From: Panacagrimonas perspica
Lineage (GTDB): Bacteria; Pseudomonadota; Gammaproteobacteria; Nevskiales; Nevskiaceae
Direction: 5' to 3'
DNA length: 64,000 bases
Assembly (NCBI RefSeq): GCF_004364935.1
Contig: NZ_SOBT01000008.1
Coordinates: forward strand, 809,534 to 873,533
Position numbers and translations under genes: made by a program
The notes under the pieces: generated by a model
The model's database searches: none
What the model saw: the letters and a program-made list of their open reading frames with translations, nothing else
Told to the model about the DNA's origin: nothing
Part shown: in pieces, positions 1-64,000 of the stretch
How positions within the stretch are numbered: position 1 is the first letter of the stretch
Layout of the letters: the number at the start of each line of letters is the position of its first letter

Positions 1-1626
1 CAGCGCACGGCGCTCGAAGGCCATGCGCGACACTTTCTCGGAGGCCTGCGCGCGAACCATCGCGGCCTGTACCGCGCTCGACAGCGCCTCGCTGGCCGGC
101 ACGGCCTCGAGACGCTTCTCGCAACGGGCGAGTTCGTCGCTGAGCAGGCGTGCGCTGCGGTACTGATCGAGCACGGCGACGAAGCCGTCGTCGGCGAGCA
201 GGTACTTCAGATAGCCGGTGTCGTCGGCGTAGGGCAGGTCGGCCAGCCATACGCGCCAGCCGCTGGAATCGTCGTTCTGGCCGGTGGCCACGGCATTCGC
301 GGCGCGTCCGCTGCCGACATGCGCCATCGCTTCCTCGAGCTGGGCGCGGGCGAGTTCGAGCTGCTTGGCCGCACGTTCGTAGTACGTGTGCGCCTGGGCG
401 CCGGTGCCGAGCTGGTCGAGCGCCCAGGCCAGCGCAAGGGCGCCTTCCTGCGCGTCGATGTCCAGCGGATCGCGACCGATCAGTTCGGTCCACGGCACGA
501 GTGCGCGCTCGAGCGCCTTCTTGCGATCCTTGTCCGGCCCCTTGTTGATGACGCGACGTTCGATCGCCGTGATGAAGACCGGGCGGCCGTCGAACGCGGG
601 TGACATCGGGCGCGTTCCGGTCGGGGCGCCGGACTCGGGAACCAGGAAGGACCAGCCGAAGCCGAGCAGAGCGGCATTACCGTAGGGGCCCGGGCTGCGC
701 ACGCGGGAGAACGCATCGATCGCCGACGGGCCGTTGCCGCCGCGCAGATACGCGTAGCCGAGCAGCAGGTTGGCGTGATCGCGCATCGTCCAGTCGGCCG
801 GCGTCTTGGCCTTCTGCTGCCCGATGGCTTCGAGAGCGACCAGATTCTGGCCGTCGCCGGATCCGCCGACGGCGGCGTTGAAGCTGGCCAGCGACGCAGC
901 GGGAATCGAGGTGCTGACGCCTTGTCCGGAGAGTCGCGCGAGGCTTTCGGAGAGCAGCCCCCCGCCGTCCTGCGAGCCGTAACCGCGAGACTGCAGGCGA
1001 GTGAGCAGCCGCGCCGCGGCATAAGGGCGATCGGCGTCGAGCCAGAACCGCGCCGCGCGCTGCCACATGCCCGAGCCGTCGGCGCCGTTGACCTGGCGCA
1101 CGCCCAGCGAACTCTTGCCGAAGCGCTGCTGCGCCATCGTGATTTCCATCAGCGTCTGGCCGGCCGGAATCTCGATGGCCTGGTCCAGACGCTCGACGGC
1201 ACGCGGGTCGGTGGGGCCGGCATCGAGGGTGCGGGCAAACAGTTCGAGCCGCAGACGATGCGTGCCGGGTTCGAGCGGCGCCAGCAGGGCAGGGTGCAGG
1301 CCGCCGGTGGCGATGGCGTTCCACTCGGCCTCGCCATATTCGTAGATCGTGGGTTCGTGATCGTCGATCCGCAGCGAGACCTTGCGAAGACGAAGTTCGT
1401 TGGGCTCGCTGCCGATGAAGATGCCGAGTTCGGCGGCAGGTCCTTCGTTGCGCTCGATCTGACTGATCTGGGAATCGAGCGAGAGCACCTGCATCGGCAG
1501 CAGCGCATCGGCTGCAACCGTCGGGCGGGCGCTGAGCAGGGAGAGCAGGATGAGGGCAGCGACGCCGGAGTTCCTGGCGATGCGCTTGCGTGACGACAAC
1601 CAGAGCATGGAGATTCGGTTCTTCAT
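1..1626 (-). CDS. Exported helical-repeat protein of unknown function (3' end outside window)
   Basis: The frame is open from an ATG at 1626 to the window edge (542 codons) with no stop, so the C-terminus is missing. The first ~38 residues look like a signal peptide: a basic start (MKNRISMLW), a hydrophobic stretch (VAALILLSLLSA) and a likely cleavage after TVAA. The mature part begins with a beta-rich segment (residues ~40-130), then becomes Ala/Leu-rich and helical with TPR-like spacing (for example LLLGYAYLRGGNGPSAIDAF), and near the window edge turns charged and coiled-coil-like. This suggests a periplasmic scaffold or assembly protein, but I do not recognise a family. No neighbour clearly shares its function; nasS lies upstream on the same strand 235 bases away. 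Confidence 0.7.
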   Translation of the reverse strand, partial: MKNRISMLWLSSRKRIARNSGVAALILLSLLSARPTVAADALLPMQVLSLDSQISQIERNEGPAAELGIFIGSEPNELRLRKVSLRIDDHEPTIYEYGEAEWNAIATGGLHPALLAPLEPGTHRLRLELFARTLDAGPTDPRAVERLDQAIEIPAGQTLMEITMAQQRFGKSSLGVRQVNGADGSGMWQRAARFWLDADRPYAAARLLTRLQSRGYGSQDGGGLLSESLARLSGQGVSTSIPAASLASFNAAVGGSGDGQNLVALEAIGQQKAKTPADWTMRDHANLLLGYAYLRGGNGPSAIDAFSRVRSPGPYGNAALLGFGWSFLVPESGAPTGTRPMSPAFDGRPVFITAIERRVINKGPDKDRKKALERALVPWTELIGRDPLDIDAQEGALALAWALDQLGTGAQAHTYYERAAKQLELARAQLEEAMAHVGSGRAANAVATGQNDDSSGWRVWLADLPYADDTGYLKYLLADDGFVAVLDQYRSARLLSDELARCEKRLEAVPASEALSSAVQAAMVRAQASEKVSRMAFERRAL

Positions 1627-1861
1627 CGAACGGCCGGGAGGACAGGGCGGTTCGTGCGACAGGGACGTGTGTCGTTCGTCCCCGGCGTACGGACTGCCGG
1701 GATGCGGACGACCTTGGCCGCGGTGTAGAGGGTCAGCGCTGACCCCGACACGATCGAGGCAAGCCTCGTGCCATTGCAGTCTCCGAATGGTGCGTCCCGC
1801 ACCGTATTGAGGAATCCGGAAGAACGGGCTCGTGCGCGATGAGCCGCGCATGAGCCTGTTT

Positions 1862-3076
1862 TCAGCCTGAAATCACGGCTTGCGCCACGTCGGCGAGCCA
1901 TCCGCGTGACGTGAGGTAGGCGGCGGGATTCTCCGGATCGAGTTGCTCGCCGGAGATGAAACGTGACTCGATGGTCGTCCCGTCGAGGCCCAACTCGACC
2001 TCGCCGCCGCCTTCGCGGACGGTGTCGTACGCCGGCAACGGGAAGTGCAGCGCCGCGGCCGCGTCGGCGAACGCCGCGCCGTCGCACACCTGCGCGCTGA
2101 GTGCGGCCAGCGGAAAGGGTTTGGCCCACTGTCGCCATCGCAGCATCTGCAAGGCGCACCACATCATCTGCGAGCGGCGCGGGAAGGCGGTCAGTCCGTG
2201 CGCGAAACGCGGCGGACTGATGGACTCGGGGCCGTGGAATGCCGCCTCGATCCAGGCCTCGGGCACCGACAACACCTTGCGCTTGAGCAGCAGTCCGGTC
2301 ATTTCGCGTACGACGTCGCGCGTGGCCAGGTCCCGCAGCGCCAGCATGACGGCCGCGATCAGCGCGCGATGCGTCTGCGGATGCGTGGCTGCCCATTCCT
2401 GGGTGACGCCGAGCACCTTGTCGACGTTGCCCTCCCAGATGGCACTGGTGGGCGTCACGATGACGCCCAGGTTTCCGCGCATCGCCGCCATGTTCCAGGG
2501 CTCGCCGACGCAGAACCCGTCTACCGCACCGCTTTCGAGCAGCCGCACCATTTGAGGAGGCGGTGCGACGCGGAACTCGATGGCTTCCGAATCCAGATCG
2601 ACGCCGCCCAAGGCGAGCCAGTCGCGCAGAAGATAGTGGTGCATCGAGAACGCGAACACGTGCGCCAATCGGAGGCGTCCGCCGGTCTGCACGAAGCGGC
2701 CGACGGCGCGCGCGCTCTCCACCGGGTTCATGCCCGGCGTGATGCCCAGGCGGTGGGCGATGCTGCGCGACAGCGTGATCGCCGAGCCGCCGTGCGACAG
2801 GCACAGGGCGGTGACGATGGGAACGCCGACACCGTCGGCGCCCAGCGACGCCGCCACCGGCATCGGCGCCAGGCACTGCGCGGCGTCGAGCGCGCCATAG
2901 GCGAGGCGATCGCGCAGCGAGGCCCACGACACCTCGCGCACCAGGTTCACGCTCAGTCCGGCGTCGTGGAAATACCCGCGGTGCGCGGCCCACAGCAGAG
3001 GCGCCGAATCCAGCAGCGGCATGTAGCCCACTGTCAGCTGGCCGGTCTCCGGCCTGAAGCGCAGCCCGGCCTTCAT
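1862..3076 (-). CDS. nasS: NasS-like nitrate sensor, copy 1 (NrtA/CmpA family, cytoplasmic)
   Basis: A 404-residue protein of the nitrate-binding NrtA/NasS family. It opens directly with the binding fold (LTVGYMPLLDSAPLLWAAHR) and has no signal peptide or lipobox, which separates cytoplasmic NasS sensors from transporter NrtA. Family features visible are CLAPMPVA, HHYLLRDWL, VDGFCVGEPWN and DKVLGVTQEWA. In characterised systems NasS holds the antiterminator NasT inactive until nitrate or nitrite binds. The ATG overlaps the stop of the upstream nasT by ATGA (3073-3076), so the two are translationally coupled. A second diverged copy is encoded at 4611-5693. The C-terminal ~60 residues are longer than in copy 2. 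Confidence 0.85.
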   Translation of the reverse strand: MKAGLRFRPETGQLTVGYMPLLDSAPLLWAAHRGYFHDAGLSVNLVREVSWASLRDRLAYGALDAAQCLAPMPVAASLGADGVGVPIVTALCLSHGGSAITLSRSIAHRLGITPGMNPVESARAVGRFVQTGGRLRLAHVFAFSMHHYLLRDWLALGGVDLDSEAIEFRVAPPPQMVRLLESGAVDGFCVGEPWNMAAMRGNLGVIVTPTSAIWEGNVDKVLGVTQEWAATHPQTHRALIAAVMLALRDLATRDVVREMTGLLLKRKVLSVPEAWIEAAFHGPESISPPRFAHGLTAFPRRSQMMWCALQMLRWRQWAKPFPLAALSAQVCDGAAFADAAAALHFPLPAYDTVREGGGEVELGLDGTTIESRFISGEQLDPENPAAYLTSRGWLADVAQAVISG

Positions 3077-3735
3077 GACTCGCCTGGCGTGTCGAATAGT
3101 TCCGCGGCGGCGAGCATGGTGCGGGCGGCTTCACCGATGGTGATGCGCCGCGCCATCGCGCTGCGTCGAAGCAGGGCGTAGGCGGCCGCTTCGTCGAGCT
3201 TGCGCAGCTTGGCGAGCATGGCCTTGGCGCGTTCCACGTCACGGCGGTCCGCCAGACGGGTGCGCATCTCCTCGAGCTCGTCACGCAGCTTCTGATGCTC
3301 GCGAAAGCGAGCGATCGCCACGTCCAGGATCGGCTTGAGACGAGGTTCGCTCAGGCCGTCGACGATGTAGGCGGTGACGCCGGCGCGCACCGCTTCGGCG
3401 ATGGTGTCCGGGTCTGAGTTGCGTGCGAAGAAGACGATGGGTCGCGGCACTTGTTGGGTGACCGCGGCGCAGTTGTCGAGAACGTCCCTGGCCGGGTTGT
3501 CCATATCGACCAGCACCACGTCCGGCTGCACGCGACGCACGGCGGCCAGCAGATCCTCGGTGGAGGACAGCCTTGCGACCACGTCGTTGCCGGTCGCCAG
3601 CAGCGCTTGCGTGACGAACGCCGTACGCGCGTCGTCATCATCCACCAGCATCACGCGCAGACTCACGGCCTGCCTGCGTGCTGCCGGCGTCCGCGACTGG
3701 GTGTTGCCCCGCACCCTTTCATTGCAGATCGACAT
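3073..3735 (-). CDS. nasT: NasT-like ANTAR-domain response regulator, copy 1
   Basis: A receiver-type domain (VMLVDDDD near the N-terminus; VVLVDMDNP holds the phospho-acceptor position) is followed by a coiled linker and a C-terminal ANTAR RNA-binding domain (LADRRDVERAKAML..., last ~60 residues). NasT proteins bind leader hairpins and prevent intrinsic termination of nitrate-assimilation operons. Compared with copy 2 the ANTAR helix is divergent: the usual GLLM is AMLA and the usual AMD is AMA, so RNA binding may be altered. The ATG at 3735 gives a 34-residue lead-in; a GTG at 3666 (VSLRVMLVDDD) is a plausible alternative. It is coupled to nasS and preceded by a -24/-12 promoter and two hairpins on the same strand. 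Confidence 0.82.
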   Translation of the reverse strand: MSICNERVRGNTQSRTPAARRQAVSLRVMLVDDDDARTAFVTQALLATGNDVVARLSSTEDLLAAVRRVQPDVVLVDMDNPARDVLDNCAAVTQQVPRPIVFFARNSDPDTIAEAVRAGVTAYIVDGLSEPRLKPILDVAIARFREHQKLRDELEEMRTRLADRRDVERAKAMLAKLRKLDEAAAYALLRRSAMARRITIGEAARTMLAAAELFDTPGES

Positions 3736-3819
3736 TGGTCATGTTTTCCCTCATTGGTCGGTCCCGCAGCGTTATCGCCGTCTCCTCCAGAAACACTGAA
3801 GCCCCCACTGCTCACGCAG

Positions 3820-3836
3820 AGGACGCTCGCTGTCCT
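3820..3836 (-). promoter_or_regulatory. Second leader stem-loop of nasTS copy 1 (7-nt loop)
   Basis: Read on the minus strand, AGGAC pairs with GTCCT around loop AGCGAGC, a 5-bp stem with a 7-nt loop. The loop has A at position 1 and G at position 4, the bases conserved in ANTAR-bound hexaloops, but it is one base too long. It lies between the proposed transcription start (~3911) and nasT (3735). Confidence 0.4.
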
Positions 3837-3885
3837 GTGGACCTACCTGTAAGTGCGAGCTGTCCCTTTCGGGTCCTCGCGGAGC

Positions 3886-3901
3886 GGGGCGGCGCTGCCC
3901 C
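3886..3901 (-). promoter_or_regulatory. ANTAR-type hexaloop hairpin in leader of nasTS copy 1
   Basis: On the minus strand GGGGC pairs with GCCCC around hexaloop AGCGCC. A1 and G4 of the loop match the conserved positions described for ANTAR target RNAs. It begins about 10 nt after the start predicted from the -24/-12 element at 3922-3937, so the sensor operon may itself be a NasT target. No U-tract terminator follows on this strand. Confidence 0.5.
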
Positions 3902-3921
3902 ACCTGATCCGCCGTTACAGC

Positions 3922-3937
3922 AGCCAAAGGCGTGCCA
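3922..3937 (-). promoter_or_regulatory. Sigma-54 (-24/-12) promoter for nasT-nasS copy 1
   Basis: Read on the minus strand the sequence is TGGCACG-CCTT-TGGCT, against the consensus TGGCACG-N4-TTGCW. There is one mismatch in the -12 element, and the GG and GC dinucleotides have the required spacing. The predicted start is near 3911, leaving a leader of about 175 nt before nasT at 3735. Confidence 0.65.
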
Positions 3938-3988
3938 TGTTGTAGGACAGTGCAGCGGACGCCCGATGCCGTGCACCGCACTAAGCGG

Positions 3989-4004
3989 GGGCATGCTTAT
4001 TGCC
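3989..4004 (+). promoter_or_regulatory. Possible sigma-54 promoter for nasT-nasS copy 2
   Basis: GGGCATG-CTTA-TTGCC has correctly spaced GG and GC with three deviations from TGGCACG-N4-TTGCW. The predicted start is near 4015. If real, the upstream TTG at 4000 cannot be the start codon of nasT, which favours the GTG at 4045. Confidence 0.4.
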
Positions 4005-4044
4005 TCAAACGGGAGCAACACGAAACCGGAATTCCAAGACCGCA

Positions 4045-4614
4045 GTGCGAGTCATCCTTGTCGACGACGACCCCAACCGCATGAGCCTGCTCGATTCGGC
4101 GCTGAGCGCGGCAGGTCACGAAGTGGTGGGCAGACTGTTCGATACCGACGACATCCTCCGCGCCGTGGACCGGCTGGCGCCCGACATCGTGCTGCTGGAC
4201 GTGGACAGCCCCACGCGCGACACGCTCGAGTCGCTCGGCCAGATCTCCCGTGACCGCCCGCGGCCGATCGTCCTGTTCGCGCAGAAGTCGGATTCCGAAA
4301 CCATCCGGCGCGCGATGCGGGCCGGCGTGTCGGCCTACGTGGTCGACGGCATGAACCCGAACCGCCTGCAGCCGGTGATCGAAGTGGCGATCGCGCGCTT
4401 CGAGGAATTCCAGGGCATGCGGCGCGAGCTGGAGAACGCGAAGATCAAGCTGGCCGATCGTCGCGACGTCGAGAAGGCCAAGGGCCTGCTGATGAAACGA
4501 AGAGGGGTGAACGAGGACGTGGCCTACGAACTGATGCGCAAGATGGCGATGGACCGCAACATCCGGCTCGGCGAGATTGCGCGCTCGCTGATCGCGGCGG
4601 CGGAACTGCTGTGA
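4045..4614 (+). CDS. nasT: NasT-like ANTAR-domain response regulator, copy 2
   Basis: A 189-residue receiver plus ANTAR protein: VILVDDDP at the N-terminus, IVLLDVDSPT with the acceptor Asp, a PIVLFAQKSD strand, and a canonical ANTAR segment (DRRDVEKAKGLLMKRRG, then AYELMRKMAMDRN). It should bind hexaloop hairpins in nitrate-operon leaders. By eye it is roughly half identical to copy 1 but keeps the consensus ANTAR residues, so it is the likelier active antiterminator. I chose GTG 4045 because it begins right at the receiver strand and an in-frame TTG at 4000 lies inside a possible promoter; the longer form remains possible. nasS follows with a GTGA overlap. Confidence 0.83.
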   Translation: MRVILVDDDPNRMSLLDSALSAAGHEVVGRLFDTDDILRAVDRLAPDIVLLDVDSPTRDTLESLGQISRDRPRPIVLFAQKSDSETIRRAMRAGVSAYVVDGMNPNRLQPVIEVAIARFEEFQGMRRELENAKIKLADRRDVEKAKGLLMKRRGVNEDVAYELMRKMAMDRNIRLGEIARSLIAAAELL

Positions 4615-5693
4615 ACGCCACGCCGGTGAAACGCGCGCGTCTGCGTATCGGCATGCTGCCGCTCGCCGATGCCGTGCCGCTGCTGGTGGCGCGCGACATG
4701 GGTTTCTTCGCCGGGCAGGGACTCGACGTGACGCTGTCCCTGGAGGGCTCCTGGGCGGGCATTCGCGACAAGCTCGCCGCCGGCATGCTCGACGCTGCCC
4801 AGCTGCTGGCGCCCATGCCCCTGGCGGCCAATCTGGGCGCGGATCGTCTCGGTGTTCCGATGGAAGCGGCGATCGTGCTGTCGCGCAACGGCAGCAGCAT
4901 CACCGTCTCCAACGAACTCTTCCTGGCGATGGGCTCGCCACCGCCCGATCCGGTGGCGGCAGGACAGGCGCTGTGGCGGGTCATCGAAGCGGATCGCGTC
5001 GCGGGCCGTCCGCGCCGGACCTTCGCCCACGTGTTCCCCTTTTCGGCACACCACTATCTGTTGCGGGACTGGCTCGACGCCGCCGGCATCGAGCCGGACC
5101 GCGACGTCGACGTCGTCGTCATCCCGCCGCCGCTGATGCTCGAGCACCTGCGCAGCGGGCGCGTGGACGGGTACTGCGTCGGCGCGCCCTGGGGCATGGC
5201 GGCGGAAATCGAAGGGGTGGGACGGCGTCTGATGCCGACGCACCTGCTGCGGATGGACTGCGCCGACAAGGTGCTCGGCGTGACGCGCGAATGGGCGATG
5301 CTCAACGCGCAGACGCATTTGTCGTTGATCGCCGCGCTGATCGAAGCCGGCCGCTGGCTCGAGCAGGCGGACCACCGCGAACAGGCCGCGCAGATGCTGG
5401 TCGACTCCCGGCTGATCGCGGCGCCGCACGAGTCGCTGCTGCGTGCGCTCACCGACGAAGGCGACGGTGTCTACGCGCCGAGATTCGTTTTCGGCGTCGG
5501 TGATTCGGCGAAGCCGCGCCACGAGGACGCGCGCTGGTTCCTGTCGCAGATGCGGCGCTGGGACCAGGTCAACGGGCCGATCGACGTCGATGCGCTGGTC
5601 CAGTCGAGCCACCGGCTGGGACTGTACGAGCAGGCGGAGTCGCTGGCCCGCGCCCCGGCCGCCGGTGACGTCGTGGCTCGCTGTTTGCATTAG
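4611..5693 (+). CDS. nasS: NasS-like nitrate sensor, copy 2
   Basis: A 360-residue NrtA/NasS-family binding protein without signal peptide (starts LRIGMLPLADAVPLLVARDM). It shares with copy 1 the signatures LLAPMPLAANLGADRLGVP, HHYLLRDWLDAAG, VDGYCVGAPWG and DKVLGVTREWA. The start GTG at 4611 overlaps the nasT stop (GTGA), indicating coupled synthesis of sensor and antiterminator. The final codons overlap a strong -24/-12 promoter (5674-5689) that drives the next transcription unit. The likely role is to release NasT when nitrate or nitrite is bound. Confidence 0.85.
   Translation: MNATPVKRARLRIGMLPLADAVPLLVARDMGFFAGQGLDVTLSLEGSWAGIRDKLAAGMLDAAQLLAPMPLAANLGADRLGVPMEAAIVLSRNGSSITVSNELFLAMGSPPPDPVAAGQALWRVIEADRVAGRPRRTFAHVFPFSAHHYLLRDWLDAAGIEPDRDVDVVVIPPPLMLEHLRSGRVDGYCVGAPWGMAAEIEGVGRRLMPTHLLRMDCADKVLGVTREWAMLNAQTHLSLIAALIEAGRWLEQADHREQAAQMLVDSRLIAAPHESLLRALTDEGDGVYAPRFVFGVGDSAKPRHEDARWFLSQMRRWDQVNGPIDVDALVQSSHRLGLYEQAESLARAPAAGDVVARCLH
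5674..5689 (+). promoter_or_regulatory. Sigma-54 (-24/-12) promoter for the nitrate assimilation operon
   Basis: TGGCTCG-CTGT-TTGCA matches TGGCACG-N4-TTGCW with one mismatch and ideal spacing. It lies inside the last codons of nasS copy 2. The predicted start is near 5700, just upstream of two hexaloop hairpins and an intrinsic terminator. Confidence 0.7.
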
Positions 5694-5726
5694 CCGGACC
5701 TGCTGCACCTAGCGTCGCGCGCGAGC

Positions 5727-5766
5727 GCTGGCCTTCCTGCGAAGGCCAGCCGGTCAAGACAGGCCG
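5727..5766 (+). promoter_or_regulatory. Tandem hexaloop stem-loops, candidate NasT (ANTAR) target
   Basis: The first stem (9 bp, GCTGGCCTT with AAGGCCAGC) closes a hexaloop CCTGCG. It is immediately followed by a 5-bp stem (CGGTC with GGCCG, one wobble pair) closing hexaloop AAGACA. Two adjacent hexaloop hairpins upstream of a terminator is the known layout of ANTAR antitermination leaders. The first loop has the conserved G4 but not A1; the second has A1 but not G4, so the match is architectural rather than perfect. Confidence 0.5.
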
Positions 5767-5800
5767 AATCGCGTCGACAGCGGCAGCAACGAACGGGCAA

Positions 5801-5852
5801 GGACGCCATCCCCCACAGCCAGCCATGGCTGGCGGGGATGGCGTCCTTTTTT
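5801..5852 (+). terminator. Strong intrinsic terminator in the leader before the porin gene
   Basis: A 13-bp outer stem (GGACGCCATCCCC with GGGGATGGCGTCC) encloses the 16-base perfect palindrome GCCAGCCATGGCTGGC and is followed by six T residues (5847-5852). It lies about 100 nt after the predicted sigma-54 start and 40 nt before the porin ATG. It is therefore placed as an attenuator, although it would also end nasTS transcripts. Confidence 0.85.
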
Positions 5853-5892
5853 GTGCCCGCGATCCGTGATTCGAGCCAATGGAGCCTTGAAG

Positions 5893-7239
5893 ATGAATGC
5901 CTGCGGGAGGAGGGGCCGACGACGCCCCGTGTCGATGTGGATTTGTGCGTGGAGGGGCCACGCGGCACGCGATGCCGCCCGGTTGCTCGCCTGCGCTGCG
6001 GCGTTGTCGCCGGTGCTGGCCTGGGCGGCCGACTCCGCCGGGCAACTCGGCCGGAACATTTCGGGCGGCAAGCCCAACGTGGAGCTGCGCGTGCGTTCCG
6101 AGACCGTCGAGCAGGACAGTTTCGACCACGACGGCGAGGCGCTGACGGTACGCGCCCGCGTCGGCTACACGACCGCGAAGTGGAACGCGCTCGACGCGCA
6201 GATGGAGTACGAGGGCGCCCGCTCGATCGGCAGCGACGAACACTACAACAGCAGCGAGAACGGTCATGTCGACCGTCCGATGGTGGCCGATCCGGACTTC
6301 GACGAGCTCAACCAGGCCTGGTTGCGCTGGACCGGGCTGCCGCAGACCACGCTCAAGTACGGTCGCCAACGCATCGTGTTCGACAACGCGCGTTTCGTCG
6401 GCAACGTCGGATGGAGGCAGAACGAGACGACGTTCGATGCCGCGCTGCTGAGCACGCAGCTCCTGCCGCGCACGACGCTGACCTATGCCTGGGTGAGCAA
6501 TGTCGATTCGTCCCGCTACTTCGATCTGGATCCGGGTCCGGCGGTGAAACTCGCCAACGATCTGAACGTCGGCGCGCATCTGGTCAACGCCTCGGTCGCC
6601 GTCGTCGATCGCCGTCTGCAGCTCACCGGCTACGGCTATCTGCTGGATTTCCACGACGCGCCGGTCGGCCCGGCGACGCGCCTCTACGGTGACACGCAGA
6701 CTTACGGACTGCGTGCAACCGGCGCGGCCCCGGTGCAGGCGATGACCGTATCGTATGCGGCGGAATTCGCATCGCAGGACGGCTACGCGGACGCCGTTCA
6801 CAGCCCTTCGCTGCATTACTCGCTGCTGGAGCTGGTGCTGGTCCGCGGCATCTTCAAGGCGACGGTAGGGCGTGAGCAGCTCGACGGCGACGGCGCGATC
6901 AGTTTCCAGACGCCGCTCGCCACGGCGCACATGCACCAGGGCTGGGCGGACCAGTTCCTGATCACGCCGCCGGGAGGGCTCGAGCGCTGCTACGTCGGCC
7001 TGAGCGCGAACCTGCGCAAGCTGGGTTTGTCGCTGCTGTTGCACGACTTCGAGTCGGCGAAGGGCAATGCCGACTACGGCGACGAGGTCGACGTGCTGGT
7101 GAGCTATGCGCTGGTCGAGAACCTGAATCTGAGCGCAAAGCTCGCGCGTTACTCGGCGGATGAATATCCGGTCGCGGGCACGCCGGAGCGGACCTTCGAT
7201 ACGACGAAGAGCTGGGTGTACGCGGAGTACAAATTCTAG
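5893..7239 (+). CDS. Outer-membrane porin, alginate-export (AlgE-like) family
   Basis: A 448-residue protein with an extended N-terminal signal region (hydrophobic ACAAALSPVLAWAA, predicted cleavage around residue 47), then alternating amphipathic beta strands and a C-terminal aromatic end (WVYAEYKF, terminal Phe) typical of outer-membrane barrels. It resembles alginate_export-domain porins, which often sit beside nitrate-assimilation genes in pseudomonads. The probable role is passage of nitrate/nitrite or another small anion across the outer membrane; the substrate is inferred only from position. GGAG lies 8 bases before the ATG at 5893. It is the first gene after the sigma-54/terminator leader. 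An in-frame ATG at 5851 falls within the terminator U-tract and was rejected. Confidence 0.72.
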   Translation: MNACGRRGRRRPVSMWICAWRGHAARDAARLLACAAALSPVLAWAADSAGQLGRNISGGKPNVELRVRSETVEQDSFDHDGEALTVRARVGYTTAKWNALDAQMEYEGARSIGSDEHYNSSENGHVDRPMVADPDFDELNQAWLRWTGLPQTTLKYGRQRIVFDNARFVGNVGWRQNETTFDAALLSTQLLPRTTLTYAWVSNVDSSRYFDLDPGPAVKLANDLNVGAHLVNASVAVVDRRLQLTGYGYLLDFHDAPVGPATRLYGDTQTYGLRATGAAPVQAMTVSYAAEFASQDGYADAVHSPSLHYSLLELVLVRGIFKATVGREQLDGDGAISFQTPLATAHMHQGWADQFLITPPGGLERCYVGLSANLRKLGLSLLLHDFESAKGNADYGDEVDVLVSYALVENLNLSAKLARYSADEYPVAGTPERTFDTTKSWVYAEYKF

Positions 7240-7277
7240 GGAGCGCCTGCGATTCCTCGCTCCCGTTTCGGCATTTC

Positions 7278-7346
7278 GTAGCCCGGACGAAGTCCGGGTT
7301 TTCTCTTGCCGGCATGGCGGAACCCCGGACTTCGTCCGGGCTACGG
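7278..7346. repeat. Paired palindromic repeat, copy 1 of the 'tagcccgg' family
   Basis: Two inverted arms, gtagcccggacgaagtccgg and ccggacttcgtccgggctac, flank about 25 bases. Each arm is itself a hairpin. Related pairs occur at 15907, 16850, 27938, 32342 and 53995, and a single arm occurs at 25294. They look like REP/BIME-type elements. Confidence 0.85.
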
Positions 7347-7453
7347 GACTCGCGATTCCGGGTGGATGCATGCAGCGCACCGAGTGAGTGCGATTCGGCA
7401 GCCCGATGTTCCAGCCTGGGGCGCGAATCCCCCCGAATCGGGCCTGATCCAGT

Positions 7454-7469
7454 CGGCACAGTGCTTGCT
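7454..7469 (+). promoter_or_regulatory. Sigma-54 (-24/-12) promoter for the nitrate transporter
   Basis: CGGCACA-GTGC-TTGCT fits TGGCACG-N4-TTGCW with two mismatches and correct GG/GC spacing. The predicted start (~7480) coincides with the base of the hairpin at 7480-7503. Confidence 0.58.
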
Positions 7470-7479
7470 CGGAAAACTC

Positions 7480-7503
7480 CGCGTGGTTAACGGCGATCAC
7501 GCG
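7480..7503 (+). promoter_or_regulatory. ANTAR-type hexaloop hairpin before the nitrate transporter
   Basis: CGCGTGGTT pairs with GATCACGCG (9 bp, two wobble pairs) around hexaloop AACGGC. A1 and G4 match the conserved ANTAR-target loop bases. Unlike the leader at 5727-5852 there is no obvious U-tract terminator before the transporter start. Confidence 0.45.
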
Positions 7504-7559
7504 AATCTTGTCCGCGGGCAATGGCGACCGCACCCACTTGCAGTTCCCCGGGAGCCGTC

Positions 7560-8909
7560 ATGTCCGTTTCGCCAGCCGCCACGCTTGAAAAAGCGACGCG
7601 TATCACGTTGCCCAGTCTCGCAACGCCACAGATGCGTGCGTTCCACCTGACCTGGATGGCGTTCTTCGTCTGCTTCTTCGCCTGGTTCGCCTGTGCCCCG
7701 CTGATGCCGGTGATCAAGGGCCAGTTCGGGTTGACCAAGGACCAGATTGCCAACATCAACATCGCCGCGGTCGCCGTGACGATCCTCGTGCGCTTGATCA
7801 TCGGGCCGCTGTGCGACCGCTACGGACCGCGCAAGGCCTACACCGGACTGCTGCTGATCGGCGCGATTCCGGTGTTCGGTGTCGCCGCGTCGCAGAGCTA
7901 CGAGAGCTTCCTGTTCTTCCGTCTGCTGATCGGCGCGATCGGCGCGAGCTTCGTCATCACGCAGTACCACACGAGCGTGATGTTCGCGCCCAATGTCGTG
8001 GGCACCGCGAACGCCGCCGCAGCGGGCTGGGGCAACGCCGGTGGTGGCGCCACGCAGGCGCTGATGCCGCTGTTGCTGGCAGCCGTCATCACGGCCGGCG
8101 CGGACGCCGCGTTCGGCTGGCGCATCGCGCTGATGGTGCCGGGTGTCCTGATGATCATCGTCGGTGTCCTGTACTGGAAGTACACGCAGGACTGCCCGGC
8201 CGGCAATTTCGACACGTTGCGTGCGACGGGCCTGATGCCGGATACCGGCAAGAAGGTGGGCTGGGTCAGCTTCAAGAAGGCCTGTGCGAACTATCGCGTG
8301 TGGCTGCTGTTCGTCACCTACGCCGCCTGCTTCGGTGTCGAGATCTTCATCCACAACGTCGCGGCCAGCTATTACGTCGACAAGTTCGGTCTGTCGCTGA
8401 AGGCGGCAGGCTTCGCGGCGGGCACGTTCGGTCTGCTCGCGCTGTTCGCGCGCGCGCTGGGCGGCATCGTGTCGGACCGCATCGCGCGAAGCCGGGGCCT
8501 GGACGGACGCACCTTGCTGCTGTTCGTGCTGATTCTGGGCGAAGGCCTTGGGCTGCTGTGGTTCTCGCAGATGGAAAGCGTCGTGTTCGCCATCATCGCG
8601 ATGGTCAGTTTCGGACTGTTCGTGCACATGGCCTGCGGAGCGACCTACGCGCTCGTGCCGTTCATCGATCGGCAGGCGCTGGGCGGCGTCGCCGGGATCA
8701 TCGGCGCCGGTGGCAACGTCGGCGCGGTCGCCGCCGGCTTCCTGATGAAGGCCACGGCCACGCCGCAGCAGGCGTTCTTCATCCTCGGCGGATTCGTGAC
8801 CTTGTCCGCCGCCTGCGCCATCGCCGTGCGGTTCTCGGCGGAACACAAGACACGCGAACAGGCCTTGTACGAAAAAGCGGTAGCGGAACGAACCGCGATG
8901 ACCGCCTGA
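7560..8909 (+). CDS. nasA/narK-like: Nitrate/nitrite transporter, NNP family of the MFS
   Basis: A 449-residue, 12-helix major facilitator protein. The nitrate/nitrite porter signature GWGNAGGGATQ is present in helix 5, and the MFS loop GPLCDRYGPRKAY follows helix 2. These identify the NNP subfamily that imports nitrate or exports nitrite. ATG 7560 is preferred because GGAG sits 5 bases upstream; an in-frame ATG at 7521 lacks one. It lies between the porin and nirBD, so uptake for assimilation is the likely direction. A hairpin separates it from nirB. The enzyme symbol nasA is used here separately for the reductase at 13135. Confidence 0.9.
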   Translation: MSVSPAATLEKATRITLPSLATPQMRAFHLTWMAFFVCFFAWFACAPLMPVIKGQFGLTKDQIANINIAAVAVTILVRLIIGPLCDRYGPRKAYTGLLLIGAIPVFGVAASQSYESFLFFRLLIGAIGASFVITQYHTSVMFAPNVVGTANAAAAGWGNAGGGATQALMPLLLAAVITAGADAAFGWRIALMVPGVLMIIVGVLYWKYTQDCPAGNFDTLRATGLMPDTGKKVGWVSFKKACANYRVWLLFVTYAACFGVEIFIHNVAASYYVDKFGLSLKAAGFAAGTFGLLALFARALGGIVSDRIARSRGLDGRTLLLFVLILGEGLGLLWFSQMESVVFAIIAMVSFGLFVHMACGATYALVPFIDRQALGGVAGIIGAGGNVGAVAAGFLMKATATPQQAFFILGGFVTLSAACAIAVRFSAEHKTREQALYEKAVAERTAMTA

Positions 8910-8939
8910 GAGGAATGCAACGCACGCACGTTGTTCCTC
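8910..8939 (+). promoter_or_regulatory. Intercistronic hairpin between transporter gene and nirB
   Basis: GAGGAA and CAACG pair with CGTTG and TTCCTC around hexaloop CACGCA, with a 2-nt bulge (TG) in the 5' arm. There is no T-run, so it is not a standard terminator. It could affect mRNA processing or relative nirB expression. Confidence 0.45.
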
Positions 8940-8973
8940 CACATATAACGAAACACCTCTAGGAGCCACCAAC

Positions 8974-11544
8974 ATGAAGTTGGTCGTCATTGGTAACGGC
9001 ATGGTCGGGCACAAGCTGCTCGAACAGATCGCCGATCGACCCGATCTGGACGTCACCGTCCTTTGCGAGGAACCGCGGCCGGCGTACGACCGCGTGCACC
9101 TTTCGGAATTCTTCAGCGGCAAGACCGCGGAGGACCTGTCGCTGGTCGCGCCCGGCTTCTTCGATCGCGAAGGCCTGAACCTGAAGCTCAACGCGAAGGC
9201 GGTCGGCATCGATCGCACGGCGAAGCTGGTGAAGCTGGCGGACGGAACGACCGTTCCGTACGACAAGCTGGTGCTCGCCACCGGCTCCTATCCGTTCGTG
9301 CCGCCGGTGCCGGGGCGTGAGCGTCCCGGTTGCCTGGTCTATCGCACGATCGAGGATCTCGAGGCGATGCGCGAGTGGGGCGCCAAGTCCAAGATCGGTG
9401 TCGTCGTCGGCGGTGGCCTGCTCGGGCTGGAATGCGCGAAGGCGCTCAAGGACATGGGCCTGGCCACGCACGTCGTCGAGTTCGCACCGCGCTTGATGAC
9501 GGTGCAGGTCGACGACATGGGCGGCCGTCTGCTGCGCCGCAAGATCGAGGCGCTCGGCGTCACGGTCCACACGCAGAAGAACACCAGCGAGATCGTCGAA
9601 GGCCCGGGCATGGGTGTCGGCGGTCGTCACAAGATGGTGTTCGCCGACGGCGGTGCGCTGGAGACCGACATGATCGTGTTCTCCGCCGGCATCCGTCCGC
9701 GCGACGAACTCGCCCGTTCGAGCGGCATCACGATGGGCGAGCGCGGCGGTATCCAGATCGACAACCACTGCCGCACGTCGGACCCCGACATCTACGCGAT
9801 CGGCGAATGCGCGCTGTGGGGCGGCAAGATCTTTGGTCTCGTGGCGCCTGGCTACGACATGGCGCGCGTGGTGGCGGCGCAATTGAAGACCCTCTCCCTC
9901 GGGGAGAGCGTGGCGGCGCAGCCGCAGGGTGAGGGGAGCACGGCGCTGCAGTTCACCGGCGCCGACATGAGCACCAAGCTCAAGCTGCTGGGCGTCGACG
10001 TCGCCAGCATCGGCGACGCGCAGGGCGCGACGCCGGGTTCGCTCAACTATCTGTTCAGCGACGAAGTCGCCGGCCACTACAAGAAGCTCGTGGTCAGTGC
10101 CGACAACAAGACGCTGCTCGGTGCGGTGCTCGTCGGCGAGGCCGAGGATTACGGCTCGCTGCTGCAGTTCGCGCTGAACGCGATTCCGCTGCCGGCGCAT
10201 CCGGAGGAACTGATCCTGCCGGCACGCGAAGGCGGAGCCAAGACCGGCATGGGCGTGGACCTGCTGCCCGACGCGGCGATGATCTGTTCCTGCAACAACG
10301 TCACCAAGGGCGCGCTGTGCGGTGCGATCGCCGAAGGATCGACCACGATCGCTGCGCTGAAGAAGTGCACTAAGGCCGCGACGAGCTGCGGTGGCTGCGG
10401 GCCGCTGGTCAAGCAGGTGCTCGATGCCGAGCTGAAGAAGGCGGGCGTCACGGTGCTCAATCATCTGTGCGAGCACTTCGCGTACTCGCGCCAGGAAATG
10501 TTCCATCTGGTGAAGGTCGGACAGCTCAAGACGTTCGACGCGGTGCTGCTGGCGCACGGCAAGGGCCGCGGCTGCGACATCTGCAAGCCGGCCGTCGGCA
10601 GCATCCTGGCCAGCGCCTGGAACGAGCACGTGCTCAAGCCCAAGCACCAGAGCGTGCAGGACACCAACGACTACTACCTCGCCAACCTGCAGAAGGACGG
10701 CACGTACTCGGTGGTGCCGCGCATTCCGGGCGGCGAGATCACGCCGGAAAAGCTCATCGTCATCGGTCGCGTCGCGCAGCGCTTCGGCCTGTACACCAAG
10801 ATCACCGGGGGCCAGCGCATCGATCTGTTCGGTGCGCGCGTCGAACAGCTTCCGCTGATCTGGAAGGATCTCGTGGACGCCGGTTTCGAATCCGGTCACG
10901 CCTACGGCAAGGCGCTGCGCACCGTGAAGTCCTGCGTCGGCAGCACCTGGTGCCGTTACGGCGTGCAGGACTCGGTGCACATGGCGATCTTCATCGAGGA
11001 GCGCTATCGCGGCCTGCGGTCCCCGCACAAGATCAAGATGGCGGTCTCCGGTTGCACGCGCGAATGTGCCGAGGCGCAGGGCAAGGACGTGGGCGTCATC
11101 GCCACGGAGAAGGGATGGAATCTGTACGTCGGCGGCAACGGCGGCATGAAGCCGCGCCACGCCGATCTGCTGGCGACCGACCTGGATGACCAGACGCTGG
11201 TGCGGTACATCGACCGCTTCCTGATGCTCTACATCCGCACCGGTGATCGCCTGCAGCGCACCTCGACGTGGATGGACAACATCGAAGGCGGGCTGGAGTA
11301 CGTGAAGAAGGCCGTGTGCGAAGACTCGCTCGGAATCGCGGCCGAACTCGAAGCCGAAATGCAGAAGCTCGTGGATACCTACGAATGCGAATGGAAAAAG
11401 GCGATCAACACACCGGAAACGCTGAAGCGCTTCCGCCACTTCGTGAACTCCCAGGAGCCGGACAAGAACATCCAGTTCGTCGACGAGCGCGGCCAGATCC
11501 GTCCGCTGAGCAAGCTGGAGAAGAATCCGGAGTCCGTGTCGTGA
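8974..11544 (+). CDS. nirB: Assimilatory nitrite reductase [NAD(P)H], large subunit
   Basis: An 856-residue flavo-siroheme enzyme that reduces nitrite to ammonium. Visible domains are an N-terminal FAD/NAD(P)H oxidoreductase (GNGMVG at residues ~8-13; second nucleotide site VVVGGGLLGLE near 145), a BFD-like [2Fe-2S] domain (C438, C440, C472, C475), and a siroheme/[4Fe-4S] domain with C654, C660, C694 and C698 (CVGSTWC and CTREC). AGGAG precedes the ATG. Residues ~306-322 (TLSLGESVAAQPQGEG) are encoded by an intergenic-type repeat (9890-9938) and look like an in-frame insertion in a surface loop. The stop overlaps the nirD start. Confidence 0.95.
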   Translation: MKLVVIGNGMVGHKLLEQIADRPDLDVTVLCEEPRPAYDRVHLSEFFSGKTAEDLSLVAPGFFDREGLNLKLNAKAVGIDRTAKLVKLADGTTVPYDKLVLATGSYPFVPPVPGRERPGCLVYRTIEDLEAMREWGAKSKIGVVVGGGLLGLECAKALKDMGLATHVVEFAPRLMTVQVDDMGGRLLRRKIEALGVTVHTQKNTSEIVEGPGMGVGGRHKMVFADGGALETDMIVFSAGIRPRDELARSSGITMGERGGIQIDNHCRTSDPDIYAIGECALWGGKIFGLVAPGYDMARVVAAQLKTLSLGESVAAQPQGEGSTALQFTGADMSTKLKLLGVDVASIGDAQGATPGSLNYLFSDEVAGHYKKLVVSADNKTLLGAVLVGEAEDYGSLLQFALNAIPLPAHPEELILPAREGGAKTGMGVDLLPDAAMICSCNNVTKGALCGAIAEGSTTIAALKKCTKAATSCGGCGPLVKQVLDAELKKAGVTVLNHLCEHFAYSRQEMFHLVKVGQLKTFDAVLLAHGKGRGCDICKPAVGSILASAWNEHVLKPKHQSVQDTNDYYLANLQKDGTYSVVPRIPGGEITPEKLIVIGRVAQRFGLYTKITGGQRIDLFGARVEQLPLIWKDLVDAGFESGHAYGKALRTVKSCVGSTWCRYGVQDSVHMAIFIEERYRGLRSPHKIKMAVSGCTRECAEAQGKDVGVIATEKGWNLYVGGNGGMKPRHADLLATDLDDQTLVRYIDRFLMLYIRTGDRLQRTSTWMDNIEGGLEYVKKAVCEDSLGIAAELEAEMQKLVDTYECEWKKAINTPETLKRFRHFVNSQEPDKNIQFVDERGQIRPLSKLEKNPESVS
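9890..9938. repeat. Intergenic-type palindromic repeat inserted inside nirB
   Basis: CCCTCTCCCTCGGGGAGAG followed, after 18 bases, by GGGTGAGGGGAG. This is the form of a common dispersed element in xanthomonad-type genomes (recalled, not searched). Here it is read through in frame and encodes a low-complexity Gly/Ser/Gln segment between the FAD/NAD part and the rest of NirB. Confidence 0.65.
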
Positions 11545-11894
11545 CGCTGGCTCCGCGCTGGACGTACGTATGCCGCGTCGCGGACATCGTCCCGAACACC
11601 GGTGTCTGCGCCAAGGTCGGTGTCAACCAGGTCGCCGTGTTCCGGCTGGTATCGCCGGGCGGCGAGGATGAAGGCGTGTACGCAATCGACAACTTCGAGC
11701 CGCGTTCGGCGGCCAACGTGCTGTCGCGCGGCATCGTCGGCGACTCCTCGGGCGAGATCGTCGTGGCGTCTCCGGTCTACAAGAATCATTTCTGCCTGAA
11801 GACGGGCCGTTGCCTCGAGGACGAAACCTGGTCGGTGCGTCCCTACGAGGTCCGCGTTTCGGAGGATGGGCTGATCCTCGTCAGAGAGCCATGA
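11541..11894 (+). CDS. nirD: Nitrite reductase [NAD(P)H], small subunit
   Basis: A 117-residue NirD-type Rieske-fold protein. It begins at GTG 11541, whose GTGA overlaps the nirB stop. Family landmarks are the opening YVCRVADIVPNTGVCAKVG, the VYAIDNFEP strand, and SPVYKNHFCLKTGRCL. As usual for NirD, the two Cys-His pairs that hold the cluster in true Rieske proteins are not present, so it is a structural or assembly partner of NirB rather than a redox carrier. The next gene starts with an ATGA overlap at 11891. Confidence 0.9.
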   Translation: MTLAPRWTYVCRVADIVPNTGVCAKVGVNQVAVFRLVSPGGEDEGVYAIDNFEPRSAANVLSRGIVGDSSGEIVVASPVYKNHFCLKTGRCLEDETWSVRPYEVRVSEDGLILVREP

Positions 11895-13135
11895 GCCCGA
11901 TCCGCCAACGACTGGTCGTCGTCGGCAATGGCATGGCCGGGATGCGCACGGTCGAGGAACTGCTGAAGCTCGACGCGCAGCGCTTCGAGATCACGGTGTT
12001 CGGCTCCGAGCCTCACGGCAACTACAACCGCATCCTGCTGTCGCCGGTGCTGGCGGGCGAGAAGAAGCTCGCCGACATCATGCTCAACACGCGCGAGTGG
12101 TACGCGCAGAACGGCATCACCCTGCACGCGGGCGATCCGGTGGTCGCCATCGACCGGACGCGCCGCATCGTGAAGTCGCAGCGCGGACAGGAAGTCGGTT
12201 ACGACCGCCTGCTACTCGCCACCGGCTCCAAGCCCTTCGTCATCCCGGTACCGGGCCACCAGTTGCCGGGTGTCATCTCGTTCCGCGACATCCAGGACGT
12301 GGAGCACATGCTGGCCGCGGCGCGCGACTACAAGCGCGCAGTCGTCATCGGTGGTGGCCTGCTCGGGCTCGAGGCGGCCAACGGGCTGCTGCGTCAGGGC
12401 ATGGAGGTCACCGTCGTCCACGTCATGGACACGTTGATGGAGCGACAGCTCGACAAGCCTGCCGCGCGCCTGCTGCGGACGGCGCTAGAGCAGCGCGGCA
12501 TGCGCTTCCTGCTGCAGGCCAACACGGAATCGATTCTCGGCGAGAGCCGCGTCACCGGCATCCGCTTCAAGGACGGCACCGAGGTGGACACGGACCTGAT
12601 CGTGATGGCCGTCGGTGTCCGTCCGAATTTCGACGTCGCGAAAGCGGCGGGACTGCATTGCGAGCGCGCGATCGTCGTCGACGACACGCTGCAGAGCCTG
12701 TCCGATCCGCGCGTGTATGCGGTCGGCGAATGCGTGCAGCACCGCAAGGCGGTGTACGGGCTCGTCGCGCCGCTGTGGGAACAGGCGGCCGTCTGCGCGG
12801 CGCACCTGGCCGGACTCGGGCATCAGCGCTATCCCGGATCGGTGACGTCCACCAAGCTCAAGGTCACCGGGATCGACCTGTTCTCGGCGGGTGATTTCAT
12901 CGGCGGCCCGGATAGCGAGGACCTGCTGTTCCGCGATCCGCGGCGCGGCGTCTACAAGCGCCTGGTGCTCAAGGACTCGCGCGTGATCGGCGCCGTGCTG
13001 TACGGCGAGGTCAAGGACGGACCCTGGTATTTCGAGCTGATGCAGAAACGCGTGGACATCACGCCGTTCCGCTCGCGCCTGCTGTTCGGCCGCGCGTACT
13101 GCCAGCCGGCGAGCAACGCGGAGCAGGCGGCGTGA
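11891..13135 (+). CDS. nasB: FAD-dependent electron-transfer subunit of assimilatory nitrate reductase
   Basis: A 414-residue pyridine-nucleotide-disulfide-type FAD protein homologous to the N-terminal half of NirB: FAD site VVVGNGMAGMRTVEEL, NAD(P)H site VVIGGGLLGLEAANGL, and C-terminal FAD motif VYAVGECVQHR. No BFD or siroheme domain is attached. Placed between nirD and the molybdenum nitrate reductase and overlapping both, it most likely passes NAD(P)H electrons to NasA. ATG 11891 (ATGA overlap) is preferred over an upstream in-frame start at 11810 that would run through nirD. Nomenclature of this subunit (NasB/NasC) differs between organisms. Confidence 0.83.
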   Translation: MSPIRQRLVVVGNGMAGMRTVEELLKLDAQRFEITVFGSEPHGNYNRILLSPVLAGEKKLADIMLNTREWYAQNGITLHAGDPVVAIDRTRRIVKSQRGQEVGYDRLLLATGSKPFVIPVPGHQLPGVISFRDIQDVEHMLAAARDYKRAVVIGGGLLGLEAANGLLRQGMEVTVVHVMDTLMERQLDKPAARLLRTALEQRGMRFLLQANTESILGESRVTGIRFKDGTEVDTDLIVMAVGVRPNFDVAKAAGLHCERAIVVDDTLQSLSDPRVYAVGECVQHRKAVYGLVAPLWEQAAVCAAHLAGLGHQRYPGSVTSTKLKVTGIDLFSAGDFIGGPDSEDLLFRDPRRGVYKRLVLKDSRVIGAVLYGEVKDGPWYFELMQKRVDITPFRSRLLFGRAYCQPASNAEQAA

Positions 13136-15879
13136 TGGACGGCTCGTCGCCCCATTCGGTGGTCGTCAAGACGACCTGTCCGTACTGCGGCACCGGCTGT
13201 GGCGTCGACGTGCGCGTCAGCGGCACAACCGTCGAGGTCAGCGGCGATCCGGTGCATCCGACCAATGCGGGCCGGCTCTGCGTGAAGGGTTCCGCGCTCG
13301 GCGACACCGTGGGGCCGCAGGGCCGCCTGCTGTACCCGGCGATCCGCCGCCAGGACGGCGACCAGTCGATGGAGCGCGTCTCCTGGGATGCGGCGCTGGA
13401 CCATGTCGCCCAGGGTTTCCGCCGCATCATCGAAGCGCATGGACCCGATGCCGTGGCTTGGTACGTGTCGGGTCAGTTGCTGACGGAGGACTATTACGTC
13501 GCCAACAAGCTCGCGAAGGGTTTCGTCGGCACCGCCAACATCGATACGAATTCGCGCCTGTGCATGTCGTCCGCGGTGGCCGGGCACAAGCGCGCATTCG
13601 GCGAAGACATCGTGCCGGTCGCCTACGACGACCTCGAGCTAGCCGATCTCGTCGTGCTGGTCGGTTCCAACACCGCGTGGTGCCACCCGATCCTGTTCCA
13701 GCGCATCGTCAAGGAGAAGGAGCGGCGCCCGGAGATGAAGCTGGTCGTCATCGATCCCCGGCGCACGGCCACGACCGAGATGGCGGACCTGCACCTGCCG
13801 TTGCGGCCGGGGACGGACGTCTGGCTGTTCAACGGTCTGCTGTCGTTCCTGCACCAGCATGGCGTCGTCGACACCGCGTTCGTCGAAGACCACACGACGG
13901 GGCTCGCGCGTGCCATGGCGATCGCCGACAACACTGCCGGCGATCTGCGCTCGGTGGCCGCGCAGTGCAAGCTGCAGGAGAGCGCGCTGTCGGAGTTCTA
14001 CCGGCTGTTCGCGCGCACCGACAAGGTCATCACGGCCTTTTCGATGGGCGTGAACCAGTCCAGCGCGGGCACCGACAAGGTCAACGCGATCATCAACTGC
14101 CACCTGCTCAGCGGGCGCATCGGCAAGCCGGGCGCAGGCCCGTTCTCGATCACGGGCCAGCCCAATGCGATGGGCGGACGCGAGGTCGGCGGCCTGTCGA
14201 ACATGCTCGCCGCGCACATGGACATCGAGAACGCGCAGCACCGCAGTCTCGTGCGCGAGTTCTGGCAGAGCCCGACGATGGCCGACAAGCCCGGCCTGAA
14301 GGCGGTGGATCTGTTCGACGCCATCGACGAGGGCAGGGTCAAGGCGGTCTGGATCATGGCGACCAACCCGGTGGTCAGCATGCCGGACGCCGACAAGATC
14401 AAGCGCGCGCTGTCACGCTGCGAACTGGTCGTGGTGTCGGACGTGATGGCGCAGACCGACACCACCGCCTTCGCCCACGTCGTGCTGCCCGCCCAGGGCT
14501 GGGGCGAGAAGAGCGGTACCGTTACCAACTCGGAGCGCTGCATCTCGCGCCTGCGTTCCTTCCTGCCGCCGATCGGCGAGGCGCGGCCCGACTGGTGGGC
14601 GCTGTCGGAAGTGGCCCGGCGCTGGGGTCATGCCGAGCACTTCGCGTACACGGCCGAGCACGAAGTGTTCGACGAGCACTGCCGCCTGACGGCAGCCGGG
14701 AATCGGGAATCGGGAGTCGGGGATCGTGACAGCGGAGGCGAAGGCATCCCGCGATTCCTCAACCTGTCCGGGCTCGTCGGCATGGACAAGGACGCGTACG
14801 ACGGCTTGCGGCCGGTCCGCTGGCCCGTTCTGGCGATTCCCGATTCCCGATTGCCGATTCCCGAAGTCTTCAGCGACGGCCGCTTCTACACGCCCGACCG
14901 TCGCGCCCGCTTCGTGCCGACGGCGCCGCACATGCCGGTCAAGCTGGTGGACGAGGACTATCCGCTGGTGCTGAACACCGGGCGCGTGCGCGACCACTGG
15001 CACACGATGACGCGCACCGGTTTGTCGCCGCGTCTGGCGTCGCATGTCGCCGAGCCCTTCGTGGACCTTCATCCGCAGGACGCGTTGCTGTGTGGCGTGC
15101 GCGAAGATCAGCTCGCGCGCATCAGCTCGCGCTGGGGAAGCTGCGTGGCGCGCGTGCGCCTGTCCGGCGAGATGCAGCGCAAGAGCGTGTTCGTTCCGAT
15201 CCACTGGAACGCGCAGTTCGCGTCCGATGGTCGCGTCGGATCGCTGGTGAATCCGGTCGTCGATCCGGTTTCCGGAGAACCCGAGTTCAAGCACACGCCG
15301 GTGCGCGTCGAGCCGTTCATGGTGGCGTGGCACGGATTCGCGTTGAGCCGCGACGATCTGCCGATGGCGGACGCGGCGTGGTGGACACGTATCACCGGCA
15401 GCGGATTCACGCGTTATGAACTGGCGGGCCGCAAGCAGGACGGCGAGTGGACCGCGCGTGCGCGCGCCATGCTCGGCGTCACGGACCCCGACGCGGACTG
15501 GCTCGAGTACGAGGATCGCAGCGCGGGCGTGTATCGCGGCGCGTTGATCGTGGATGACCGCATCGCCGCCTGCGTGTTCGTGTCGCCGCGCCCGGATCTT
15601 CCTTCGCGCGCGTGGCTGTCCGGTCTGTTCACGAAAGACCGGATCGAGGACGTGGATCGCATGGGCCTGCTCGTCGGCGAGCCCTTCGAGCGCGGCGAGG
15701 ACACCGGCGTCACCGTGTGCTCGTGCTTCGGTGTCGGGCGCAAGACGATCGAGCGGGCGATCCGCGGCGGATGCCACACGCCCAAGGCACTGGGCGCCAA
15801 ACTCAAGTGCGGCACCAACTGCGGGTCCTGCGTGCCCGAACTGAAGTCGATCATTGCGCAGACGCTGGTGCCGGGCTGA
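13135..15879 (+). CDS. nasA: Assimilatory nitrate reductase, molybdenum catalytic subunit
   Basis: A 914-residue Mo-bisMGD oxidoreductase reducing nitrate to nitrite in the cytoplasm. The N-terminal [4Fe-4S] motif is C15-x2-C18-x3-C22 with C49; the likely Mo-ligand Cys is C143 (CMSSAVAGHKRAFG); the molybdopterin-binding C-terminal domain starts near VLNTGRVRDHWHTMTRTG. A BFD-like [2Fe-2S] domain closes the protein (VCSCFGVGRKT...KCGTNCGSC), as in many NasA proteins. The ATG at 13135 overlaps the preceding stop by one base; a GTG at 13132 is equivalent. Two intergenic-type repeat arms (14698-14726 and 14835-14864) are read in frame and encode unusual linkers. Function depends on the molybdenum-cofactor genes at 22852-27477. 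Confidence 0.93.
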   Translation: MDGSSPHSVVVKTTCPYCGTGCGVDVRVSGTTVEVSGDPVHPTNAGRLCVKGSALGDTVGPQGRLLYPAIRRQDGDQSMERVSWDAALDHVAQGFRRIIEAHGPDAVAWYVSGQLLTEDYYVANKLAKGFVGTANIDTNSRLCMSSAVAGHKRAFGEDIVPVAYDDLELADLVVLVGSNTAWCHPILFQRIVKEKERRPEMKLVVIDPRRTATTEMADLHLPLRPGTDVWLFNGLLSFLHQHGVVDTAFVEDHTTGLARAMAIADNTAGDLRSVAAQCKLQESALSEFYRLFARTDKVITAFSMGVNQSSAGTDKVNAIINCHLLSGRIGKPGAGPFSITGQPNAMGGREVGGLSNMLAAHMDIENAQHRSLVREFWQSPTMADKPGLKAVDLFDAIDEGRVKAVWIMATNPVVSMPDADKIKRALSRCELVVVSDVMAQTDTTAFAHVVLPAQGWGEKSGTVTNSERCISRLRSFLPPIGEARPDWWALSEVARRWGHAEHFAYTAEHEVFDEHCRLTAAGNRESGVGDRDSGGEGIPRFLNLSGLVGMDKDAYDGLRPVRWPVLAIPDSRLPIPEVFSDGRFYTPDRRARFVPTAPHMPVKLVDEDYPLVLNTGRVRDHWHTMTRTGLSPRLASHVAEPFVDLHPQDALLCGVREDQLARISSRWGSCVARVRLSGEMQRKSVFVPIHWNAQFASDGRVGSLVNPVVDPVSGEPEFKHTPVRVEPFMVAWHGFALSRDDLPMADAAWWTRITGSGFTRYELAGRKQDGEWTARARAMLGVTDPDADWLEYEDRSAGVYRGALIVDDRIAACVFVSPRPDLPSRAWLSGLFTKDRIEDVDRMGLLVGEPFERGEDTGVTVCSCFGVGRKTIERAIRGGCHTPKALGAKLKCGTNCGSCVPELKSIIAQTLVPG
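14698..14726 (+). repeat. GGGAATC-type repeat arm inside nasA (forward)
   Basis: The core gggaatcgggaatcgggag followed by tcggggatcg is a direct repeat of a GGGAATC unit, a form frequent between genes in xanthomonad-like genomes (recalled). It is translated as GNRESGVGDRDSG within NasA. An inverted partner lies about 110 bases downstream. Confidence 0.7.
14835..14864 (-). repeat. GGGAATC-type repeat arm inside nasA (inverted)
   Basis: Units of gattccc appear three times here, the reverse complement of the arm at 14698-14726. It is translated as IPDSRLPIP in NasA. The ~110 bases between the two arms encode recognisable NasA sequence (LSGLVGMDKDAYDGLRPV), so the arms appear to be separate insertions at two loops. 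Confidence 0.7.
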
Positions 15880-15906
15880 GATCGAGTTCGGGTCATCGAT
15901 CCCGAC

Positions 15907-15975
15907 GTAGCCCGGGTGGAACCCGGGGTTTCGTCTCGTTTCCGGCAAGAAGTCCCGGGTTGCACCCGGGCTACG
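15907..15975. repeat. Paired palindromic repeat, copy 2
   Basis: gtagcccgggtggaacccgg and cccgggttgcacccgggctac face each other across about 30 bases. It lies between the convergent nasA and djlA-like genes and could act as a bidirectional transcript end. Confidence 0.85.
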
Positions 15976-16002
15976 GTGTCGCCATCCGGAGATCGACCTC
16001 GT

Positions 16003-16746
16003 TCAGGCCAGCCCGCGCGCTGCCTTGATCAGGTCGTAGGCCGCGGTGATGTCACGGGTTCGTTCCTCCGCCATCTCGCGCATGCTGTCCGGCATTCCGC
16101 GCGCCGCCAGCTTGTCCGGATGGTGCTCGCTCATCAGGCGGCGATACGCTTTCTTGAGATCGACGTCGCTGACCTGGGTGTCGACGCCCATCACCGCGTA
16201 GGCATCGTCCAGCTTGTGCTGCGACGAGTTGTTGTGGATGCGCAGATTCGCTTCCAGCCGCTGCAGCTCGGCTTCCGGCAAGCCCAGCCCGCGCGCGATG
16301 CTCAGAAACAGGCGGTGTTCCTCTGGACTGACTTTTCCATCGGCCGCCAGCGCCGCGAGCTGCACCTGCAGGAACATCTCGACCAGCGGCCGCTGCCCGC
16401 GACAGGCCTTCGCGAACGTCGAGACCTCGGCATCCAGATCGAAGTTTGGCCCCTTGCCACGATTGAACGCGGCGCGTGCCGTGGCCCTGCCTTCGGCGGA
16501 CAGGTGCAGGCGCGCGAACAAGGCCTCGGCCACGCGGATCTCGTCCTCCGAGACGTGGCCATCGGCCTTGCACACGGCCCCCATGACCGCGAAGGTCGAA
16601 TCCAGGAAGCGCGTCTGCACCGCACGGGCCAGCGTCTTGCGCAGCAGCAGACCCAGCCCGTAACCGATCAGGGCACCCCAGAACAGACCCGACCATCCCC
16701 CCGCGATCGATCCGATGATCGCGCCCAGCCAGACAAAGATATTCAT
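16003..16746 (-). CDS. djlA: DjlA-like membrane-anchored J-domain co-chaperone
   Basis: A 247-residue protein with an N-terminal Gly-rich transmembrane segment (FVWLGAIIGSIAGGWSGLFWG), a central TerB-like helical domain (two acidic repeats such as KADGHVSEDE and AADGKVSPEE) and a C-terminal J domain with the HPD motif (LMSEHHPDKLAARG). This order is that of DjlA, which stimulates DnaK ATPase at the inner membrane. ATG 16746 is used; the adjacent GTG at 16749 is equivalent. It stands alone between two palindromic repeats. Confidence 0.87.
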   Translation of the reverse strand: MNIFVWLGAIIGSIAGGWSGLFWGALIGYGLGLLLRKTLARAVQTRFLDSTFAVMGAVCKADGHVSEDEIRVAEALFARLHLSAEGRATARAAFNRGKGPNFDLDAEVSTFAKACRGQRPLVEMFLQVQLAALAADGKVSPEEHRLFLSIARGLGLPEAELQRLEANLRIHNNSSQHKLDDAYAVMGVDTQVSDVDLKKAYRRLMSEHHPDKLAARGMPDSMREMAEERTRDITAAYDLIKAARGLA

Positions 16747-16849
16747 CACGCCATCTTATCCGGCGAGCCGGTGACGGCGTCTCGTTCGAGGGTTGCGGTG
16801 GCGGCGCTGAGGACGATCGCCGCGAAGCCCGGTTGCGTTCCGCTCCACC

Positions 16850-16935
16850 GTAGCCCGGACGCAGTCCGGGATCCCGCTTCGTCGATCGGCGAAATCCTGG
16901 ACGGAGCGCGACCCCGGACTGCGTCCGGGCTACGG
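16850..16935. repeat. Paired palindromic repeat, copy 3, overlapping a gene end
   Basis: gtagcccggacgcagtccgg and ccggactgcgtccgggctac lie about 45 bases apart. The outer cta at 16930-16932 is the reverse complement of the TAG that ends the minus-strand gene 16930-18783, so the repeat supplies that stop codon. Confidence 0.85.
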
Positions 16936-18783
16936 TTGGTGCGTCACGGTGACTGAAGGTGTGCTGGCGGCTGCGCGACGGCGATTCCAGGCGTCGAGCG
17001 CAGGCGCGAGCACGAGGTCGTAGATCAGATCCGCGAGCTGTCGGAAGCCCGGTAGGCCGGAGACCCACGCCAGCCATCGCAAGCTTGGCAGGTCGCGCCA
17101 GATCGCACGCATCGCGTCCATGCCGCTGCGCAGACGACCATCCGAGGTGTAGACGAACAGCCGGCGGCGCAGATCGTCCGCCTTCAGGCCATAAGCCGGC
17201 AGGCCCGGGAATCCGAAGTCGATCGAGCAGAACGTGATGCTGCGATGTTCGCGCTGCGACTCGGCGCGATAACGATCCATCTCCGCATGGCACACCGGGC
17301 AGGCGTCGTTGACGTAGACCGCGACCGTCGTGGCCTTCGACGGCGCGGGCACGAGGATGGCGCGCAGGGCGCCGTCCAGTCGCGGATGCCGGAAGCGGAA
17401 GTCCTGCGCCAGCGCCACGCGCGGCTCGATGCGCTGGCTGCCCAGGAAGAGCTCGGACATGCCGCCGGGCAAGGCGTGCAGGAATCGCGCGGGCACTCGC
17501 AGCCACGCGGGACGGTGCAGCGTCTCGGCAAGACGCTGCGTGAACACCCGCTGCGTGACCGCTTCAGGCGCGACGGCGTTGATCGCGCCGCGCATCGAGG
17601 TGCGATCCATCGCATGCAGCAGCAGGCGCACGAGATCATCGAGATGGATCCAGGACTGCCACTGGCGGCCGTCGCCGAGGACCGTCGCGGCGCCGAAGCG
17701 CGCTGCGAGTGCCAGCGGTTGGAGCAGGCCGCCGCCCGGCCCGAGTACCAGGCCGATGCGTATGCGGCAGACCCTGACGCCCCGTGTGCCCGCACGCTCG
17801 GCCGCAGCCTCCCATTGGCCACAGACCTCGGCGAGGAAGCCGGAGCCGGGCGTGTCGTCCTCGCCCAAGGTCGCGTCGGCACGATCCCCGTAGTACCCGA
17901 TCGCCGACGCATTGATCAGGACTTCCGGCGCACGCTCCAGCCGCGCGATCAGGGCACCGACCCGTGCCGCCATCGCGACACGGCTGTCGACCAGGCGCTG
18001 CTTGCGTCGCCGCGTCCACGGTCCACCCGCGATCGGCTCGCCGGCAAGATTGAAGAGGGTGTCGATGCGACGCGAGCTGGCGAGCCGCGCAAGATCATCG
18101 ACGACTTCGACGTGCGGTCCAAACTGGTCGCGCGCGATCTCCGGATGACGGCTCAGCGCGATCACGCGCTCGCCGCGCTCGACCAGGGCCCGCACCAGCG
18201 CGCGTCCGACGAAGCCGGTCGCACCGGTGACCAGCACTTCGCGCGCCGATGCCTTGTGCTGCGCGCGGACCGGATCGCGCTGCCACTGCGGCACACCGAG
18301 CCGCGCGACCGCGAACAGGTTGCGCAGGCCCCAGGCCAGCACGCCGCAACCGAACAGCGTCATCAGCCACGACCACCCGCCGTAATCGACCGGGCTGATC
18401 GCCGTGGGCGCGTGAGACCATTCCTGTAGCGGCGCTGCCAGCAGCACGAGCAGCACGCCGTAGTTGATCGACAGCAGCGTGTGCAGCACGCGCTCGAACG
18501 GGGGCAGGGGACGCGACCGATCCTCCTCGATGAAATCCCACAGCGTGATGACGACCTCCGTGACGAGCAGCGCGATCAGCAGCCACACCCACGTCCCGTT
18601 CCAGGACCACCACGCGATCCCGATGTAGATCAGGCCGTAGATCAGCTCGCGCACGCTGTGCAGCGCCAGCTCCTTGCGCGCACCGGGCTGGCTCGGCAGT
18701 CGCGCCTGCAGTTCGTGGTGCCAGAGATTGTCGAGACCGCCCATCACGCTCTGGAGGGTGAGAAAGATCATCAGCGTGATCAT
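16930..18783 (-). CDS. Fusion: membrane domain + TIGR01777-type epimerase + DUF393 thioredoxin-like domain
   Basis: A 617-residue protein with three parts. Residues 1 to ~170 contain four hydrophobic segments (for example ELIYGLIYIGIAWWSW, WVWLLIALLVTEVVITLW). Residues ~180-475 are an SDR-type nucleotide-sugar-epimerase-like domain of the YfcH/TIGR01777 family (LVTGATGFVGRALVRAL, INASAIGYYGDR). Residues ~485-600 are DUF393-like with a CxxC (YVNDACPVCHAEMDRY). The parts occur as separate genes elsewhere, so this is a domain fusion; the substrate is unknown. It begins in an ATGA overlap with the DUF4166 gene upstream, and its TAG stop comes from a palindromic repeat. Confidence 0.8.
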   Translation of the reverse strand: MITLMIFLTLQSVMGGLDNLWHHELQARLPSQPGARKELALHSVRELIYGLIYIGIAWWSWNGTWVWLLIALLVTEVVITLWDFIEEDRSRPLPPFERVLHTLLSINYGVLLVLLAAPLQEWSHAPTAISPVDYGGWSWLMTLFGCGVLAWGLRNLFAVARLGVPQWQRDPVRAQHKASAREVLVTGATGFVGRALVRALVERGERVIALSRHPEIARDQFGPHVEVVDDLARLASSRRIDTLFNLAGEPIAGGPWTRRRKQRLVDSRVAMAARVGALIARLERAPEVLINASAIGYYGDRADATLGEDDTPGSGFLAEVCGQWEAAAERAGTRGVRVCRIRIGLVLGPGGGLLQPLALAARFGAATVLGDGRQWQSWIHLDDLVRLLLHAMDRTSMRGAINAVAPEAVTQRVFTQRLAETLHRPAWLRVPARFLHALPGGMSELFLGSQRIEPRVALAQDFRFRHPRLDGALRAILVPAPSKATTVAVYVNDACPVCHAEMDRYRAESQREHRSITFCSIDFGFPGLPAYGLKADDLRRRLFVYTSDGRLRSGMDAMRAIWRDLPSLRWLAWVSGLPGFRQLADLIYDLVLAPALDAWNRRRAAASTPSVTVTHQP

Positions 18784-19448
18784 CGGAGGGCTCCGATGCT
18801 CTGCGCGTCTTCCACGACGTCATGGAAGACGCCGTCCTGGTGGAACAGCGTGCCGAACAGCGCGTGATGGATCGTCATCGTGAAGTGGAAGCGGCCGTCG
18901 CCGAGATCGCGATGGATCACGTGCGCGGTGCCCGGTGACAGCAGGTGCGGAATCGACAGGTAACGTCCGCCGATGCGGCAGAAATAGCGCAGGCTCAGGA
19001 AATGCAGGTCGCCGTTGGCTTCGAACACGGCCAGCCGCATGCCCAGGCCCAGTCCGACGCACTCGAGCAGCGAGCCTTCCGGCCCACCGCGTTTGGTCGA
19101 TTGCACGCGCGCCGGCGCGCGTCCGGCGAAGTGGTATTCGCGCTGCCAGATCACGCCGCCGCAGCCGTCGTCGACCAGGCGGATGTCGGTCGGCACGTCG
19201 CGGCCGCGATGCAGCGCGAACGGGGTGCCGATCAGCCGGCACAGCTGGGCGAGCAGCCAGCCGAAGAACGAGCACTCGACCTTTTCCATGACGCCGCGAT
19301 AGCGGATGTCGCGATCGGCGTCCGGCTTGTCCGTGAATCGGCGGCGGATCTCGCCGCGCAGGCGGCGCCAGCCGCCGGCGCCGACCAGGGCTTCGAAGTC
19401 GGTGGCGCCGTTGCGGGCGAAGGCCTCTGGATCGGTCAGTGCGTTCAC
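18780..19448 (-). CDS. DUF4166 protein
   Basis: A 222-residue soluble protein that I recognise as DUF4166 by its pattern: a central RDIRYRGVMEKVECSFFGWL, WQREYHFAGRAPARVQSTKR, a hydrophobic GLGLGMRLAVFEANGDLHF strand, and the C-terminal HFTMTIHHALFG...FHQDGVFHD. DUF4166 is often found fused to or beside SDR epimerase-like proteins, and here it is coupled (ATGA overlap) to such a fusion protein. The biochemical role is unknown. The start codon is GTG 19448. It is divergent from the histidine kinase operon across ~170 bases. Confidence 0.75.
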   Translation of the reverse strand: MNALTDPEAFARNGATDFEALVGAGGWRRLRGEIRRRFTDKPDADRDIRYRGVMEKVECSFFGWLLAQLCRLIGTPFALHRGRDVPTDIRLVDDGCGGVIWQREYHFAGRAPARVQSTKRGGPEGSLLECVGLGLGMRLAVFEANGDLHFLSLRYFCRIGGRYLSIPHLLSPGTAHVIHRDLGDGRFHFTMTIHHALFGTLFHQDGVFHDVVEDAQSIGALR

Positions 19449-19560
19449 AGGATGTCCGGTGGGAGTTCGCTACCGAGGTCCCAAGCTCCGTGCCGTTTCT
19501 TGCCGCCTTCACAACGGCATGAACGATAACGGATAAGCCGAATTTCGAGAGCAGCGCCAT

Positions 19561-19575
19561 GTCAACGACGTTGAC
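19561..19575. promoter_or_regulatory. Perfect inverted repeat, likely operator
   Basis: GTCAAC-GAC-GTTGAC is a 15-base inverted repeat between divergent genes. It overlaps the -35 element of the promoter proposed for the histidine kinase/molybdenum-cofactor operon, a typical repressor or activator site. The protein that binds it is unknown. Confidence 0.5.
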
Positions 19576-19598
19576 GTTTTCGATTGCTGCCCTGTAAA
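19571..19598 (+). promoter_or_regulatory. Sigma-70-like promoter of the kinase/molybdenum-cofactor operon
   Basis: TTGACG (-35, five of six consensus) is followed after 16 bases by TGTAAA (-10, four of six). The start would fall near 19605, about 15 bases before the kinase ATG. The -35 box is part of the inverted repeat GTCAACGACGTTGAC. Confidence 0.45.
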
Positions 19599-19619
19599 CC
19601 AAGTTGATATGTTCGCGCC

Positions 19620-21454
19620 ATGTCACCGCTGGCCGTCCACATCGCACTGACGCTGACCTTCGTCGAGAGCATCGGCCTGGGCCTGCTGCTGCTGCGGGTG
19701 CGTGGCGTACCGGGACTCCGCCTGCTGGTGGGCTTCCTGTTCGGGGTCGCGGTGTGGGTGCTGAGCTGCGAGCTGCCAGTGTGGATCGGGCCCTCCGGCA
19801 GGCCGCTCGGCGAGGCGCTGATCGGTGTCTCGGCGCTCACCTCGTCGGTGTTCGTCCACTTCGTGCTGGTGCTCTGCGACGTGCTGCGCACGAGGCTCCG
19901 CCTGGCGCTGGTCTACGGCGTCGGCGGCGCCACCTGCCTGGTCGCGATGCTGCTCGGCACCGGCAGCTACCAGCCGTGGCTGGGCTTCGAGTCCTTCTTC
20001 TTCGTCGACACGGTCGGCTGGGTCGTCGGCATCGTGTGGGCGCTGATGGGTCTGGCCGGCCACCTGGTGATGGCCTGGGCCTGGTGGCAGCGCCGCGGAC
20101 CGCCGCGCGGCCAACTCATGGCGATGTGCCTGGCCAGCGGCTGGGGCCTGGTGTGCATGTCCGGCTACGCGTTCGCGCCGGTGGGGATCCAGGTCTATCC
20201 GTTCCCGCTGCTGTTGCTGCCGGCGTATCCGCTGATCCTGGTCTACGGGATCCTGCGCTACGAGCTGATGATCGTGAACGCCTGGGCGCGGCGTGGCCTG
20301 GCCTGGGCGCTGGTCGTCGGCATCGGGTCGGCGCTGGTGATCGCGGTGGCGACCTTGCCGCTGCCGTTCGGCCGGCCGTCGTCGGGCTGGGAGCTGTGGC
20401 TGATCAGCGTGATCACGCTGCTCGCGGCCGGCCTGCTGCTCGACCCGTTCCGACGGCTGGCGACGTGCCTGGTGTATCCGGGTTCGCAACTGGGCGAGGG
20501 CGTTGTCGATGACTGGCGCGAGCAGTTGTCGACGGCGGAGTCGCGGGAAGCCCTCGCGCTCATCGCGGAGCGCGAGATCTCCCGCCAGCTGCGTCTGGAT
20601 ATCCGCGTCCTGCTCGGTGATGCCGCGCGATCGGCCGCGGAGCGCACCCCGACGCTGCACTGCGTGAAGCACGGCAATCGATGGAAGTGCGAACTGCTGG
20701 GCTGGGAAGCCGCGCCGCCGGGACCGCGCTACGTCGCGCAGATCTTCGGCACCGTGCTGGCCGACGCGATGCACGGACTCGAACAGGCGGTGGCCTTCGC
20801 CGATCGCGAGCGCGAGCGGCAGAAGCAGGAACGTCTGGCCGAACTCGGCGCGCTGGCGGCGACGGTGGCGCACGACATCCGCAATCCGCTGAACATCATC
20901 GGCATGGCCGCCGCGATGGCGCCGCCGGCCATCCGCGAGGAGATCGCGACGCAGACGGCGCGCATCTCGCAGCTCGCCACCGACCTGCTCGACTACGCGA
21001 AGTCCTGGCAGGTCGAGAAGCGGCCGCTGGATCTGGCCGACCAGCTGCGCGCGATGCTCGGTTCGTCGGCAGGCGTCGAACTCGACGCGGGTCTGCAGGA
21101 TGGACTGCGGGTCGATGGCGACTCGCGCCGCCTGCAGCAGGCGCTGATCAATCTCGTCGACAACGCGCGCGATGCGGTGCGCGACGTCGACGGCGGCCGC
21201 GTGCGCATCGAGGCTTCGCGCGACGCCGACGGCTCGGTATGCGTGTACGTCTGCGACAACGGACGCGGCGTGCCGGCCGAGATCCGCGACACGCTGTTCC
21301 AGCCCTTCGTGTCGCGCCGCCCGGGCGGCACCGGCCTGGGCCTGGCCATCGTCGCCAAGATCATGCTGGCGCACGGCGGCAGCGCGACGCTCGACGCGCG
21401 TGAGCCCTGGGCCACGTGTTTCACCCTTCGATTTCCGCCGCCGGTGATTTCGCC

Positions 21455-21458
<4 letters not shown>
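19620..21458 (+). CDS. Sensor histidine kinase with multi-helix N-terminal membrane domain
   Basis: A 612-residue kinase. Residues 1 to ~285 form about seven transmembrane helices (for example LRLLVGFLFGVAVWVLSCE, LWLISVITLLAAGLLL), a linker region follows, and from ~410 there is a HisKA/HATPase core: H-box VAHDIRNPLNIIG, N-box LINLVDNARDAV, G1 DNGRGVP, G2 GGTGLGLAIV. It should autophosphorylate and pass phosphate to the response regulator, whose ATG overlaps its stop (ATGA). The signal is unknown. Its position heading the molybdenum-cofactor operon suggests a link to molybdenum or nitrate metabolism, which is inference from context. Confidence 0.87.
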
Positions 21459-22851
<1,393 letters not shown>

Positions 22852-22855
<4 letters not shown>

Positions 22856-23448
22856 GCGCGCCAGGCCCGTCGCCCGCCTGCAGCGCCGGCATCCTGGCCG
22901 GCGGCGCCAGCACGCGCTTCGGCGGCCAGGACAAGGGCTGGATCGAGCTGCGCGGACGGCCGCTGATCGAATGGACCTTGGAGGCGGTGCGACCGCAGGC
23001 GCAGCAGATTCTGGTGTCCGCCAACCGCAACCTCGAGCGCTACCGCGCCCTCGGCGTGACGGTGGTCAGCGATCCCGGTACGGACGCCGAGCGCTTCGAC
23101 GGCCCGCTCGCCGGCCTTGCGCGGCTGCTGGGCGCCGCCGACCAGGAGTGGCTGCTCTGCGTGCCCTGCGATGCGGTCCAGCTGCCGGCCGACCTGGCTC
23201 GCCAGTTCGCCACGGCAGCCAGCGTGTCGCAGGCGGACATCGCGGTGCTGGCAGACGCCCAGGGCCTGCACCCGACGTTCTGCTACGTACGCACGGCCCT
23301 GGCGGCCGATGCGCAACGCTGTTTCGACGACGGGGAGCGGGCGCCCCGGCGCTGGTTCGAACGCCACCGTGTGGCGCGCGTCGAGGGCCCGACGCCGATC
23401 AATCTGAATACTCCCGAGGCACTGCGCGCGTTAGAGTTACGGCTGTGA
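22852..23448 (+). CDS. mobA: Molybdenum cofactor guanylyltransferase
   Basis: A 198-residue nucleotidyltransferase. The GTP-binding start AGILAGGASTRFGGQDKGW, the DGPLAGLARLL segment and CVPCDAVQLP (the metal-binding Asp) are typical of MobA, which attaches GMP to Mo-molybdopterin to form the MGD cofactor needed by NasA. The C-terminus ends with the family's INLNTPEAL motif. Start and stop overlap the response-regulator and moaA genes. Confidence 0.92.
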
Positions 23449-24476
23449 ATCAGCCTCTCGTCCACCCACCGGAATTCGGCACGCTGCGCGACGCCCGCGG
23501 ACGCCACAAGCGCAAGCTGCGGCTGTCGCTGACGGACCGGTGCAACCTGCAGTGCCTGTACTGCATGCCGGAGCACCCGAAATGGCTGCCGCGCGAGCAG
23601 ATCCTGCGGCGCGACGAGCTGGTGCGGATGGTCCGGCTGTTCGTCACCGAGCTGGGAATCCGCGAGATCCGCCTCACCGGTGGTGAGCCGCTGCTGCGCC
23701 GCGACGTCGTCGAGATCGTCTCCGAACTCGACCAGCTGCGCGGCCTGGGCCTGGAACGCATCGCGATGACCAGCAACGCGGTGCGGCTGGCGCCGGTGGC
23801 GCAGGCCCTGAAGGGCGCCGGTCTCGACGACCTGAACATCAGCATCGACAGCATCACGCCCGAGCGCTTCAACGCGATGACGCGCGGGCAGGTGGCGCCG
23901 GTGCTCCAGGGGATCTCCGCGGCGCGTGACGCCGGCATCAGCGTGAAACTCAACAGCGTCGTCATTCGCGGCTACAACGAGGACGAGGTGCTGCCGCTGG
24001 TGCGCTGGGCGTACGCGGAGAACCTGTCGTTGCGCTTCATCGAATTCATGCCGCTGGACGGGCGCGGCTTCTGGACACAGGAAAAGGTGATCAGCGAGGA
24101 CGAGATCCTGCGCGAGGTCGCCACCGAATTCTCGGTGCGACGCCTGCCGCGCACGCCCGAGCCGGCCGAATACTTCCTGCTCGGACCGAAAGACGTGAAG
24201 GGTGACGGCACGTTTCGTCTGGGCGTGATCCCGACGATCTCGCGACCGTTCTGCTCGACCTGCGATCGCGTGCGGCTGTCGGCAACCGGCGAGCTGTACT
24301 CCTGCCTGTTCTCGGAGAAGGGACGCGACCTGAAGACGCCGCTGCGTGCGGGCGCCGACGACGCAGCGCTGATGCGCGAGATCCGCGAGCACGTCTGGCA
24401 CAAGGAAGCGGGCTACGCGGCGCGGCCGCAGGGCTACGTCGAGCGCACCGTCACGATGCATCGGCTGGGCGGATAG
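23445..24476 (+). CDS. moaA: GTP 3',8-cyclase (molybdenum cofactor biosynthesis)
   Basis: A 343-residue radical-SAM enzyme that starts molybdopterin synthesis from GTP. The SAM cluster Cys are C33, C37 and C40 (DRCNLQCLYC). RLTGGEPLLRRD is the GGEP motif. The C-terminal second-cluster region reads FCSTCDRVRLSATGELYSC, and the protein ends in Gly-Gly, as required for MoaA. The GTG start at 23445 overlaps the mobA stop (GTGA); a longer frame upstream runs through mobA and is not used. Confidence 0.95.
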   Translation: MNQPLVHPPEFGTLRDARGRHKRKLRLSLTDRCNLQCLYCMPEHPKWLPREQILRRDELVRMVRLFVTELGIREIRLTGGEPLLRRDVVEIVSELDQLRGLGLERIAMTSNAVRLAPVAQALKGAGLDDLNISIDSITPERFNAMTRGQVAPVLQGISAARDAGISVKLNSVVIRGYNEDEVLPLVRWAYAENLSLRFIEFMPLDGRGFWTQEKVISEDEILREVATEFSVRRLPRTPEPAEYFLLGPKDVKGDGTFRLGVIPTISRPFCSTCDRVRLSATGELYSCLFSEKGRDLKTPLRAGADDAALMREIREHVWHKEAGYAARPQGYVERTVTMHRLGG

Positions 24477-24485
24477 GCAAGGCGC

Positions 24486-24728
24486 ATGCGAATCGAGGTG
24501 AGCTTCTGGGGCGTGATGCGCAGGCACGCAGGTGCCGAACGCCGCGTGCTGGAAGTGGGCGAGGGCGCGGACGTGGGCACGCTGGTGGCGGCGATCGACG
24601 GCGGCGCGGCGATGGCCAGCGAACTCGAGCGTTGCGCATTCGCGATCGGCACGACGCTGGTGCCGCGCAGTCACATCCTCAGCGAAGGCGACGAAGTCGC
24701 CGTGTTGCCACCGGTCAGCGGCGGCTGA
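24486..24728 (+). CDS. moaD: Molybdopterin synthase sulfur-carrier subunit
   Basis: An 80-residue ubiquitin-like protein. The C-terminal VLPPVSGG with Gly-Gly is the site that becomes a thiocarboxylate and delivers sulfur to MoaE. The strand pattern (RIEVSFWGVMRRHAG, EVAVLPPV) and length fit MoaD. It is 9 bases after moaA and 21 before moaE. Confidence 0.93.
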   Translation: MRIEVSFWGVMRRHAGAERRVLEVGEGADVGTLVAAIDGGAAMASELERCAFAIGTTLVPRSHILSEGDEVAVLPPVSGG

Positions 24729-24749
24729 CGAACACACATCATCCGGATC

Positions 24750-25223
24750 ATGGGACAGCAGACACCCGAACTCCTGGCGGCACGCGTGCAATCGAGCGCC
24801 CTGTCGCTCGATCTGCTGCTGTCGGACACCGAGCGCGACGACTGCGGCGCACTCGCGATCTTTTCCGGGACCGTGCGCAATCATCACGAAGGACGCGCCG
24901 TCACCGGCCTCGAGTACACCTCGCACGTGCCGCTGGCCGAGCGGATCATCGAAGAGATCGAGGCCGAGACGCGCGAGCGCTTCGGCGTGCCGGTGTGCCG
25001 GGTGCAGCACCGCATCGGGCGTCTGGGCATCGGCGAGAGCGCGATCATCGCCGTCGTGCGTTCGGCGCATCGAGCCGAAGCTTTCGCCGCGCTGCGCTAC
25101 GCGGTGGACGCGACCAAGGCGCGCGCGCCGATCTGGAAGGAAGAGTTCTATCCGGACGGGTCGAGCAGTTTCGTGCAGGGCTGCTGCATCGCGCCGGACC
25201 AGGAAGCAGCGGGAGATGCGTGA
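24750..25223 (+). CDS. moaE: Molybdopterin synthase catalytic subunit
   Basis: A 157-residue MoaE. Family features are GALAIFSGTVRNHHEGRAV, LEYTSHVPLAE, HRIGRLGIGESAIIAVV, and the active-site region RAPIWKEEFYPDGSSSFV with the conserved lysines. Together with MoaD it converts cyclic pyranopterin phosphate to molybdopterin. A single repeat arm and about 119 bases separate it from the next gene. Confidence 0.93.
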   Translation: MGQQTPELLAARVQSSALSLDLLLSDTERDDCGALAIFSGTVRNHHEGRAVTGLEYTSHVPLAERIIEEIEAETRERFGVPVCRVQHRIGRLGIGESAIIAVVRSAHRAEAFAALRYAVDATKARAPIWKEEFYPDGSSSFVQGCCIAPDQEAAGDA

Positions 25224-25293
25224 CATCGGTCGCTCTGCCCTGACGACGTCCGGGGCTTTTTCCACATTCATCCCGCCGCCGTGCGGGGTGACG

Positions 25294-25318
25294 ATCCCGG
25301 ACTTCGTCCGGGCTACGG
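25294..25318. repeat. Single palindromic repeat arm, copy 4
   Basis: atcccggacttcgtccgggctacgg is one arm of the element found as inverted pairs elsewhere in this window. It lies between moaE and moaC-moaB. No convincing partner arm is visible upstream. Confidence 0.75.
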
Positions 25319-25342
25319 GTCTGGATCGAGAAGTGAAACCGA

Positions 25343-26269
25343 ATGCGTGACATCAGCCTCAAGCCGACGACGCTGCGCACCGCGCGCGCCGCCGGTTTCG
25401 TGAAACTTCCGCCCGAGGCCCTGGCGCGCGTCATCGAAGGCAGCGTGCAGAAGGGCGACGTTCGCGAAGCAGCACGCATCGCCGGTCTGATGGCGGTCAA
25501 GCGCACGCCGGATCTGCTGCCGCACTGTCATCCGATCGGCGTGCTGCGCGCCGAGGTCAAGGCGACGATCGCCGAGGACGGCATCAACATCGAGGCCGAG
25601 GTCGAGACCGTTTCGGCCACCGGTGTCGAGATGGAGGCGCTGACGGCGGTGTCGGTCGCCGCGCTCACCGTCTACGACATGCTCAAGGCGCATGCGAGCG
25701 CCGAGCAGATGAAGATCGGCAACATCCATCTCGTGCAGAAGAAGGGTGGCAAGTCGCAGTACGCACGCAAGGCGCGCGGCATGAAGGCGGCGGTGCTGGT
25801 GATGTCCGACACCGTCGCTGCCGGCAAGAAGCCGGACACCGCCGGCGCCTCGGTGCGCGATCGCCTCGGCGAGGCGGGCTTCGAAGTCGTCGCGTTCGAA
25901 GTGATGCCGGACGATCGCGAACAGATCCGCTCGCGCGTCGAACATTTCGTCGCCAGCAAGACCGACTGCGTGATCACCGTCGGCGGCACCGGCCTGGGGC
26001 CGAAGGACTACACGGTCGACGTCGTCGAGCCGCTGCTGACGACGCCGCTGCCCGGATTCATGGAAGCGGCCCGCAGCTTCGGCCAGTCGCGCACGCCGTA
26101 CGCGATGTTGTCGCGTGGCGTGGCGGGCCTGGTCGGGAACACGTTCGTCGCGACATTCCCGGGCTCGCGCCGCGGCGCCGAAGAAACGTTGGCCGCCGTC
26201 CTGCCCGGCCTGATCCACCTGCTCGACGTCTGCCGCACGCTGCGCCCTCACGAGGGCGGATACGAGTGA
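25343..26269 (+). CDS. moaCB: MoaC-MoaB fusion, bifunctional molybdopterin biosynthesis protein
   Basis: A 308-residue fusion. Residues 1 to ~150 are MoaC, cyclic pyranopterin monophosphate synthase (DLLPHCHPIGVLRAEV, VEMEALTAVSVAALTVYDMLK and MKIGNIHLVQKKGGKS). Residues ~155-305 are a MoaB/MogA-like domain (AVLVMSDTVAAGKKPDTAG, TVGGTGLGPKDYTVD, GSRRGAEETL), which adenylylates molybdopterin before metal insertion. One chain thus carries an early and a late step. The stop overlaps the moeA start. Such fusions are known but are less common than separate genes. Confidence 0.92.
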   Translation: MRDISLKPTTLRTARAAGFVKLPPEALARVIEGSVQKGDVREAARIAGLMAVKRTPDLLPHCHPIGVLRAEVKATIAEDGINIEAEVETVSATGVEMEALTAVSVAALTVYDMLKAHASAEQMKIGNIHLVQKKGGKSQYARKARGMKAAVLVMSDTVAAGKKPDTAGASVRDRLGEAGFEVVAFEVMPDDREQIRSRVEHFVASKTDCVITVGGTGLGPKDYTVDVVEPLLTTPLPGFMEAARSFGQSRTPYAMLSRGVAGLVGNTFVATFPGSRRGAEETLAAVLPGLIHLLDVCRTLRPHEGGYE

Positions 26270-27477
26270 GCCATCTGAGCGTCGAAGCGGCATTCGCGAA
26301 GCTCGACGAGGCCATCGCCGCGTTGCCGGTTATGCAGCTGCCGCTCGGGCAGGCGCTCAACCGCGTGACGGCCGCACCGCTCGCGGCGTACTGCGACCTG
26401 CCGCCGTTCGACCAGAGCGCGATGGACGGTTACGCGCTGCGCGTCGCCGATGCCACGCCTTCGCCGGTATCTCTGCCGTTGTCGACGACCGTTGCAGCGG
26501 GGCCGCACGACACGCTGCCGGTGCTGCCGGCCGGACACGCTTGCCGCATCTACACCGGCGGCCTGATTCCGCAGGGCGCCGATGCCGTGGTGCGCCAGGA
26601 ATGGACGGCGCGCGACGGCGAGACCGTGATCATCCAGCGGCCCACACCGCTCGGACAGGACATCCGTCGCCAGGGCGAGGAATTGCGCCGCGGCACCGAA
26701 CTGATCGAAGCCGGACGACGGCTCAACGCCGGACACATCGCGATGCTCTCGATGGCCGGCGTGGCCGATGCCGCCGTGCGCCGCGCGCCGCGCATTCGCG
26801 TGCTGGTCAGCGGCGACGAGGTCGTCGATGCCGGTCGCGCGCTCAGGCCGGGCGAGGTCTACAACGCCAACGGGCCGCTGATCCAGGCGTGGCTGGCGCA
26901 GGCCGGTTACGCCGACGTCAGCGTCGCTGCCGTGGGCGATACCGAGCAGGCCGTGCGCGAGGCGCTGCAGCAGGCGTTTGCGCAGTCCGACCTGGTGCTG
27001 ACCACCGGCGGCGTCTCGGTCGGCGACAAGGACCTGATCGCGCCGGAAGCAGAGAAGCTCGGCGCCCGGCGCGTGCTGTGGAAGGTCGCGCAGAAGCCCG
27101 GCAAGCCGCTGTACGTGGCGCGACATGGCGCTGCGCTGCTGATCGGCCTGCCCGGAAATCCGGCGTCGGTGCTGGTGAATCTCGCCACGTTCGTGCGTCG
27201 CGCACTCGACCGGCTCGAAGACGTGAAGACCGTGGCGCCGCATCTGCAGGCTGGCGTGCTGGCGAGCCCCATCAAGGCGGATTCAGAGCGCGAGTCCTGG
27301 GTGCGCGTGCGCATCGAGGTGGACGCGCAAGGCCTCACCCGCGTGCTGCCGCAGACGCACCAGGCTTCGCACATGCTGAGCAATCTCTCGGCGGCCGATG
27401 CGCTGGCCTGGGTTCCCGTGAGCGATGCGCCGATCCCGGCGGGCCACACGGTGCGATGGCTGAGCCTGGGCCTGTAG
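26266..27477 (+). CDS. moeA: Molybdopterin molybdotransferase
   Basis: A 403-residue MoeA that inserts molybdate into adenylylated molybdopterin. Visible motifs are PPFDQSAMDGYALR, IYTGGLIPQGADAVVRQE, the TTGGVSVGDKD loop of the central domain, and GLPGNPASVLVN. The GTG start at 26266 overlaps the moaCB stop (GTGA). Its last 22 bases overlap the next gene. It completes a mobA-moaA-moaD-moaE-moaCB-moeA set, with no moaB or mogA gene separate from the fusion in this window. Confidence 0.94.
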   Translation: MSHLSVEAAFAKLDEAIAALPVMQLPLGQALNRVTAAPLAAYCDLPPFDQSAMDGYALRVADATPSPVSLPLSTTVAAGPHDTLPVLPAGHACRIYTGGLIPQGADAVVRQEWTARDGETVIIQRPTPLGQDIRRQGEELRRGTELIEAGRRLNAGHIAMLSMAGVADAAVRRAPRIRVLVSGDEVVDAGRALRPGEVYNANGPLIQAWLAQAGYADVSVAAVGDTEQAVREALQQAFAQSDLVLTTGGVSVGDKDLIAPEAEKLGARRVLWKVAQKPGKPLYVARHGAALLIGLPGNPASVLVNLATFVRRALDRLEDVKTVAPHLQAGVLASPIKADSERESWVRVRIEVDAQGLTRVLPQTHQASHMLSNLSAADALAWVPVSDAPIPAGHTVRWLSLGL

Positions 27478-27941
27478 TAGCGAAGTCCGCGCGGGGCATC
27501 GCGATCGTGACCGCCGCGGTCGTGCTGCTCGATGGACTCGGCAAGATCTGGAACCTGCCGAACACGATCCTGGGTCTGTCGCTGGGCGTGCTGACGCTGC
27601 CGTTTGGCGGGCGCTTGGGCTTCGGGCACAACGCCGTCGAGTTCATGGAGTGTCCGCTGATGGATCGATTCGCGCCGTGCGGCGCGATCACGCTGGGCAA
27701 CGTGATCCTGTACGGCCGTCACGCGTACGGACTCGCCGAGCACGAGCGTGTGCACACGCTGCAGGGGCAGTTCATCGGTCCGGCTTATCTGCCGCTCAAT
27801 GTGATCGGCATGGCGCTGTCGCTTTTGAGCTGGCCGGTGAAGCGACTGCGCAGGCCCGGCTGCGGACCGTTCCACGGACGCCTCAACTTCATGGAAGGGC
27901 ATCCCGCAAAGGACGGCCTGTATCCGGGTCGAAGGCCGTAG
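27456..27941 (+). CDS. Small membrane protein with an HExxH-like motif, unknown function
   Basis: A 161-residue protein starting in another frame inside the moeA end. It has hydrophobic segments at residues ~13-50 (GIAIVTAAVVLLDGLG, ILGLSLGVLTLPFGG) and ~105-125 (LPLNVIGMALSLLSW). The sequence YGLAEHERVHTLQGQF contains H-E-R-V-H, matching the zinc-binding HExxH of metallopeptidases, though this short motif can occur by chance. I do not recognise the family. It is translationally linked to the molybdenum-cofactor operon. Its TAG stop (27939-27941) is part of a palindromic repeat. Confidence 0.65.
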   Translation: MAEPGPVVAKSARGIAIVTAAVVLLDGLGKIWNLPNTILGLSLGVLTLPFGGRLGFGHNAVEFMECPLMDRFAPCGAITLGNVILYGRHAYGLAEHERVHTLQGQFIGPAYLPLNVIGMALSLLSWPVKRLRRPGCGPFHGRLNFMEGHPAKDGLYPGRRP

Positions 27942-28005
27942 CCCGGGCGAAGCCCGGGGGGCCGTTCGATCTGCCAGCGCAACCCAGGGCTCCGCCCGGG
28001 CTACG
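27938..28005. repeat. Paired palindromic repeat, copy 5
   Basis: gtagcccgggcgaagcccgg and gctccgcccgggctac flank about 30 bases. The TAG at its left end is the stop codon of the gene 27456-27941. It separates convergent operons. Confidence 0.85.
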
Positions 28006-28013
28006 TCTGCGTT

Positions 28014-28790
28014 TCAGAGATCGACCGGCAGCTCCAGGTATTCGCGATAGATGAAATCGCGATGGTCCATCAGGATCTTCGACGTCGCCTTCTTCAGGAT
28101 CGGATCGACGTTGGTGTAGACGTCGCGGAACATGTCCGGCATCGGGCACTGATCGTTGCCCAGCGGCTCGAGCATGGCGGCGACACAGGCCCAGTAGATG
28201 TCGAGCGCCGTGAGCGTCTGGCCGATCAGGAAGCGGCTTCCGCGCGCCTTCTGCGATTCGAGCTGTTTCGTGAACCGGTCGAGGATCTCGGCACAACGGT
28301 GTGACGCGGCCACGCCGGCTTCGTCGCTGTACCAGTATTTCTTTCCGAGCGCGGCGTAGACGGCCCGCGTCTGCTCGTCGCGATCCGGCCGCGTGAAATC
28401 ACGGACCATGATGTGACGGCGATTCCACGTGAAGCCGTTCTCTCCGGCGAGTTCGTTGGCCAGACCGAACATCAGGATGCGATCGTCCCAGTCCTCCGGA
28501 ATCAGCCTCGGCGTCGGGGCGAGGCGTTCGAACAGGAACAGCTGCTCGATCCACGTGGAGCGCGGCGGCTCGTCGTTCCAGCAGGCCACCGGCGCGGTGG
28601 TCTGCGCCGTCCAGCGCAACAGGTCGGGATTCGGACCCAGGATGTCCTGGCGCGCCTTCACGTACTTGAGCTTCTTGACGTGCAGGATGCCTTTCGCGGC
28701 TTCGCTGAAAGGGCCGGGCACCATCGGCGTGAGCACCACGCGCAGGCCTGGCATCTTGATGGCGTCGGCAACCTCGACGTACTGGGCCAT
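28014..28790 (-). CDS. Glutathione S-transferase-like protein
   Basis: A 258-residue protein. The N-terminal ~95 residues fit a thioredoxin-like GST fold (LRVVLTPMVPGPFSEAAKGIL, then APVACWNDEPPRSTWIEQ). The C-terminal helical domain contains GSRFLIGQTLTALDIYWACV, the N-capping and hydrophobic-staple region of GSTs. The catalytic Ser/Tyr/Cys is not obvious, so the chemistry (conjugation, isomerisation or reductive cleavage) is open. It is the last gene of a four-gene minus-strand operon; the VOC gene is 23 bases upstream. Confidence 0.75.
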   Translation of the reverse strand: MAQYVEVADAIKMPGLRVVLTPMVPGPFSEAAKGILHVKKLKYVKARQDILGPNPDLLRWTAQTTAPVACWNDEPPRSTWIEQLFLFERLAPTPRLIPEDWDDRILMFGLANELAGENGFTWNRRHIMVRDFTRPDRDEQTRAVYAALGKKYWYSDEAGVAASHRCAEILDRFTKQLESQKARGSRFLIGQTLTALDIYWACVAAMLEPLGNDQCPMPDMFRDVYTNVDPILKKATSKILMDHRDFIYREYLELPVDL

Positions 28791-28813
28791 GCGGACTCCC
28801 GGGGTTGACCTGC

Positions 28814-29500
28814 TTACTGGTTCTTGGGCGGCGCGATGCCGGTCAGCGACGTGCGCGCCGACATCTCGATCCAGTTGCCGTCCGGGTCCTTGACGAAGCC
28901 GTAGCGCGCGACGTTGCCGAAGCTGACCGCCTCGCGCGCGATCTGCCCGCCCCGCGCGACGATGTCCGCCATCGCCTGGTCGGCGTCGAAGATCTGCACC
29001 GTGAGATAGCGATAGCCCGGTGCGATGAAATCCTCGGTCTGGCCGCCGCCCGGACCCTGCTCGACGAACAGCAGCGTGTCGCCGCAGCGCGCGGTGCTGT
29101 CGTCCACGCGATCGAACTCCATCGCGCGCGTGTAGAAGGTCATCATCCGCGCGACATCGGGCGTGCGCACCGTGATGCCGATGCGCGTCACGCCGTGGGT
29201 TCCCGGCGGAACGGTACGAACCATGCCGCCGTCCGGATGGCGGCCTTCCCAGGCCGGCATGTCCGGCCGCGCGATCGTGAGCCCGACGTAGCCGGTGGGC
29301 GGCAACGCAGGCAGATCGTCGGACCAGTGATTCACCTTCACGACCGAGTTGTGGGCATCGAAACGGTGCTGCACCCAGCCCTTCTTCAGCTCCAGTTCGT
29401 GGTCCAGGCGCAGACCCACGGTGCCACCCCAGAACTCGCGGTGGTTGCCGATCTGGCGCGTGAACAGTCCGATATCGAGATGGGGCTTGGCGAGTTTCAT
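28814..29500 (-). CDS. VOC (glyoxalase/bleomycin-resistance/dioxygenase) superfamily protein
   Basis: A 228-residue protein with two paired beta-alpha-beta-beta-beta modules. The first starts KPHLDIGLFTRQIGNHREFW; the second has ITVRTPDVARMMTFYTRAMEF and ends KDPDGNWIEMS, a common VOC ending whose Glu is often a metal ligand. The start ATG at 29500 is 4 bases after the stop of the upstream phosphotransferase-like gene. The reaction is unknown; VOC proteins include ring-cleaving dioxygenases, isomerases and glutathione-dependent lyases, which fits the GST gene next to it. Confidence 0.8.
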   Translation of the reverse strand: MKLAKPHLDIGLFTRQIGNHREFWGGTVGLRLDHELELKKGWVQHRFDAHNSVVKVNHWSDDLPALPPTGYVGLTIARPDMPAWEGRHPDGGMVRTVPPGTHGVTRIGITVRTPDVARMMTFYTRAMEFDRVDDSTARCGDTLLFVEQGPGGGQTEDFIAPGYRYLTVQIFDADQAMADIVARGGQIAREAVSFGNVARYGFVKDPDGNWIEMSARTSLTGIAPPKNQ

Positions 29501-29504
29501 GGCG

Positions 29505-30581
29505 TCAACCGGGCAGGGCGTCGAGCGCGTTGTTGTCCAGCGCCTGCAGTGCACCGCCGAGCGCCATGTGCATCAGCATCTTGTCGCCGCGCTCGGTGCG
29601 CTTGACGATCAGCGTCGCTGCAATCGCGACGGCGATCACCGCGAAGCTGTAGTGCGCGTAATCGCGCATCAGGTGATCGAAGCTGTAGTCCTTCACGCCG
29701 AACGCGAGCAGATCCTCGTGGTAGCCCTTCAGCAGCGCTCGCTCGTTGGCCTTGCGCGTGTCGCGATCGAAGATGCCGCTGAGGAAATACGCGACGTCCA
29801 TGCCGGTGCCGAGGAAGTTGCTGGTCTGCCAGTCGACCACGCAGATGCGATCGTTCGGGCCGCCGAACAGCATGTTGTCGGGCCTGAAATCGCAGTGCGA
29901 GAACGTCTTCGGAAAGTCGCGCGGCCGATTCCAGTACGCGTGGTTCTTCACGTACTTGTCGCCGACCAGCTTGAACTCCGGCGTCAGGTAATCGGTGTAG
30001 TGCTTGTTGATGTGATCCCACGACCGCTCGATCAGCTCGGTGGTGTAGAAGCCCTGCGCACCTTCGGGCACGTACAGCCAGGGCTGCGCCATGAGTTCCT
30101 TGTCGTTCCAGAAGGTGGCGTGCAGCATCGCCGCCTCCTTGAGCGCCTTGCGTGCGTCCTCGAGCGTGCAGCCCTTGAACTGGTCGCCCTGCCGCGCCGG
30201 CGCCATGTCCTCGAACAGCAGCGTGAAGTCGTTGGCCTTGTCGATCTCCGCGACATAGAGCTTCGGCGTGCGGATCTTCGCGCGGTGTGCGAGCTGCTGG
30301 TAGAACATGACCTCCGAGCGATAGAAGCCCATCGTCTTGCCGGATTCCGCGGCCGTTGCATTGGCCGACGGAAATTTTCCGACCAGGGACTTCGGCGCGC
30401 CCGGCGCGGGCGTGCCGTCGTACTCGAGGTGGAAGCGGCGCGTCTCGCCCAGCTGTCCGGTGCCGACCTGTTCCATCCTCAGGCTGCGGACCTTGGCGTC
30501 GATCTCGCGGCCCGCCAGCGCCTGCGTCATCCATTCGGGCGTGACCTGCTCGGGTGTGACGACGGCGATGCTCTGCGGCAT
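29505..30581 (-). CDS. Aminoglycoside phosphotransferase/choline-kinase-like protein (APH fold)
   Basis: A 358-residue APH-fold kinase. The nucleotide-binding lobe includes LVGKFPSANATAAES and FYRSEVMFYQQLAHRA; the catalytic loop is FSHCDFRPDNMLFGG (His-x-Asp-x5-Asn) and the metal site ICVVDWQTSNFLGTGMD. The phosphate acceptor is unknown; relatives sit in catabolic clusters rather than antibiotic-resistance loci. The start ATG 30581 has GGAG upstream. A much longer open frame upstream (to 32225) is antisense to the AraC gene and rejected. It is the second gene of the four-gene operon. Confidence 0.8.
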   Translation of the reverse strand: MPQSIAVVTPEQVTPEWMTQALAGREIDAKVRSLRMEQVGTGQLGETRRFHLEYDGTPAPGAPKSLVGKFPSANATAAESGKTMGFYRSEVMFYQQLAHRAKIRTPKLYVAEIDKANDFTLLFEDMAPARQGDQFKGCTLEDARKALKEAAMLHATFWNDKELMAQPWLYVPEGAQGFYTTELIERSWDHINKHYTDYLTPEFKLVGDKYVKNHAYWNRPRDFPKTFSHCDFRPDNMLFGGPNDRICVVDWQTSNFLGTGMDVAYFLSGIFDRDTRKANERALLKGYHEDLLAFGVKDYSFDHLMRDYAHYSFAVIAVAIAATLIVKRTERGDKMLMHMALGGALQALDNNALDALPG

Positions 30582-30610
30582 TCGGATTTTCTCCAGGTAT
30601 CGGTTGGGGG

Positions 30611-31186
30611 TCAGGCGGCCTTGGACTTGGTCCACTCGACGGCGGACGGCTCCGGCAGCGGGCAGGTCTCGCTGACGAGCTGCGTCACCTTCAGGATGCG
30701 GCCCAGGCCCAGGGCCATGGCGCTCCACATCAGCAGCTCGGTGATCTGCTCGTCGGTGAAGTGCTTCTTGAGTTCGACGAAGTGTCCTTCGTTGATCTCG
30801 TGGTGATTGTTGCCGAACGCGGTGGCGAAACGCACGACGGCGCGCTCCTTGTCGTTGAGCGTCTTGGAATCGACGCCGGGGATGGCCGTGATGTCCTGCT
30901 CGCCGACTTCCGGCGTGTAGCGCACGGCCTGGCACAGCTGGCACTGCGTGCCCTGGGCGATGGCCAGGCGCGCCAGCTCGGTGATGCGGGGGCCGAGCTT
31001 GTTGTCGAACCAGATGCTGAAGTAATACGGGAAAAAGGTTTCGCAGTGCTTGGGGATGTTCCCGAGCAGGCCCATGTACTCCTGGAAGTGCGGCAGGAAT
31101 GCCGGATCGACCTTCGGATACAGGTCGTCGGCGATGTTGCGCATGTACGGCGTCAGGTCCTTGTGTGCGACGGTTCCGACCAGCAT
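30611..31186 (-). CDS. Carboxymuconolactone decarboxylase/AhpD-like protein
   Basis: A 191-residue, helical CMD/AhpD-type protein. The signature is ELARLAIAQGTQCQLCQAVRY, where CxxC plus the nearby His/Glu positions are the alkylhydroperoxidase-like site, and VVRFATAFGNNHHEINEGHF in the second half. The function could be peroxide reduction or a decarboxylase/tautomerase step. The ATG at 31186 has GAGGAG upstream. As the first gene of the minus-strand operon it faces the AraC regulator across ~175 bases. Confidence 0.8.
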   Translation of the reverse strand: MLVGTVAHKDLTPYMRNIADDLYPKVDPAFLPHFQEYMGLLGNIPKHCETFFPYYFSIWFDNKLGPRITELARLAIAQGTQCQLCQAVRYTPEVGEQDITAIPGVDSKTLNDKERAVVRFATAFGNNHHEINEGHFVELKKHFTDEQITELLMWSAMALGLGRILKVTQLVSETCPLPEPSAVEWTKSKAA

Positions 31187-31302
31187 GGCGTTCTCCTCGG
31201 GTTCTGGCAGCAGGTAAGACGATGCTAGACACGCCCGGCGTGGCGAAATTGGCCTCAACTGACATGGGAGTGGGCCTGACCGGACCCCGGGGCGCGCCCG
31301 GA

Positions 31303-31332
31303 TTCAGCCGGGAGGCGTGCGGCGCCCATAAT
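31303..31332 (+). promoter_or_regulatory. Possible sigma-70 promoter of the AraC-type gene
   Basis: TTCAGC (weak -35) and CATAAT (good -10) are 18 bases apart, with the start expected near 31339, about 22 bases before the ATG. The rest of the divergent region (31187-31302) may hold the regulator's binding sites, but I see no clear direct repeat. Confidence 0.35.
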
Positions 31333-31361
31333 CGGGACACAAGGACCTGGAGGAGAACGCC

Positions 31362-32345
31362 ATGGCCCCCCCCCAGATGGCGCTGGTCGATCATTGGAAC
31401 GACCAGGAAGCCTGGACCACCGCTCGCGTCGCACCCGACAGGCAGTTCGACTGCTGGCGGGATTTCGTGGTCGACGCCCACATGCACTGGGCCATCAAGC
31501 CCGTGCGTTGCGATCATTTCCCGGCTTTCATCCGCCAAGGACGCTTCGACGGCTTTCGTGTCACGCACCTGACCTCGCTGCTCGGCGGCATCGTCGGCGT
31601 CCGCGGTTCGCGCGAGATCGCGCAGGATGCCGAGGCGCTCTACAACCTGATCTACATCGCCGACGGCTCGATCGAACTCGCGATCGGGGGCGATGCCATC
31701 GCGCTGACGCCGGGCACGTTCGCGCTGTGGGACACGACGCGCCCGATGACCTTCACGACGGGCCAGAACCTGCGGCAGGTCACGTTCGCGGTGCCGCAGG
31801 CGCAGTTGCGGCGCGTGCTGCCGCGGGCCGACGACTACGTGGGCCGCAAGCTCGAGGCCACGGCCGGCGTCAGCCGCCTGTTCATCGATCACCTGTTGTC
31901 GCTCGACGACAGCTTCGGCGCGCTGCCGCGCAACACCGCGGGCCACGTGCTCAATGCCACGATGGAACTGCTGGCCGCGACGCTCACCGCCAAGGTGCCG
32001 CTGCCCGAGCACGGCGGCTCGTCGACGCTGCTGCGCCAGATCGTCGACTACACGCTGCGCCATCTCGAGCAGCCCGACCTGAGCACGCGCCAGATCGCAG
32101 CAGCCAACGGCATCAGCGAGCGGCATCTGCATCGTCTGTTCGAGCCGCTGCAGGCGACGCCGGCGGTCTGGATCCGCCAGCAGCGTCTGGAGCGCTGCCG
32201 GCGCGAACTGCGCGACGCGACGCACCTGAGCATCACGGACATCGCCTATCGCTGGGGTTTTCGCGATTCGGGGACGTTCAGCAAGATCTTCCGGCGCGAG
32301 TTCGGGGTGTGTCCGCGAGAGTTGAGGGCAGGGCGTCTCTCGTAG
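31362..32345 (+). CDS. AraC/XylS-family transcriptional regulator
   Basis: A 327-residue regulator. The N-terminal ~200 residues form a cupin-like sensing domain (LYNLIYIADGSIELAIGGDAI). The C-terminal ~110 residues hold two helix-turn-helix motifs (LSTRQIAAANGISERHLHRLF and ITDIAYRWGFRDSGTFSKIF) of the AraC type. It is similar in layout to regulators of aromatic and amine catabolism. Divergent transcription from the CMD/APH/VOC/GST operon makes that operon its likely target. Its TAG stop is the first TAG of a palindromic repeat. Confidence 0.88.
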   Translation: MAPPQMALVDHWNDQEAWTTARVAPDRQFDCWRDFVVDAHMHWAIKPVRCDHFPAFIRQGRFDGFRVTHLTSLLGGIVGVRGSREIAQDAEALYNLIYIADGSIELAIGGDAIALTPGTFALWDTTRPMTFTTGQNLRQVTFAVPQAQLRRVLPRADDYVGRKLEATAGVSRLFIDHLLSLDDSFGALPRNTAGHVLNATMELLAATLTAKVPLPEHGGSSTLLRQIVDYTLRHLEQPDLSTRQIAAANGISERHLHRLFEPLQATPAVWIRQQRLERCRRELRDATHLSITDIAYRWGFRDSGTFSKIFRREFGVCPRELRAGRLS

Positions 32346-32409
32346 CCCGGACGAAGTCCGGGACTTCCTTCGTAGACGGAGCGCAACCCCGGACTTCGTC
32401 CGGGCTACG
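32342..32409. repeat. Paired palindromic repeat, copy 6, supplying two stop codons
   Basis: gtagcccggacgaagtccgg and ccggacttcgtccgggctac are perfectly inverted around ~27 bases. The TAG at 32343-32345 stops the AraC-type gene on the plus strand, and the TAG at 32407-32405 stops rsmA on the minus strand. Confidence 0.9.
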
Positions 32410-33250
32410 GGTGCTCGATGGGCCGTCGTGCGATGAGGTTGGCGACGCGGGCGAAATCCTCTGCCGACAAACGCTCCGCCCGTTCGCGCGGGTCGATGCC
32501 GGCCTGCACGAATTCTTCCGGCGTCACCATCGTCCGCAGGCTGTTGCCGAGTTGCTTGCGGCGCTGCCCGAAGGCGGCGGCCACGACCTTGTCGAACACG
32601 CGGATATCCACGATCTCGAACGCCGGCGGTCGCGGCACCAGGTACACGATCGCCGAATCCACCTGCGGCGGTGGATTGAAGGCGCCGGGGCCGACGTTGA
32701 ACAGGTGCGTCACTTCGGCGCGCGCCGCCAGGGCCACCGACAGCCGTCCGTAGGCGTCTTCGCCGGGCGCGGCCGCCATGCGATCGACGACTTCCTTCTG
32801 CAGCATGAACAGCATGTCCTTCACGACATGCGCCTGCTCCAGGAGATGGAACAGCAGCGGCGTGGAGATGTTGTACGGCAGGTTGCCGATCAGACGCAGC
32901 AACTCGCCGGGACGGGCGAGGGCGGCGAAGTCGAACTCCAGCGCATCCGCCATGTGGATCGTCAGGCCGTCCGAATGGCCGCAGGCTTCGCGCAGCGGCT
33001 CGATGACATCGCGATCGATCTCCACCACTTCGAGCTGGCCGATGCGGGCGAGCAGCGGCGCGGTCAGTGCGCCGCGTCCGGGGCCGATCTCGATGATGCG
33101 ATCCGCGGGTTTCGGATCGAGTGCATTCAGGATGCGCGCGATGATGCGGCCGTCGTGCAGGAAATGCTGGCCGAAGCGCTTCTTGGCGTATGCGCCTTCA
33201 CGCGTCGCGTATTGCGACGCTCCCGGACCTTCCGACGATCCGCGGCTCAT
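32405..33250 (-). CDS. rsmA: 16S rRNA dimethyladenosine transferase
   Basis: A 281-residue SAM-dependent methyltransferase of the KsgA/RsmA family that dimethylates two adjacent adenosines near the 16S rRNA 3' end. Motifs: [12 protein letters not shown]-binding [11 protein letters not shown], acidic VVEIDRDVI, and catalytic motif NLPYNIS. The C-terminal helical domain follows. The start overlaps the pdxA stop (33247-33250). The stop codon lies in a repeat shared with the convergent gene. No apaG or apaH follows, unlike in many proteobacteria. Confidence 0.96.
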
Positions 33251-34260
33251 CCGATGGGCTTGTCGTCGCGGGTCGCCGCGATCCGGAGCTGGCAGAGCTG
33301 GATGGCGAGATCGATCGCCGCCTGCAGGCTGCCTTCGTCGGCCTTGCCGGTGCCGGCGAGATCCAGCGCCGTGCCGTGATCCACCGAGGTCCGCACGATC
33401 GGCAGGCCCAGCGTGACATTGACGGCCTCTCCGAAGCCCGCGTGCTTGAGCACCGGCAGGCCCTGGTCGTGGTACATGGCCAGCACGGCGTCGGCACCGG
33501 CCAGGCGCGCCGGCACGAACAGCGTGTCTGCCGGCAGCGGGCCGATCAGGTCCATGCCGTTGCCGCGCAGGTCCTCGATCACCGGCTCGATGACGTCGAT
33601 CTCCTCGCGTCCCAGGTGTCCACCTTCGCCGGCGTGCGGGTTCAGGCCGCAGACGAGGATGCGCGGGTTGGCGCAGCCGAACTTGTCGCGCAGGTCCTCG
33701 TGCAGCACGCGCAAGGTGCTCGTCAGCCGGCGCTTGGTGATGGCCTTGGGAACCGACGACAGCGGCAGGTGCGTGGTCACCAGTGCGACGCGAAGCTGGT
33801 TGGCCACCAGCATCATCACCGGCGTGCGCACGCGCAGCAGGTCGGCGAGGAATTCGGTGTGGCCGCTGAACGCGAAGCCGGCGTCGTTGATGACGCTCTT
33901 CTGTACCGGACCGGTGACCAGCGCCTGCGCGTCGCCGCCGCGACAGGCCGCAACGGCGACACGCAGGGTTTCGAGCACGTAGCCGGCGTTGGCCGGATCC
34001 AGCTTGCCGGGCTCGCAGGGTGCGGCCATCGACACCGGCAGCACGGTCAGGAACCCGGCTTCGTTGGCCTCGGCAGGCGCCGAGAGATCGGCATCTTCCA
34101 GCGCGATCGCCAGGCCCAGCTCGAGTGCGCGAGCACGCAGCAGCTGAGGATCACAGACGGCGACGAGCTCCGCTCCCCAGGATTCCTGCGCCAGGCGCAG
34201 GATCAGATCGGGCCCGATACCGGCAGGTTCGCCAGGCGTGATCAGGATGCGGGGAATCAT
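33247..34260 (-). CDS. pdxA: 4-hydroxythreonine-4-phosphate dehydrogenase
   Basis: A 337-residue PdxA acting in pyridoxal 5'-phosphate synthesis. It starts [20 protein letters not shown] and includes [27 protein letters not shown] and [12 protein letters not shown], with the metal-binding histidines characteristic of the family. Gene order surA-pdxA-rsmA is conserved in gammaproteobacteria. It lies 64 bases downstream of surA. Confidence 0.96.
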
Positions 34261-34324
34261 CAGGGCCTGTGACTACCGGGTGGATCGATGCGACCGGGGC
34301 GGGGATGCCCCGATGCGGGCAAGC

Positions 34325-35674
34325 TCAGGACGTTTCCTTCTCTTCCGCCTTCTTCTCGATCGGCTCGTCGATCTTCTCGACCTTGCCGTCCGGACCGCGG
34401 AATTCCACGTAGGCCTCTGCGCGCAGGCGGCGCAGCCAGGTTTCGTACTCGTCGGCCGCCTTGCGGTTCTGGATGGCGCCGCGTGCGCGGGCGCGCTGCG
34501 ATTCCACCGTGATGTCTCGCGTACGGCGCTCGAGCACCTGCGGGATGTGCCAGCCGTACTGCGTGCGGAACGGCTCGCCCAGTTCGTTGGGCTTGAGCGC
34601 GTCGAGCGCGGCTTGGAACTCCTTCACGAAGACGCCCGGCGGCTGCCAGCCGAGATCGCCACCGCCGCCCTTGGAGCCGGTGTCGTCGGAGAACTCGGAC
34701 GCGAGCTTGGCGAAGTCTTCGCCCTTGGCGAGCCGGTCGTGCAGGTCGCGCGCCTGCAGGCGGGCCTGGTCTTCGGTTCGCAGCGCGTTGGCCTGGATCA
34801 GGATGTGACGGGCGTGCGTCTCGTTGACGGTCTTGGCCTCGGATCCGATGCGCGTGTCGACCAGCTTGATGATGTGGTACCCGCCGGCGGTCTCCAGGAC
34901 CGGGCTGGATTCGCCGTTCTTCAGCTTGCGCGCCGATTGCAGGAACAGCAGCGGGAGGGCGTCGCCCTTGCGCCAGTCGAGGTCGCCGCCCTGCAGCGCC
35001 TGCTGACCATCGGAGTTGGCGGCCGCCAGGGCGGCAAAGTCCTCGCCCTTCTTGACTCTTGCGGCGAGCGAGTCGGCCTTGGCGCGCGCCTCGGTGCGCT
35101 GCTCGGGCGACGCGCCGTCGGGAATCGTGACCAGGATGTGCGAGAGGCGGTACTCGGTCTCGTCGGCCTCGGGCTGGTTGGCCAGGAACAGGTCGATGTC
35201 CTGGTCGGTGACGACCACGCGGTTGTCGACTTCACGCTGGCGCAGACGCGTGATGAGCACTTCGTCGCGGATCTGTTCGCGGATGGCCAGGTAGTCGCTG
35301 CCATCGCTGCGCAGGGCCTCGGCGAACTGCGCGAGCGTCATCTTGTTCTGGCGCGCGATGCCGGTGAGCACTTCGTTGAGCTCGCGGTCGTCGACGCGGA
35401 TGCCGGCCTGCTGTGCCCGCTGGGTCTGCACGCGCGTGAGCACCAGCTTGTCCAGCACCTGGGAGCGCAGTACCGAAGCGTCCGGCGGCGTGATGTCGCG
35501 GGCCTTCATCTGCTCGTTGGCCATCATCAGCTCGCGATCGACGTCGCTTTGCAGCAGCACACCGTCGTTGATCACGGCGACGATGCGGTCGAGAACCTCT
35601 GCCCGGGCAGGATTGACCCCCGAAGCACACAGCGCAAGGACGAACAGGGCCAGGGTACGGGGCGAGAACGACAT
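34325..35674 (-). CDS. surA: Periplasmic chaperone and peptidyl-prolyl isomerase SurA
   Basis: A 449-residue protein with a signal peptide (ALFVLALCASGVNPARA), the N-terminal chaperone domain (EVLDRIVAVINDGVLLQSDV), two parvulin domains (starting near YRLSHILVTIP and HARHILIQANAL) and a C-terminal helix. It escorts outer-membrane proteins, including LptD encoded just upstream, to the assembly machinery. The charged tail ending in EKKAEEKETS is longer than in E. coli. Confidence 0.96.
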   Translation of the reverse strand: MSFSPRTLALFVLALCASGVNPARAEVLDRIVAVINDGVLLQSDVDRELMMANEQMKARDITPPDASVLRSQVLDKLVLTRVQTQRAQQAGIRVDDRELNEVLTGIARQNKMTLAQFAEALRSDGSDYLAIREQIRDEVLITRLRQREVDNRVVVTDQDIDLFLANQPEADETEYRLSHILVTIPDGASPEQRTEARAKADSLAARVKKGEDFAALAAANSDGQQALQGGDLDWRKGDALPLLFLQSARKLKNGESSPVLETAGGYHIIKLVDTRIGSEAKTVNETHARHILIQANALRTEDQARLQARDLHDRLAKGEDFAKLASEFSDDTGSKGGGGDLGWQPPGVFVKEFQAALDALKPNELGEPFRTQYGWHIPQVLERRTRDITVESQRARARGAIQNRKAADEYETWLRRLRAEAYVEFRGPDGKVEKIDEPIEKKAEEKETS

Positions 35675-35801
35675 AGGGGACGTTGACCGGGTTTCGAAGG
35701 CGCGAAGGGTATCACGCGACCGTCATCGGACCGCTCCGGCGGCGCGAGGTTCGCCCTGATTTTTCAGGCGCTGTCCGGACCCCGCGCAAGCCGTGCCAGG
35801 A

Positions 35802-38009
35802 CTACTGTGGACGCTCGCCGTCGATCTCGGAATCCGGCAGCAACGTGGCGCCGCCGGCGCCGAGGCTGGCCAGTCCCTTGAGCTGCAGCTGGAGGTACAC
35901 GCCGCTGTCGAAGTCGCCGGTGGCGTCGCCGATGAAACGGCGGTACGAGACCCGGGCCGCCCAGCAGCAGGTGCTGTATTCGACGCCCGCGAAGTTCTCG
36001 CGGCTCTCGTTGTCCTGCAGCGAAAACCGGGTCCGGGCCGCGAATTTCCAGGCGCCGCCGATGGGCGTCAGGAAGCTCAGGTCGGCCTGCTCGAGGATGT
36101 CGCGGCGGTAGCGGTACGACAGGTCGAGCTGGCTGCGGCGGTCGGGCGCCCGGTAGCGGAAGCCCACCTGGGTGCGGTCGAACTCACGCTGCTCGGGCGA
36201 CCACTGGCCGGCCACTACGGCCCGCCAGGACCGCGAGATCCGGTAGTCGAACTGGGTGATGAACTCGGTGGCGCCGCGCTCGGGCGGCGGGTCGTCCGGC
36301 AGGCCGACTCGGGGCGCCTCGATGCGGTAGAGCTGGCCGATGGAGGCGCTCCAGCGGGATTCGCCGGTACCGGGGTCCAGCTCGCGCAGCGTCGCCGCAC
36401 CGGCGATGTGGCGCGCGTCGGCAAGGCGGTCGTCTCCCGAGAAACGATTGCGCGCGAACAGCTGGACGAAGTCGAAATCCGGCTCGCCGGTGTCGAACAG
36501 CGGCAAGTCGTCCTGGTTGTCATACGGGACATAGAGCAGGAAACCCCGCGGCGTCAGCGTCTGCAGGCGCCCCTTGTCGGTGACGCGCTCGAAGCGCAGC
36601 CCGGCCTCCGCGCTGACGATGGGCAAGGTGCGGTCCGGCGACTTGCGCTGGCCGGGATCGGTCTCGGTCAGTTCGTAATGCGTATGGTGAAGGTCGGCCT
36701 GTCCGGTCACGTACCAGGCCGCGGACTGGCGATCGAACTGCACGTAGGGGTCCAGTACGAAGCGGCCGCCTTCGACCGAGTTGTCACGGGCGAAGTTGAC
36801 GTACTCGGACTCGATCCCGACGCGCGTGTCGTACAGCGGCTGCGAGCGCGTGCGAAAGCGGATCTGCGGCAGCCGCTTGTAGGGATCGTCGATATCCGTG
36901 AGCGTCGTGGCGATCGGCTGGAAGTTCTGCACCAGCGCGGTGATCTGGTACGAGGCCGGAGCCTGGTACGTGAGCCGGGCGGTCTGCTCGAGATGCGTGA
37001 TCGACGAACTGGACAGCGTGCCGCCCAGATCCTCGAAGTAGTTGCGATCGCTGGTCTCCGCGTACGTGGCTTCCACGCCGAGCCGTTCGTTGATCAGGCT
37101 GTGGTGGTCGAAGCGGAACAGGCTGCGGTCTTCACCGAACTTGCGATCGTCGAGGTACTCGTAGCGCGCGCTGCCTTCGCCCTTCTCCATCAGGTAGCGG
37201 AAATCCAGGCCGGACTGGATGCCGCGCTCGCTCAGGAAGCGCGGGGTCACCGTGGCGTCGTAGTTGGGCGCCAGGTTGATGTAGACCGGCCAGCGAAAAT
37301 CGACGCCGGAGCCGCTGAACTGGCCGACCGTGGGATAGAGCAGTCCGGTGCGGCGACGGCTGTCGATCGGGAACTGGAAATAGGGCAGGTAGATGATCGG
37401 CACGCCCATGAAGCGCACCTTGGTGTTGCGCGCGGTGCCGAGCCCTTCGTCCTGGTCCAGACGGATGTCGCTGGCCTGCAGGTACCAGGCGTTCGAGCCC
37501 ATCGCACAGGTCGTGTACGACGCATCGGTGAGGCGCACCTGGCGATCGGAATTGACGTCGATGCGCTTGGCGTCGCCGCGAGCGGAGCGGCTGGGCAATG
37601 TGAATTCGGTGTCGAAGAACGAGCCGCTCTCGCCCTTGAGGTCGAACTGCGCCTCCTGGCTCTTGATGATGACGCTGCTGTTGCGGAACAGCGATTCGGT
37701 CTTGACGGTCACCACCTGCGTGGTGTCGTCGAAGTTCATCTGCTCGGCGGAGAACACCTTGTCGCCCTGGCGCACCGTGACGCCGCCGAGCAGGTCGGAC
37801 AGGCCGCCCTTTTCGAGCAGCGCCTTGTCGGCGTTCAGGCGAATGCGGTCGTCGAGGACGATTTCGGGCTGCGCGTACGGGAACATCAGCTGCGCGCAGC
37901 CGATCTCCTCCTTGGGGGCGCGGATGTCGACGTCTTCGGCCGTCGCGCTGACGCTGAGCAGACACGCCAGCAAAGCGCAGGGCGCGGAGCGATGGAATCC
38001 GAACGGCAC
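35802..38009 (-). CDS. lptD: LPS-assembly outer-membrane protein LptD
   Basis: A 735-residue protein with a short signal peptide (ALLACLLSVSATA), an OstA-like N-terminal beta-jellyroll (VTVRQGDKVFSAEQMNFDD) and a long C-terminal barrel domain with YLPYFQFPIDSRRRTGLLYP, the conserved LptD region. It inserts lipopolysaccharide into the outer leaflet together with LptE. Paired cysteines needed for disulfide maturation are visible near residue 38 (IGCAQ) and near the end (STCCW). The start is GTG 38009. It heads the lptD-surA-pdxA-rsmA operon and is divergent from amgK. Confidence 0.94.
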   Translation of the reverse strand: MPFGFHRSAPCALLACLLSVSATAEDVDIRAPKEEIGCAQLMFPYAQPEIVLDDRIRLNADKALLEKGGLSDLLGGVTVRQGDKVFSAEQMNFDDTTQVVTVKTESLFRNSSVIIKSQEAQFDLKGESGSFFDTEFTLPSRSARGDAKRIDVNSDRQVRLTDASYTTCAMGSNAWYLQASDIRLDQDEGLGTARNTKVRFMGVPIIYLPYFQFPIDSRRRTGLLYPTVGQFSGSGVDFRWPVYINLAPNYDATVTPRFLSERGIQSGLDFRYLMEKGEGSARYEYLDDRKFGEDRSLFRFDHHSLINERLGVEATYAETSDRNYFEDLGGTLSSSSITHLEQTARLTYQAPASYQITALVQNFQPIATTLTDIDDPYKRLPQIRFRTRSQPLYDTRVGIESEYVNFARDNSVEGGRFVLDPYVQFDRQSAAWYVTGQADLHHTHYELTETDPGQRKSPDRTLPIVSAEAGLRFERVTDKGRLQTLTPRGFLLYVPYDNQDDLPLFDTGEPDFDFVQLFARNRFSGDDRLADARHIAGAATLRELDPGTGESRWSASIGQLYRIEAPRVGLPDDPPPERGATEFITQFDYRISRSWRAVVAGQWSPEQREFDRTQVGFRYRAPDRRSQLDLSYRYRRDILEQADLSFLTPIGGAWKFAARTRFSLQDNESRENFAGVEYSTCCWAARVSYRRFIGDATGDFDSGVYLQLQLKGLASLGAGGATLLPDSEIDGERPQ

Positions 38010-38141
38010 GAGGCTGGGCGTGATGGGAGTGCGACAGGTTCTGGAGAAGGCGTCAGGCGCCTCGCGATCACGGCAGTATCCTTTTTTGCTCGCGCAGGGC
38101 GCAATCGCTACCCTTGCTTCGGTGCCATTGGTCTATTTCTC

Positions 38142-39859
<1,718 letters not shown>

Positions 39860-39863
39860 CCAG

Positions 39864-40250
39864 ATGGTCAAGGTTCACAAGGCGGCGGACGGCAAGCTCA
39901 AGCAGACCATCGAGGTCGGCGGCAACACGTTCGTCGCGGATGCGCCGGTCGCGGCCGGCGGCGACGGCGCCGGCCCGGAGCCGCATGACCTGCTCGACGC
40001 CGCGCTCGGCGCCTGCACCGCGCTGACCATCACGATGGTGGCGCGGCGCAAGCAGATGCCGCTCGAGGATGTGCGGGTCGAAGTGACGCGCGAGGAAGCG
40101 GGCGGCTTGTACAAGCTGTTCCGCCGCATCGAACTGGTCGGCGCGCTCGACGCCACGCAACGCGAGTACCTGCTGGGTATCGCCAACAAATGTCCCATCC
40201 ACAAGGCCCTCACCGGGCGCTTTGAAATTTCGACGGAGCTTTTCAACTGA
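39864..40250 (+). CDS. OsmC/Ohr-family protein
   Basis: A 128-residue OsmC-fold protein. It has GPEPHDLLDAALGACTALTI with the peroxidatic-type Cys, and a second conserved Cys in GIANKCPIHKAL. Members reduce organic hydroperoxides with thiols; this short form resembles the YhfA/OsmC-like subgroup whose substrate is less certain. It sits 4 bases after murU and 2 bases before uup, probably in one transcript. Confidence 0.82.
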   Translation: MVKVHKAADGKLKQTIEVGGNTFVADAPVAAGGDGAGPEPHDLLDAALGACTALTITMVARRKQMPLEDVRVEVTREEAGGLYKLFRRIELVGALDATQREYLLGIANKCPIHKALTGRFEISTELFN

Positions 40251-40252
40251 CT

Positions 40253-42130
40253 TTGCTCACCTTGCGCGCGCTCGACCTCCGGTTGGGCACGACGGTACTG
40301 CTGGAAAACGTCAATCTCGTTGTCGGCCGCGGCGAACGCGTGGCCGTTCTGGGCCGCAACGGCACCGGCAAATCCACGTTGATGCGCGTCATCGAAGGCG
40401 AAGCCGTCGATGCGGGCGAGGTCGTGCGCGCGCAGAGCCTGCGCATCGCACGCCTGGTGCAGGACGTGCCCGCCAACCTGACCGGGACGGTGTTCGACGT
40501 GGTCGCCGAAGGGCTGGGCGAAGCGGGCAGGGTGCTGGCGCGCTACCAGCACCTGGTCGACGAACACCCGGACAACGTGGACGAGATGGGCCGCCTGCAG
40601 GCGCGCATCGAGGCGCTCGGCGGCTGGTCGCTCGACGCCAAGGTGCGAGAAGCGATCTCGCGCGTCGAGGCGGTCGAAACGGCGGCGTTCGAGACCTTGT
40701 CCGGCGGACTCAAGCGACGCGTGCTGCTGGCGCAGGCCCTGGTCCGCGAACCCGACCTGATGCTGCTCGACGAGCCGACCAACCATCTCGACATCGATTC
40801 GATCTCCTGGCTCGAAGGCTTCCTGAAGAACTTCCCGGGCGCGATCCTGTTCGTCACGCACGACCGTGCCTTCCTGAAGAATCTCGCGACGCGGATCGTC
40901 GAGCTCGATCGCGGATCGCTGACCGACTGGCCCGGCGATTACGAGAATTTCCTGCGGCGCAAGGAAGAGCGTGCGCACGCCGAATCGCAGGAACGCAAGC
41001 TGTTCGACAAACGCCTGGCCCAGGAAGAAGCCTGGATCCGTCAGGGCATCGAGGCACGGCGTACGCGCAACATGGGACGCGTCGACCGCCTGATGAAGAT
41101 GCGAGACCAGTTCGACGCGCGGCGCAATGCGCCGGGCAAGGCGAACATGGAAATTGCGGAGGCCGAGAACTCCGGCAAGCGCGTATGCGAGGCCAAGGCC
41201 ATCTCCTACGAGATCGGCGGGCAGGTGCTGGTACGCAATTTTTCCTGCTCGATCCTGCGCGGCGATCGCGTCGGCCTGATCGGCCGCAACGGCGTGGGCA
41301 AGACCACGCTGATCCGGCTCATGCTGGGCCAGCTCGAGCCCACCGCGGGCGAGGTGACGCTCGGCACCAACCTGCAGATCGCCTATTTCGACCAGCTTCG
41401 CGGTGGGCTCGACGAGAACGCGCCGGTGTTCGAGGCCCTCGGCGAAGGACGCGATTTCGTCGAGGTCGCGGGCCAGCGCAAGCACGTCATGGGCTATCTG
41501 CAGGACTTCCTGTTCACGCCCGATCGCGCGCGCAGCCCGGTGCGCTCGTTGTCCGGCGGTGAGCGCAATCGCCTGCTGCTCGCCCGCCTGTTCGCCAAGC
41601 CCTCGAACCTGCTGGTGCTCGACGAGCCGACCAACGATCTCGATCTCGAGACCTTGGAACTGCTCGAAGAGCTGCTGCTCGACTACGCCGGCACCGTGCT
41701 CGTGGTGTCGCACGATCGTGCATTCCTCGACGCCGTGGTCACGCGCAGCCTGGTGTTCGAGGGCGGAGCGCGCATCGCCGAGACGGTCGGCGGATATTCG
41801 GACTACCTGCGCCAGCGCGGTGCGCCTGCTCCGACGCCCAAGGCCTCGTCCGGCGCCGCGATCCGGCCGACGTCCGCCGCTGCGAGCGCCGTGAAAAGCG
41901 CTGCGCTGACCGGCAAGGAGCGACGCGAGCTCGACGAGCTGCCGGCGCGCATCGAGAAGCTCGAGGCCGAGCAGGCCGCGCTGGCGGAATCGATCAGTTC
42001 GTCCGCGTTGTATGACCAAAACCGCGCCAAGGCGATCGAAGTGCAGACTCGCTTGTCGGAGATGGCGCAGAGTCTGGCCACGGCGTACGAGCGCTGGGAG
42101 CTGTTGGAAGCCCGCCGCTCGGGATCGTGA
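40253..42130 (+). CDS. uup: ABC-F family ATPase (Uup type)
   Basis: A 625-residue soluble protein with two ABC ATPase domains: Walker A LGRNGTGKST and IGRNGVGKTT, signatures LSGGLKRR and LSGGERNR, and Walker B LMLLDEPTNHLD and LLVLDEPTNDLD. A C-terminal coiled-coil domain follows (residues ~540-625, ELDELPARIEKLEAEQAAL), which distinguishes Uup. Uup acts on ribosomes/DNA and affects excision of transposons. The start is taken as TTG 40253; the ribosome-binding site is weak, and the next TTG (40262) is possible. Confidence 0.9.
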   Translation: MLTLRALDLRLGTTVLLENVNLVVGRGERVAVLGRNGTGKSTLMRVIEGEAVDAGEVVRAQSLRIARLVQDVPANLTGTVFDVVAEGLGEAGRVLARYQHLVDEHPDNVDEMGRLQARIEALGGWSLDAKVREAISRVEAVETAAFETLSGGLKRRVLLAQALVREPDLMLLDEPTNHLDIDSISWLEGFLKNFPGAILFVTHDRAFLKNLATRIVELDRGSLTDWPGDYENFLRRKEERAHAESQERKLFDKRLAQEEAWIRQGIEARRTRNMGRVDRLMKMRDQFDARRNAPGKANMEIAEAENSGKRVCEAKAISYEIGGQVLVRNFSCSILRGDRVGLIGRNGVGKTTLIRLMLGQLEPTAGEVTLGTNLQIAYFDQLRGGLDENAPVFEALGEGRDFVEVAGQRKHVMGYLQDFLFTPDRARSPVRSLSGGERNRLLLARLFAKPSNLLVLDEPTNDLDLETLELLEELLLDYAGTVLVVSHDRAFLDAVVTRSLVFEGGARIAETVGGYSDYLRQRGAPAPTPKASSGAAIRPTSAAASAVKSAALTGKERRELDELPARIEKLEAEQAALAESISSSALYDQNRAKAIEVQTRLSEMAQSLATAYERWELLEARRSGS

Positions 42131-42173
42131 CGCCGGACCTTGCGTCCGACCTCTCCACCTGGATGGCGCTTCG

Positions 42174-42683
42174 ATGATCCGTCGACATTTCCTCACCGGC
42201 CTTGCGGCCGTCTTCTTCCTCGGCATGACGCGCCAGCTGGAGGCCGCCACGGCGCCGGCTGCCGAGTTCGCTCCGCTGAAGAAGTCCAAGGAGCAGTGGA
42301 AGAAGCTGCTTTCTGCGGAGGCCTACGACGTGCTGTTCGAGGAAGGAACCGAGCGGCCCCACAGCAGCCCGCTGAACGCGGTGAAGGCGCCGGGCACCTT
42401 CATCTGCGCGGCGTGTTATCTGCCGTTGTTCGAATCAAAAACCAAGTACGAGTCGGGAACCGGCTGGCCGAGCTTCTGGCAGCCGATGAAGGGGCGGATC
42501 GCCACCAAGACGGACGTCCTGCTCGTGATCCCGCGCACCGAGTACCACTGCGCACGCTGCGGCGGGCACCAGGGGCACGTCTTCGACGACGGCCCGAGGC
42601 CGACCGGCCTGCGCTACTGCAACAACGGCGTTGCGCTGAAGTTCGTGCCCGAGCCCGACAAGCTGCCTGCGCTGCGCGCGTGA
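42174..42683 (+). CDS. msrB: Peptide-methionine (R)-S-oxide reductase, exported (Tat-like signal)
   Basis: A 169-residue MsrB with an N-terminal twin-arginine-like signal (RRHFLTGLAAVFFLGM), implying a periplasmic enzyme. Zinc cysteines are in CAACYLP and CARCGGHQGHVF; GTGWPSFW and the catalytic-Cys region LRYCNNGVALKF are typical. It reduces the R-epimer of methionine sulfoxide in proteins. The stop overlaps the GTG of msrA, which is also exported, so together they cover both epimers in the envelope. Confidence 0.92.
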   Translation: MIRRHFLTGLAAVFFLGMTRQLEAATAPAAEFAPLKKSKEQWKKLLSAEAYDVLFEEGTERPHSSPLNAVKAPGTFICAACYLPLFESKTKYESGTGWPSFWQPMKGRIATKTDVLLVIPRTEYHCARCGGHQGHVFDDGPRPTGLRYCNNGVALKFVPEPDKLPALRA

Positions 42684-43273
42684 AGCGGCCGCGCGGCGCG
42701 GTACTGCTCGCCGCCTTCCTGCTGGGCCTGGGTCTGTCGGCGGGCGCGCAGGCGGCGCGGGCGATCTTCGCGACCGGCTGTTTCTGGAGCGCCGAATCCG
42801 ACTTCGAGGACCTGCCGGGCGTCACGTCGGTGGTCTCGGGCTACATCGGCGGGTATGTCCCGAATCCCAGCTACGAGCAGGTCGCCAGCGGCATGACCGG
42901 CCATGCGGAGGCCATCGAGGTCGTCTACGACCCGGCCCGGATCACGTACGCGGAGCTGCTCGCGCACTTCTGGCGCACGCACGATCCGTTCGACGGGGAC
43001 GGCCAGTTCTGCGACCAGGGCACGATGTACCGGCCGGCGATCTTCTATCTCGACGCTGTCCAACGAGCCGCCGCGCAGGCGAGTCGCGACGCCGTGCAGA
43101 AACGCTTCGGACAGCCCGTCCTCACGCACATTTCCCGCGCCGACCGCTTCTGGCCGGCCGAGGCCGTGCATCAGGACTTCCGCAAGCGCAACACGGCGCG
43201 ATACGCGGAATACCGGGAGGGCTGCCGACGCGATGCCCGCCTGCGGGAAGTCTGGGGAGACCCGCGTCACTAG
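42680..43273 (+). CDS. msrA: Peptide-methionine (S)-S-oxide reductase, exported
   Basis: A 197-residue MsrA with a Sec-type signal peptide (AVLLAAFLLGLGLSAGAQA) before the catalytic motif ATGCFWSAE. Other family features are GYIGGYVPNPSYEQV, the GHAEAIEVVYDP strand and DQGTMYRPAIFY. It repairs the S-epimer of methionine sulfoxide. The GTG start at 42680 overlaps the msrB stop (GTGA). In many bacteria MsrA is cytoplasmic; the leader here places it in the envelope with MsrB. Confidence 0.92.
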   Translation: MKRPRGAVLLAAFLLGLGLSAGAQAARAIFATGCFWSAESDFEDLPGVTSVVSGYIGGYVPNPSYEQVASGMTGHAEAIEVVYDPARITYAELLAHFWRTHDPFDGDGQFCDQGTMYRPAIFYLDAVQRAAAQASRDAVQKRFGQPVLTHISRADRFWPAEAVHQDFRKRNTARYAEYREGCRRDARLREVWGDPRH

Positions 43274-43466
43274 GCGGCGAATTCGTCGATGCTAGAGTAC
43301 GTCGCGTATCGGCTTGCGCCTTACGACTCGCGGCCGGCTTCGCCGTGAGGTCAGCGACCGTTCAAGCGGCCAAGGCCGCGGACCTTGCCCACCGTTCTGC
43401 CTGTAATTTTGATCCGATGACGCCATTCGCAGCGCCCAAGAGCGCACAGGGCCCTTGTTCTCGCGC

Positions 43467-44855
43467 ATGAGGCGCGCCAGCCAATCCCAGGCCCAGGGCG
43501 TCCAGGGCGTGATGTATGCGCTCGCGATCGTCGGCAACGTGTGGGTGATCGCGACGCTCATGGAGCTCGAGTTCACGATCCCGTACCAGGTCATGGCCAT
43601 GCTGATGGGCGCCTTCGGCTTCCTGATGCTGCGCCGCTACGACCTGCTGACGCCCTGGATGCCGGGGCGTCAGGGATCGGTTGGCACCCGCATGTACTGG
43701 AGCTGGGTGGGGCTGGTGGGTGCGCTGCTGCTGATCGGCTATCTCACGAAGTATTCGGATTACTTCTCGCGCAAGGTCCTGCTGATCTGGTTCGTGACCA
43801 CGCCGGTGGTCCTGCTGGCGCTGCACAAGCTGTCGGTCGCGGTGGCGGGCCGCCTGCTGCCTCACGCGGTGAGACGTCGCACCTGCGTCGTCGTGTTCGT
43901 CAACGACTCGGCGCGCAGCCTTGCGCGCAATCTGCGCAAGTCGCAAAGCTACGAGCTGGTCGGATTCTTCGAAGACCGCGACATGGATCGCACCGGCGGG
44001 CCGCTGGAGGGCATGCCGTACCTGGGCAAGGCGCGCAGCGTTGCCCAGTACGTGCGCGATCACAACATCGACGTCGTCTTCGTCGTGCTGCCCGACGACG
44101 GTGGCCGCCGTTCGCTGAATCTGCTGGATGATCTGGGCGACACGACCGCTTCGGTCTACTACGTGCCCGATTTTTTGATCATCAATCTCTTCGAAGCGCA
44201 GGTGCGGGAGGTCGAGGGCATCACCGTGCTGGAGATCGCCGAGACGCCGTTCTACGGCGCGGACGGCATGCTCAAGCAGCTTTTCGACATGGTGTTCTCG
44301 TTCACGGTGCTGGTCGTGCTCTCGCCGCTGATGATCACGGTGGCGTTGATCATCAAGCTGACGTCCGCAGGGCCGGTGATCTTCAAGCAGAAGCGATATG
44401 GACTGAACGGTCAGCGGTTCTGGGTCTACAAGTTCCGCTCGATGCACACCGGCGCCATCAATCCCAGATCGGACGTCCAGCAGGCGTCGCGCAACGACCC
44501 GCGTGTCACGCCGATCGGCCGCTTCATCCGGCGAACGTCGATCGACGAGTTGCCTCAGTTCGTCAATGTGCTCAAGGGCGAGATGAGTGTCGTCGGGCCG
44601 CGCCCGCATACCGTCGCGCACAACGAGTACTACAGGAAGGCCGTGAAGCGATATATGGTGCGGCACAAGGTCAAGCCGGGCTTGACGGGCTGGGCACAGG
44701 TCAACGGCCTGCGTGGCGAAACGGCGCAACTCGAACGCATGGAAGAGCGTATCCGCTACGATCTGGAGTACATCAAGAACTGGTCTCCGATGCTCGATCT
44801 GCGCATCGTCGTGATGACCGTCCTGATGATTTTCAGAGACCGAAACGCGTACTAG
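43467..44855 (+). CDS. Undecaprenyl-phosphate sugar phosphotransferase initiating exopolysaccharide
   Basis: A 462-residue polyisoprenyl-phosphate hexose-1-phosphate transferase (WcaJ/GumD type). About four N-terminal transmembrane helices precede a CoA-binding-like central domain (VGFFEDRDMDRTGG) and a reentrant helix (DMVFSFTVLVVLSPLMI). The C-terminal catalytic domain contains KQKRYGLNGQRFWVYKFRSM, RRTSIDELPQF and VVGPRPHTV. It transfers a sugar phosphate, usually glucose, to the lipid carrier as the first step of polymer synthesis. ATG 43467 is used; TTG 43455 is an in-frame alternative. Confidence 0.92.
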   Translation: MRRASQSQAQGVQGVMYALAIVGNVWVIATLMELEFTIPYQVMAMLMGAFGFLMLRRYDLLTPWMPGRQGSVGTRMYWSWVGLVGALLLIGYLTKYSDYFSRKVLLIWFVTTPVVLLALHKLSVAVAGRLLPHAVRRRTCVVVFVNDSARSLARNLRKSQSYELVGFFEDRDMDRTGGPLEGMPYLGKARSVAQYVRDHNIDVVFVVLPDDGGRRSLNLLDDLGDTTASVYYVPDFLIINLFEAQVREVEGITVLEIAETPFYGADGMLKQLFDMVFSFTVLVVLSPLMITVALIIKLTSAGPVIFKQKRYGLNGQRFWVYKFRSMHTGAINPRSDVQQASRNDPRVTPIGRFIRRTSIDELPQFVNVLKGEMSVVGPRPHTVAHNEYYRKAVKRYMVRHKVKPGLTGWAQVNGLRGETAQLERMEERIRYDLEYIKNWSPMLDLRIVVMTVLMIFRDRNAY

Positions 44856-44905
44856 CGGCAGTCCTTGGGGACTCGCATCAGTCGGCTGGTAAAAGGGAGT
44901 CCGCA

Positions 44906-46105
44906 ATGTCGATCGATCGAAACTGGAAGATGGCACTGGCGCTCGCTTTTGGCGTGGCGCCCGGCGTCGGGTACGCGAAGCTCGAGCTGGTGCCCTATGT
45001 TGCCGTGGAAGCACAGCACGACGACAACGTCTTTCGTGATCGCGACGCAGACGAGGCCGAGGCCGTGCGAGGCGACCGCCAGCGTGCGGACACTTTGCTC
45101 CGCTACGAAGGGGGCGTGAATTCTCTCTATTCGGTGGGCCTTCAGACGTTCAATCTGAACGCGGCGGTCAACAAGGTCGAGTACGACCGTTTCTCGGAGC
45201 TGGACTACAAAGGTCACAACATCGACGGCGGCATGAAATGGCAGATCGGGTCGCTGGTGAAAGGCGATCTGAAGTTGTCGGACCGGCGCGAACTTCAGGA
45301 TTTCAACGACACCAACGGCAGCGACGAGCGCAGTCTGCGGGACGATACCGAAGGCAGCCTGTCGATCAACATCAAGGTGCTGAGCGATTTCGAACTGCGT
45401 CCCCGGGGAGGCGCCAGGCGCACGCGGTATTCGCGTGGCAACTCGCGGCAGCAGGATCTCGATGAAGAGAACTACGGCCTGGGAATCAGCTACGTCGGGC
45501 GCGGCACCATGGCAATCGGCGTGGAAGGCGTGATCCGGGAGGGCGAATTCATCCGCCGCGATCCGGCACCCGGACAGGTCGAGGAGTACGAGGAGACGAC
45601 GATCCAGCTCGTCGGACGCTGGTCACCGGGCGAGGCGACGTCGCTGGACTACGCGATCGGATCGTCGCGGCGCGACAATGAGGGCGTCGATGTGAAGAAC
45701 GATTCCACGGTTGTCGGCATGCTCAACGTATCGCGGGTCATCTCGGTGAAGACCAACGTCTACGCCGGCCTGTACCGGGCGATCTCGAGCGCCGACCGCG
45801 AGGGCGAAAGTTCGACGATCGGCACCGGCGTCAACGCGGGCGGAACCTGGAAACCGACCCAGCTGATCAGCATCAACGCGTATTCGTTCTATCAGCGGGA
45901 GGACTTCCAGAATTCGACGTTGATCAACGCGGATCGCGAAGACAAGCTCAAGGGCATCCATCTCTCGGCGGTGTATTCGCCGCGCGAATGGGTCAACGTG
46001 ACCCCGAGTGTCGGCTGGGAGGACCGCAAGTCCGAACTCGCCAGCGAGGAATACGAATCCTTCATCGCCGGCTTGCAGCTGAAGCTGCTCTTCCCGATCC
46101 GCTGA
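44906..46105 (+). CDS. Outer-membrane beta-barrel protein, EpsL-like, exopolysaccharide associated
   Basis: A 399-residue barrel with signal peptide (MALALAFGVAPGVGYA) and many alternating strands (VPYVAVEAQHDDNVFRD at the start, LQLKLLFPIR at the end). It resembles 'putative beta-barrel porin 2'/EpsL-type proteins found next to exopolysaccharide initiators, where they are thought to act in export. GGGAG precedes the ATG. Only the initiating transferase accompanies it here; polymerase, flippase and other glycosyltransferases are not in this window. Confidence 0.72.
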   Translation: MSIDRNWKMALALAFGVAPGVGYAKLELVPYVAVEAQHDDNVFRDRDADEAEAVRGDRQRADTLLRYEGGVNSLYSVGLQTFNLNAAVNKVEYDRFSELDYKGHNIDGGMKWQIGSLVKGDLKLSDRRELQDFNDTNGSDERSLRDDTEGSLSINIKVLSDFELRPRGGARRTRYSRGNSRQQDLDEENYGLGISYVGRGTMAIGVEGVIREGEFIRRDPAPGQVEEYEETTIQLVGRWSPGEATSLDYAIGSSRRDNEGVDVKNDSTVVGMLNVSRVISVKTNVYAGLYRAISSADREGESSTIGTGVNAGGTWKPTQLISINAYSFYQREDFQNSTLINADREDKLKGIHLSAVYSPREWVNVTPSVGWEDRKSELASEEYESFIAGLQLKLLFPIR

Positions 46106-46118
46106 GCGTGGAGCCGAC

Positions 46119-46739
46119 GTGATACCCGCACCCGAATCCCTCGACCGTCTGCGCGACGGCAACCGGCGCTTCGTGCTCGGCCAGAAGAATCCCGGCACGG
46201 TCGCCGCGCCGCGCCAGCTGGCGCATCTCGTCGGCGGACAGCACCCCTTCGCGGTGGTGCTGGGCTGCTCGGACTCGCGTGTGCCGGTGGAAATCGTGTT
46301 CGACCAGGGCCTCGGCGATCTTTTCGTCATCCGCAACGCCGGCAACATCGTCGCGCCCTCGGTGGTCGGCAGCGTCGAGTTCGCGGTCGATCGTTTCGAG
46401 ACGCGCCTGGTGGTCGTGATGGGCCATTCGCGTTGCGGCGCGGTGGGCGCGACGATCGAAGCGCTGCAATCGCAGAGCTCGCCGCCATCGCCCAACGTGA
46501 ATTCGATCGTGGAGCGGATCCGGCCCGCGGTGCTCGAACTGATGTCGACGCCGCTGCGCGACGATCCTTCGGCGCTTTACCATCACGCCGTCAGGGCCAA
46601 CGTCCGCGCTTCGGCGAATCAACTGCGGCACGGCTCGGCGATGCTCGAGCGGATGATCGACGACGGCTCGCTGATGATCGTCGGCGCCGAGTATTCGCTC
46701 GAGACCGGCCTCGTCGACTTCTTCGACGGCGCAGCCTGA
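46119..46739 (+). CDS. Beta-class carbonic anhydrase
   Basis: A 206-residue beta carbonic anhydrase. Zinc ligands are the Cys of LGCSDSRVPVE and the His and Cys of MGHSRCGAVGAT, with the Asp-Arg dyad in CSDSR. It interconverts CO2 and bicarbonate in the cytoplasm. The GTG start at 46119 has GGAG 5 bases upstream and lies 13 bases after the barrel gene. It is convergent with folD. Confidence 0.94.
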   Translation: MIPAPESLDRLRDGNRRFVLGQKNPGTVAAPRQLAHLVGGQHPFAVVLGCSDSRVPVEIVFDQGLGDLFVIRNAGNIVAPSVVGSVEFAVDRFETRLVVVMGHSRCGAVGATIEALQSQSSPPSPNVNSIVERIRPAVLELMSTPLRDDPSALYHHAVRANVRASANQLRHGSAMLERMIDDGSLMIVGAEYSLETGLVDFFDGAA

Positions 46740-46768
46740 GGCCCGACGGGGCAGGGCGCCCGACCGCG

Positions 46769-47623
46769 TCAGGCGGCGCGCGACTCCGCGGCCTTGAGCG
46801 TGTTGGACATCAGCATCGTCACCGTCATCGGTCCGACGCCGCCCGGGACCGGCGTGATCCACGCGGCGCGTTCCGCGGCGGGCGCAAACTCGACGTCGCC
46901 GCTCAGCGACCCGTCGGCGTTCCTGTTCATGCCGACGTCGATCACCGTGGCTCCCGGTGCAATCCACTCGCCCCGCACCAGGCCGGGCTTGCCGACCGCG
47001 ACCACGACGATCTCGGCACGCGCCACTTCGGCTGCGAGATCGCGCGTGAAGCGGTGGCATACGGTGGTGGTGCAGCCGGCCAGCAGCAGTTCGAGACCCA
47101 TCGGCCGGCCCACGATGTTGCTCGCGCCCACGACGACCGCGCGCTTTCCGTGAAAGCTCTCGCCGGTGGAGCGCAGCAGCTCGATCACGCCGTAGGGCGT
47201 GCAGGGGCGCAGCGTCGGCAGCCGCTGCGCCAGCCGGCCGAGGTTGTAGGGATGAAAACCATCGACGTCCTTGTCCGGACGGATGCGCTCGATGACGGTC
47301 GTGGCATCGAGCTGACGCGGCAGCGGCAACTGCACCAGGATGCCGTCCACCGAGTCGTCGGCATTGAGCCGATCGATGGTGGCCAGCAATTCGGCGTTGT
47401 CGATCCCGGCGTCGAGATGGATCGGGACCGACCGGATGCCCAGGGTCTCGCAGGTGCGCCGCTTGTTGCGGACATAGATCTGCGACGCGGGGTCCTCTCC
47501 GACCAGCACGGTGGCCAGCGCGGGCGCTTTCAGGCCGCGGGAGGCGCGTTCCGCGATACGGGCCTGCAGTCCGACCTGGATCGTCTGCGCCACCGCCTTG
47601 CCGTCGATCAGGCGCGCGCTCAC
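46769..47623 (-). CDS. folD: Methylenetetrahydrofolate dehydrogenase/cyclohydrolase
   Basis: A 284-residue bifunctional FolD. It has [20 protein letters not shown] with the catalytic Lys, [26 protein letters not shown] and [20 protein letters not shown], the nucleotide-binding signature. It produces 10-formyl-THF for purine and formyl-Met synthesis. It is monocistronic as far as can be seen, with about 100 bases to the next upstream minus-strand gene. Confidence 0.96.
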
Positions 47624-47720
47624 GTGTTGCAGGTCCGCTGGCAGGACCGATAAGCGTCGGATTTCAAGGGAAGCGCAGGTGGGGGCGATGGACCGGAATT
47701 GTAGCGCCCCCGATGCGCCG

Positions 47721-48203
47721 CTATTGGAAACGCAGGCTGCCGAGCACCGCCGTGAACCCCTTGCGATCGCCCTTCCACTCGGTGGTCGGCATCGCGAGAT
47801 AGAAGATCCGGTAGCTGTCGCCGTGCTGGGCCACCAGCTGCAGCACGTGTCGCTGCTGCCGATTGGTCCGGCGGGGCTCGACGAAAACCTTCACCAGCCC
47901 GTTCCAGCCCTCGCCGTCGAGCGGGAACTGCTCGTTGGTGTCTTCGTAGTCCGCGCCGATGCAGGCGATCATGCCCGCGCTCTTGCTGATCTTCTCCAGG
48001 GTCAGCACGCCCTTGGGAGGCAGATCCGACTCCGACAGCGATGCGCCGCTGGGGCTGGCCAGCATGTAGTCCGGGTGGGCCAGCCGCCAGGACGCGGGCG
48101 CCTCGAAGTTGTAGCCCTTCCGGATGTTCGGAAACAGCTCTGCCGATGCGGACGGTGCCACCACGAGAGTCACGACAAGCAACAACACACGGCGCAGACG
48201 CAT
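47721..48203 (-). CDS. Exported small protein of unknown function
   Basis: A 160-residue protein with a clear signal peptide ([18 protein letters not shown], cleavage before ELFP). The mature domain starts [14 protein letters not shown], a pattern seen in small periplasmic proteins that resemble PsbP/MOG1-type folds, and ends [13 protein letters not shown]. No catalytic motif is visible. I do not assign a function. Confidence 0.7.
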
Positions 48204-48383
48204 GGCGATCGATGCAGTAAAGGTGGTGAAGATTATCCCGACTCAGGTTTCAGCTCTTGGCAGGCACGCGCTGAATTGCCTCATCTGGCCGATTTGCGGT
48301 AGGCCCGCCCCGGGCGATGGGACAGTGGAGTGCGACGACAGCCTGTTGGCCTTTGCTCCTGCAAGCAGCTCGCCAACGCCGGA

Positions 48384-48830
48384 TCAGTCGAACATCGCGG
48401 TGTAGCGGCGTTGCATCTCGTCGACGGGAACATCCTCGATCGAGTGCCCGATCATCCAGTCGTGACCGAACGGATCGCGGATCGTGCAGGAGCGCTCGCC
48501 GTAGAACTGGTCTGCCGGCGCGCGCAGCATCGTCGCGCCTGCGGCGACCGCGCGGGCCGCCAGCGCTTCGGCGTCGTCCACGTGCAGGTGCAGCGCGAAG
48601 CCGGTCGGATCCGGCCGGCGCGGCGCCTGGATGTCGTACTCGGGGTATTCCTCCGACACCATCAGGGTGATGGCGCCCAGTTCGAGCTCGGCATGGCCGA
48701 TGCGGCCCGAGGGCTCGACGAGCCGGAATTTCTCGCGCGCGCCGAACACGTCGCAATAGAACGCGATCGCCGTGTCGGCGCCTTTGACGCGCAGATACGG
48801 GAACACCTCGTGCAGCGTGGATCGAGCCAT
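48384..48830 (-). CDS. VOC-family protein, PhnB-like
   Basis: A 148-residue single-unit VOC protein. It begins EVFPYLRVKGADTAIAFYCDVFGA, has the HAELELGAITLMVSEE strand pair and ends with the common IRDPFGHDWMIGHS motif, as in PhnB/YdfO-like proteins. The metal-binding triad cannot be fixed by eye. Substrate unknown. It lies 27 bases after the gene at 48858-49325 on the same strand. Confidence 0.82.
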   Translation of the reverse strand: MARSTLHEVFPYLRVKGADTAIAFYCDVFGAREKFRLVEPSGRIGHAELELGAITLMVSEEYPEYDIQAPRRPDPTGFALHLHVDDAEALAARAVAAGATMLRAPADQFYGERSCTIRDPFGHDWMIGHSIEDVPVDEMQRRYTAMFD

Positions 48831-48857
48831 GTGCAGGTTCTCCGGCAGCGGTTCTGA

Positions 48858-49325
48858 TCAGCCTGTTTCGCCGGATTCAGAGCTGTCATCGGGCGAAGCG
48901 GGGGCGGCCTTGCCGGCAGCGGGCGCTGCGTCGTCGTCAGCCTTGCGGCCCGCGGCGGGAGCCGTGACCGGCGCGTGCCCGATGGACTTCAGTTCGGGCG
49001 GGAGCGTCCACTCGGAGAGGTCGTAGCCCGCCCCCAGCATCGCCTTGGCGATCTTCTCGAGCTGGCGCTCGTTGCCGCGCGTGGCCTGGATGCTGCCCGG
49101 GCGCGACACCAGCACGGTGAACTGATCGAGGAAGCGTGCGCGATCCGTGAGCAGGTTGGAGCTGGGCAAGCGCGACTGCGCCCATTTCTGTGCGCCGGTC
49201 AGTTCCTGCATGAAGACGATCGAGGCGCCGCCGCCGTCCATGACGATGCAGGCGACCTCACCCTGGCGCAGCACGCGACCTCGCGAGGTCGCCGCCTCGA
49301 ACAGGTTGCGCGGCTGCGTCGCCAT
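48858..49325 (-). CDS. Conserved-looking hypothetical protein with acidic/Ala-rich tail
   Basis: A 155-residue protein. The first ~105 residues are folded-looking (RQGEVACIVMDGGGASIVFM, ARFLDQFTVLVSRPGSIQATR), and the last ~45 are a low-complexity Ala/Pro/Asp tail (ADDDAAPAAGKAAPASPDDS) that is probably disordered. No known motif is recognised. It starts 6 bases after the epimerase stop and is probably co-transcribed with it. Confidence 0.62.
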   Translation of the reverse strand: MATQPRNLFEAATSRGRVLRQGEVACIVMDGGGASIVFMQELTGAQKWAQSRLPSSNLLTDRARFLDQFTVLVSRPGSIQATRGNERQLEKIAKAMLGAGYDLSEWTLPPELKSIGHAPVTAPAAGRKADDDAAPAAGKAAPASPDDSSESGETG

Positions 49326-49331
49326 GCCGGC

Positions 49332-50354
49332 TCAGCTCCGGTGGTAGTCGCGAAACCAGCGCACGAAATGTCCGAGGCCGGTTTCCAGCGGGGTGGCCGG
49401 CGCGAAGTCGACATCGCGCTGCAAGGCCTCGACATCGGCATACGTGGCCTGCACGTCGCCCGGCTGCATCGGCAGCAGCTTCTTCACGGCTTTCACGCCG
49501 AGCAGGTTCTCGAGCGTCTCGATGAACTGCATCAGCGAGACCGGGCTGTGATTGCCGATGTTGTAGACGCGCCAGGGTGCGCGGCTCGACGAAGGATCCG
49601 GATCCAGCGCATTCCAGTCGGGATTTCCGGCGGGCGGTCGATCCAGCAGCCGCACCATCGCATCGACGATGTCGTCGATGTACGTGAAGTCGCGCTGCAT
49701 GTCGCCGTGGTTGAAGACCTCGATCGGCTTGCCGGCGACCATCGCCTGCGCGAACTTGTAGTACGCCATGTCGGGCCGGCCCCAGGGGCCGTAGACCGTG
49801 AAGAAGCGCAGCCCGGTACAGGGCAGCCCGTATAGGTGCGCGTAGCTGTGGGCCATCAGCTCGTTGGACTTCTTGGTGGCCGCGTACAGCGAAACCGGGT
49901 GATCGACATTGTCCTCGGCCGACCACGGCAGCTTCTCGTTGGCGCCGTAGACCGACGATGAAGAGGCGTACAGCAGGTGCGGCGTCTTCTGCGCGCGACA
50001 GCCTTCGAGGATGTGCGCGAAGCCGACGAGGTTGCTGTGGATGTACTCGAGCGGCTTTTCCAGCGAATAGCGGACGCCGGCCTGGGCGCCCAGGTGGACG
50101 ACGCGATCGAACCTGGTTTCGGCGAACACGCGCTCCATCGCCTCGCGGTCCGAAAGATCGGCCTTCACGAAGCGGAAGCCCTTGCGCGGCTGCGTCAGCG
50201 CGAGCCGCGCGTGCTTCAGCGCTGGATCGTAGTAGCTGTTGAGGTTGTCCAGGCCGGTGACCTCGTGCCCGGCGTCGAGCAGGCGCTGGCTGAGGTGATG
50301 GCCCACGAAACCGGCAGCGCCGGTGACGAGGATGCGGGAAGGTGGTGTCGACAT
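49332..50354 (-). CDS. UDP-glucuronate 4-epimerase-like NAD-dependent epimerase
   Basis: A 340-residue extended SDR epimerase. NAD site ILVTGAAGFVGHHLSQRL, SYYDPALKHARL (typical of UDP-glucuronate/galacturonate epimerases), HLGAQAGVRYSLE, and the catalytic pair YAATKKSNE. It probably makes UDP-galacturonate or a related sugar for surface polysaccharide. The exopolysaccharide initiator is 5 kb away on the other strand, so the link is only suggestive. Confidence 0.88.
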   Translation of the reverse strand: MSTPPSRILVTGAAGFVGHHLSQRLLDAGHEVTGLDNLNSYYDPALKHARLALTQPRKGFRFVKADLSDREAMERVFAETRFDRVVHLGAQAGVRYSLEKPLEYIHSNLVGFAHILEGCRAQKTPHLLYASSSSVYGANEKLPWSAEDNVDHPVSLYAATKKSNELMAHSYAHLYGLPCTGLRFFTVYGPWGRPDMAYYKFAQAMVAGKPIEVFNHGDMQRDFTYIDDIVDAMVRLLDRPPAGNPDWNALDPDPSSSRAPWRVYNIGNHSPVSLMQFIETLENLLGVKAVKKLLPMQPGDVQATYADVEALQRDVDFAPATPLETGLGHFVRWFRDYHRS

Positions 50355-50575
50355 GGTCCGGCATTATGGCAAGCCCGCCCGCGACTGCCTCGCTCGGTCG
50401 CGTGCCGTCTGCACGGAGGCATCCCTGGCGGCGGTCCGGCCGCGCCGGCAGCCACCCTCCCATCTGGTGGGTGATGCGGGTCGACCCTGCAGAGCACGAT
50501 GCGGCTGTCGTGAAATAATTGGGCCCCGCTTCGCAATGCCGATGCCGCGGGTCCGCCGGACCCGGCTCTGCGCCC

Positions 50576-51712
50576 ATGAACTCCCTGATGAATCTGCTTC
50601 CGCTCCTGGCGACGCTTGCGGCCCTGCTATCCGGGCCGCTGCTCTATGGCCTTGCGCGCCCGCGGCCCGCGTTGCTGGCGTTTCTCGACGGCTTCGTCCT
50701 CGTGAGCATCGCCGGACTGGTGTTGCTCGAGGTTGTGCCCGGCGCGTTCGGAGACGGCGGACCGTGGAGCTTCGCGTTCCTCGCGCTCGGGGCGATCGGC
50801 CCCAGCCTGGTCGAGCACGGCCTTCAGCATGCGCGACGCGAGGCGCACCTGGCGACGCTCGCGCTGGCGGTGCTGGGTCTGCTGCTGCACAGCCTGGCCG
50901 ACGGCGCGGCCCTGACACCCGCGCAGGGTCTGCACGAAGGGCATGGCCATGCGCGCGAGGCGCTGGCGATCGCCATCGTGGTCCACAGCGTCCCGGTCGG
51001 GCTGATGGTGTGGTGGGTCATGGCGCCGGTGTTCGGCCGCACCTTGCCGGCCGCGACCATCGCGATGATGTGCGCGGGCACGGTCGCCGGCTATCTGTTC
51101 GGGCTGGAACTGAACTCGGTGCTGGGGGCGCGCGCCTTCGCCTGGTTCGAGGCCCTGGTGGCCGGGTCGATTCTTCACGTCGTGTTCGGGCGGCCGCATC
51201 TGGACGAGCAGTCGGACCACCGCGATCCGCAGCCTCCGTTCGAGGGCCTGGGCAATCTCGCGGCGCTGCTGGGCCTGATCGCGCTTGCGCGGCTCGATCC
51301 GCATGCCGGCACGCTGCAGGGCGTCGGCGCGGCGATGGTGCTGCTGGTCGTGGCGATCGCACCGGCACTGCTGCTGGGCTACGCGGTCGCGGGCCTGGTG
51401 ACGGCCTTGCGCACGCCGCCCGATGCGCGGCCGTCCCGCTGGACCCGTGCCTGGCAGATGGCCGTGATCGGCGCCGTCGACGCGTCCGCCGCGCGCCTGC
51501 TCGCCTTGCTGCTGTGCCTGGCCGCGCTCGACATGGTGCTGTCGTCGCACGGCGTGCAGTTGAGCGCGTACTGGATCGGGATGGGAACGATCCCGGTGTG
51601 GCCGGCCATCGTGCTGGCCTTGCTGTACCTGGGTTCGCTGCTGCGGCGCGGCGGCCGTCGCTGGCTGTCGAGCGTGGTCGGCGCGAACGCTCACGAGGCC
51701 CACGTGCATTGA
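50576..51712 (+). CDS. ZIP-like metal permease with C-terminal membrane extension
   Basis: A 378-residue polytopic protein. ZIP-type helices are suggested by LLHSLADGAALTPAQGLHEGHGHAREAL (shown here only as markers HSLADGA and HGHAREA) and by IVVHSVPVGLMVW, the HxxPxG-like metal-site helix. The N-terminal ~220 residues correspond to ZIP length. The remaining ~150 residues add further helices (AAMVLLVVAIAPALLLGYAVAG and others). The likely substrate is a divalent metal such as zinc; direction is unknown. ATG 50576 is chosen over an upstream in-frame start lacking membrane character. Confidence 0.7.
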   Translation: MNSLMNLLPLLATLAALLSGPLLYGLARPRPALLAFLDGFVLVSIAGLVLLEVVPGAFGDGGPWSFAFLALGAIGPSLVEHGLQHARREAHLATLALAVLGLLLHSLADGAALTPAQGLHEGHGHAREALAIAIVVHSVPVGLMVWWVMAPVFGRTLPAATIAMMCAGTVAGYLFGLELNSVLGARAFAWFEALVAGSILHVVFGRPHLDEQSDHRDPQPPFEGLGNLAALLGLIALARLDPHAGTLQGVGAAMVLLVVAIAPALLLGYAVAGLVTALRTPPDARPSRWTRAWQMAVIGAVDASAARLLALLLCLAALDMVLSSHGVQLSAYWIGMGTIPVWPAIVLALLYLGSLLRRGGRRWLSSVVGANAHEAHVH

Positions 51713-51745
51713 AGAACCGGCGGCTGCTTCTGGCATGCTGATGGA

Positions 51746-52780
51746 ATGAACGTGAACCAGGCTCTGGTGCTGTCCAAGTCCGTCCCGCGGCTCGACCTCG
51801 TCGCGTGGATCCTGATGGGGATCGGCCTGTTCCTGGTGCTCCATCTGCACCTGCTGCCGGCGCTGCTGGGCGGGCTGCTGGTGTTCGAGCTGGTGCGGAT
51901 CCTGACGCCATTGGTTCGTCGCGCGGAGATCAGTCGCGACTGGGCCAGCATCATCGTGGTGGTCGCGATCTCGATCCTGGTCGTGACCTTCCTGATCCTG
52001 CTGATCTTCGGCGCCATCACGTACTTCCGCAGCGACGCCGGCAACCTCTCCGCGTTGATGCGCAAGCTGGCCGAGATCATCGACCAGTCGCGCAACCGGC
52101 TGCCGGGCTGGGTGCTCGCCTACGTTCCGGAGACTGCCGAGGAGCTGCGTACGGCCACCACGACCTGGCTGCGCGAGCATTCGGCCGCGCTGCAGGGCGT
52201 CGGCAAGGACTTTGCCCGCGCGTTGGTGCACATCCTGATCGGCATGGTGGTGGGTTCGCTGCTGGCCTTGAGCGAGGCGACCACGGTGGTCGGCAGGCGC
52301 CCGCTGGCCACGGCCCTGGTGGAACGCACCGAGCGCCTGAGCCGGTCCTTTCGCCGCGTGGTGTTCGCGCAGTTCTGGATCGCGGGTGTCAATGCGACGC
52401 TCACCGGCCTTTATCTGGCCGTGCTGCTACCGCTGACCGGCGTCGATCTGCCGCTGACCAAGACGCTGATCGCCGTCACCTTCGTCTGCGGCCTGTTGCC
52501 CGTCGTCGGCAACCTGATTTCGAACGCCGTCATCGTCGTGGTCAGTCTGAGCAATTCGCTGTTCGTCGCGATCGGCTCGCTGACCTACCTGGTGGTGATC
52601 CACAAGCTCGAATACTTCCTCAACGCCCGCATCATCGGTTCCCGCATCCGCGCCAAGGCGTGGGAGATGCTGATCGCGATGCTCGTCATGGAATCGGCAT
52701 TCGGCATCGCGGGCCTGATCGCGGCGCCGATCTACTACGCGTATCTGAAGGACGAATTGCAGGACAAGGCGCTCGTCTGA
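51746..52780 (+). CDS. AI-2E family (PerM-like) permease
   Basis: A 344-residue membrane protein with about eight helices in the AI-2E/PerM arrangement: two N-terminal helices (AWILMGIGLFLVLHL, IIVVVAISILVVTFLILL), a soluble segment (residues ~100-160), then a C-terminal bundle containing TFVCGLLPVVGNLISNA, the most conserved family motif. Transported substrates differ (autoinducer-2, Na+/H+ or unknown), so none is assigned. It begins 33 bases after the ZIP-like gene. Confidence 0.87.
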   Translation: MNVNQALVLSKSVPRLDLVAWILMGIGLFLVLHLHLLPALLGGLLVFELVRILTPLVRRAEISRDWASIIVVVAISILVVTFLILLIFGAITYFRSDAGNLSALMRKLAEIIDQSRNRLPGWVLAYVPETAEELRTATTTWLREHSAALQGVGKDFARALVHILIGMVVGSLLALSEATTVVGRRPLATALVERTERLSRSFRRVVFAQFWIAGVNATLTGLYLAVLLPLTGVDLPLTKTLIAVTFVCGLLPVVGNLISNAVIVVVSLSNSLFVAIGSLTYLVVIHKLEYFLNARIIGSRIRAKAWEMLIAMLVMESAFGIAGLIAAPIYYAYLKDELQDKALV

Positions 52781-52841
52781 GTGCCGAGGTTCGCGTCACG
52801 AAAAGCGGTTCATAAAACGGTTGGAATACAAGGAGAGAGAC

Positions 52842-53501
52842 GTGCTCAAGGTGCATCACCTCAGTAACTCGCGTTCGCAGCGAGTCCTCTGGCTGGTCGA
52901 GGAACTCGGCGTTGCGTACGAACTGGTCAAGCACATGCGCGATCCGGTCACGGTCCGCTCGCCACCGTCGCTGTTCAAGATCCATCCGCTGGGCAAGGGG
53001 CCGACCATCGAACACGATGGCAAGGCGCTCACCGAATCCGGCGCGATCCTCGACTACATCACGCGCCGCGTGGCGGGCGGCAAGCTCAGCATTCCAGAGT
53101 CCTCGCCCGAATTTGCCGACTACTGCTTCTGGCTGCACTACGCCGAAGGCTCGGCGATGGGTCCGGTGGTGTTCGACCTGCTCAACGGCATGACTGGCAA
53201 CGGCTGCGGCGACGCCCTGCGCGGGTTCTTCATGAACGAGCTCCAGAACAGCTTCGCGTACATCTCGGATGTGCTGTCGAAGCGGGAATTCCTGCTCGAG
53301 AGTGGTTTCTCGGCGGCCGACATCAACATGACCTGGGTGCTGGAACTGGCCGAGCCGCTGGGCCACATCGAGACCCGTCCCATCCTTGCGGCCTACCTCA
53401 AGCGCATGCAGTCACGCCCGGCGTACAAGCGCGCGATGGAGAAGGGCGGTGAGCAGGACCTGCAGATGTTTCGTCCCAAGGCGGCGCTGCCGCTGACCTG
53501 A
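52842..53501 (+). CDS. Glutathione S-transferase
   Basis: A 219-residue GST. The N-terminal thioredoxin-like domain starts LKVHHLSNSRSQRVLWLVEEL, where Ser/Arg near residue 8 are in the active-site position of bacterial GSTs, and includes ALTESGAILDYI, the glutathione-binding ES motif. The C-terminal helical domain contains GFSAADINMTWVLELAEP. The start is GTG 52842, preceded by AGGAGAGAGA. The cupin gene follows 21 bases downstream and is likely co-transcribed. Confidence 0.9.
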   Translation: MLKVHHLSNSRSQRVLWLVEELGVAYELVKHMRDPVTVRSPPSLFKIHPLGKGPTIEHDGKALTESGAILDYITRRVAGGKLSIPESSPEFADYCFWLHYAEGSAMGPVVFDLLNGMTGNGCGDALRGFFMNELQNSFAYISDVLSKREFLLESGFSAADINMTWVLELAEPLGHIETRPILAAYLKRMQSRPAYKRAMEKGGEQDLQMFRPKAALPLT

Positions 53502-53522
53502 ACCCGCAAGGAAGACCCCGCC

Positions 53523-53987
53523 ATGACCGCACCCAGCAAGGCCCCCACGCCGTTCGCTTTCGACGATCGCAACATCCAGTGGCAGCCGCTCGGCGAGCTG
53601 CAGCACTTCGTCGCCAAGATCTACCGCGTCGACGAGGTCGCCAAGGCGGTCGACTTCATCGTGAAGTTCGATCCGCTCGAGACGATCGTGCCGCACCGGC
53701 ACGTCGCGCCCACCAACACCTTCGTCGTGCAGGGCGAGCATCGCCTGTACGAACTGGACGGCAGCCCGAAGGAGATCCGGCCCTGCGGGACGTTCACCGC
53801 CACGCCCGCCGGCACACCGGGTCACCTCGAATGCGGTGGCGACGAAGGCGCGATCGTGCTGTACCACATGTGGACGGAGGACGGCTCCGAAGAGCTGTTC
53901 GAGATCCAGGACAACGACGGCAAGGTGATCGGCACGCTCGGGTTCAAGGATTTCGTCGCGGCGAAGGCGGCAGCGGAAGCCGCCTGA
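53523..53987 (+). CDS. Cupin-domain protein
   Basis: A 154-residue single-domain cupin. The metal site is suggested by PLETIVPHRHVAPTNTFVVQGE (first motif, H-R-H and Glu) and PAGTPGHLECGG (second motif His). It resembles ChrR-like/acetylacetone- or dihydroxyacetophenone-dioxygenase-like cupins, but catalysis cannot be inferred. Coupling with a GST suggests a small detoxification pair. Confidence 0.8.
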   Translation: MTAPSKAPTPFAFDDRNIQWQPLGELQHFVAKIYRVDEVAKAVDFIVKFDPLETIVPHRHVAPTNTFVVQGEHRLYELDGSPKEIRPCGTFTATPAGTPGHLECGGDEGAIVLYHMWTEDGSEELFEIQDNDGKVIGTLGFKDFVAAKAAAEAA

Positions 53988-53994
53988 CCTCACC

Positions 53995-54064
53995 GTGGCC
54001 CGGGTGAAACCCGGGGCTTTCGTCTCCCTTGATGGAAAAAGCCCCGGGTTTCACCCGGGCTACG
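53995..54064. repeat. Paired palindromic repeat, copy 7
   Basis: gtggcccgggtgaaacccgg (one A-to-G change from the usual gtagcc) and ccgggtttcacccgggctac flank ~27 bases. It separates the convergent cupin and DAHP synthase genes. Confidence 0.85.
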
Positions 54065-54076
54065 AAAGCGGCTCCC

Positions 54077-55417
54077 TCAATGCGGCGTCACGCCGCGCGA
54101 CGACGCCATCTGCAGCGATAGCTCCAGCGCCTGTTCGTAATTGAGGCGCGGGTCGACCTGCGAACGGTAAGCGCGCTCGAGATCCTTCTCCGACAGGTCG
54201 CGCGCGCCGCCCAGGCATTCCGTCACGTCCTCGCCGGTCAGCTCGAGGTGCACGCCGCCCAGTCGCGAGCCGCAGTCGGCGTGGATGGCGAAGGCCTGCC
54301 GGACTTCCGAGGCGATGTCATCGAAGCGGCGCGTCTTCACCCCGCTGGCGAGCGTCTGCGTGTTGCCGTGCATCGGGTCGCAGATCCACAGCGCGCGATG
54401 GCCGGCCTTCTTCACGCATTCGATCAGGCGCGGCAGGTGATCGGCGATCTTGCCGGCGCCCATGCGATGGATCAGCACCAGCCGCCCTGCCTCGTTGTCG
54501 GGATTGAGCGTACGGCACAGCCCGAGCAGCCAGTCGTCGGTGATCGACGGGCCGATCTTCACGCCGATCGGATTGCGGATGCCGCGGCAATACTCGACGT
54601 GCGCGCCGTCCAGATCCGCGGTGCGCATGCCGATCCACGGAAAGTGCGTGGACAGGTTGTACCAGCCGGGCTTGCGCGGGACCTGGCGCGTCTGCGCCTG
54701 CTCGTACCAGAGCACCAGCGCCTCGTGGCTGGTGTGGAAGTCGATGCGATTGAACTCGTGCAGGTCGGTGCCGGCAAGGCGCTCCATGAAACGCAGCGAG
54801 TTGCCGATGGTGTCGACACGCAACTGGTATTCGGTGGCCAGCGGCGAGCGTTTCGCCCAGGCCAGATCCCAGTACTCCGGGTGATGCAGATCGGCGAAGC
54901 CGCCGTCGATCAGGCCGCGCACGAAATTGATCGTCATCGCCGAATGCATGTGCCCGCGCAGCAGCCGCCGCGGATCGGGAATGCGGGCCTCGGGCGTGAA
55001 TTCCGGAGCGTTGACGATGTCGCCGCGATAGGCGGGCAAGGTGACGCCGTTGCGGGTTTCGCTGTCGGCCGAACGCGGCTTGGCGTACTGGCCGGCGAAG
55101 CGGCCGATGCGCGTGACGCGGGTCTGCATCCCGTGCACGAGCACCAGCGACATCTGCAGCAGAACCTTGAGACGGTTCGTGATGATCTCGGCGCGGCAGT
55201 CCGCGAACGACTCGGCGCAGTCTCCGCCCTGCAGCACGAAGCGCTTGCCCGCTTCGGCTTCGGCGAGCTGGTTGCGCAGCGCCTCGACCTCCCAGGACGT
55301 CACCAGCGGCGGAAGCGTGCGCAGCTCGTCCAGCGCGTGACCGAGCGCCGCCGCATCCGGATAGGCCGGCTGCTGTACCGCGGGTTTCTGTTGCCAGCTA
55401 TCGGGCTGCCAGGTCAT
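54077..55417 (-). CDS. aroG-II type: Class II 3-deoxy-7-phosphoheptulonate (DAHP) synthase
   Basis: A 446-residue plant/mycobacterial-type (class II) DAHP synthase, the first step of the shikimate pathway. Features: FVLQGGDCAESFADC with the metal-binding Cys, RIGRFAGQYAKPRS, EALVLWYEQAQTR, NPIGVKIGPS, HRMGAGKI, ICDPMHGNT and LGGVHLELTGEDVTEC. The ATG at 55417 follows GAGG and starts MTWQPDSW, the usual N-terminus; an upstream in-frame start (55492) is less likely. It is divergent from the sulfurtransferase gene. Confidence 0.95.
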   Translation of the reverse strand: MTWQPDSWQQKPAVQQPAYPDAAALGHALDELRTLPPLVTSWEVEALRNQLAEAEAGKRFVLQGGDCAESFADCRAEIITNRLKVLLQMSLVLVHGMQTRVTRIGRFAGQYAKPRSADSETRNGVTLPAYRGDIVNAPEFTPEARIPDPRRLLRGHMHSAMTINFVRGLIDGGFADLHHPEYWDLAWAKRSPLATEYQLRVDTIGNSLRFMERLAGTDLHEFNRIDFHTSHEALVLWYEQAQTRQVPRKPGWYNLSTHFPWIGMRTADLDGAHVEYCRGIRNPIGVKIGPSITDDWLLGLCRTLNPDNEAGRLVLIHRMGAGKIADHLPRLIECVKKAGHRALWICDPMHGNTQTLASGVKTRRFDDIASEVRQAFAIHADCGSRLGGVHLELTGEDVTECLGGARDLSEKDLERAYRSQVDPRLNYEQALELSLQMASSRGVTPH

Positions 55418-55533
55418 GCGCACCTCGTCGACGAAAAAACCGGCGACGACGTGTCCGCCGGTAGGGACAGCCCGATCCTGCGGCTCGCCCACAGGTCGTG
55501 CAAGCTCGGGGTTCGAACAGAAGGAGCTGCGAC

Positions 55534-56412
55534 GTGGACTATGCCCATCCCGAGTACCTGACCGAGACCGACTGGTTGGAGGCCCATCTGGGCGACCCGG
55601 ATCTGCGCGTCATCGACTGCACCCATTACCTGCCGAACTATTTCGACGAAAGCGCCGGGCGGCGTATCGAGATGGTCAGCGGACGCAGCCACTACGAGGC
55701 CGGGCACATTCCCGGCAGCGCCTTCGTCGATCTGCGCGAAGATCTTTGCGACCGCAACAATCCGCGCTTCATGTATCCGATGCCACCGGCCGCGCAGTTC
55801 GAGGCGGTGATGTCGCGTCTGGGCGTGGGTCCCGGTACGCGTGTCGTGCTGTACGACGACATGCTCAACCTCTGGGCCGCGCGCGTGTGGTGGATGATGC
55901 GCAGCTTCGGGTTCGACGGTGCCGCCGTGCTCAACGGCGGCTGGAAGAAGTGGGTGGCCGAGAACCGTCCGGTGTCGCAGGCGTCGAGCACGTATCCGGC
56001 GTCGAGTTTCGTGGCGCGCACGCGACCGGAGCGGATCGCGAAGCGGGACGAGGTGAAAGCCGCCATCGGAGATGGGGCCACGTGTCTCCTGAACGCGCTG
56101 GATCCCGAGGAGTTCGCCGGCCGCGGCCCGGTCCGCTACAAGCGGCCAGGGCACATCCCGTCGAGCGTGAACGTGTCGTTCCTCGGCCTGTTGAAGCCGG
56201 ATACGCAGATCTACCTCGACGCCGACACGCTGCGAGCGCAGTTCGGACATGCCGGGGCGACCGGCGCCGACCGCGTCATCGCGTACTGCGGCGGCGCCAT
56301 CGCGGCGAGCAGCGCGGCCTTCGCGCTCAGCCTGATCGGCGTGGAGAACGTGGCCTTGTACGACGGCTCGATGACCGAATGGGCAGCGGATCCGAGCCTG
56401 CCGCTGGTGTGA
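55534..56412 (+). CDS. Thiosulfate/3-mercaptopyruvate sulfurtransferase (tandem rhodanese)
   Basis: A 292-residue protein with two rhodanese domains. The N-terminal inactive domain contains HYEAGHIPGSAFVDLRED and LYDDMLNLWAARVWWMMR. The C-terminal catalytic domain has the active-site loop IAYCGGAIAASSAAF. The loop (CGGAIAA) is closer to the thiosulfate-type CRxGxT class or a variant than to canonical CG[S/T]GVT of mercaptopyruvate enzymes, so donor preference is uncertain. GTG 55534 has AAGGAG 7 bases upstream. Confidence 0.86.
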   Translation: MDYAHPEYLTETDWLEAHLGDPDLRVIDCTHYLPNYFDESAGRRIEMVSGRSHYEAGHIPGSAFVDLREDLCDRNNPRFMYPMPPAAQFEAVMSRLGVGPGTRVVLYDDMLNLWAARVWWMMRSFGFDGAAVLNGGWKKWVAENRPVSQASSTYPASSFVARTRPERIAKRDEVKAAIGDGATCLLNALDPEEFAGRGPVRYKRPGHIPSSVNVSFLGLLKPDTQIYLDADTLRAQFGHAGATGADRVIAYCGGAIAASSAAFALSLIGVENVALYDGSMTEWAADPSLPLV

Positions 56413-56450
56413 CCGGCGACGCCTGAGGAAGACGGCCGGATTGCGCTGTT

Positions 56451-57170
56451 TCAGGACGCAGGAGGCTCGCCGCCGCCGATGCTGTCGAGGATCATGATCT
56501 TCTGCCAGATCTTCTGGGAGAGTCCGTCGGTCAGGGTCTCCACGTCGTTGACGGCGTCCAGCACCATGCTGTCGTTGAGGTACTGCGCGTAGACCGCCGC
56601 GAGCTTGCTGGTGATCGACAGCATCTCGGAGCAGTAGTCCAGGTAGCGCGACAGCTCGAAGCGGCTCATCACGCGCTGCGGCGACGACGCGGTGTCCATG
56701 CGTCGCGTCAGTGCATGCTCCGGGTCCTTGGTGAGCTGATGCATGTCGATGATGTGCGCGATGCTGCGCAATTCGTGCAGCGCGGCCAGGGCGGCCTTGC
56801 GCTTGGGTCGCGACTCGAACGTCACGAGGAACCAGACCGCGATCGCGACGAACACCAGGTTGTTGATGCCGGCTTCGAGTCCCTGCATCAGGTCGATGAT
56901 GCCGCCGACCTCGTCCTTGACCTGCACGAACACGGGTGCGACGACGGCGATGCCCACCAGCGCCAGCACCGCGGTCCAGGCGCCGATGCGAAGGCCCCAG
57001 TGCGGACTGCGCAGCGCCTCGATGCGCGACTGCGTTTCCTGCGCGATCGCGACCAGTTCGCGCGCGACGTGGCTGAGCCCCGAGCCGGTGAAGCGTTCGG
57101 AAATGCGCCGCTCGAGCATCGACGCGGTGTCGTGGATCTGCTTGGGGTCGAGCTGGCGGTAGATCGGCAC
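56451..57170 (-). CDS. Two-helix membrane protein of unknown function
   Basis: A 239-residue protein (start uncertain). After a soluble N-terminal part (DPKQIHDTASMLERRISERF) come two transmembrane segments (IGAWTAVLALVGIAVVAPVFV and NNLVFVAIAVWFLVTF), then a helical cytoplasmic-looking domain rich in Leu/Asp (ELRSIAHIIDMHQLTKDPEH, SRYLDYCSEMLSITSKLAAV). I do not recognise a family. GTG 57170 is taken as the start because the frame upstream is Arg/Pro-rich and overlaps the promoter side of the RFNNG gene. A longer form to 57380 cannot be excluded. Confidence 0.55.
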   Translation of the reverse strand: MPIYRQLDPKQIHDTASMLERRISERFTGSGLSHVARELVAIAQETQSRIEALRSPHWGLRIGAWTAVLALVGIAVVAPVFVQVKDEVGGIIDLMQGLEAGINNLVFVAIAVWFLVTFESRPKRKAALAALHELRSIAHIIDMHQLTKDPEHALTRRMDTASSPQRVMSRFELSRYLDYCSEMLSITSKLAAVYAQYLNDSMVLDAVNDVETLTDGLSQKIWQKIMILDSIGGGEPPAS

Positions 57171-57405
57171 GGAAGTGCGGCGCGGTCGCGGCGTCGAGGG
57201 GACGGTCCATGGTAGCGGGCCCGCGGGCCGGGCTGTGACGCGGCATGCGCTCCGCCCGGGTGCCGTGGCGAAGGGGCAGGAAGGCTGAAACCGGGCTGAC
57301 ACGAAGTTTCCGCCCCATGAACGACGCCGGACATGGCCGATGCGTAGCCTGGATTCCGTCGAACACATCCTTCTTCGCAACCCACTTCAACCTCTGGAGC
57401 TACCC

Positions 57406-57720
57406 ATGAAAACCTCGAAATCCTTCTTCCGCCTGATCGCCGTTGCCGCGCTGCTGTCGGCCGCCGCCGCAGCTCCCGCCCACGCCGCCCGCTTCAACAA
57501 CGGCACGGAATTCAACGGCCGCTTCAACAACGGCATCGAGCGCAACGGCCGGTTCAACAATGGCGTTCAGTACAACGGTCGCTTCAACAACGGCCTCCAG
57601 CTCAACGGTCGTTTCAACAACGGCCGCTTCAACAACGGCGTGATGCTGCAGGGTCGCTCGCCCGACGGTGTGCAGGTCGGCCAGCCCGTCGCCGTGACGC
57701 TGCCCGCGTCGGCCCGCTGA
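57406..57720 (+). CDS. Small secreted protein built of RFNNG decapeptide repeats
   Basis: A 104-residue protein with a signal peptide (residues 1-27, hydrophobic LIAVAALLSAAAAAPAHA, cleavage after AHA). The mature chain is almost entirely repeats: RFNNG begins at residues 29, 39, 49, 59, 69 and 74. Four full units follow the pattern RFNNG-[TIVL]-[EQ]-x-NG; the fifth is cut to five residues and the last two units are degenerate (VMLQG, RSPDGVQVGQ). Regular Asn/Gly with alternating aliphatic residues is compatible with a beta-solenoid or amyloid-like strand stack. GGAG is 6 bases before ATG 57406; a terminator-like hairpin follows. I know no named family with this repeat. It contains no cysteine. 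Confidence 0.8.
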   Translation: MKTSKSFFRLIAVAALLSAAAAAPAHAARFNNGTEFNGRFNNGIERNGRFNNGVQYNGRFNNGLQLNGRFNNGRFNNGVMLQGRSPDGVQVGQPVAVTLPASAR

Positions 57721-57727
57721 GCCTCGT

Positions 57728-57758
57728 CGCCGGCTCCGGCCTCGCGCCGGGGCCGGCG
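57728..57758 (+). terminator. GC-rich hairpin after the RFNNG gene
   Basis: CGCCGGC-T-CCGGC pairs with GCCGG-G-GCCGGCG (13 bp, one wobble) around loop CTCGC, 7 bases after the stop codon. It is followed by CTTCCTC rather than a true T-run, so it may be a weak or Rho-assisted terminator or a 3' stabiliser. It implies the small gene is a single transcription unit. Confidence 0.55.
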
Positions 57759-57782
57759 CTTCCTCGACCGGCCTCCATTCCC

Positions 57783-58793
57783 ATGAACCTTCGTCCGACG
57801 CTTGCCACGCTGACGTCTTCTGCGCGCAGCCTGCTGCTCGCGCTGGGAACGGCGCTGGGGTTCGCGTTCGTACTGAAGGCGCTGCTGCTGATCGTCAGTG
57901 GAGAATTCGGGCTCGACACGCCGGGCGTGATCGTTCGGGGATTCCTGCATCCCGGTCTGGCGGTGTTCGGCGGCGGCCTGCTTGCCGCGCTGGCCATCGA
58001 GCTCGTGCTGACCGGCTGGGCCGCGTCCTCGCTGCGACGCCTGCTGATCGCCCCCTCGGATTCCGCTCGAAGCGACCTGTTCTATCTCTTTCTCGCGCTG
58101 TCCGGCGGCATCGCCGCGTCGGCGACGCTGATCTCGGCCGGCCTGGTCGACGCCGCGGTGGCCCTGCTGGATGCCCGCAGCCATCACGGTCCGCTGGTGG
58201 ACGCGCCGATCTGGATGGCCGCACCGCTGCTGTACCTGGGCATGACGTTCTTCAACTACTGGAACCACCGCCTGCTGCACACGCGCGCGCTGTGGCGCCT
58301 CCACGCCGTACATCACTCCGCCACGGAATTCACGATCGGTACCGCTGCGCGGATCTCGCCGATGGAAGCCGTGCTGATCGCCGTTCCGCAGGCGATCCCG
58401 GCAGCGCTGCTGGGGGCCTCGCCCGACGCGATCCTGATCGCCTCGATGGTCGCCTCGTTCGAGAGCCTGTGGACGCACAGCAACCTGCGCGGGCTGGGCT
58501 GGCTCGAACGCATCGGCATTTCGAGTCCGCGTGCGCACAAGATTCATCACGCGCGCGATGCCCGTTTCCACGATCACAACTTCGGCGACCTCGTGCTGAT
58601 CTGGGACCGGCTGTTCGGCACCTACATGGATTCGCGCAACGCACCCGCGGATCTTGTGCTCGGTGTCGACGGCATGGGTGATCGCTACGACTCGCGCCAG
58701 CCGCTGCGCGATTTTCTGCAGGTGCACGTCGACTGGGTCAGAGATCTGATCACGCGCGTTCGTCCGCGTCCGCTGCCTGCGACCACGAGCTGA
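57783..58793 (+). CDS. Fatty acid hydroxylase/sterol desaturase-family membrane di-iron enzyme
   Basis: A 336-residue membrane protein with several helices and the three histidine boxes of the family: HRLLH (in FFNYWNHRLLHTRALW), HAVHHS, and HKIHH (in PRAHKIHHARD), which bind two irons. Members oxidise C-H bonds of lipids or sterols using O2. The N-terminal ~130 residues form extra helices (SLLLALGTALGFAFVLKALL). The substrate is not predictable. ATG 57783; no strong ribosome-binding site is seen. Confidence 0.9.
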   Translation: MNLRPTLATLTSSARSLLLALGTALGFAFVLKALLLIVSGEFGLDTPGVIVRGFLHPGLAVFGGGLLAALAIELVLTGWAASSLRRLLIAPSDSARSDLFYLFLALSGGIAASATLISAGLVDAAVALLDARSHHGPLVDAPIWMAAPLLYLGMTFFNYWNHRLLHTRALWRLHAVHHSATEFTIGTAARISPMEAVLIAVPQAIPAALLGASPDAILIASMVASFESLWTHSNLRGLGWLERIGISSPRAHKIHHARDARFHDHNFGDLVLIWDRLFGTYMDSRNAPADLVLGVDGMGDRYDSRQPLRDFLQVHVDWVRDLITRVRPRPLPATTS

Positions 58794-58840
58794 ATCTTCT
58801 TGATCAGCGGCGGGTCTGCGCACCGTGCGCGTCACGTCTT

Positions 58841-58910
58841 CGTAGGGTGCGCCTCGCGCACCGATTCCGTTTCCAACGAAAGCGGCTTGGTGCGCGGAGC
58901 GCACCCTACG
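58841..58910. repeat. Inverted repeat pair of a second family (cgtagggtgcgc)
   Basis: cgtagggtgcgcctcgcgca and tgcgcggagcgcaccctacg face each other across ~30 bases. The sequence differs from the tagcccgg family but has the same paired-hairpin layout. It lies in the gap between the fatty-acid-hydroxylase-like gene and the convergent RNase T2 gene. Confidence 0.8.
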
Positions 58911-59003
58911 AACTGACCGTGCTCACGCATTGGAGTGGCGCCGTCACCGTTCCACGCGCATGCCGTGCATGCAGATCATCTGACGGCATTCGCGGCCGCG
59001 AAC

Positions 59004-59747
59004 TCAGCGCGCCGCCGCGCGCACCGTCAGCGGCTTGGATCCGCAACCCTCGTGCACGTCGCGGCCACAGGCGCGCGGCGCGAGCGCAAGGTCCAGGCAG
59101 ATGCGTACTTCGCGCAGGGAATTGCCCTTGCACTCGAACGTGATCGCGTCCGGCGTCAAGCGCGGATTGGCTTCGATGAAAGCGCGCTCGAGATCCTGTC
59201 GCTTCACCGGCCGGTCGGACGCCGCTGCCAGCGCGGCGCTGGGAACGACCACCGAGCGTCCGGCATGTTCGAGCGCCTCGAAATACGCCTCGGGCGTCAT
59301 GCCGCTGCAGCTGCCGTGTTTTTTCCACTGGTGGAACACGAGGCCGCGATCGGGAACCAGTTCCGCGAGATCGTCTGCAGTGCGCTCGCTGACACGCGCG
59401 TGCGTGTCGCAGGACGCGGGGTAGCCACGCTCGTATTGCGGCCACAGGCCGTGGACGATGAACTCGTGGGGTTGCGAGCACTGCCGCGAGTTCGGGCGCG
59501 CCTCGCTGGAGGCGCAGAACTCGGGCGACCACGACAGCGCCAGCACCCAGTAGTCGAAGCTCGCGCGGGCGGGTGCGTGCGGAGTCGGGGCTTCGGCGGG
59601 AGCCGACGTGTTCCCCGGCAATTCGAGGCGCGGCGTCGAGAAAGCCGGATCGTCGGCCGGGGCCGGCGGAGCGTCACCCGGCTGGCATGCGCTCAGCCCG
59701 GCGACGACCCACAACGCGCGCAGTCCCCGTTGCAGGACCGCGCGCAT
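59004..59747 (-). CDS. RNase T2-family ribonuclease, probable lipoprotein
   Basis: A 247-residue protein whose N-terminus ends in a lipobox-like LSAC (residues ~18-21), suggesting lipid anchoring at the envelope. A Pro/Ala-rich linker (to residue ~60) precedes the RNase T2 domain, with CAS I EFIVHGLWPQ and CAS II FHQWKKHGSC. The usual CAS II Glu (HEW) is Gln here, which may lower activity or be a subgroup trait. The family cleaves RNA to 3'-phosphates. The gene starts 4 bases after ppsA on the same strand. Confidence 0.85.
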   Translation of the reverse strand: MRAVLQRGLRALWVVAGLSACQPGDAPPAPADDPAFSTPRLELPGNTSAPAEAPTPHAPARASFDYWVLALSWSPEFCASSEARPNSRQCSQPHEFIVHGLWPQYERGYPASCDTHARVSERTADDLAELVPDRGLVFHQWKKHGSCSGMTPEAYFEALEHAGRSVVVPSAALAAASDRPVKRQDLERAFIEANPRLTPDAITFECKGNSLREVRICLDLALAPRACGRDVHEGCGSKPLTVRAAAR

Positions 59748-59751
59748 CTCT

Positions 59752-62127
59752 TCAGGCCTTGACGCCGCCTGCGAGGAACAGCCAGGTCTCGACGACCGTG
59801 TCCGGATTCAGCGACATGCTCTCGATGCCTTCCTCGAGCAGCCACTTCGCCAGTTCCGGGTGATCGCTGGGTCCCTGGCCGCAGATGCCGACGTACTTGT
59901 TGCGCTTGCGGCAGGCCTGGATGGCCATGTGCAGCATCGCCTTCACGGCATCGTTGCGCTCGTCGAACAGGTGCGCGATCAGACCGGAATCGCGATCCAG
60001 CCCGAGCGTGAGCTGGGTCATGTCGTTGGAACCGATCGAGAAGCCGTCGAAGTGATCGAGGAACTGGTCGGCCAGCACCGCGTTGCTCGGCAGCTCGCAC
60101 ATCATGATCAGCTCGAGGCCGTTGTCGCCACGCTTGAGGCCGTTCTCCGCCAGGATCTCGTTGACGCGCTTGGCTTCGCCGATCGTGCGCACGAACGGGA
60201 TCATGATCTTGATGTTCGTCAGACCCATCTCGTTGCGCACGAAGCGCATCGCCTCGCACTCCATGTCGAAGCACGGACGGAACGAGGGCGCGATGTAGCG
60301 CGAGGCGCCACGGAATCCGAGCATCGGATTCTCCTCGTGCGGCTCGTACTTCTTGCCGCCGACGAGGTTGGCGTACTCGTTGGACTTGAAGTCCGACATG
60401 CGCACGATCACCGGTTCGGGCGCGAACGCCGCGGCGATGGTCGCGATGCCTTCGGCCAGACGCTTGACGAAGTAGTCGCGCGGGCTGGCATAGGCCGAGA
60501 TCATCGCGTTGATCTGGCGACGCACGTCGGGCGGCTGGCGTTCGAGCTCGAGCAGCGCCTGCGGGTGGATGCCGATCTGGCGGTTGACGATGAACTCGAG
60601 TCGGGCCAGACCCACGCCGCGATGGGGCAGGGCGGCGAAGTCGAACGCCTGCTCCGGCGTGCCGACATTCATCATGATCTTGACCGGGATGTCCGGCATC
60701 TTGTCGAGCGCGACCTCGTCGACCGCGAAGTCGATGTGGCCGTCGTAGATCTTGCCGGTGTCGCCCTCGGCGCAGGAGACCGTGACGCTCTGGCCATCCT
60801 TCAACAGGTCGGTGGCGTTGCCGCAGCCGACGACGGCCGGGATGCCCAGTTCGCGCGCGATGATCGCGGCGTGGCAGGTACGGCCACCGCGGTTGGTGAT
60901 GATCGCGCTGGCGCGCTTCATCACCGGCTCCCAATCGGGATCCGTCATGTCGGTGACGAGCACGTCGCCGTTCTGCACCTTCGACATCTGGTCGAGGCCC
61001 TTCATCAGCCGCACGGTGCCGGCGCCGATCTTCTGGCCGATCGCGCGGCCTTCGAGCAGCACCTTGCCGTGGTCCTTGAGCTTGTAGCGGCGCAGCACGT
61101 TGGCCGAGGCGCGGCTCTGCACGGTTTCGGGACGCGCCTGCAGGATGTAGATCTGGCCGTCGACGCCGTCCTTGCCCCACTCGATGTCCATCGGACGCTG
61201 GTAGTGGTCCTCGATGGTCTGCGCCTGCTTGGCCAGTTCGGTGACGTCCGCGTCGGTCAGGCAGAACTTGCCGCGTTCGTCGTTGGCCACCGGCACGAAC
61301 TCGACGGTGCGGCCGAGCTTGCGTTCGGTCGAATACACCATCTTCTTGGCCTTCTCGCCCAGGCCACGCTTGAGGATGGCGGGACGACCGGCCTTCAGGG
61401 CCGGCTTGTAGACGTAGAACTCATCCGGGTTGACCGCGCCCTGGACCACCGCTTCGCCCAGGCCGTAGGAGGCCGTGATGAAGATGGCGTCGCGAAAGCC
61501 CGACTCGGTGTCCATCGTGAACATGACGCCCGATGCACCCTTGTCCGAGCGGACCATGCGCTGCACGCCAGCCGACAGGGCGACGTGCTCGTGCGCGAAG
61601 CCGTGATGCACGCGGTAGCTGATGGCGCGGTCGTTGAACAGCGACGCGAAGACTTCCTTGATCGCGTGCAGGACGTTGTCGATGCCGCTGACGTTGAGGA
61701 AGGTCTCCTGCTGTCCGGCGAACGAAGCGTCAGGAAGATCCTCGGCGGTGGCCGAGGAGCGCACGGCCACCGAGATCTCGGTGCCCGATTCCTTGACCAG
61801 CTCGTGGTACGCGGCGCGGATCTCCTTTTCGAGCTGCGCCGGGAACGGTGCCTTGGAAACGGCGTCGCGGATCGACTTGCCGGTGGCGGCCAGCGCCTGC
61901 ACGTCGTCGACGTTCAGGGCCTTGAGCTGCCCGTTGATCTTCTCGTCGAGGCCCTCGTGGCGGAGGAACTCGCGGTACGCATCGGCCGTGGTCGCGAAGC
62001 CGTTGGGCACTTTCACGCCGGAGGCGGCGAGGTTGGAGATCATCTCGCCCAGGGAGGCGTTCTTGCCGCCGACGGTTTCGACGTCGTGCATGCGCAGTCG
62101 CGAGTACCAGAGTACGTGTGAGCTCAC
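59752..62127 (-). CDS. ppsA: Phosphoenolpyruvate synthase
   Basis: A 791-residue PEP synthase converting pyruvate and ATP to PEP, AMP and phosphate for gluconeogenesis. N-terminal ATP-binding domain: [21 protein letters not shown] and [20 protein letters not shown]. The swivelling domain carries the phospho-His motif [15 protein letters not shown]. The C-terminal PEP/pyruvate domain has GLARLEFIV and [17 protein letters not shown]. The GTG start at 62127 follows AGGA. The usual divergent regulatory kinase gene (ppsR/ydiA) is not in this window. Confidence 0.95.
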
Positions 62128-62491
62128 TCTTTGAATTTCCTGGATGTGGGAGGGGCGCGCGGCGGGCCGCGTGCGCCGCGATTCTAACCGCCCGGAAGAT
62201 CCGATTTGGCGTTTCCTGCGCCCTGCAAGCCGGTTCGACCGGCCCTTTGCAGATCGCAAAAGAGGAGTGTCATGGGGTTTTTATGCGGGAAGTTCCGCGC
62301 CGGCCGGCTTGCCGCGAGGGTCTGCGCGGCCGTGGCTCGCGGCCCCACCAAGGCCCCGGACTGGATTCGATCACGAGGAACCCTGAAACTGTCGGCAATG
62401 TTCCAGCACCGCGTCCGGCGCTCGTCGGAACGCGAAAGAGACCCGAGCCGATCCAGTTTATCGTCACCCAGCGCAGGAGCCAGACAGCACG
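62128..62491. other. 364-base divergent gap between ppsA and the Kef-like gene
   Basis: No credible gene is visible. It contains a hairpin GCCGGT-TCG-ACCGGC at 62229-62243 in what would be the ppsA leader, and a strong Shine-Dalgarno-like AGAGGAG before an ATG at 62272, whose frame is Arg-rich and runs into the Kef gene in the wrong frame. The ribosome-binding site of the Kef-like gene is at 62474-62478. Promoters for both genes should lie here, but none could be picked with confidence. Confidence 0.5.
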
Positions 62492-64000
62492 ATGACCGTC
62501 GAACACGACCTGCCCCTGATCGGAACCGTTTCAATGGGGCTGGGCATCGCCTTCATCGCGGGCCTTGCGGCTTCGCGGGTGGGCTTGCCGCCGCTGGTCG
62601 GTTATCTGCTGGCAGGCGTGGTCGTCGGGCCGTTCACTCCCGGCATCGTTGCGGATTCGAGCATCGCGTCGGAACTGGCCGAAATAGGCGTGATCCTGCT
62701 GATGTTCGGCGTCGGTACGCATTTCTCCATCCGTGATCTCTGGGCCGTGCGCCGCATCGCGCTGCCGGGCGCCGTCGTCCAGATCGCCGTGGCCACCGGC
62801 CTGGGCGTGCTGGCCGCGCGGGTCTGGGGCTGGTCGATCGGGGCGGCGCTGGTCTTCGGCCTGGCGCTTTCTGTCGCCAGTACCGTGGTGATGCTGCGCG
62901 CATTGCAGGAACGCGGACTGGTCGACAGCGTGAAGGGCCGGATCGCGGTGGGCTGGCTGGTGGTCGAGGACCTGGTGATGGTGCTCGCGCTGATCCTGCT
63001 GCCGGCGTTCGCCGGCTTCCTCGGCGGCACGCCCGGCCACGCGCCGGGTGTCGGCGAATCGCTGGCCGTGACGGTCGCGCTGACGTTCCTGAAGATCGCG
63101 ATCTTCTTCGCGCTGATGTACGTCATCGGCCTGCGCCTGTTCCCGTGGCTGTCCGCGCAGTTGACCCGATCAGGCTCCGCGGAACTGGCGACGCTCTTCG
63201 TGACCGCGGTGGCGATCAGCCTGGCCTATGGCGCCGCCGTGGGATTCGGCGTGTCGTTCGCGCTCGGCGCCTTCCTCGCTGGCGTGGTGGTCAACGAAGC
63301 CGGCCTGACGCATCGGTTCTCCAGCCAGGTGCAGGTGCTTGAACACGTCTTCGCGGTGCTGTTCTTCGTCTCGGTCGGCATGCTGCTGGATCCGGCGATC
63401 CTGTGGACCGAGCCCCTCAAGGTCCTGATGGTGCTGGCCATCATCATGATCGGAAAAACGCTGGCCGCGATGGCGCTGGTGCTGCTGCTGCGGCATCCGC
63501 TGCGCACGGCGCTGACGGTGTCGGCGAGCCTGGCCCAGATCGGCGAGTTCTCGTTCATCCTCGCTGGCCTCGGGCTGAGCCTGGGCCTGCTGCCTCCGGA
63601 AGGGCGCGATCTGATTCTCGCCGGCGCGATCCTGTCGATCACGCTCAATCCGGTCGTCTTTCGTCTCAGTGACTGGATCGCCAGCCGGCAGGCCGACGAC
63701 GTGCCTGCCACGCCGGTGACGTCAGCCGATTCGCTGCTCGTCGAAACCAGGCAGGTCGTGCTCGTGGGTTATGGACGCGTCGGTCGCACCGTCGGCAAGG
63801 ATCTGGCGAAGGCGGGCATTCCGTTCACGGTGGTCGAGCAGAACCGGGATACCGTCGAACGCCTGCGCAAGCGCGGCATCCACGTGATTTCCGGCGACGC
63901 CTCGACGGCCGACCTGATCACGCAGGCGCCGCTGGATCGCACGCGCCTGGTCGTGCTGGCCATCCCCAACATCCACGAGGCGCGCCGTGTGTTCGATCTG
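62492..64000 (+). CDS. Kef/YbaL-type monovalent cation:proton antiporter (3' end outside window)
   Basis: The frame is open for 503 codons to the window end. The first ~390 residues are a CPA2 antiporter domain with ~12 helices (AGLAASRVGLPPLVGYLLAG, EIGVILLMFGVGTHF, ALSVASTVVMLRAL). A soluble TrkA-N/RCK domain begins near residue 420 with the nucleotide-binding motif VVLVGYGRVGRTVG and acidic VVEQNRD. This matches KefB/C and YbaL potassium:proton systems gated by NAD(H). AGGAG lies 13 bases before ATG 62492. A TrkA-C domain may follow outside the window. Confidence 0.92.
   Translation, partial: MTVEHDLPLIGTVSMGLGIAFIAGLAASRVGLPPLVGYLLAGVVVGPFTPGIVADSSIASELAEIGVILLMFGVGTHFSIRDLWAVRRIALPGAVVQIAVATGLGVLAARVWGWSIGAALVFGLALSVASTVVMLRALQERGLVDSVKGRIAVGWLVVEDLVMVLALILLPAFAGFLGGTPGHAPGVGESLAVTVALTFLKIAIFFALMYVIGLRLFPWLSAQLTRSGSAELATLFVTAVAISLAYGAAVGFGVSFALGAFLAGVVVNEAGLTHRFSSQVQVLEHVFAVLFFVSVGMLLDPAILWTEPLKVLMVLAIIMIGKTLAAMALVLLLRHPLRTALTVSASLAQIGEFSFILAGLGLSLGLLPPEGRDLILAGAILSITLNPVVFRLSDWIASRQADDVPATPVTSADSLLVETRQVVLVGYGRVGRTVGKDLAKAGIPFTVVEQNRDTVERLRKRGIHVISGDASTADLITQAPLDRTRLVVLAIPNIHEARRVFDL

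Follow-up and report, generated by a model that had tools for sequence, protein, structure and literature searches.

Canonical pentapeptide-repeat proteins carry small residues at position i-2, two before the central hydrophobic residue. Curli/Fap-type functional amyloids are repetitive and rich in Asn, Gly and Gln, and have a signal peptide. In the literature searched, no paper was found on the ADYC domain (PF20032), and nothing on the repeat-ADYC system described here. In Caulobacter, the secreted pentapeptide-repeat protein YjbI is reported to act at the surface, where it silences the signalling of envelope stress (PMC12864828). A table in a preprint has an entry for a pentapeptide-repeat protein, with myxobacteria, and ADYC is not mentioned in the portion available (PMC12919014).

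We analyzed a repeat gene within a stretch of 64,000 nucleotides, referred to as the window. The encoded protein is a real member, atypical and orphan, of a widespread and apparently uncharacterised family across phyla.

Results

Repeat gene of the window

The features of the repeat gene and its surroundings are collected in Table 1. A hydrophobic segment followed by ..PAHA/A, the slash marking the putative cleavage site, was read at the N-terminus, and a helix at residues 6-20 was predicted in the AlphaFold model. The signal peptide that the first-pass annotation had placed before the mature chain was thus borne out, with cleavage predicted from the motif, and the stated mature length of 77 residues, free of cysteine, was exact. 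The terminator-like hairpin placed after the gene was only partly right, because the hairpin is stable (-33.7 kcal/mol, z -2.27 for the region 57718-57775) but lacks a T-run, and the scan around the repeat gene returned neither a terminator nor a sigma-70-type promoter.

Table 1. Features in and around the window repeat gene.
Feature	Position	Strand	Basis or remark
GGAG, ribosome-binding-site-like, 6 bases 5' of ATG	57396..57399	+	read from sequence
Repeat-protein gene, predicted exported product, 104 aa	57406..57720	+	ORF; family profile match E 4.5e-25, the protein itself being one of the 16 rows of the profile
Putative signal peptide, residues 1-27	57406..57486	+	cleavage predicted from AXA motif
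Tandem array, period 30, 4.5 copies, 81% matches	57489..57624		TRF
Eleven in-phase quintets, RFNNG TEFNG RFNNG IERNG RFNNG VQYNG RFNNG LQLNG RFNNG RFNNG VMLQG	57490..57654	+	
Tandem array, period 15, 63% matches	57513..57639		TRF
Degenerate final quintet RSPDG and conserved tail VQVGQPVAVTLPASAR	57655..57717	+	alignment of 16 rows and wider relatives
GC-rich hairpin between repeat gene and next gene, no T-run	57728..57758	+	folding and terminator scan
FA_hydroxylase-family membrane protein (PF04116, E 2.1e-31)	57783..58793	+	62 bases downstream of repeat gene

RFNNG starts at residues 29, 39, 49, 59, 69 and 74, in ten-residue steps with a single five-residue step. Counted modulo 5, the ten NG dipeptides of the mature sequence all fall into the same phase; when this sequence was shuffled 20,000 times, no phase held more than five NG, and none reached ten. 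The earlier count of six RFNNG motifs in an Asn/Gly-rich repeat chain was exact. The decapeptide unit was not borne out, as the unit is a pentapeptide and its relatives consist of tandem (hydrophobic)-x-(L/F/I)-(N/Q)-G quintets; the five-residue "slip" is then simply one unit. At the DNA level, the six RFNNG units differ by three silent changes (CGG, AAT, CGT) and encode the same protein sequence, as would be expected if this sequence has been maintained.

Family of NG-quintet proteins

Three traits of the family as defined here, namely an export signal (read from sequence), in-phase N/Q-G quintets and a VAVTLP tail, are present in the window protein. A single-sequence search of 61 genomes with the window protein gave matches in five of them (G000, its own, and G004, G020, G047 and G038). 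Within G000, six paralogues were matched, at E 1.3e-11 to 1.8e-5. The matches in G000, G004 and G020 were short proteins of like build with signal peptides. The G047 match, a Ser/Asn/Met-repeat lipoprotein-like ORF, and the G038 match, where no repeat ORF passed the filter, were not counted as relatives. In the profile search, seven family genes were found in the window's own genome (C1:345k, C1:484k, C1:866k, which is the window gene, C2:243k, C2:249k, C2:752k and C3:440k); weaker profile matches in this genome, from E 3.3e-4 upward, were other proteins or were left unread, and lie outside the seven.

The protein is not isolated, as its genome holds seven such paralogues and its family spans phyla. 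Among the outcomes that were to refute the first-pass proposal was a lack of orthologues outside one strain; for the family, orthologues exist. The RFNNG unit itself, however, was absent from all other repeat proteins read in 58 genomes of the taxonomic family (Nevskiaceae). Two other genomes of the genus were covered: G002 (480 contigs) gave no repeat match and G001 gave one repeat gene, at an ADYC locus. A repeat number that varies among relatives was borne out, with 4 to 17 NG/QG quintets in 18 proteins.

AVTL near the C-terminus is invariant in all 16 aligned members, the window protein included. The conserved form in aligned relatives is ..VAVTLP, a tail type that the window protein also has, and some wider relatives carry SVTL, AVRL, AIKL or IELPPETR instead. 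The 169 quintets collected from seventeen relatives were mostly of the form I/P/L/F/M/V - x - L/F/I/M/V - N/Q - G. In the window protein, just 3 of 11 quintets (VQYNG, LQLNG and VMLQG) are hydrophobic at both positions 1 and 3, and R-F-N-N-G makes up 6 of the 11. The window protein is thus an odd member of the family and is atypical in these two positions, whose hydrophobicity is a typical, not a strict, trait.

At E 0.001, the family profile matched 36 of 398 phylum genomes, the window's own included. Inspection covered 23 loci: five in the own genome, taken from the profile search above, two in G214, both for a single repeat gene that adjoins ADYC, and 16 in other genomes. Those 16 were set aside: nine held unrelated repeats, proteins of the canonical pentapeptide type or proteins of great length, and no ORF passed the filter at the other seven. 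Because the profile is unspecific at E 0.001, a threshold of E 1e-6 was used for the 58 Nevskiaceae genomes.

A second repeat family was seen in the window's own genome, at L085 (G000:C1:351460), L086 (G000:C4:87286) and L090 (G000:C1:2350887). These proteins have signal-like starts, their units contain Cys and end in NGPSLDG, and no Pfam family scored above its cut-off. In two of the three members, the tails (LGTMIIAITMP in L085, LGTVVIAIDKP in L086) resemble AGTVVAVTLPE.

Linkage and fusion to ADYC

Several relatives sit upstream of a gene matching Pfam ADYC (PF20032). Among the 58 Nevskiaceae genomes, ADYC was present in six (12 genes), the repeat family in seven and both in six (Fisher 1.7e-7, without correction for relatedness). 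The genome with the repeat family alone is G469, where the contig ends 743 bases downstream of the repeat gene and no ADYC match was found. A repeat gene lies upstream on the same strand for 11 of the 12 ADYC genes; at one of these, G004:C1, a hydroxylase gene stands between the two. The exception, L026 (L026/L127), is in the window's own genome and has no repeat gene near. This genome holds three ADYC genes, and four of its seven repeat genes (C1:345k, C1:866k of the window, C2:752k and C3:440k) are near none. Of the 398 phylum-sampled genomes, only the own genome and G214 had ADYC, with a repeat gene beside ADYC in both.

A search of genome contigs with the ADYC alignment gave 51 loci. By the labels of their records, they come from Nevskiales, Alphaproteobacteria and myxobacteria, from a single Leptolyngbya and from a few further sources; the counts below are not independent, because several loci can stem from each of a number of related species. 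With a criterion of at least 3 in-phase NG/QG within 60 residues, 17 loci were fused, with repeats N-terminal to ADYC, at 24 an upstream ORF of its own carried the repeats, and 10 showed neither arrangement. Raising the criterion to at least 4 retained 32 of the 51 loci (12 fused, 20 separate). As a control, the other ORFs of these loci were counted up to a length of 300 aa: 0 of 2,723 had at least 4 in-phase NG/QG, and 7 of 2,689 had at least 3. The linkage and fusion of the family to ADYC are solid.

By record name, 15 of the 17 fusions are myxobacterial, one is from Comamonas and one from a Deltaproteobacteria record. Not every myxobacterial locus is fused, as the Nannocystis loci L037 and L072 are split. 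The myxobacterial fused proteins start with lipoprotein-like signals, as read from their sequences. Eleven upstream ORFs were inspected again, the weakest included, and all eleven carry repeats; their starts are signal-peptide-like wherever seen, L072 having been read at its C-terminal end only.

Among the ten ADYC loci that fail the criterion, two (L034 and L041) are truncated where their contigs begin. Short ORFs that start like signal peptides and hold few NG occur at L055 and L039, and no repeat ORF was recognised at L033, L057, L058 or L059. At the remaining two, L042 and L052 (Microvirga), the upstream ORF has LASNR/LAANR-type quintets without Gly and an LPDGT tail, and is possibly a Gly-less variant of the same repeat chain.

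In a Pyxidicoccus ORF (L059:4606-6630, + strand), a TIR domain (residues 8-107) is followed by a single hydrophobic segment (192-210), by a CarboxypepD_reg-like match that stays under its cut-off and by ADYC. This receptor-like layout was seen in a single case, and the third-position GC of the ORF is low (0.60 vs 0.76 to 0.86), which makes its status as a gene uncertain. The order TIR-membrane-ADYC would place ADYC outside and TIR inside, and thereby suggests that ADYC recognises something outside the cell.

Neighbourhood of the window gene and nearby kinases

In eight genomes, the best match of the window hydroxylase was the G004 gene (141.6 bits, 36% identity; next 96.4), and the reverse search from the G004 hydroxylase returned the window gene first (143.4 bits; next 70.6), so that the two are reciprocal best hits. 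The order in G004 is repeat gene, FA_hydroxylase, ADYC, hybrid histidine kinase and response-regulator-like gene. Given this order and the reciprocal hydroxylases, the window locus looks like a G004-type operon minus its ADYC and kinase end. No ADYC gene lies beside the window copy, where the FA_hydroxylase gene is followed by an RNase T2 gene on the other strand. The four flanking window proteins scanned were the FA_hydroxylase, a Rhodanese, the RNase T2 and one with a match far below cut-off.

In the window's own genome, three of six repeat loci have a HisKA gene at a distance of no more than 7 kb (P 0.026; P 0.057 at 10 kb). Across 16 Nevskiales repeat/ADYC loci, a set that omits G469 for its short contig, nine have a histidine kinase, three have a Trans_reg_C-kinase-TPR protein and four, the window included, have neither. 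Against the base rate of the own genome (0.117), nine of 16 kinase loci corresponds to a probability of 2e-5, the loci not being independent. The histidine-kinase loci are L027 (cut by the locus end), L029, L031, L032, L123, L124, L126, L130 and L131, and most of the kinases carry PAS and receiver domains. A hydropathy scan of seven of these kinases gave nothing beyond weak segments, in three of them (1.62-1.73) and in or near receiver or Hpt domains, and direct sensing of the exported pair by these kinases is therefore improbable.

At the other three loci (L030, L122 and L129), proteins with Trans_reg_C, a protein kinase domain and TPR adjoin the repeat genes (L030:2414-5230, L122:10409-13198 and L129:11386-14205), and a hydrophobic segment follows the kinase domain in two of the three. 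Near two of the repeat/ADYC loci, proteins with signal-like starts and a common GRDGNWFN stretch were also observed (L123:8186-9325 and L131:14778-15878); that of L123 has no Pfam match at E 0.001.

Structure predictions and nature of the repeats

The AlphaFold model of the window protein, from a 17-row alignment, had a mean pLDDT of 52.8 and a pTM of 0.22, showed no strands and stayed under 50 at residues 28-85. For the mature fused protein of Archangium (L069, 40-row alignment), AlphaFold2 gave a pLDDT of 80.1 and a pTM of 0.81. Its ADYC part was mostly above 90, and its repeats (residues 23-55) mostly under 50. Residues 62-72, right after the repeats, form a strand by DSSP, in a block of pLDDT 91. 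This strand matches the VAVTLP tail of the split proteins by position, and on this match we based the proposal that the tail docks on ADYC. A tail profile run against 40 ADYC proteins gave no significant match to the fused ones, so that the equation of tail and fused strand is one of position; the best ADYC matches were the N-terminal hairpins of split ADYC proteins (E 0.02; best of 800 shuffles 0.04).

Foldseek found no match under E 0.66 between the fused ADYC model and PDB, a result that does not show a new fold. The ADYC profile reached E 0.002 at best among PDB sequences, in its repeat part. A likeness to MBHA, the Myxococcus haemagglutinin, in a VIA comparison (Z 4.3, rmsd 3.2, 65 aligned) was not used, as it reaches into the low-confidence repeats.

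The repeats might instead form a secreted pentapeptide-repeat protein (Rfr, a four-sided beta-helix) at the outer-membrane surface, which by analogy would act like YjbI of Caulobacter; we regard this as unlikely. The period of five residues fits such a helix, and the repeat-family profile gave 12 PDB hits (E 0.003 to 0.99), of which 10 were Qnr, Rfr, NP275 or designed 'beta1'-type chains, the last of which we take to be pentapeptide-based. At E 0.1, 16 relatives gave Pfam matches to Pentapeptide_4 (3/16), Pentapeptide (2/16), Pentapeptide_3 (1/16) and Decapeptide (1/16). Weak pentapeptide matches occurred in two of five scanned relatives, L008 (E 1.7e-5) and L010 (E 0.0036), but both stay below the cut-offs, L008 at 25.4 bits vs 27, 24.4 vs 38 and 19.8 vs 20.2, and L010 at 17.8 vs 38, and the window protein has no Pfam or NCBIfam match at E 1. 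Position i-2 also argues against this fold, being large in 153 of the 169 family quintets (I 39, P 37, L 25, F 20, M 16, V 16) and R in 6 of the 11 window quintets. AlphaFold confidence is mostly under 50 across the repeats, in the window and fused models alike. YjbI itself is a repeat protein that is reported to be secreted and to reside on the cell surface (PMC12864828).

Discussion

We propose that the window protein is an orphan paralogue of a two-part envelope protein whose repeat chain uses its tail to dock on ADYC, a reading to which we give about even weight for and against. The family consists of short, predicted exported proteins of tandem pentapeptides that end in a beta-prone tail (..G.PVAVTLP..), and the gene just downstream usually encodes the partner, an ADYC-domain protein predicted to be exported or lipid-anchored. 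At most myxobacterial loci, both halves are joined in one lipoprotein-like polypeptide, in which the repeats precede ADYC. As an extended or flexible chain, the repeats may serve to display or space ADYC, or to touch a surface ligand, and ADYC would be an extracytoplasmic recognition domain. A beta strand supplied by the C-terminal tail may be added to the ADYC fold, which would let the split halves rejoin without a covalent bond. The window copy would then be an orphan paralogue that keeps the downstream hydroxylase gene and lacks the ADYC neighbour. It would act in trans, its partner being one of the three ADYC proteins from other loci of the genome; alternatively, as its unusual RFNNG quintets suggest, it may have diverged in use. 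Against docking stand the ten of 51 ADYC loci that fail the repeat criterion, the window gene itself, with no ADYC neighbour, the three further repeat genes of its genome that lie apart from every ADYC gene, the ADYC gene of this genome that has no repeat gene near, and the tail profile without a significant match to the fused proteins.

That the window copy has no function, as a paralogue in decay or one of a recent expansion, is improbable. The absent ADYC neighbour, the divergent RFNNG quintets and the lack of a counterpart in G001 or G002, the other two genomes of the genus searched, would suit such a copy, but the ORF, signal peptide, RBS-like site and tail are all intact, the six RFNNG units have changed only silently, and the linkage to the hydroxylase is kept. 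The functional amyloid or self-assembling surface fibre put forward by the first-pass annotation is very improbable, for although the protein is Asn/Gly/Gln-rich, regular and of low complexity, with a signal peptide and paralogues in one genome, five-residue units would leave little room for strand-turn-strand, Pro occurs in many quintets of several relatives (PILQG, PVLQG), the pairing with ADYC would go unexplained, and the amyloid or beta-solenoid reading of the pattern finds no support in an AlphaFold model without strands, itself a low-confidence model from a shallow alignment and hence compatible with ordering or assembly.

Beyond the window copy, repeat chain and ADYC may together be an undescribed two-part envelope recognition system of Pseudomonadota, Myxococcota and one cyanobacterium, split or fused, completed through the tail strand and wired to signalling; taken as a whole, this extension of the docking proposal is tentative and somewhat doubtful. 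Its wiring to signalling is suggested by the Nevskiales hybrid histidine kinases with response regulators, or the Trans_reg_C-kinase-TPR proteins, encoded nearby, and by the one Pyxidicoccus TIR-ADYC ORF. The occurrence of the repeats beside or fused to ADYC, at 41 of 51 loci, gives a first testable handle on both. If split halves do rejoin through one strand, they would be a natural two-piece display system.

With regard to known systems, the window protein shares repetitiveness, Asn/Gly/Gln richness and a predicted signal peptide with Curli/Fap-type amyloids but has a five-residue unit, and no amyloid assembly gene was recognised among its four flanking proteins. ADYC domain proteins (PF20032) are the partner or the fused domain in relatives of the window protein, whereas the window protein has neither an ADYC domain nor an adjoining ADYC gene. 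The five-residue period is common to the window family and to pentapeptide-repeat proteins (Qnr, MfpA, NP275, YjbI), from which the family differs by a large hydrophobic residue or Pro at i-2, by N/Q-G, by the AVTLP tail and by the ADYC partner. YjbI is also secreted (PMC12864828), and export is predicted for the window family. YjbI is the nearest functional precedent, as an analogue and not as a relative shown here.
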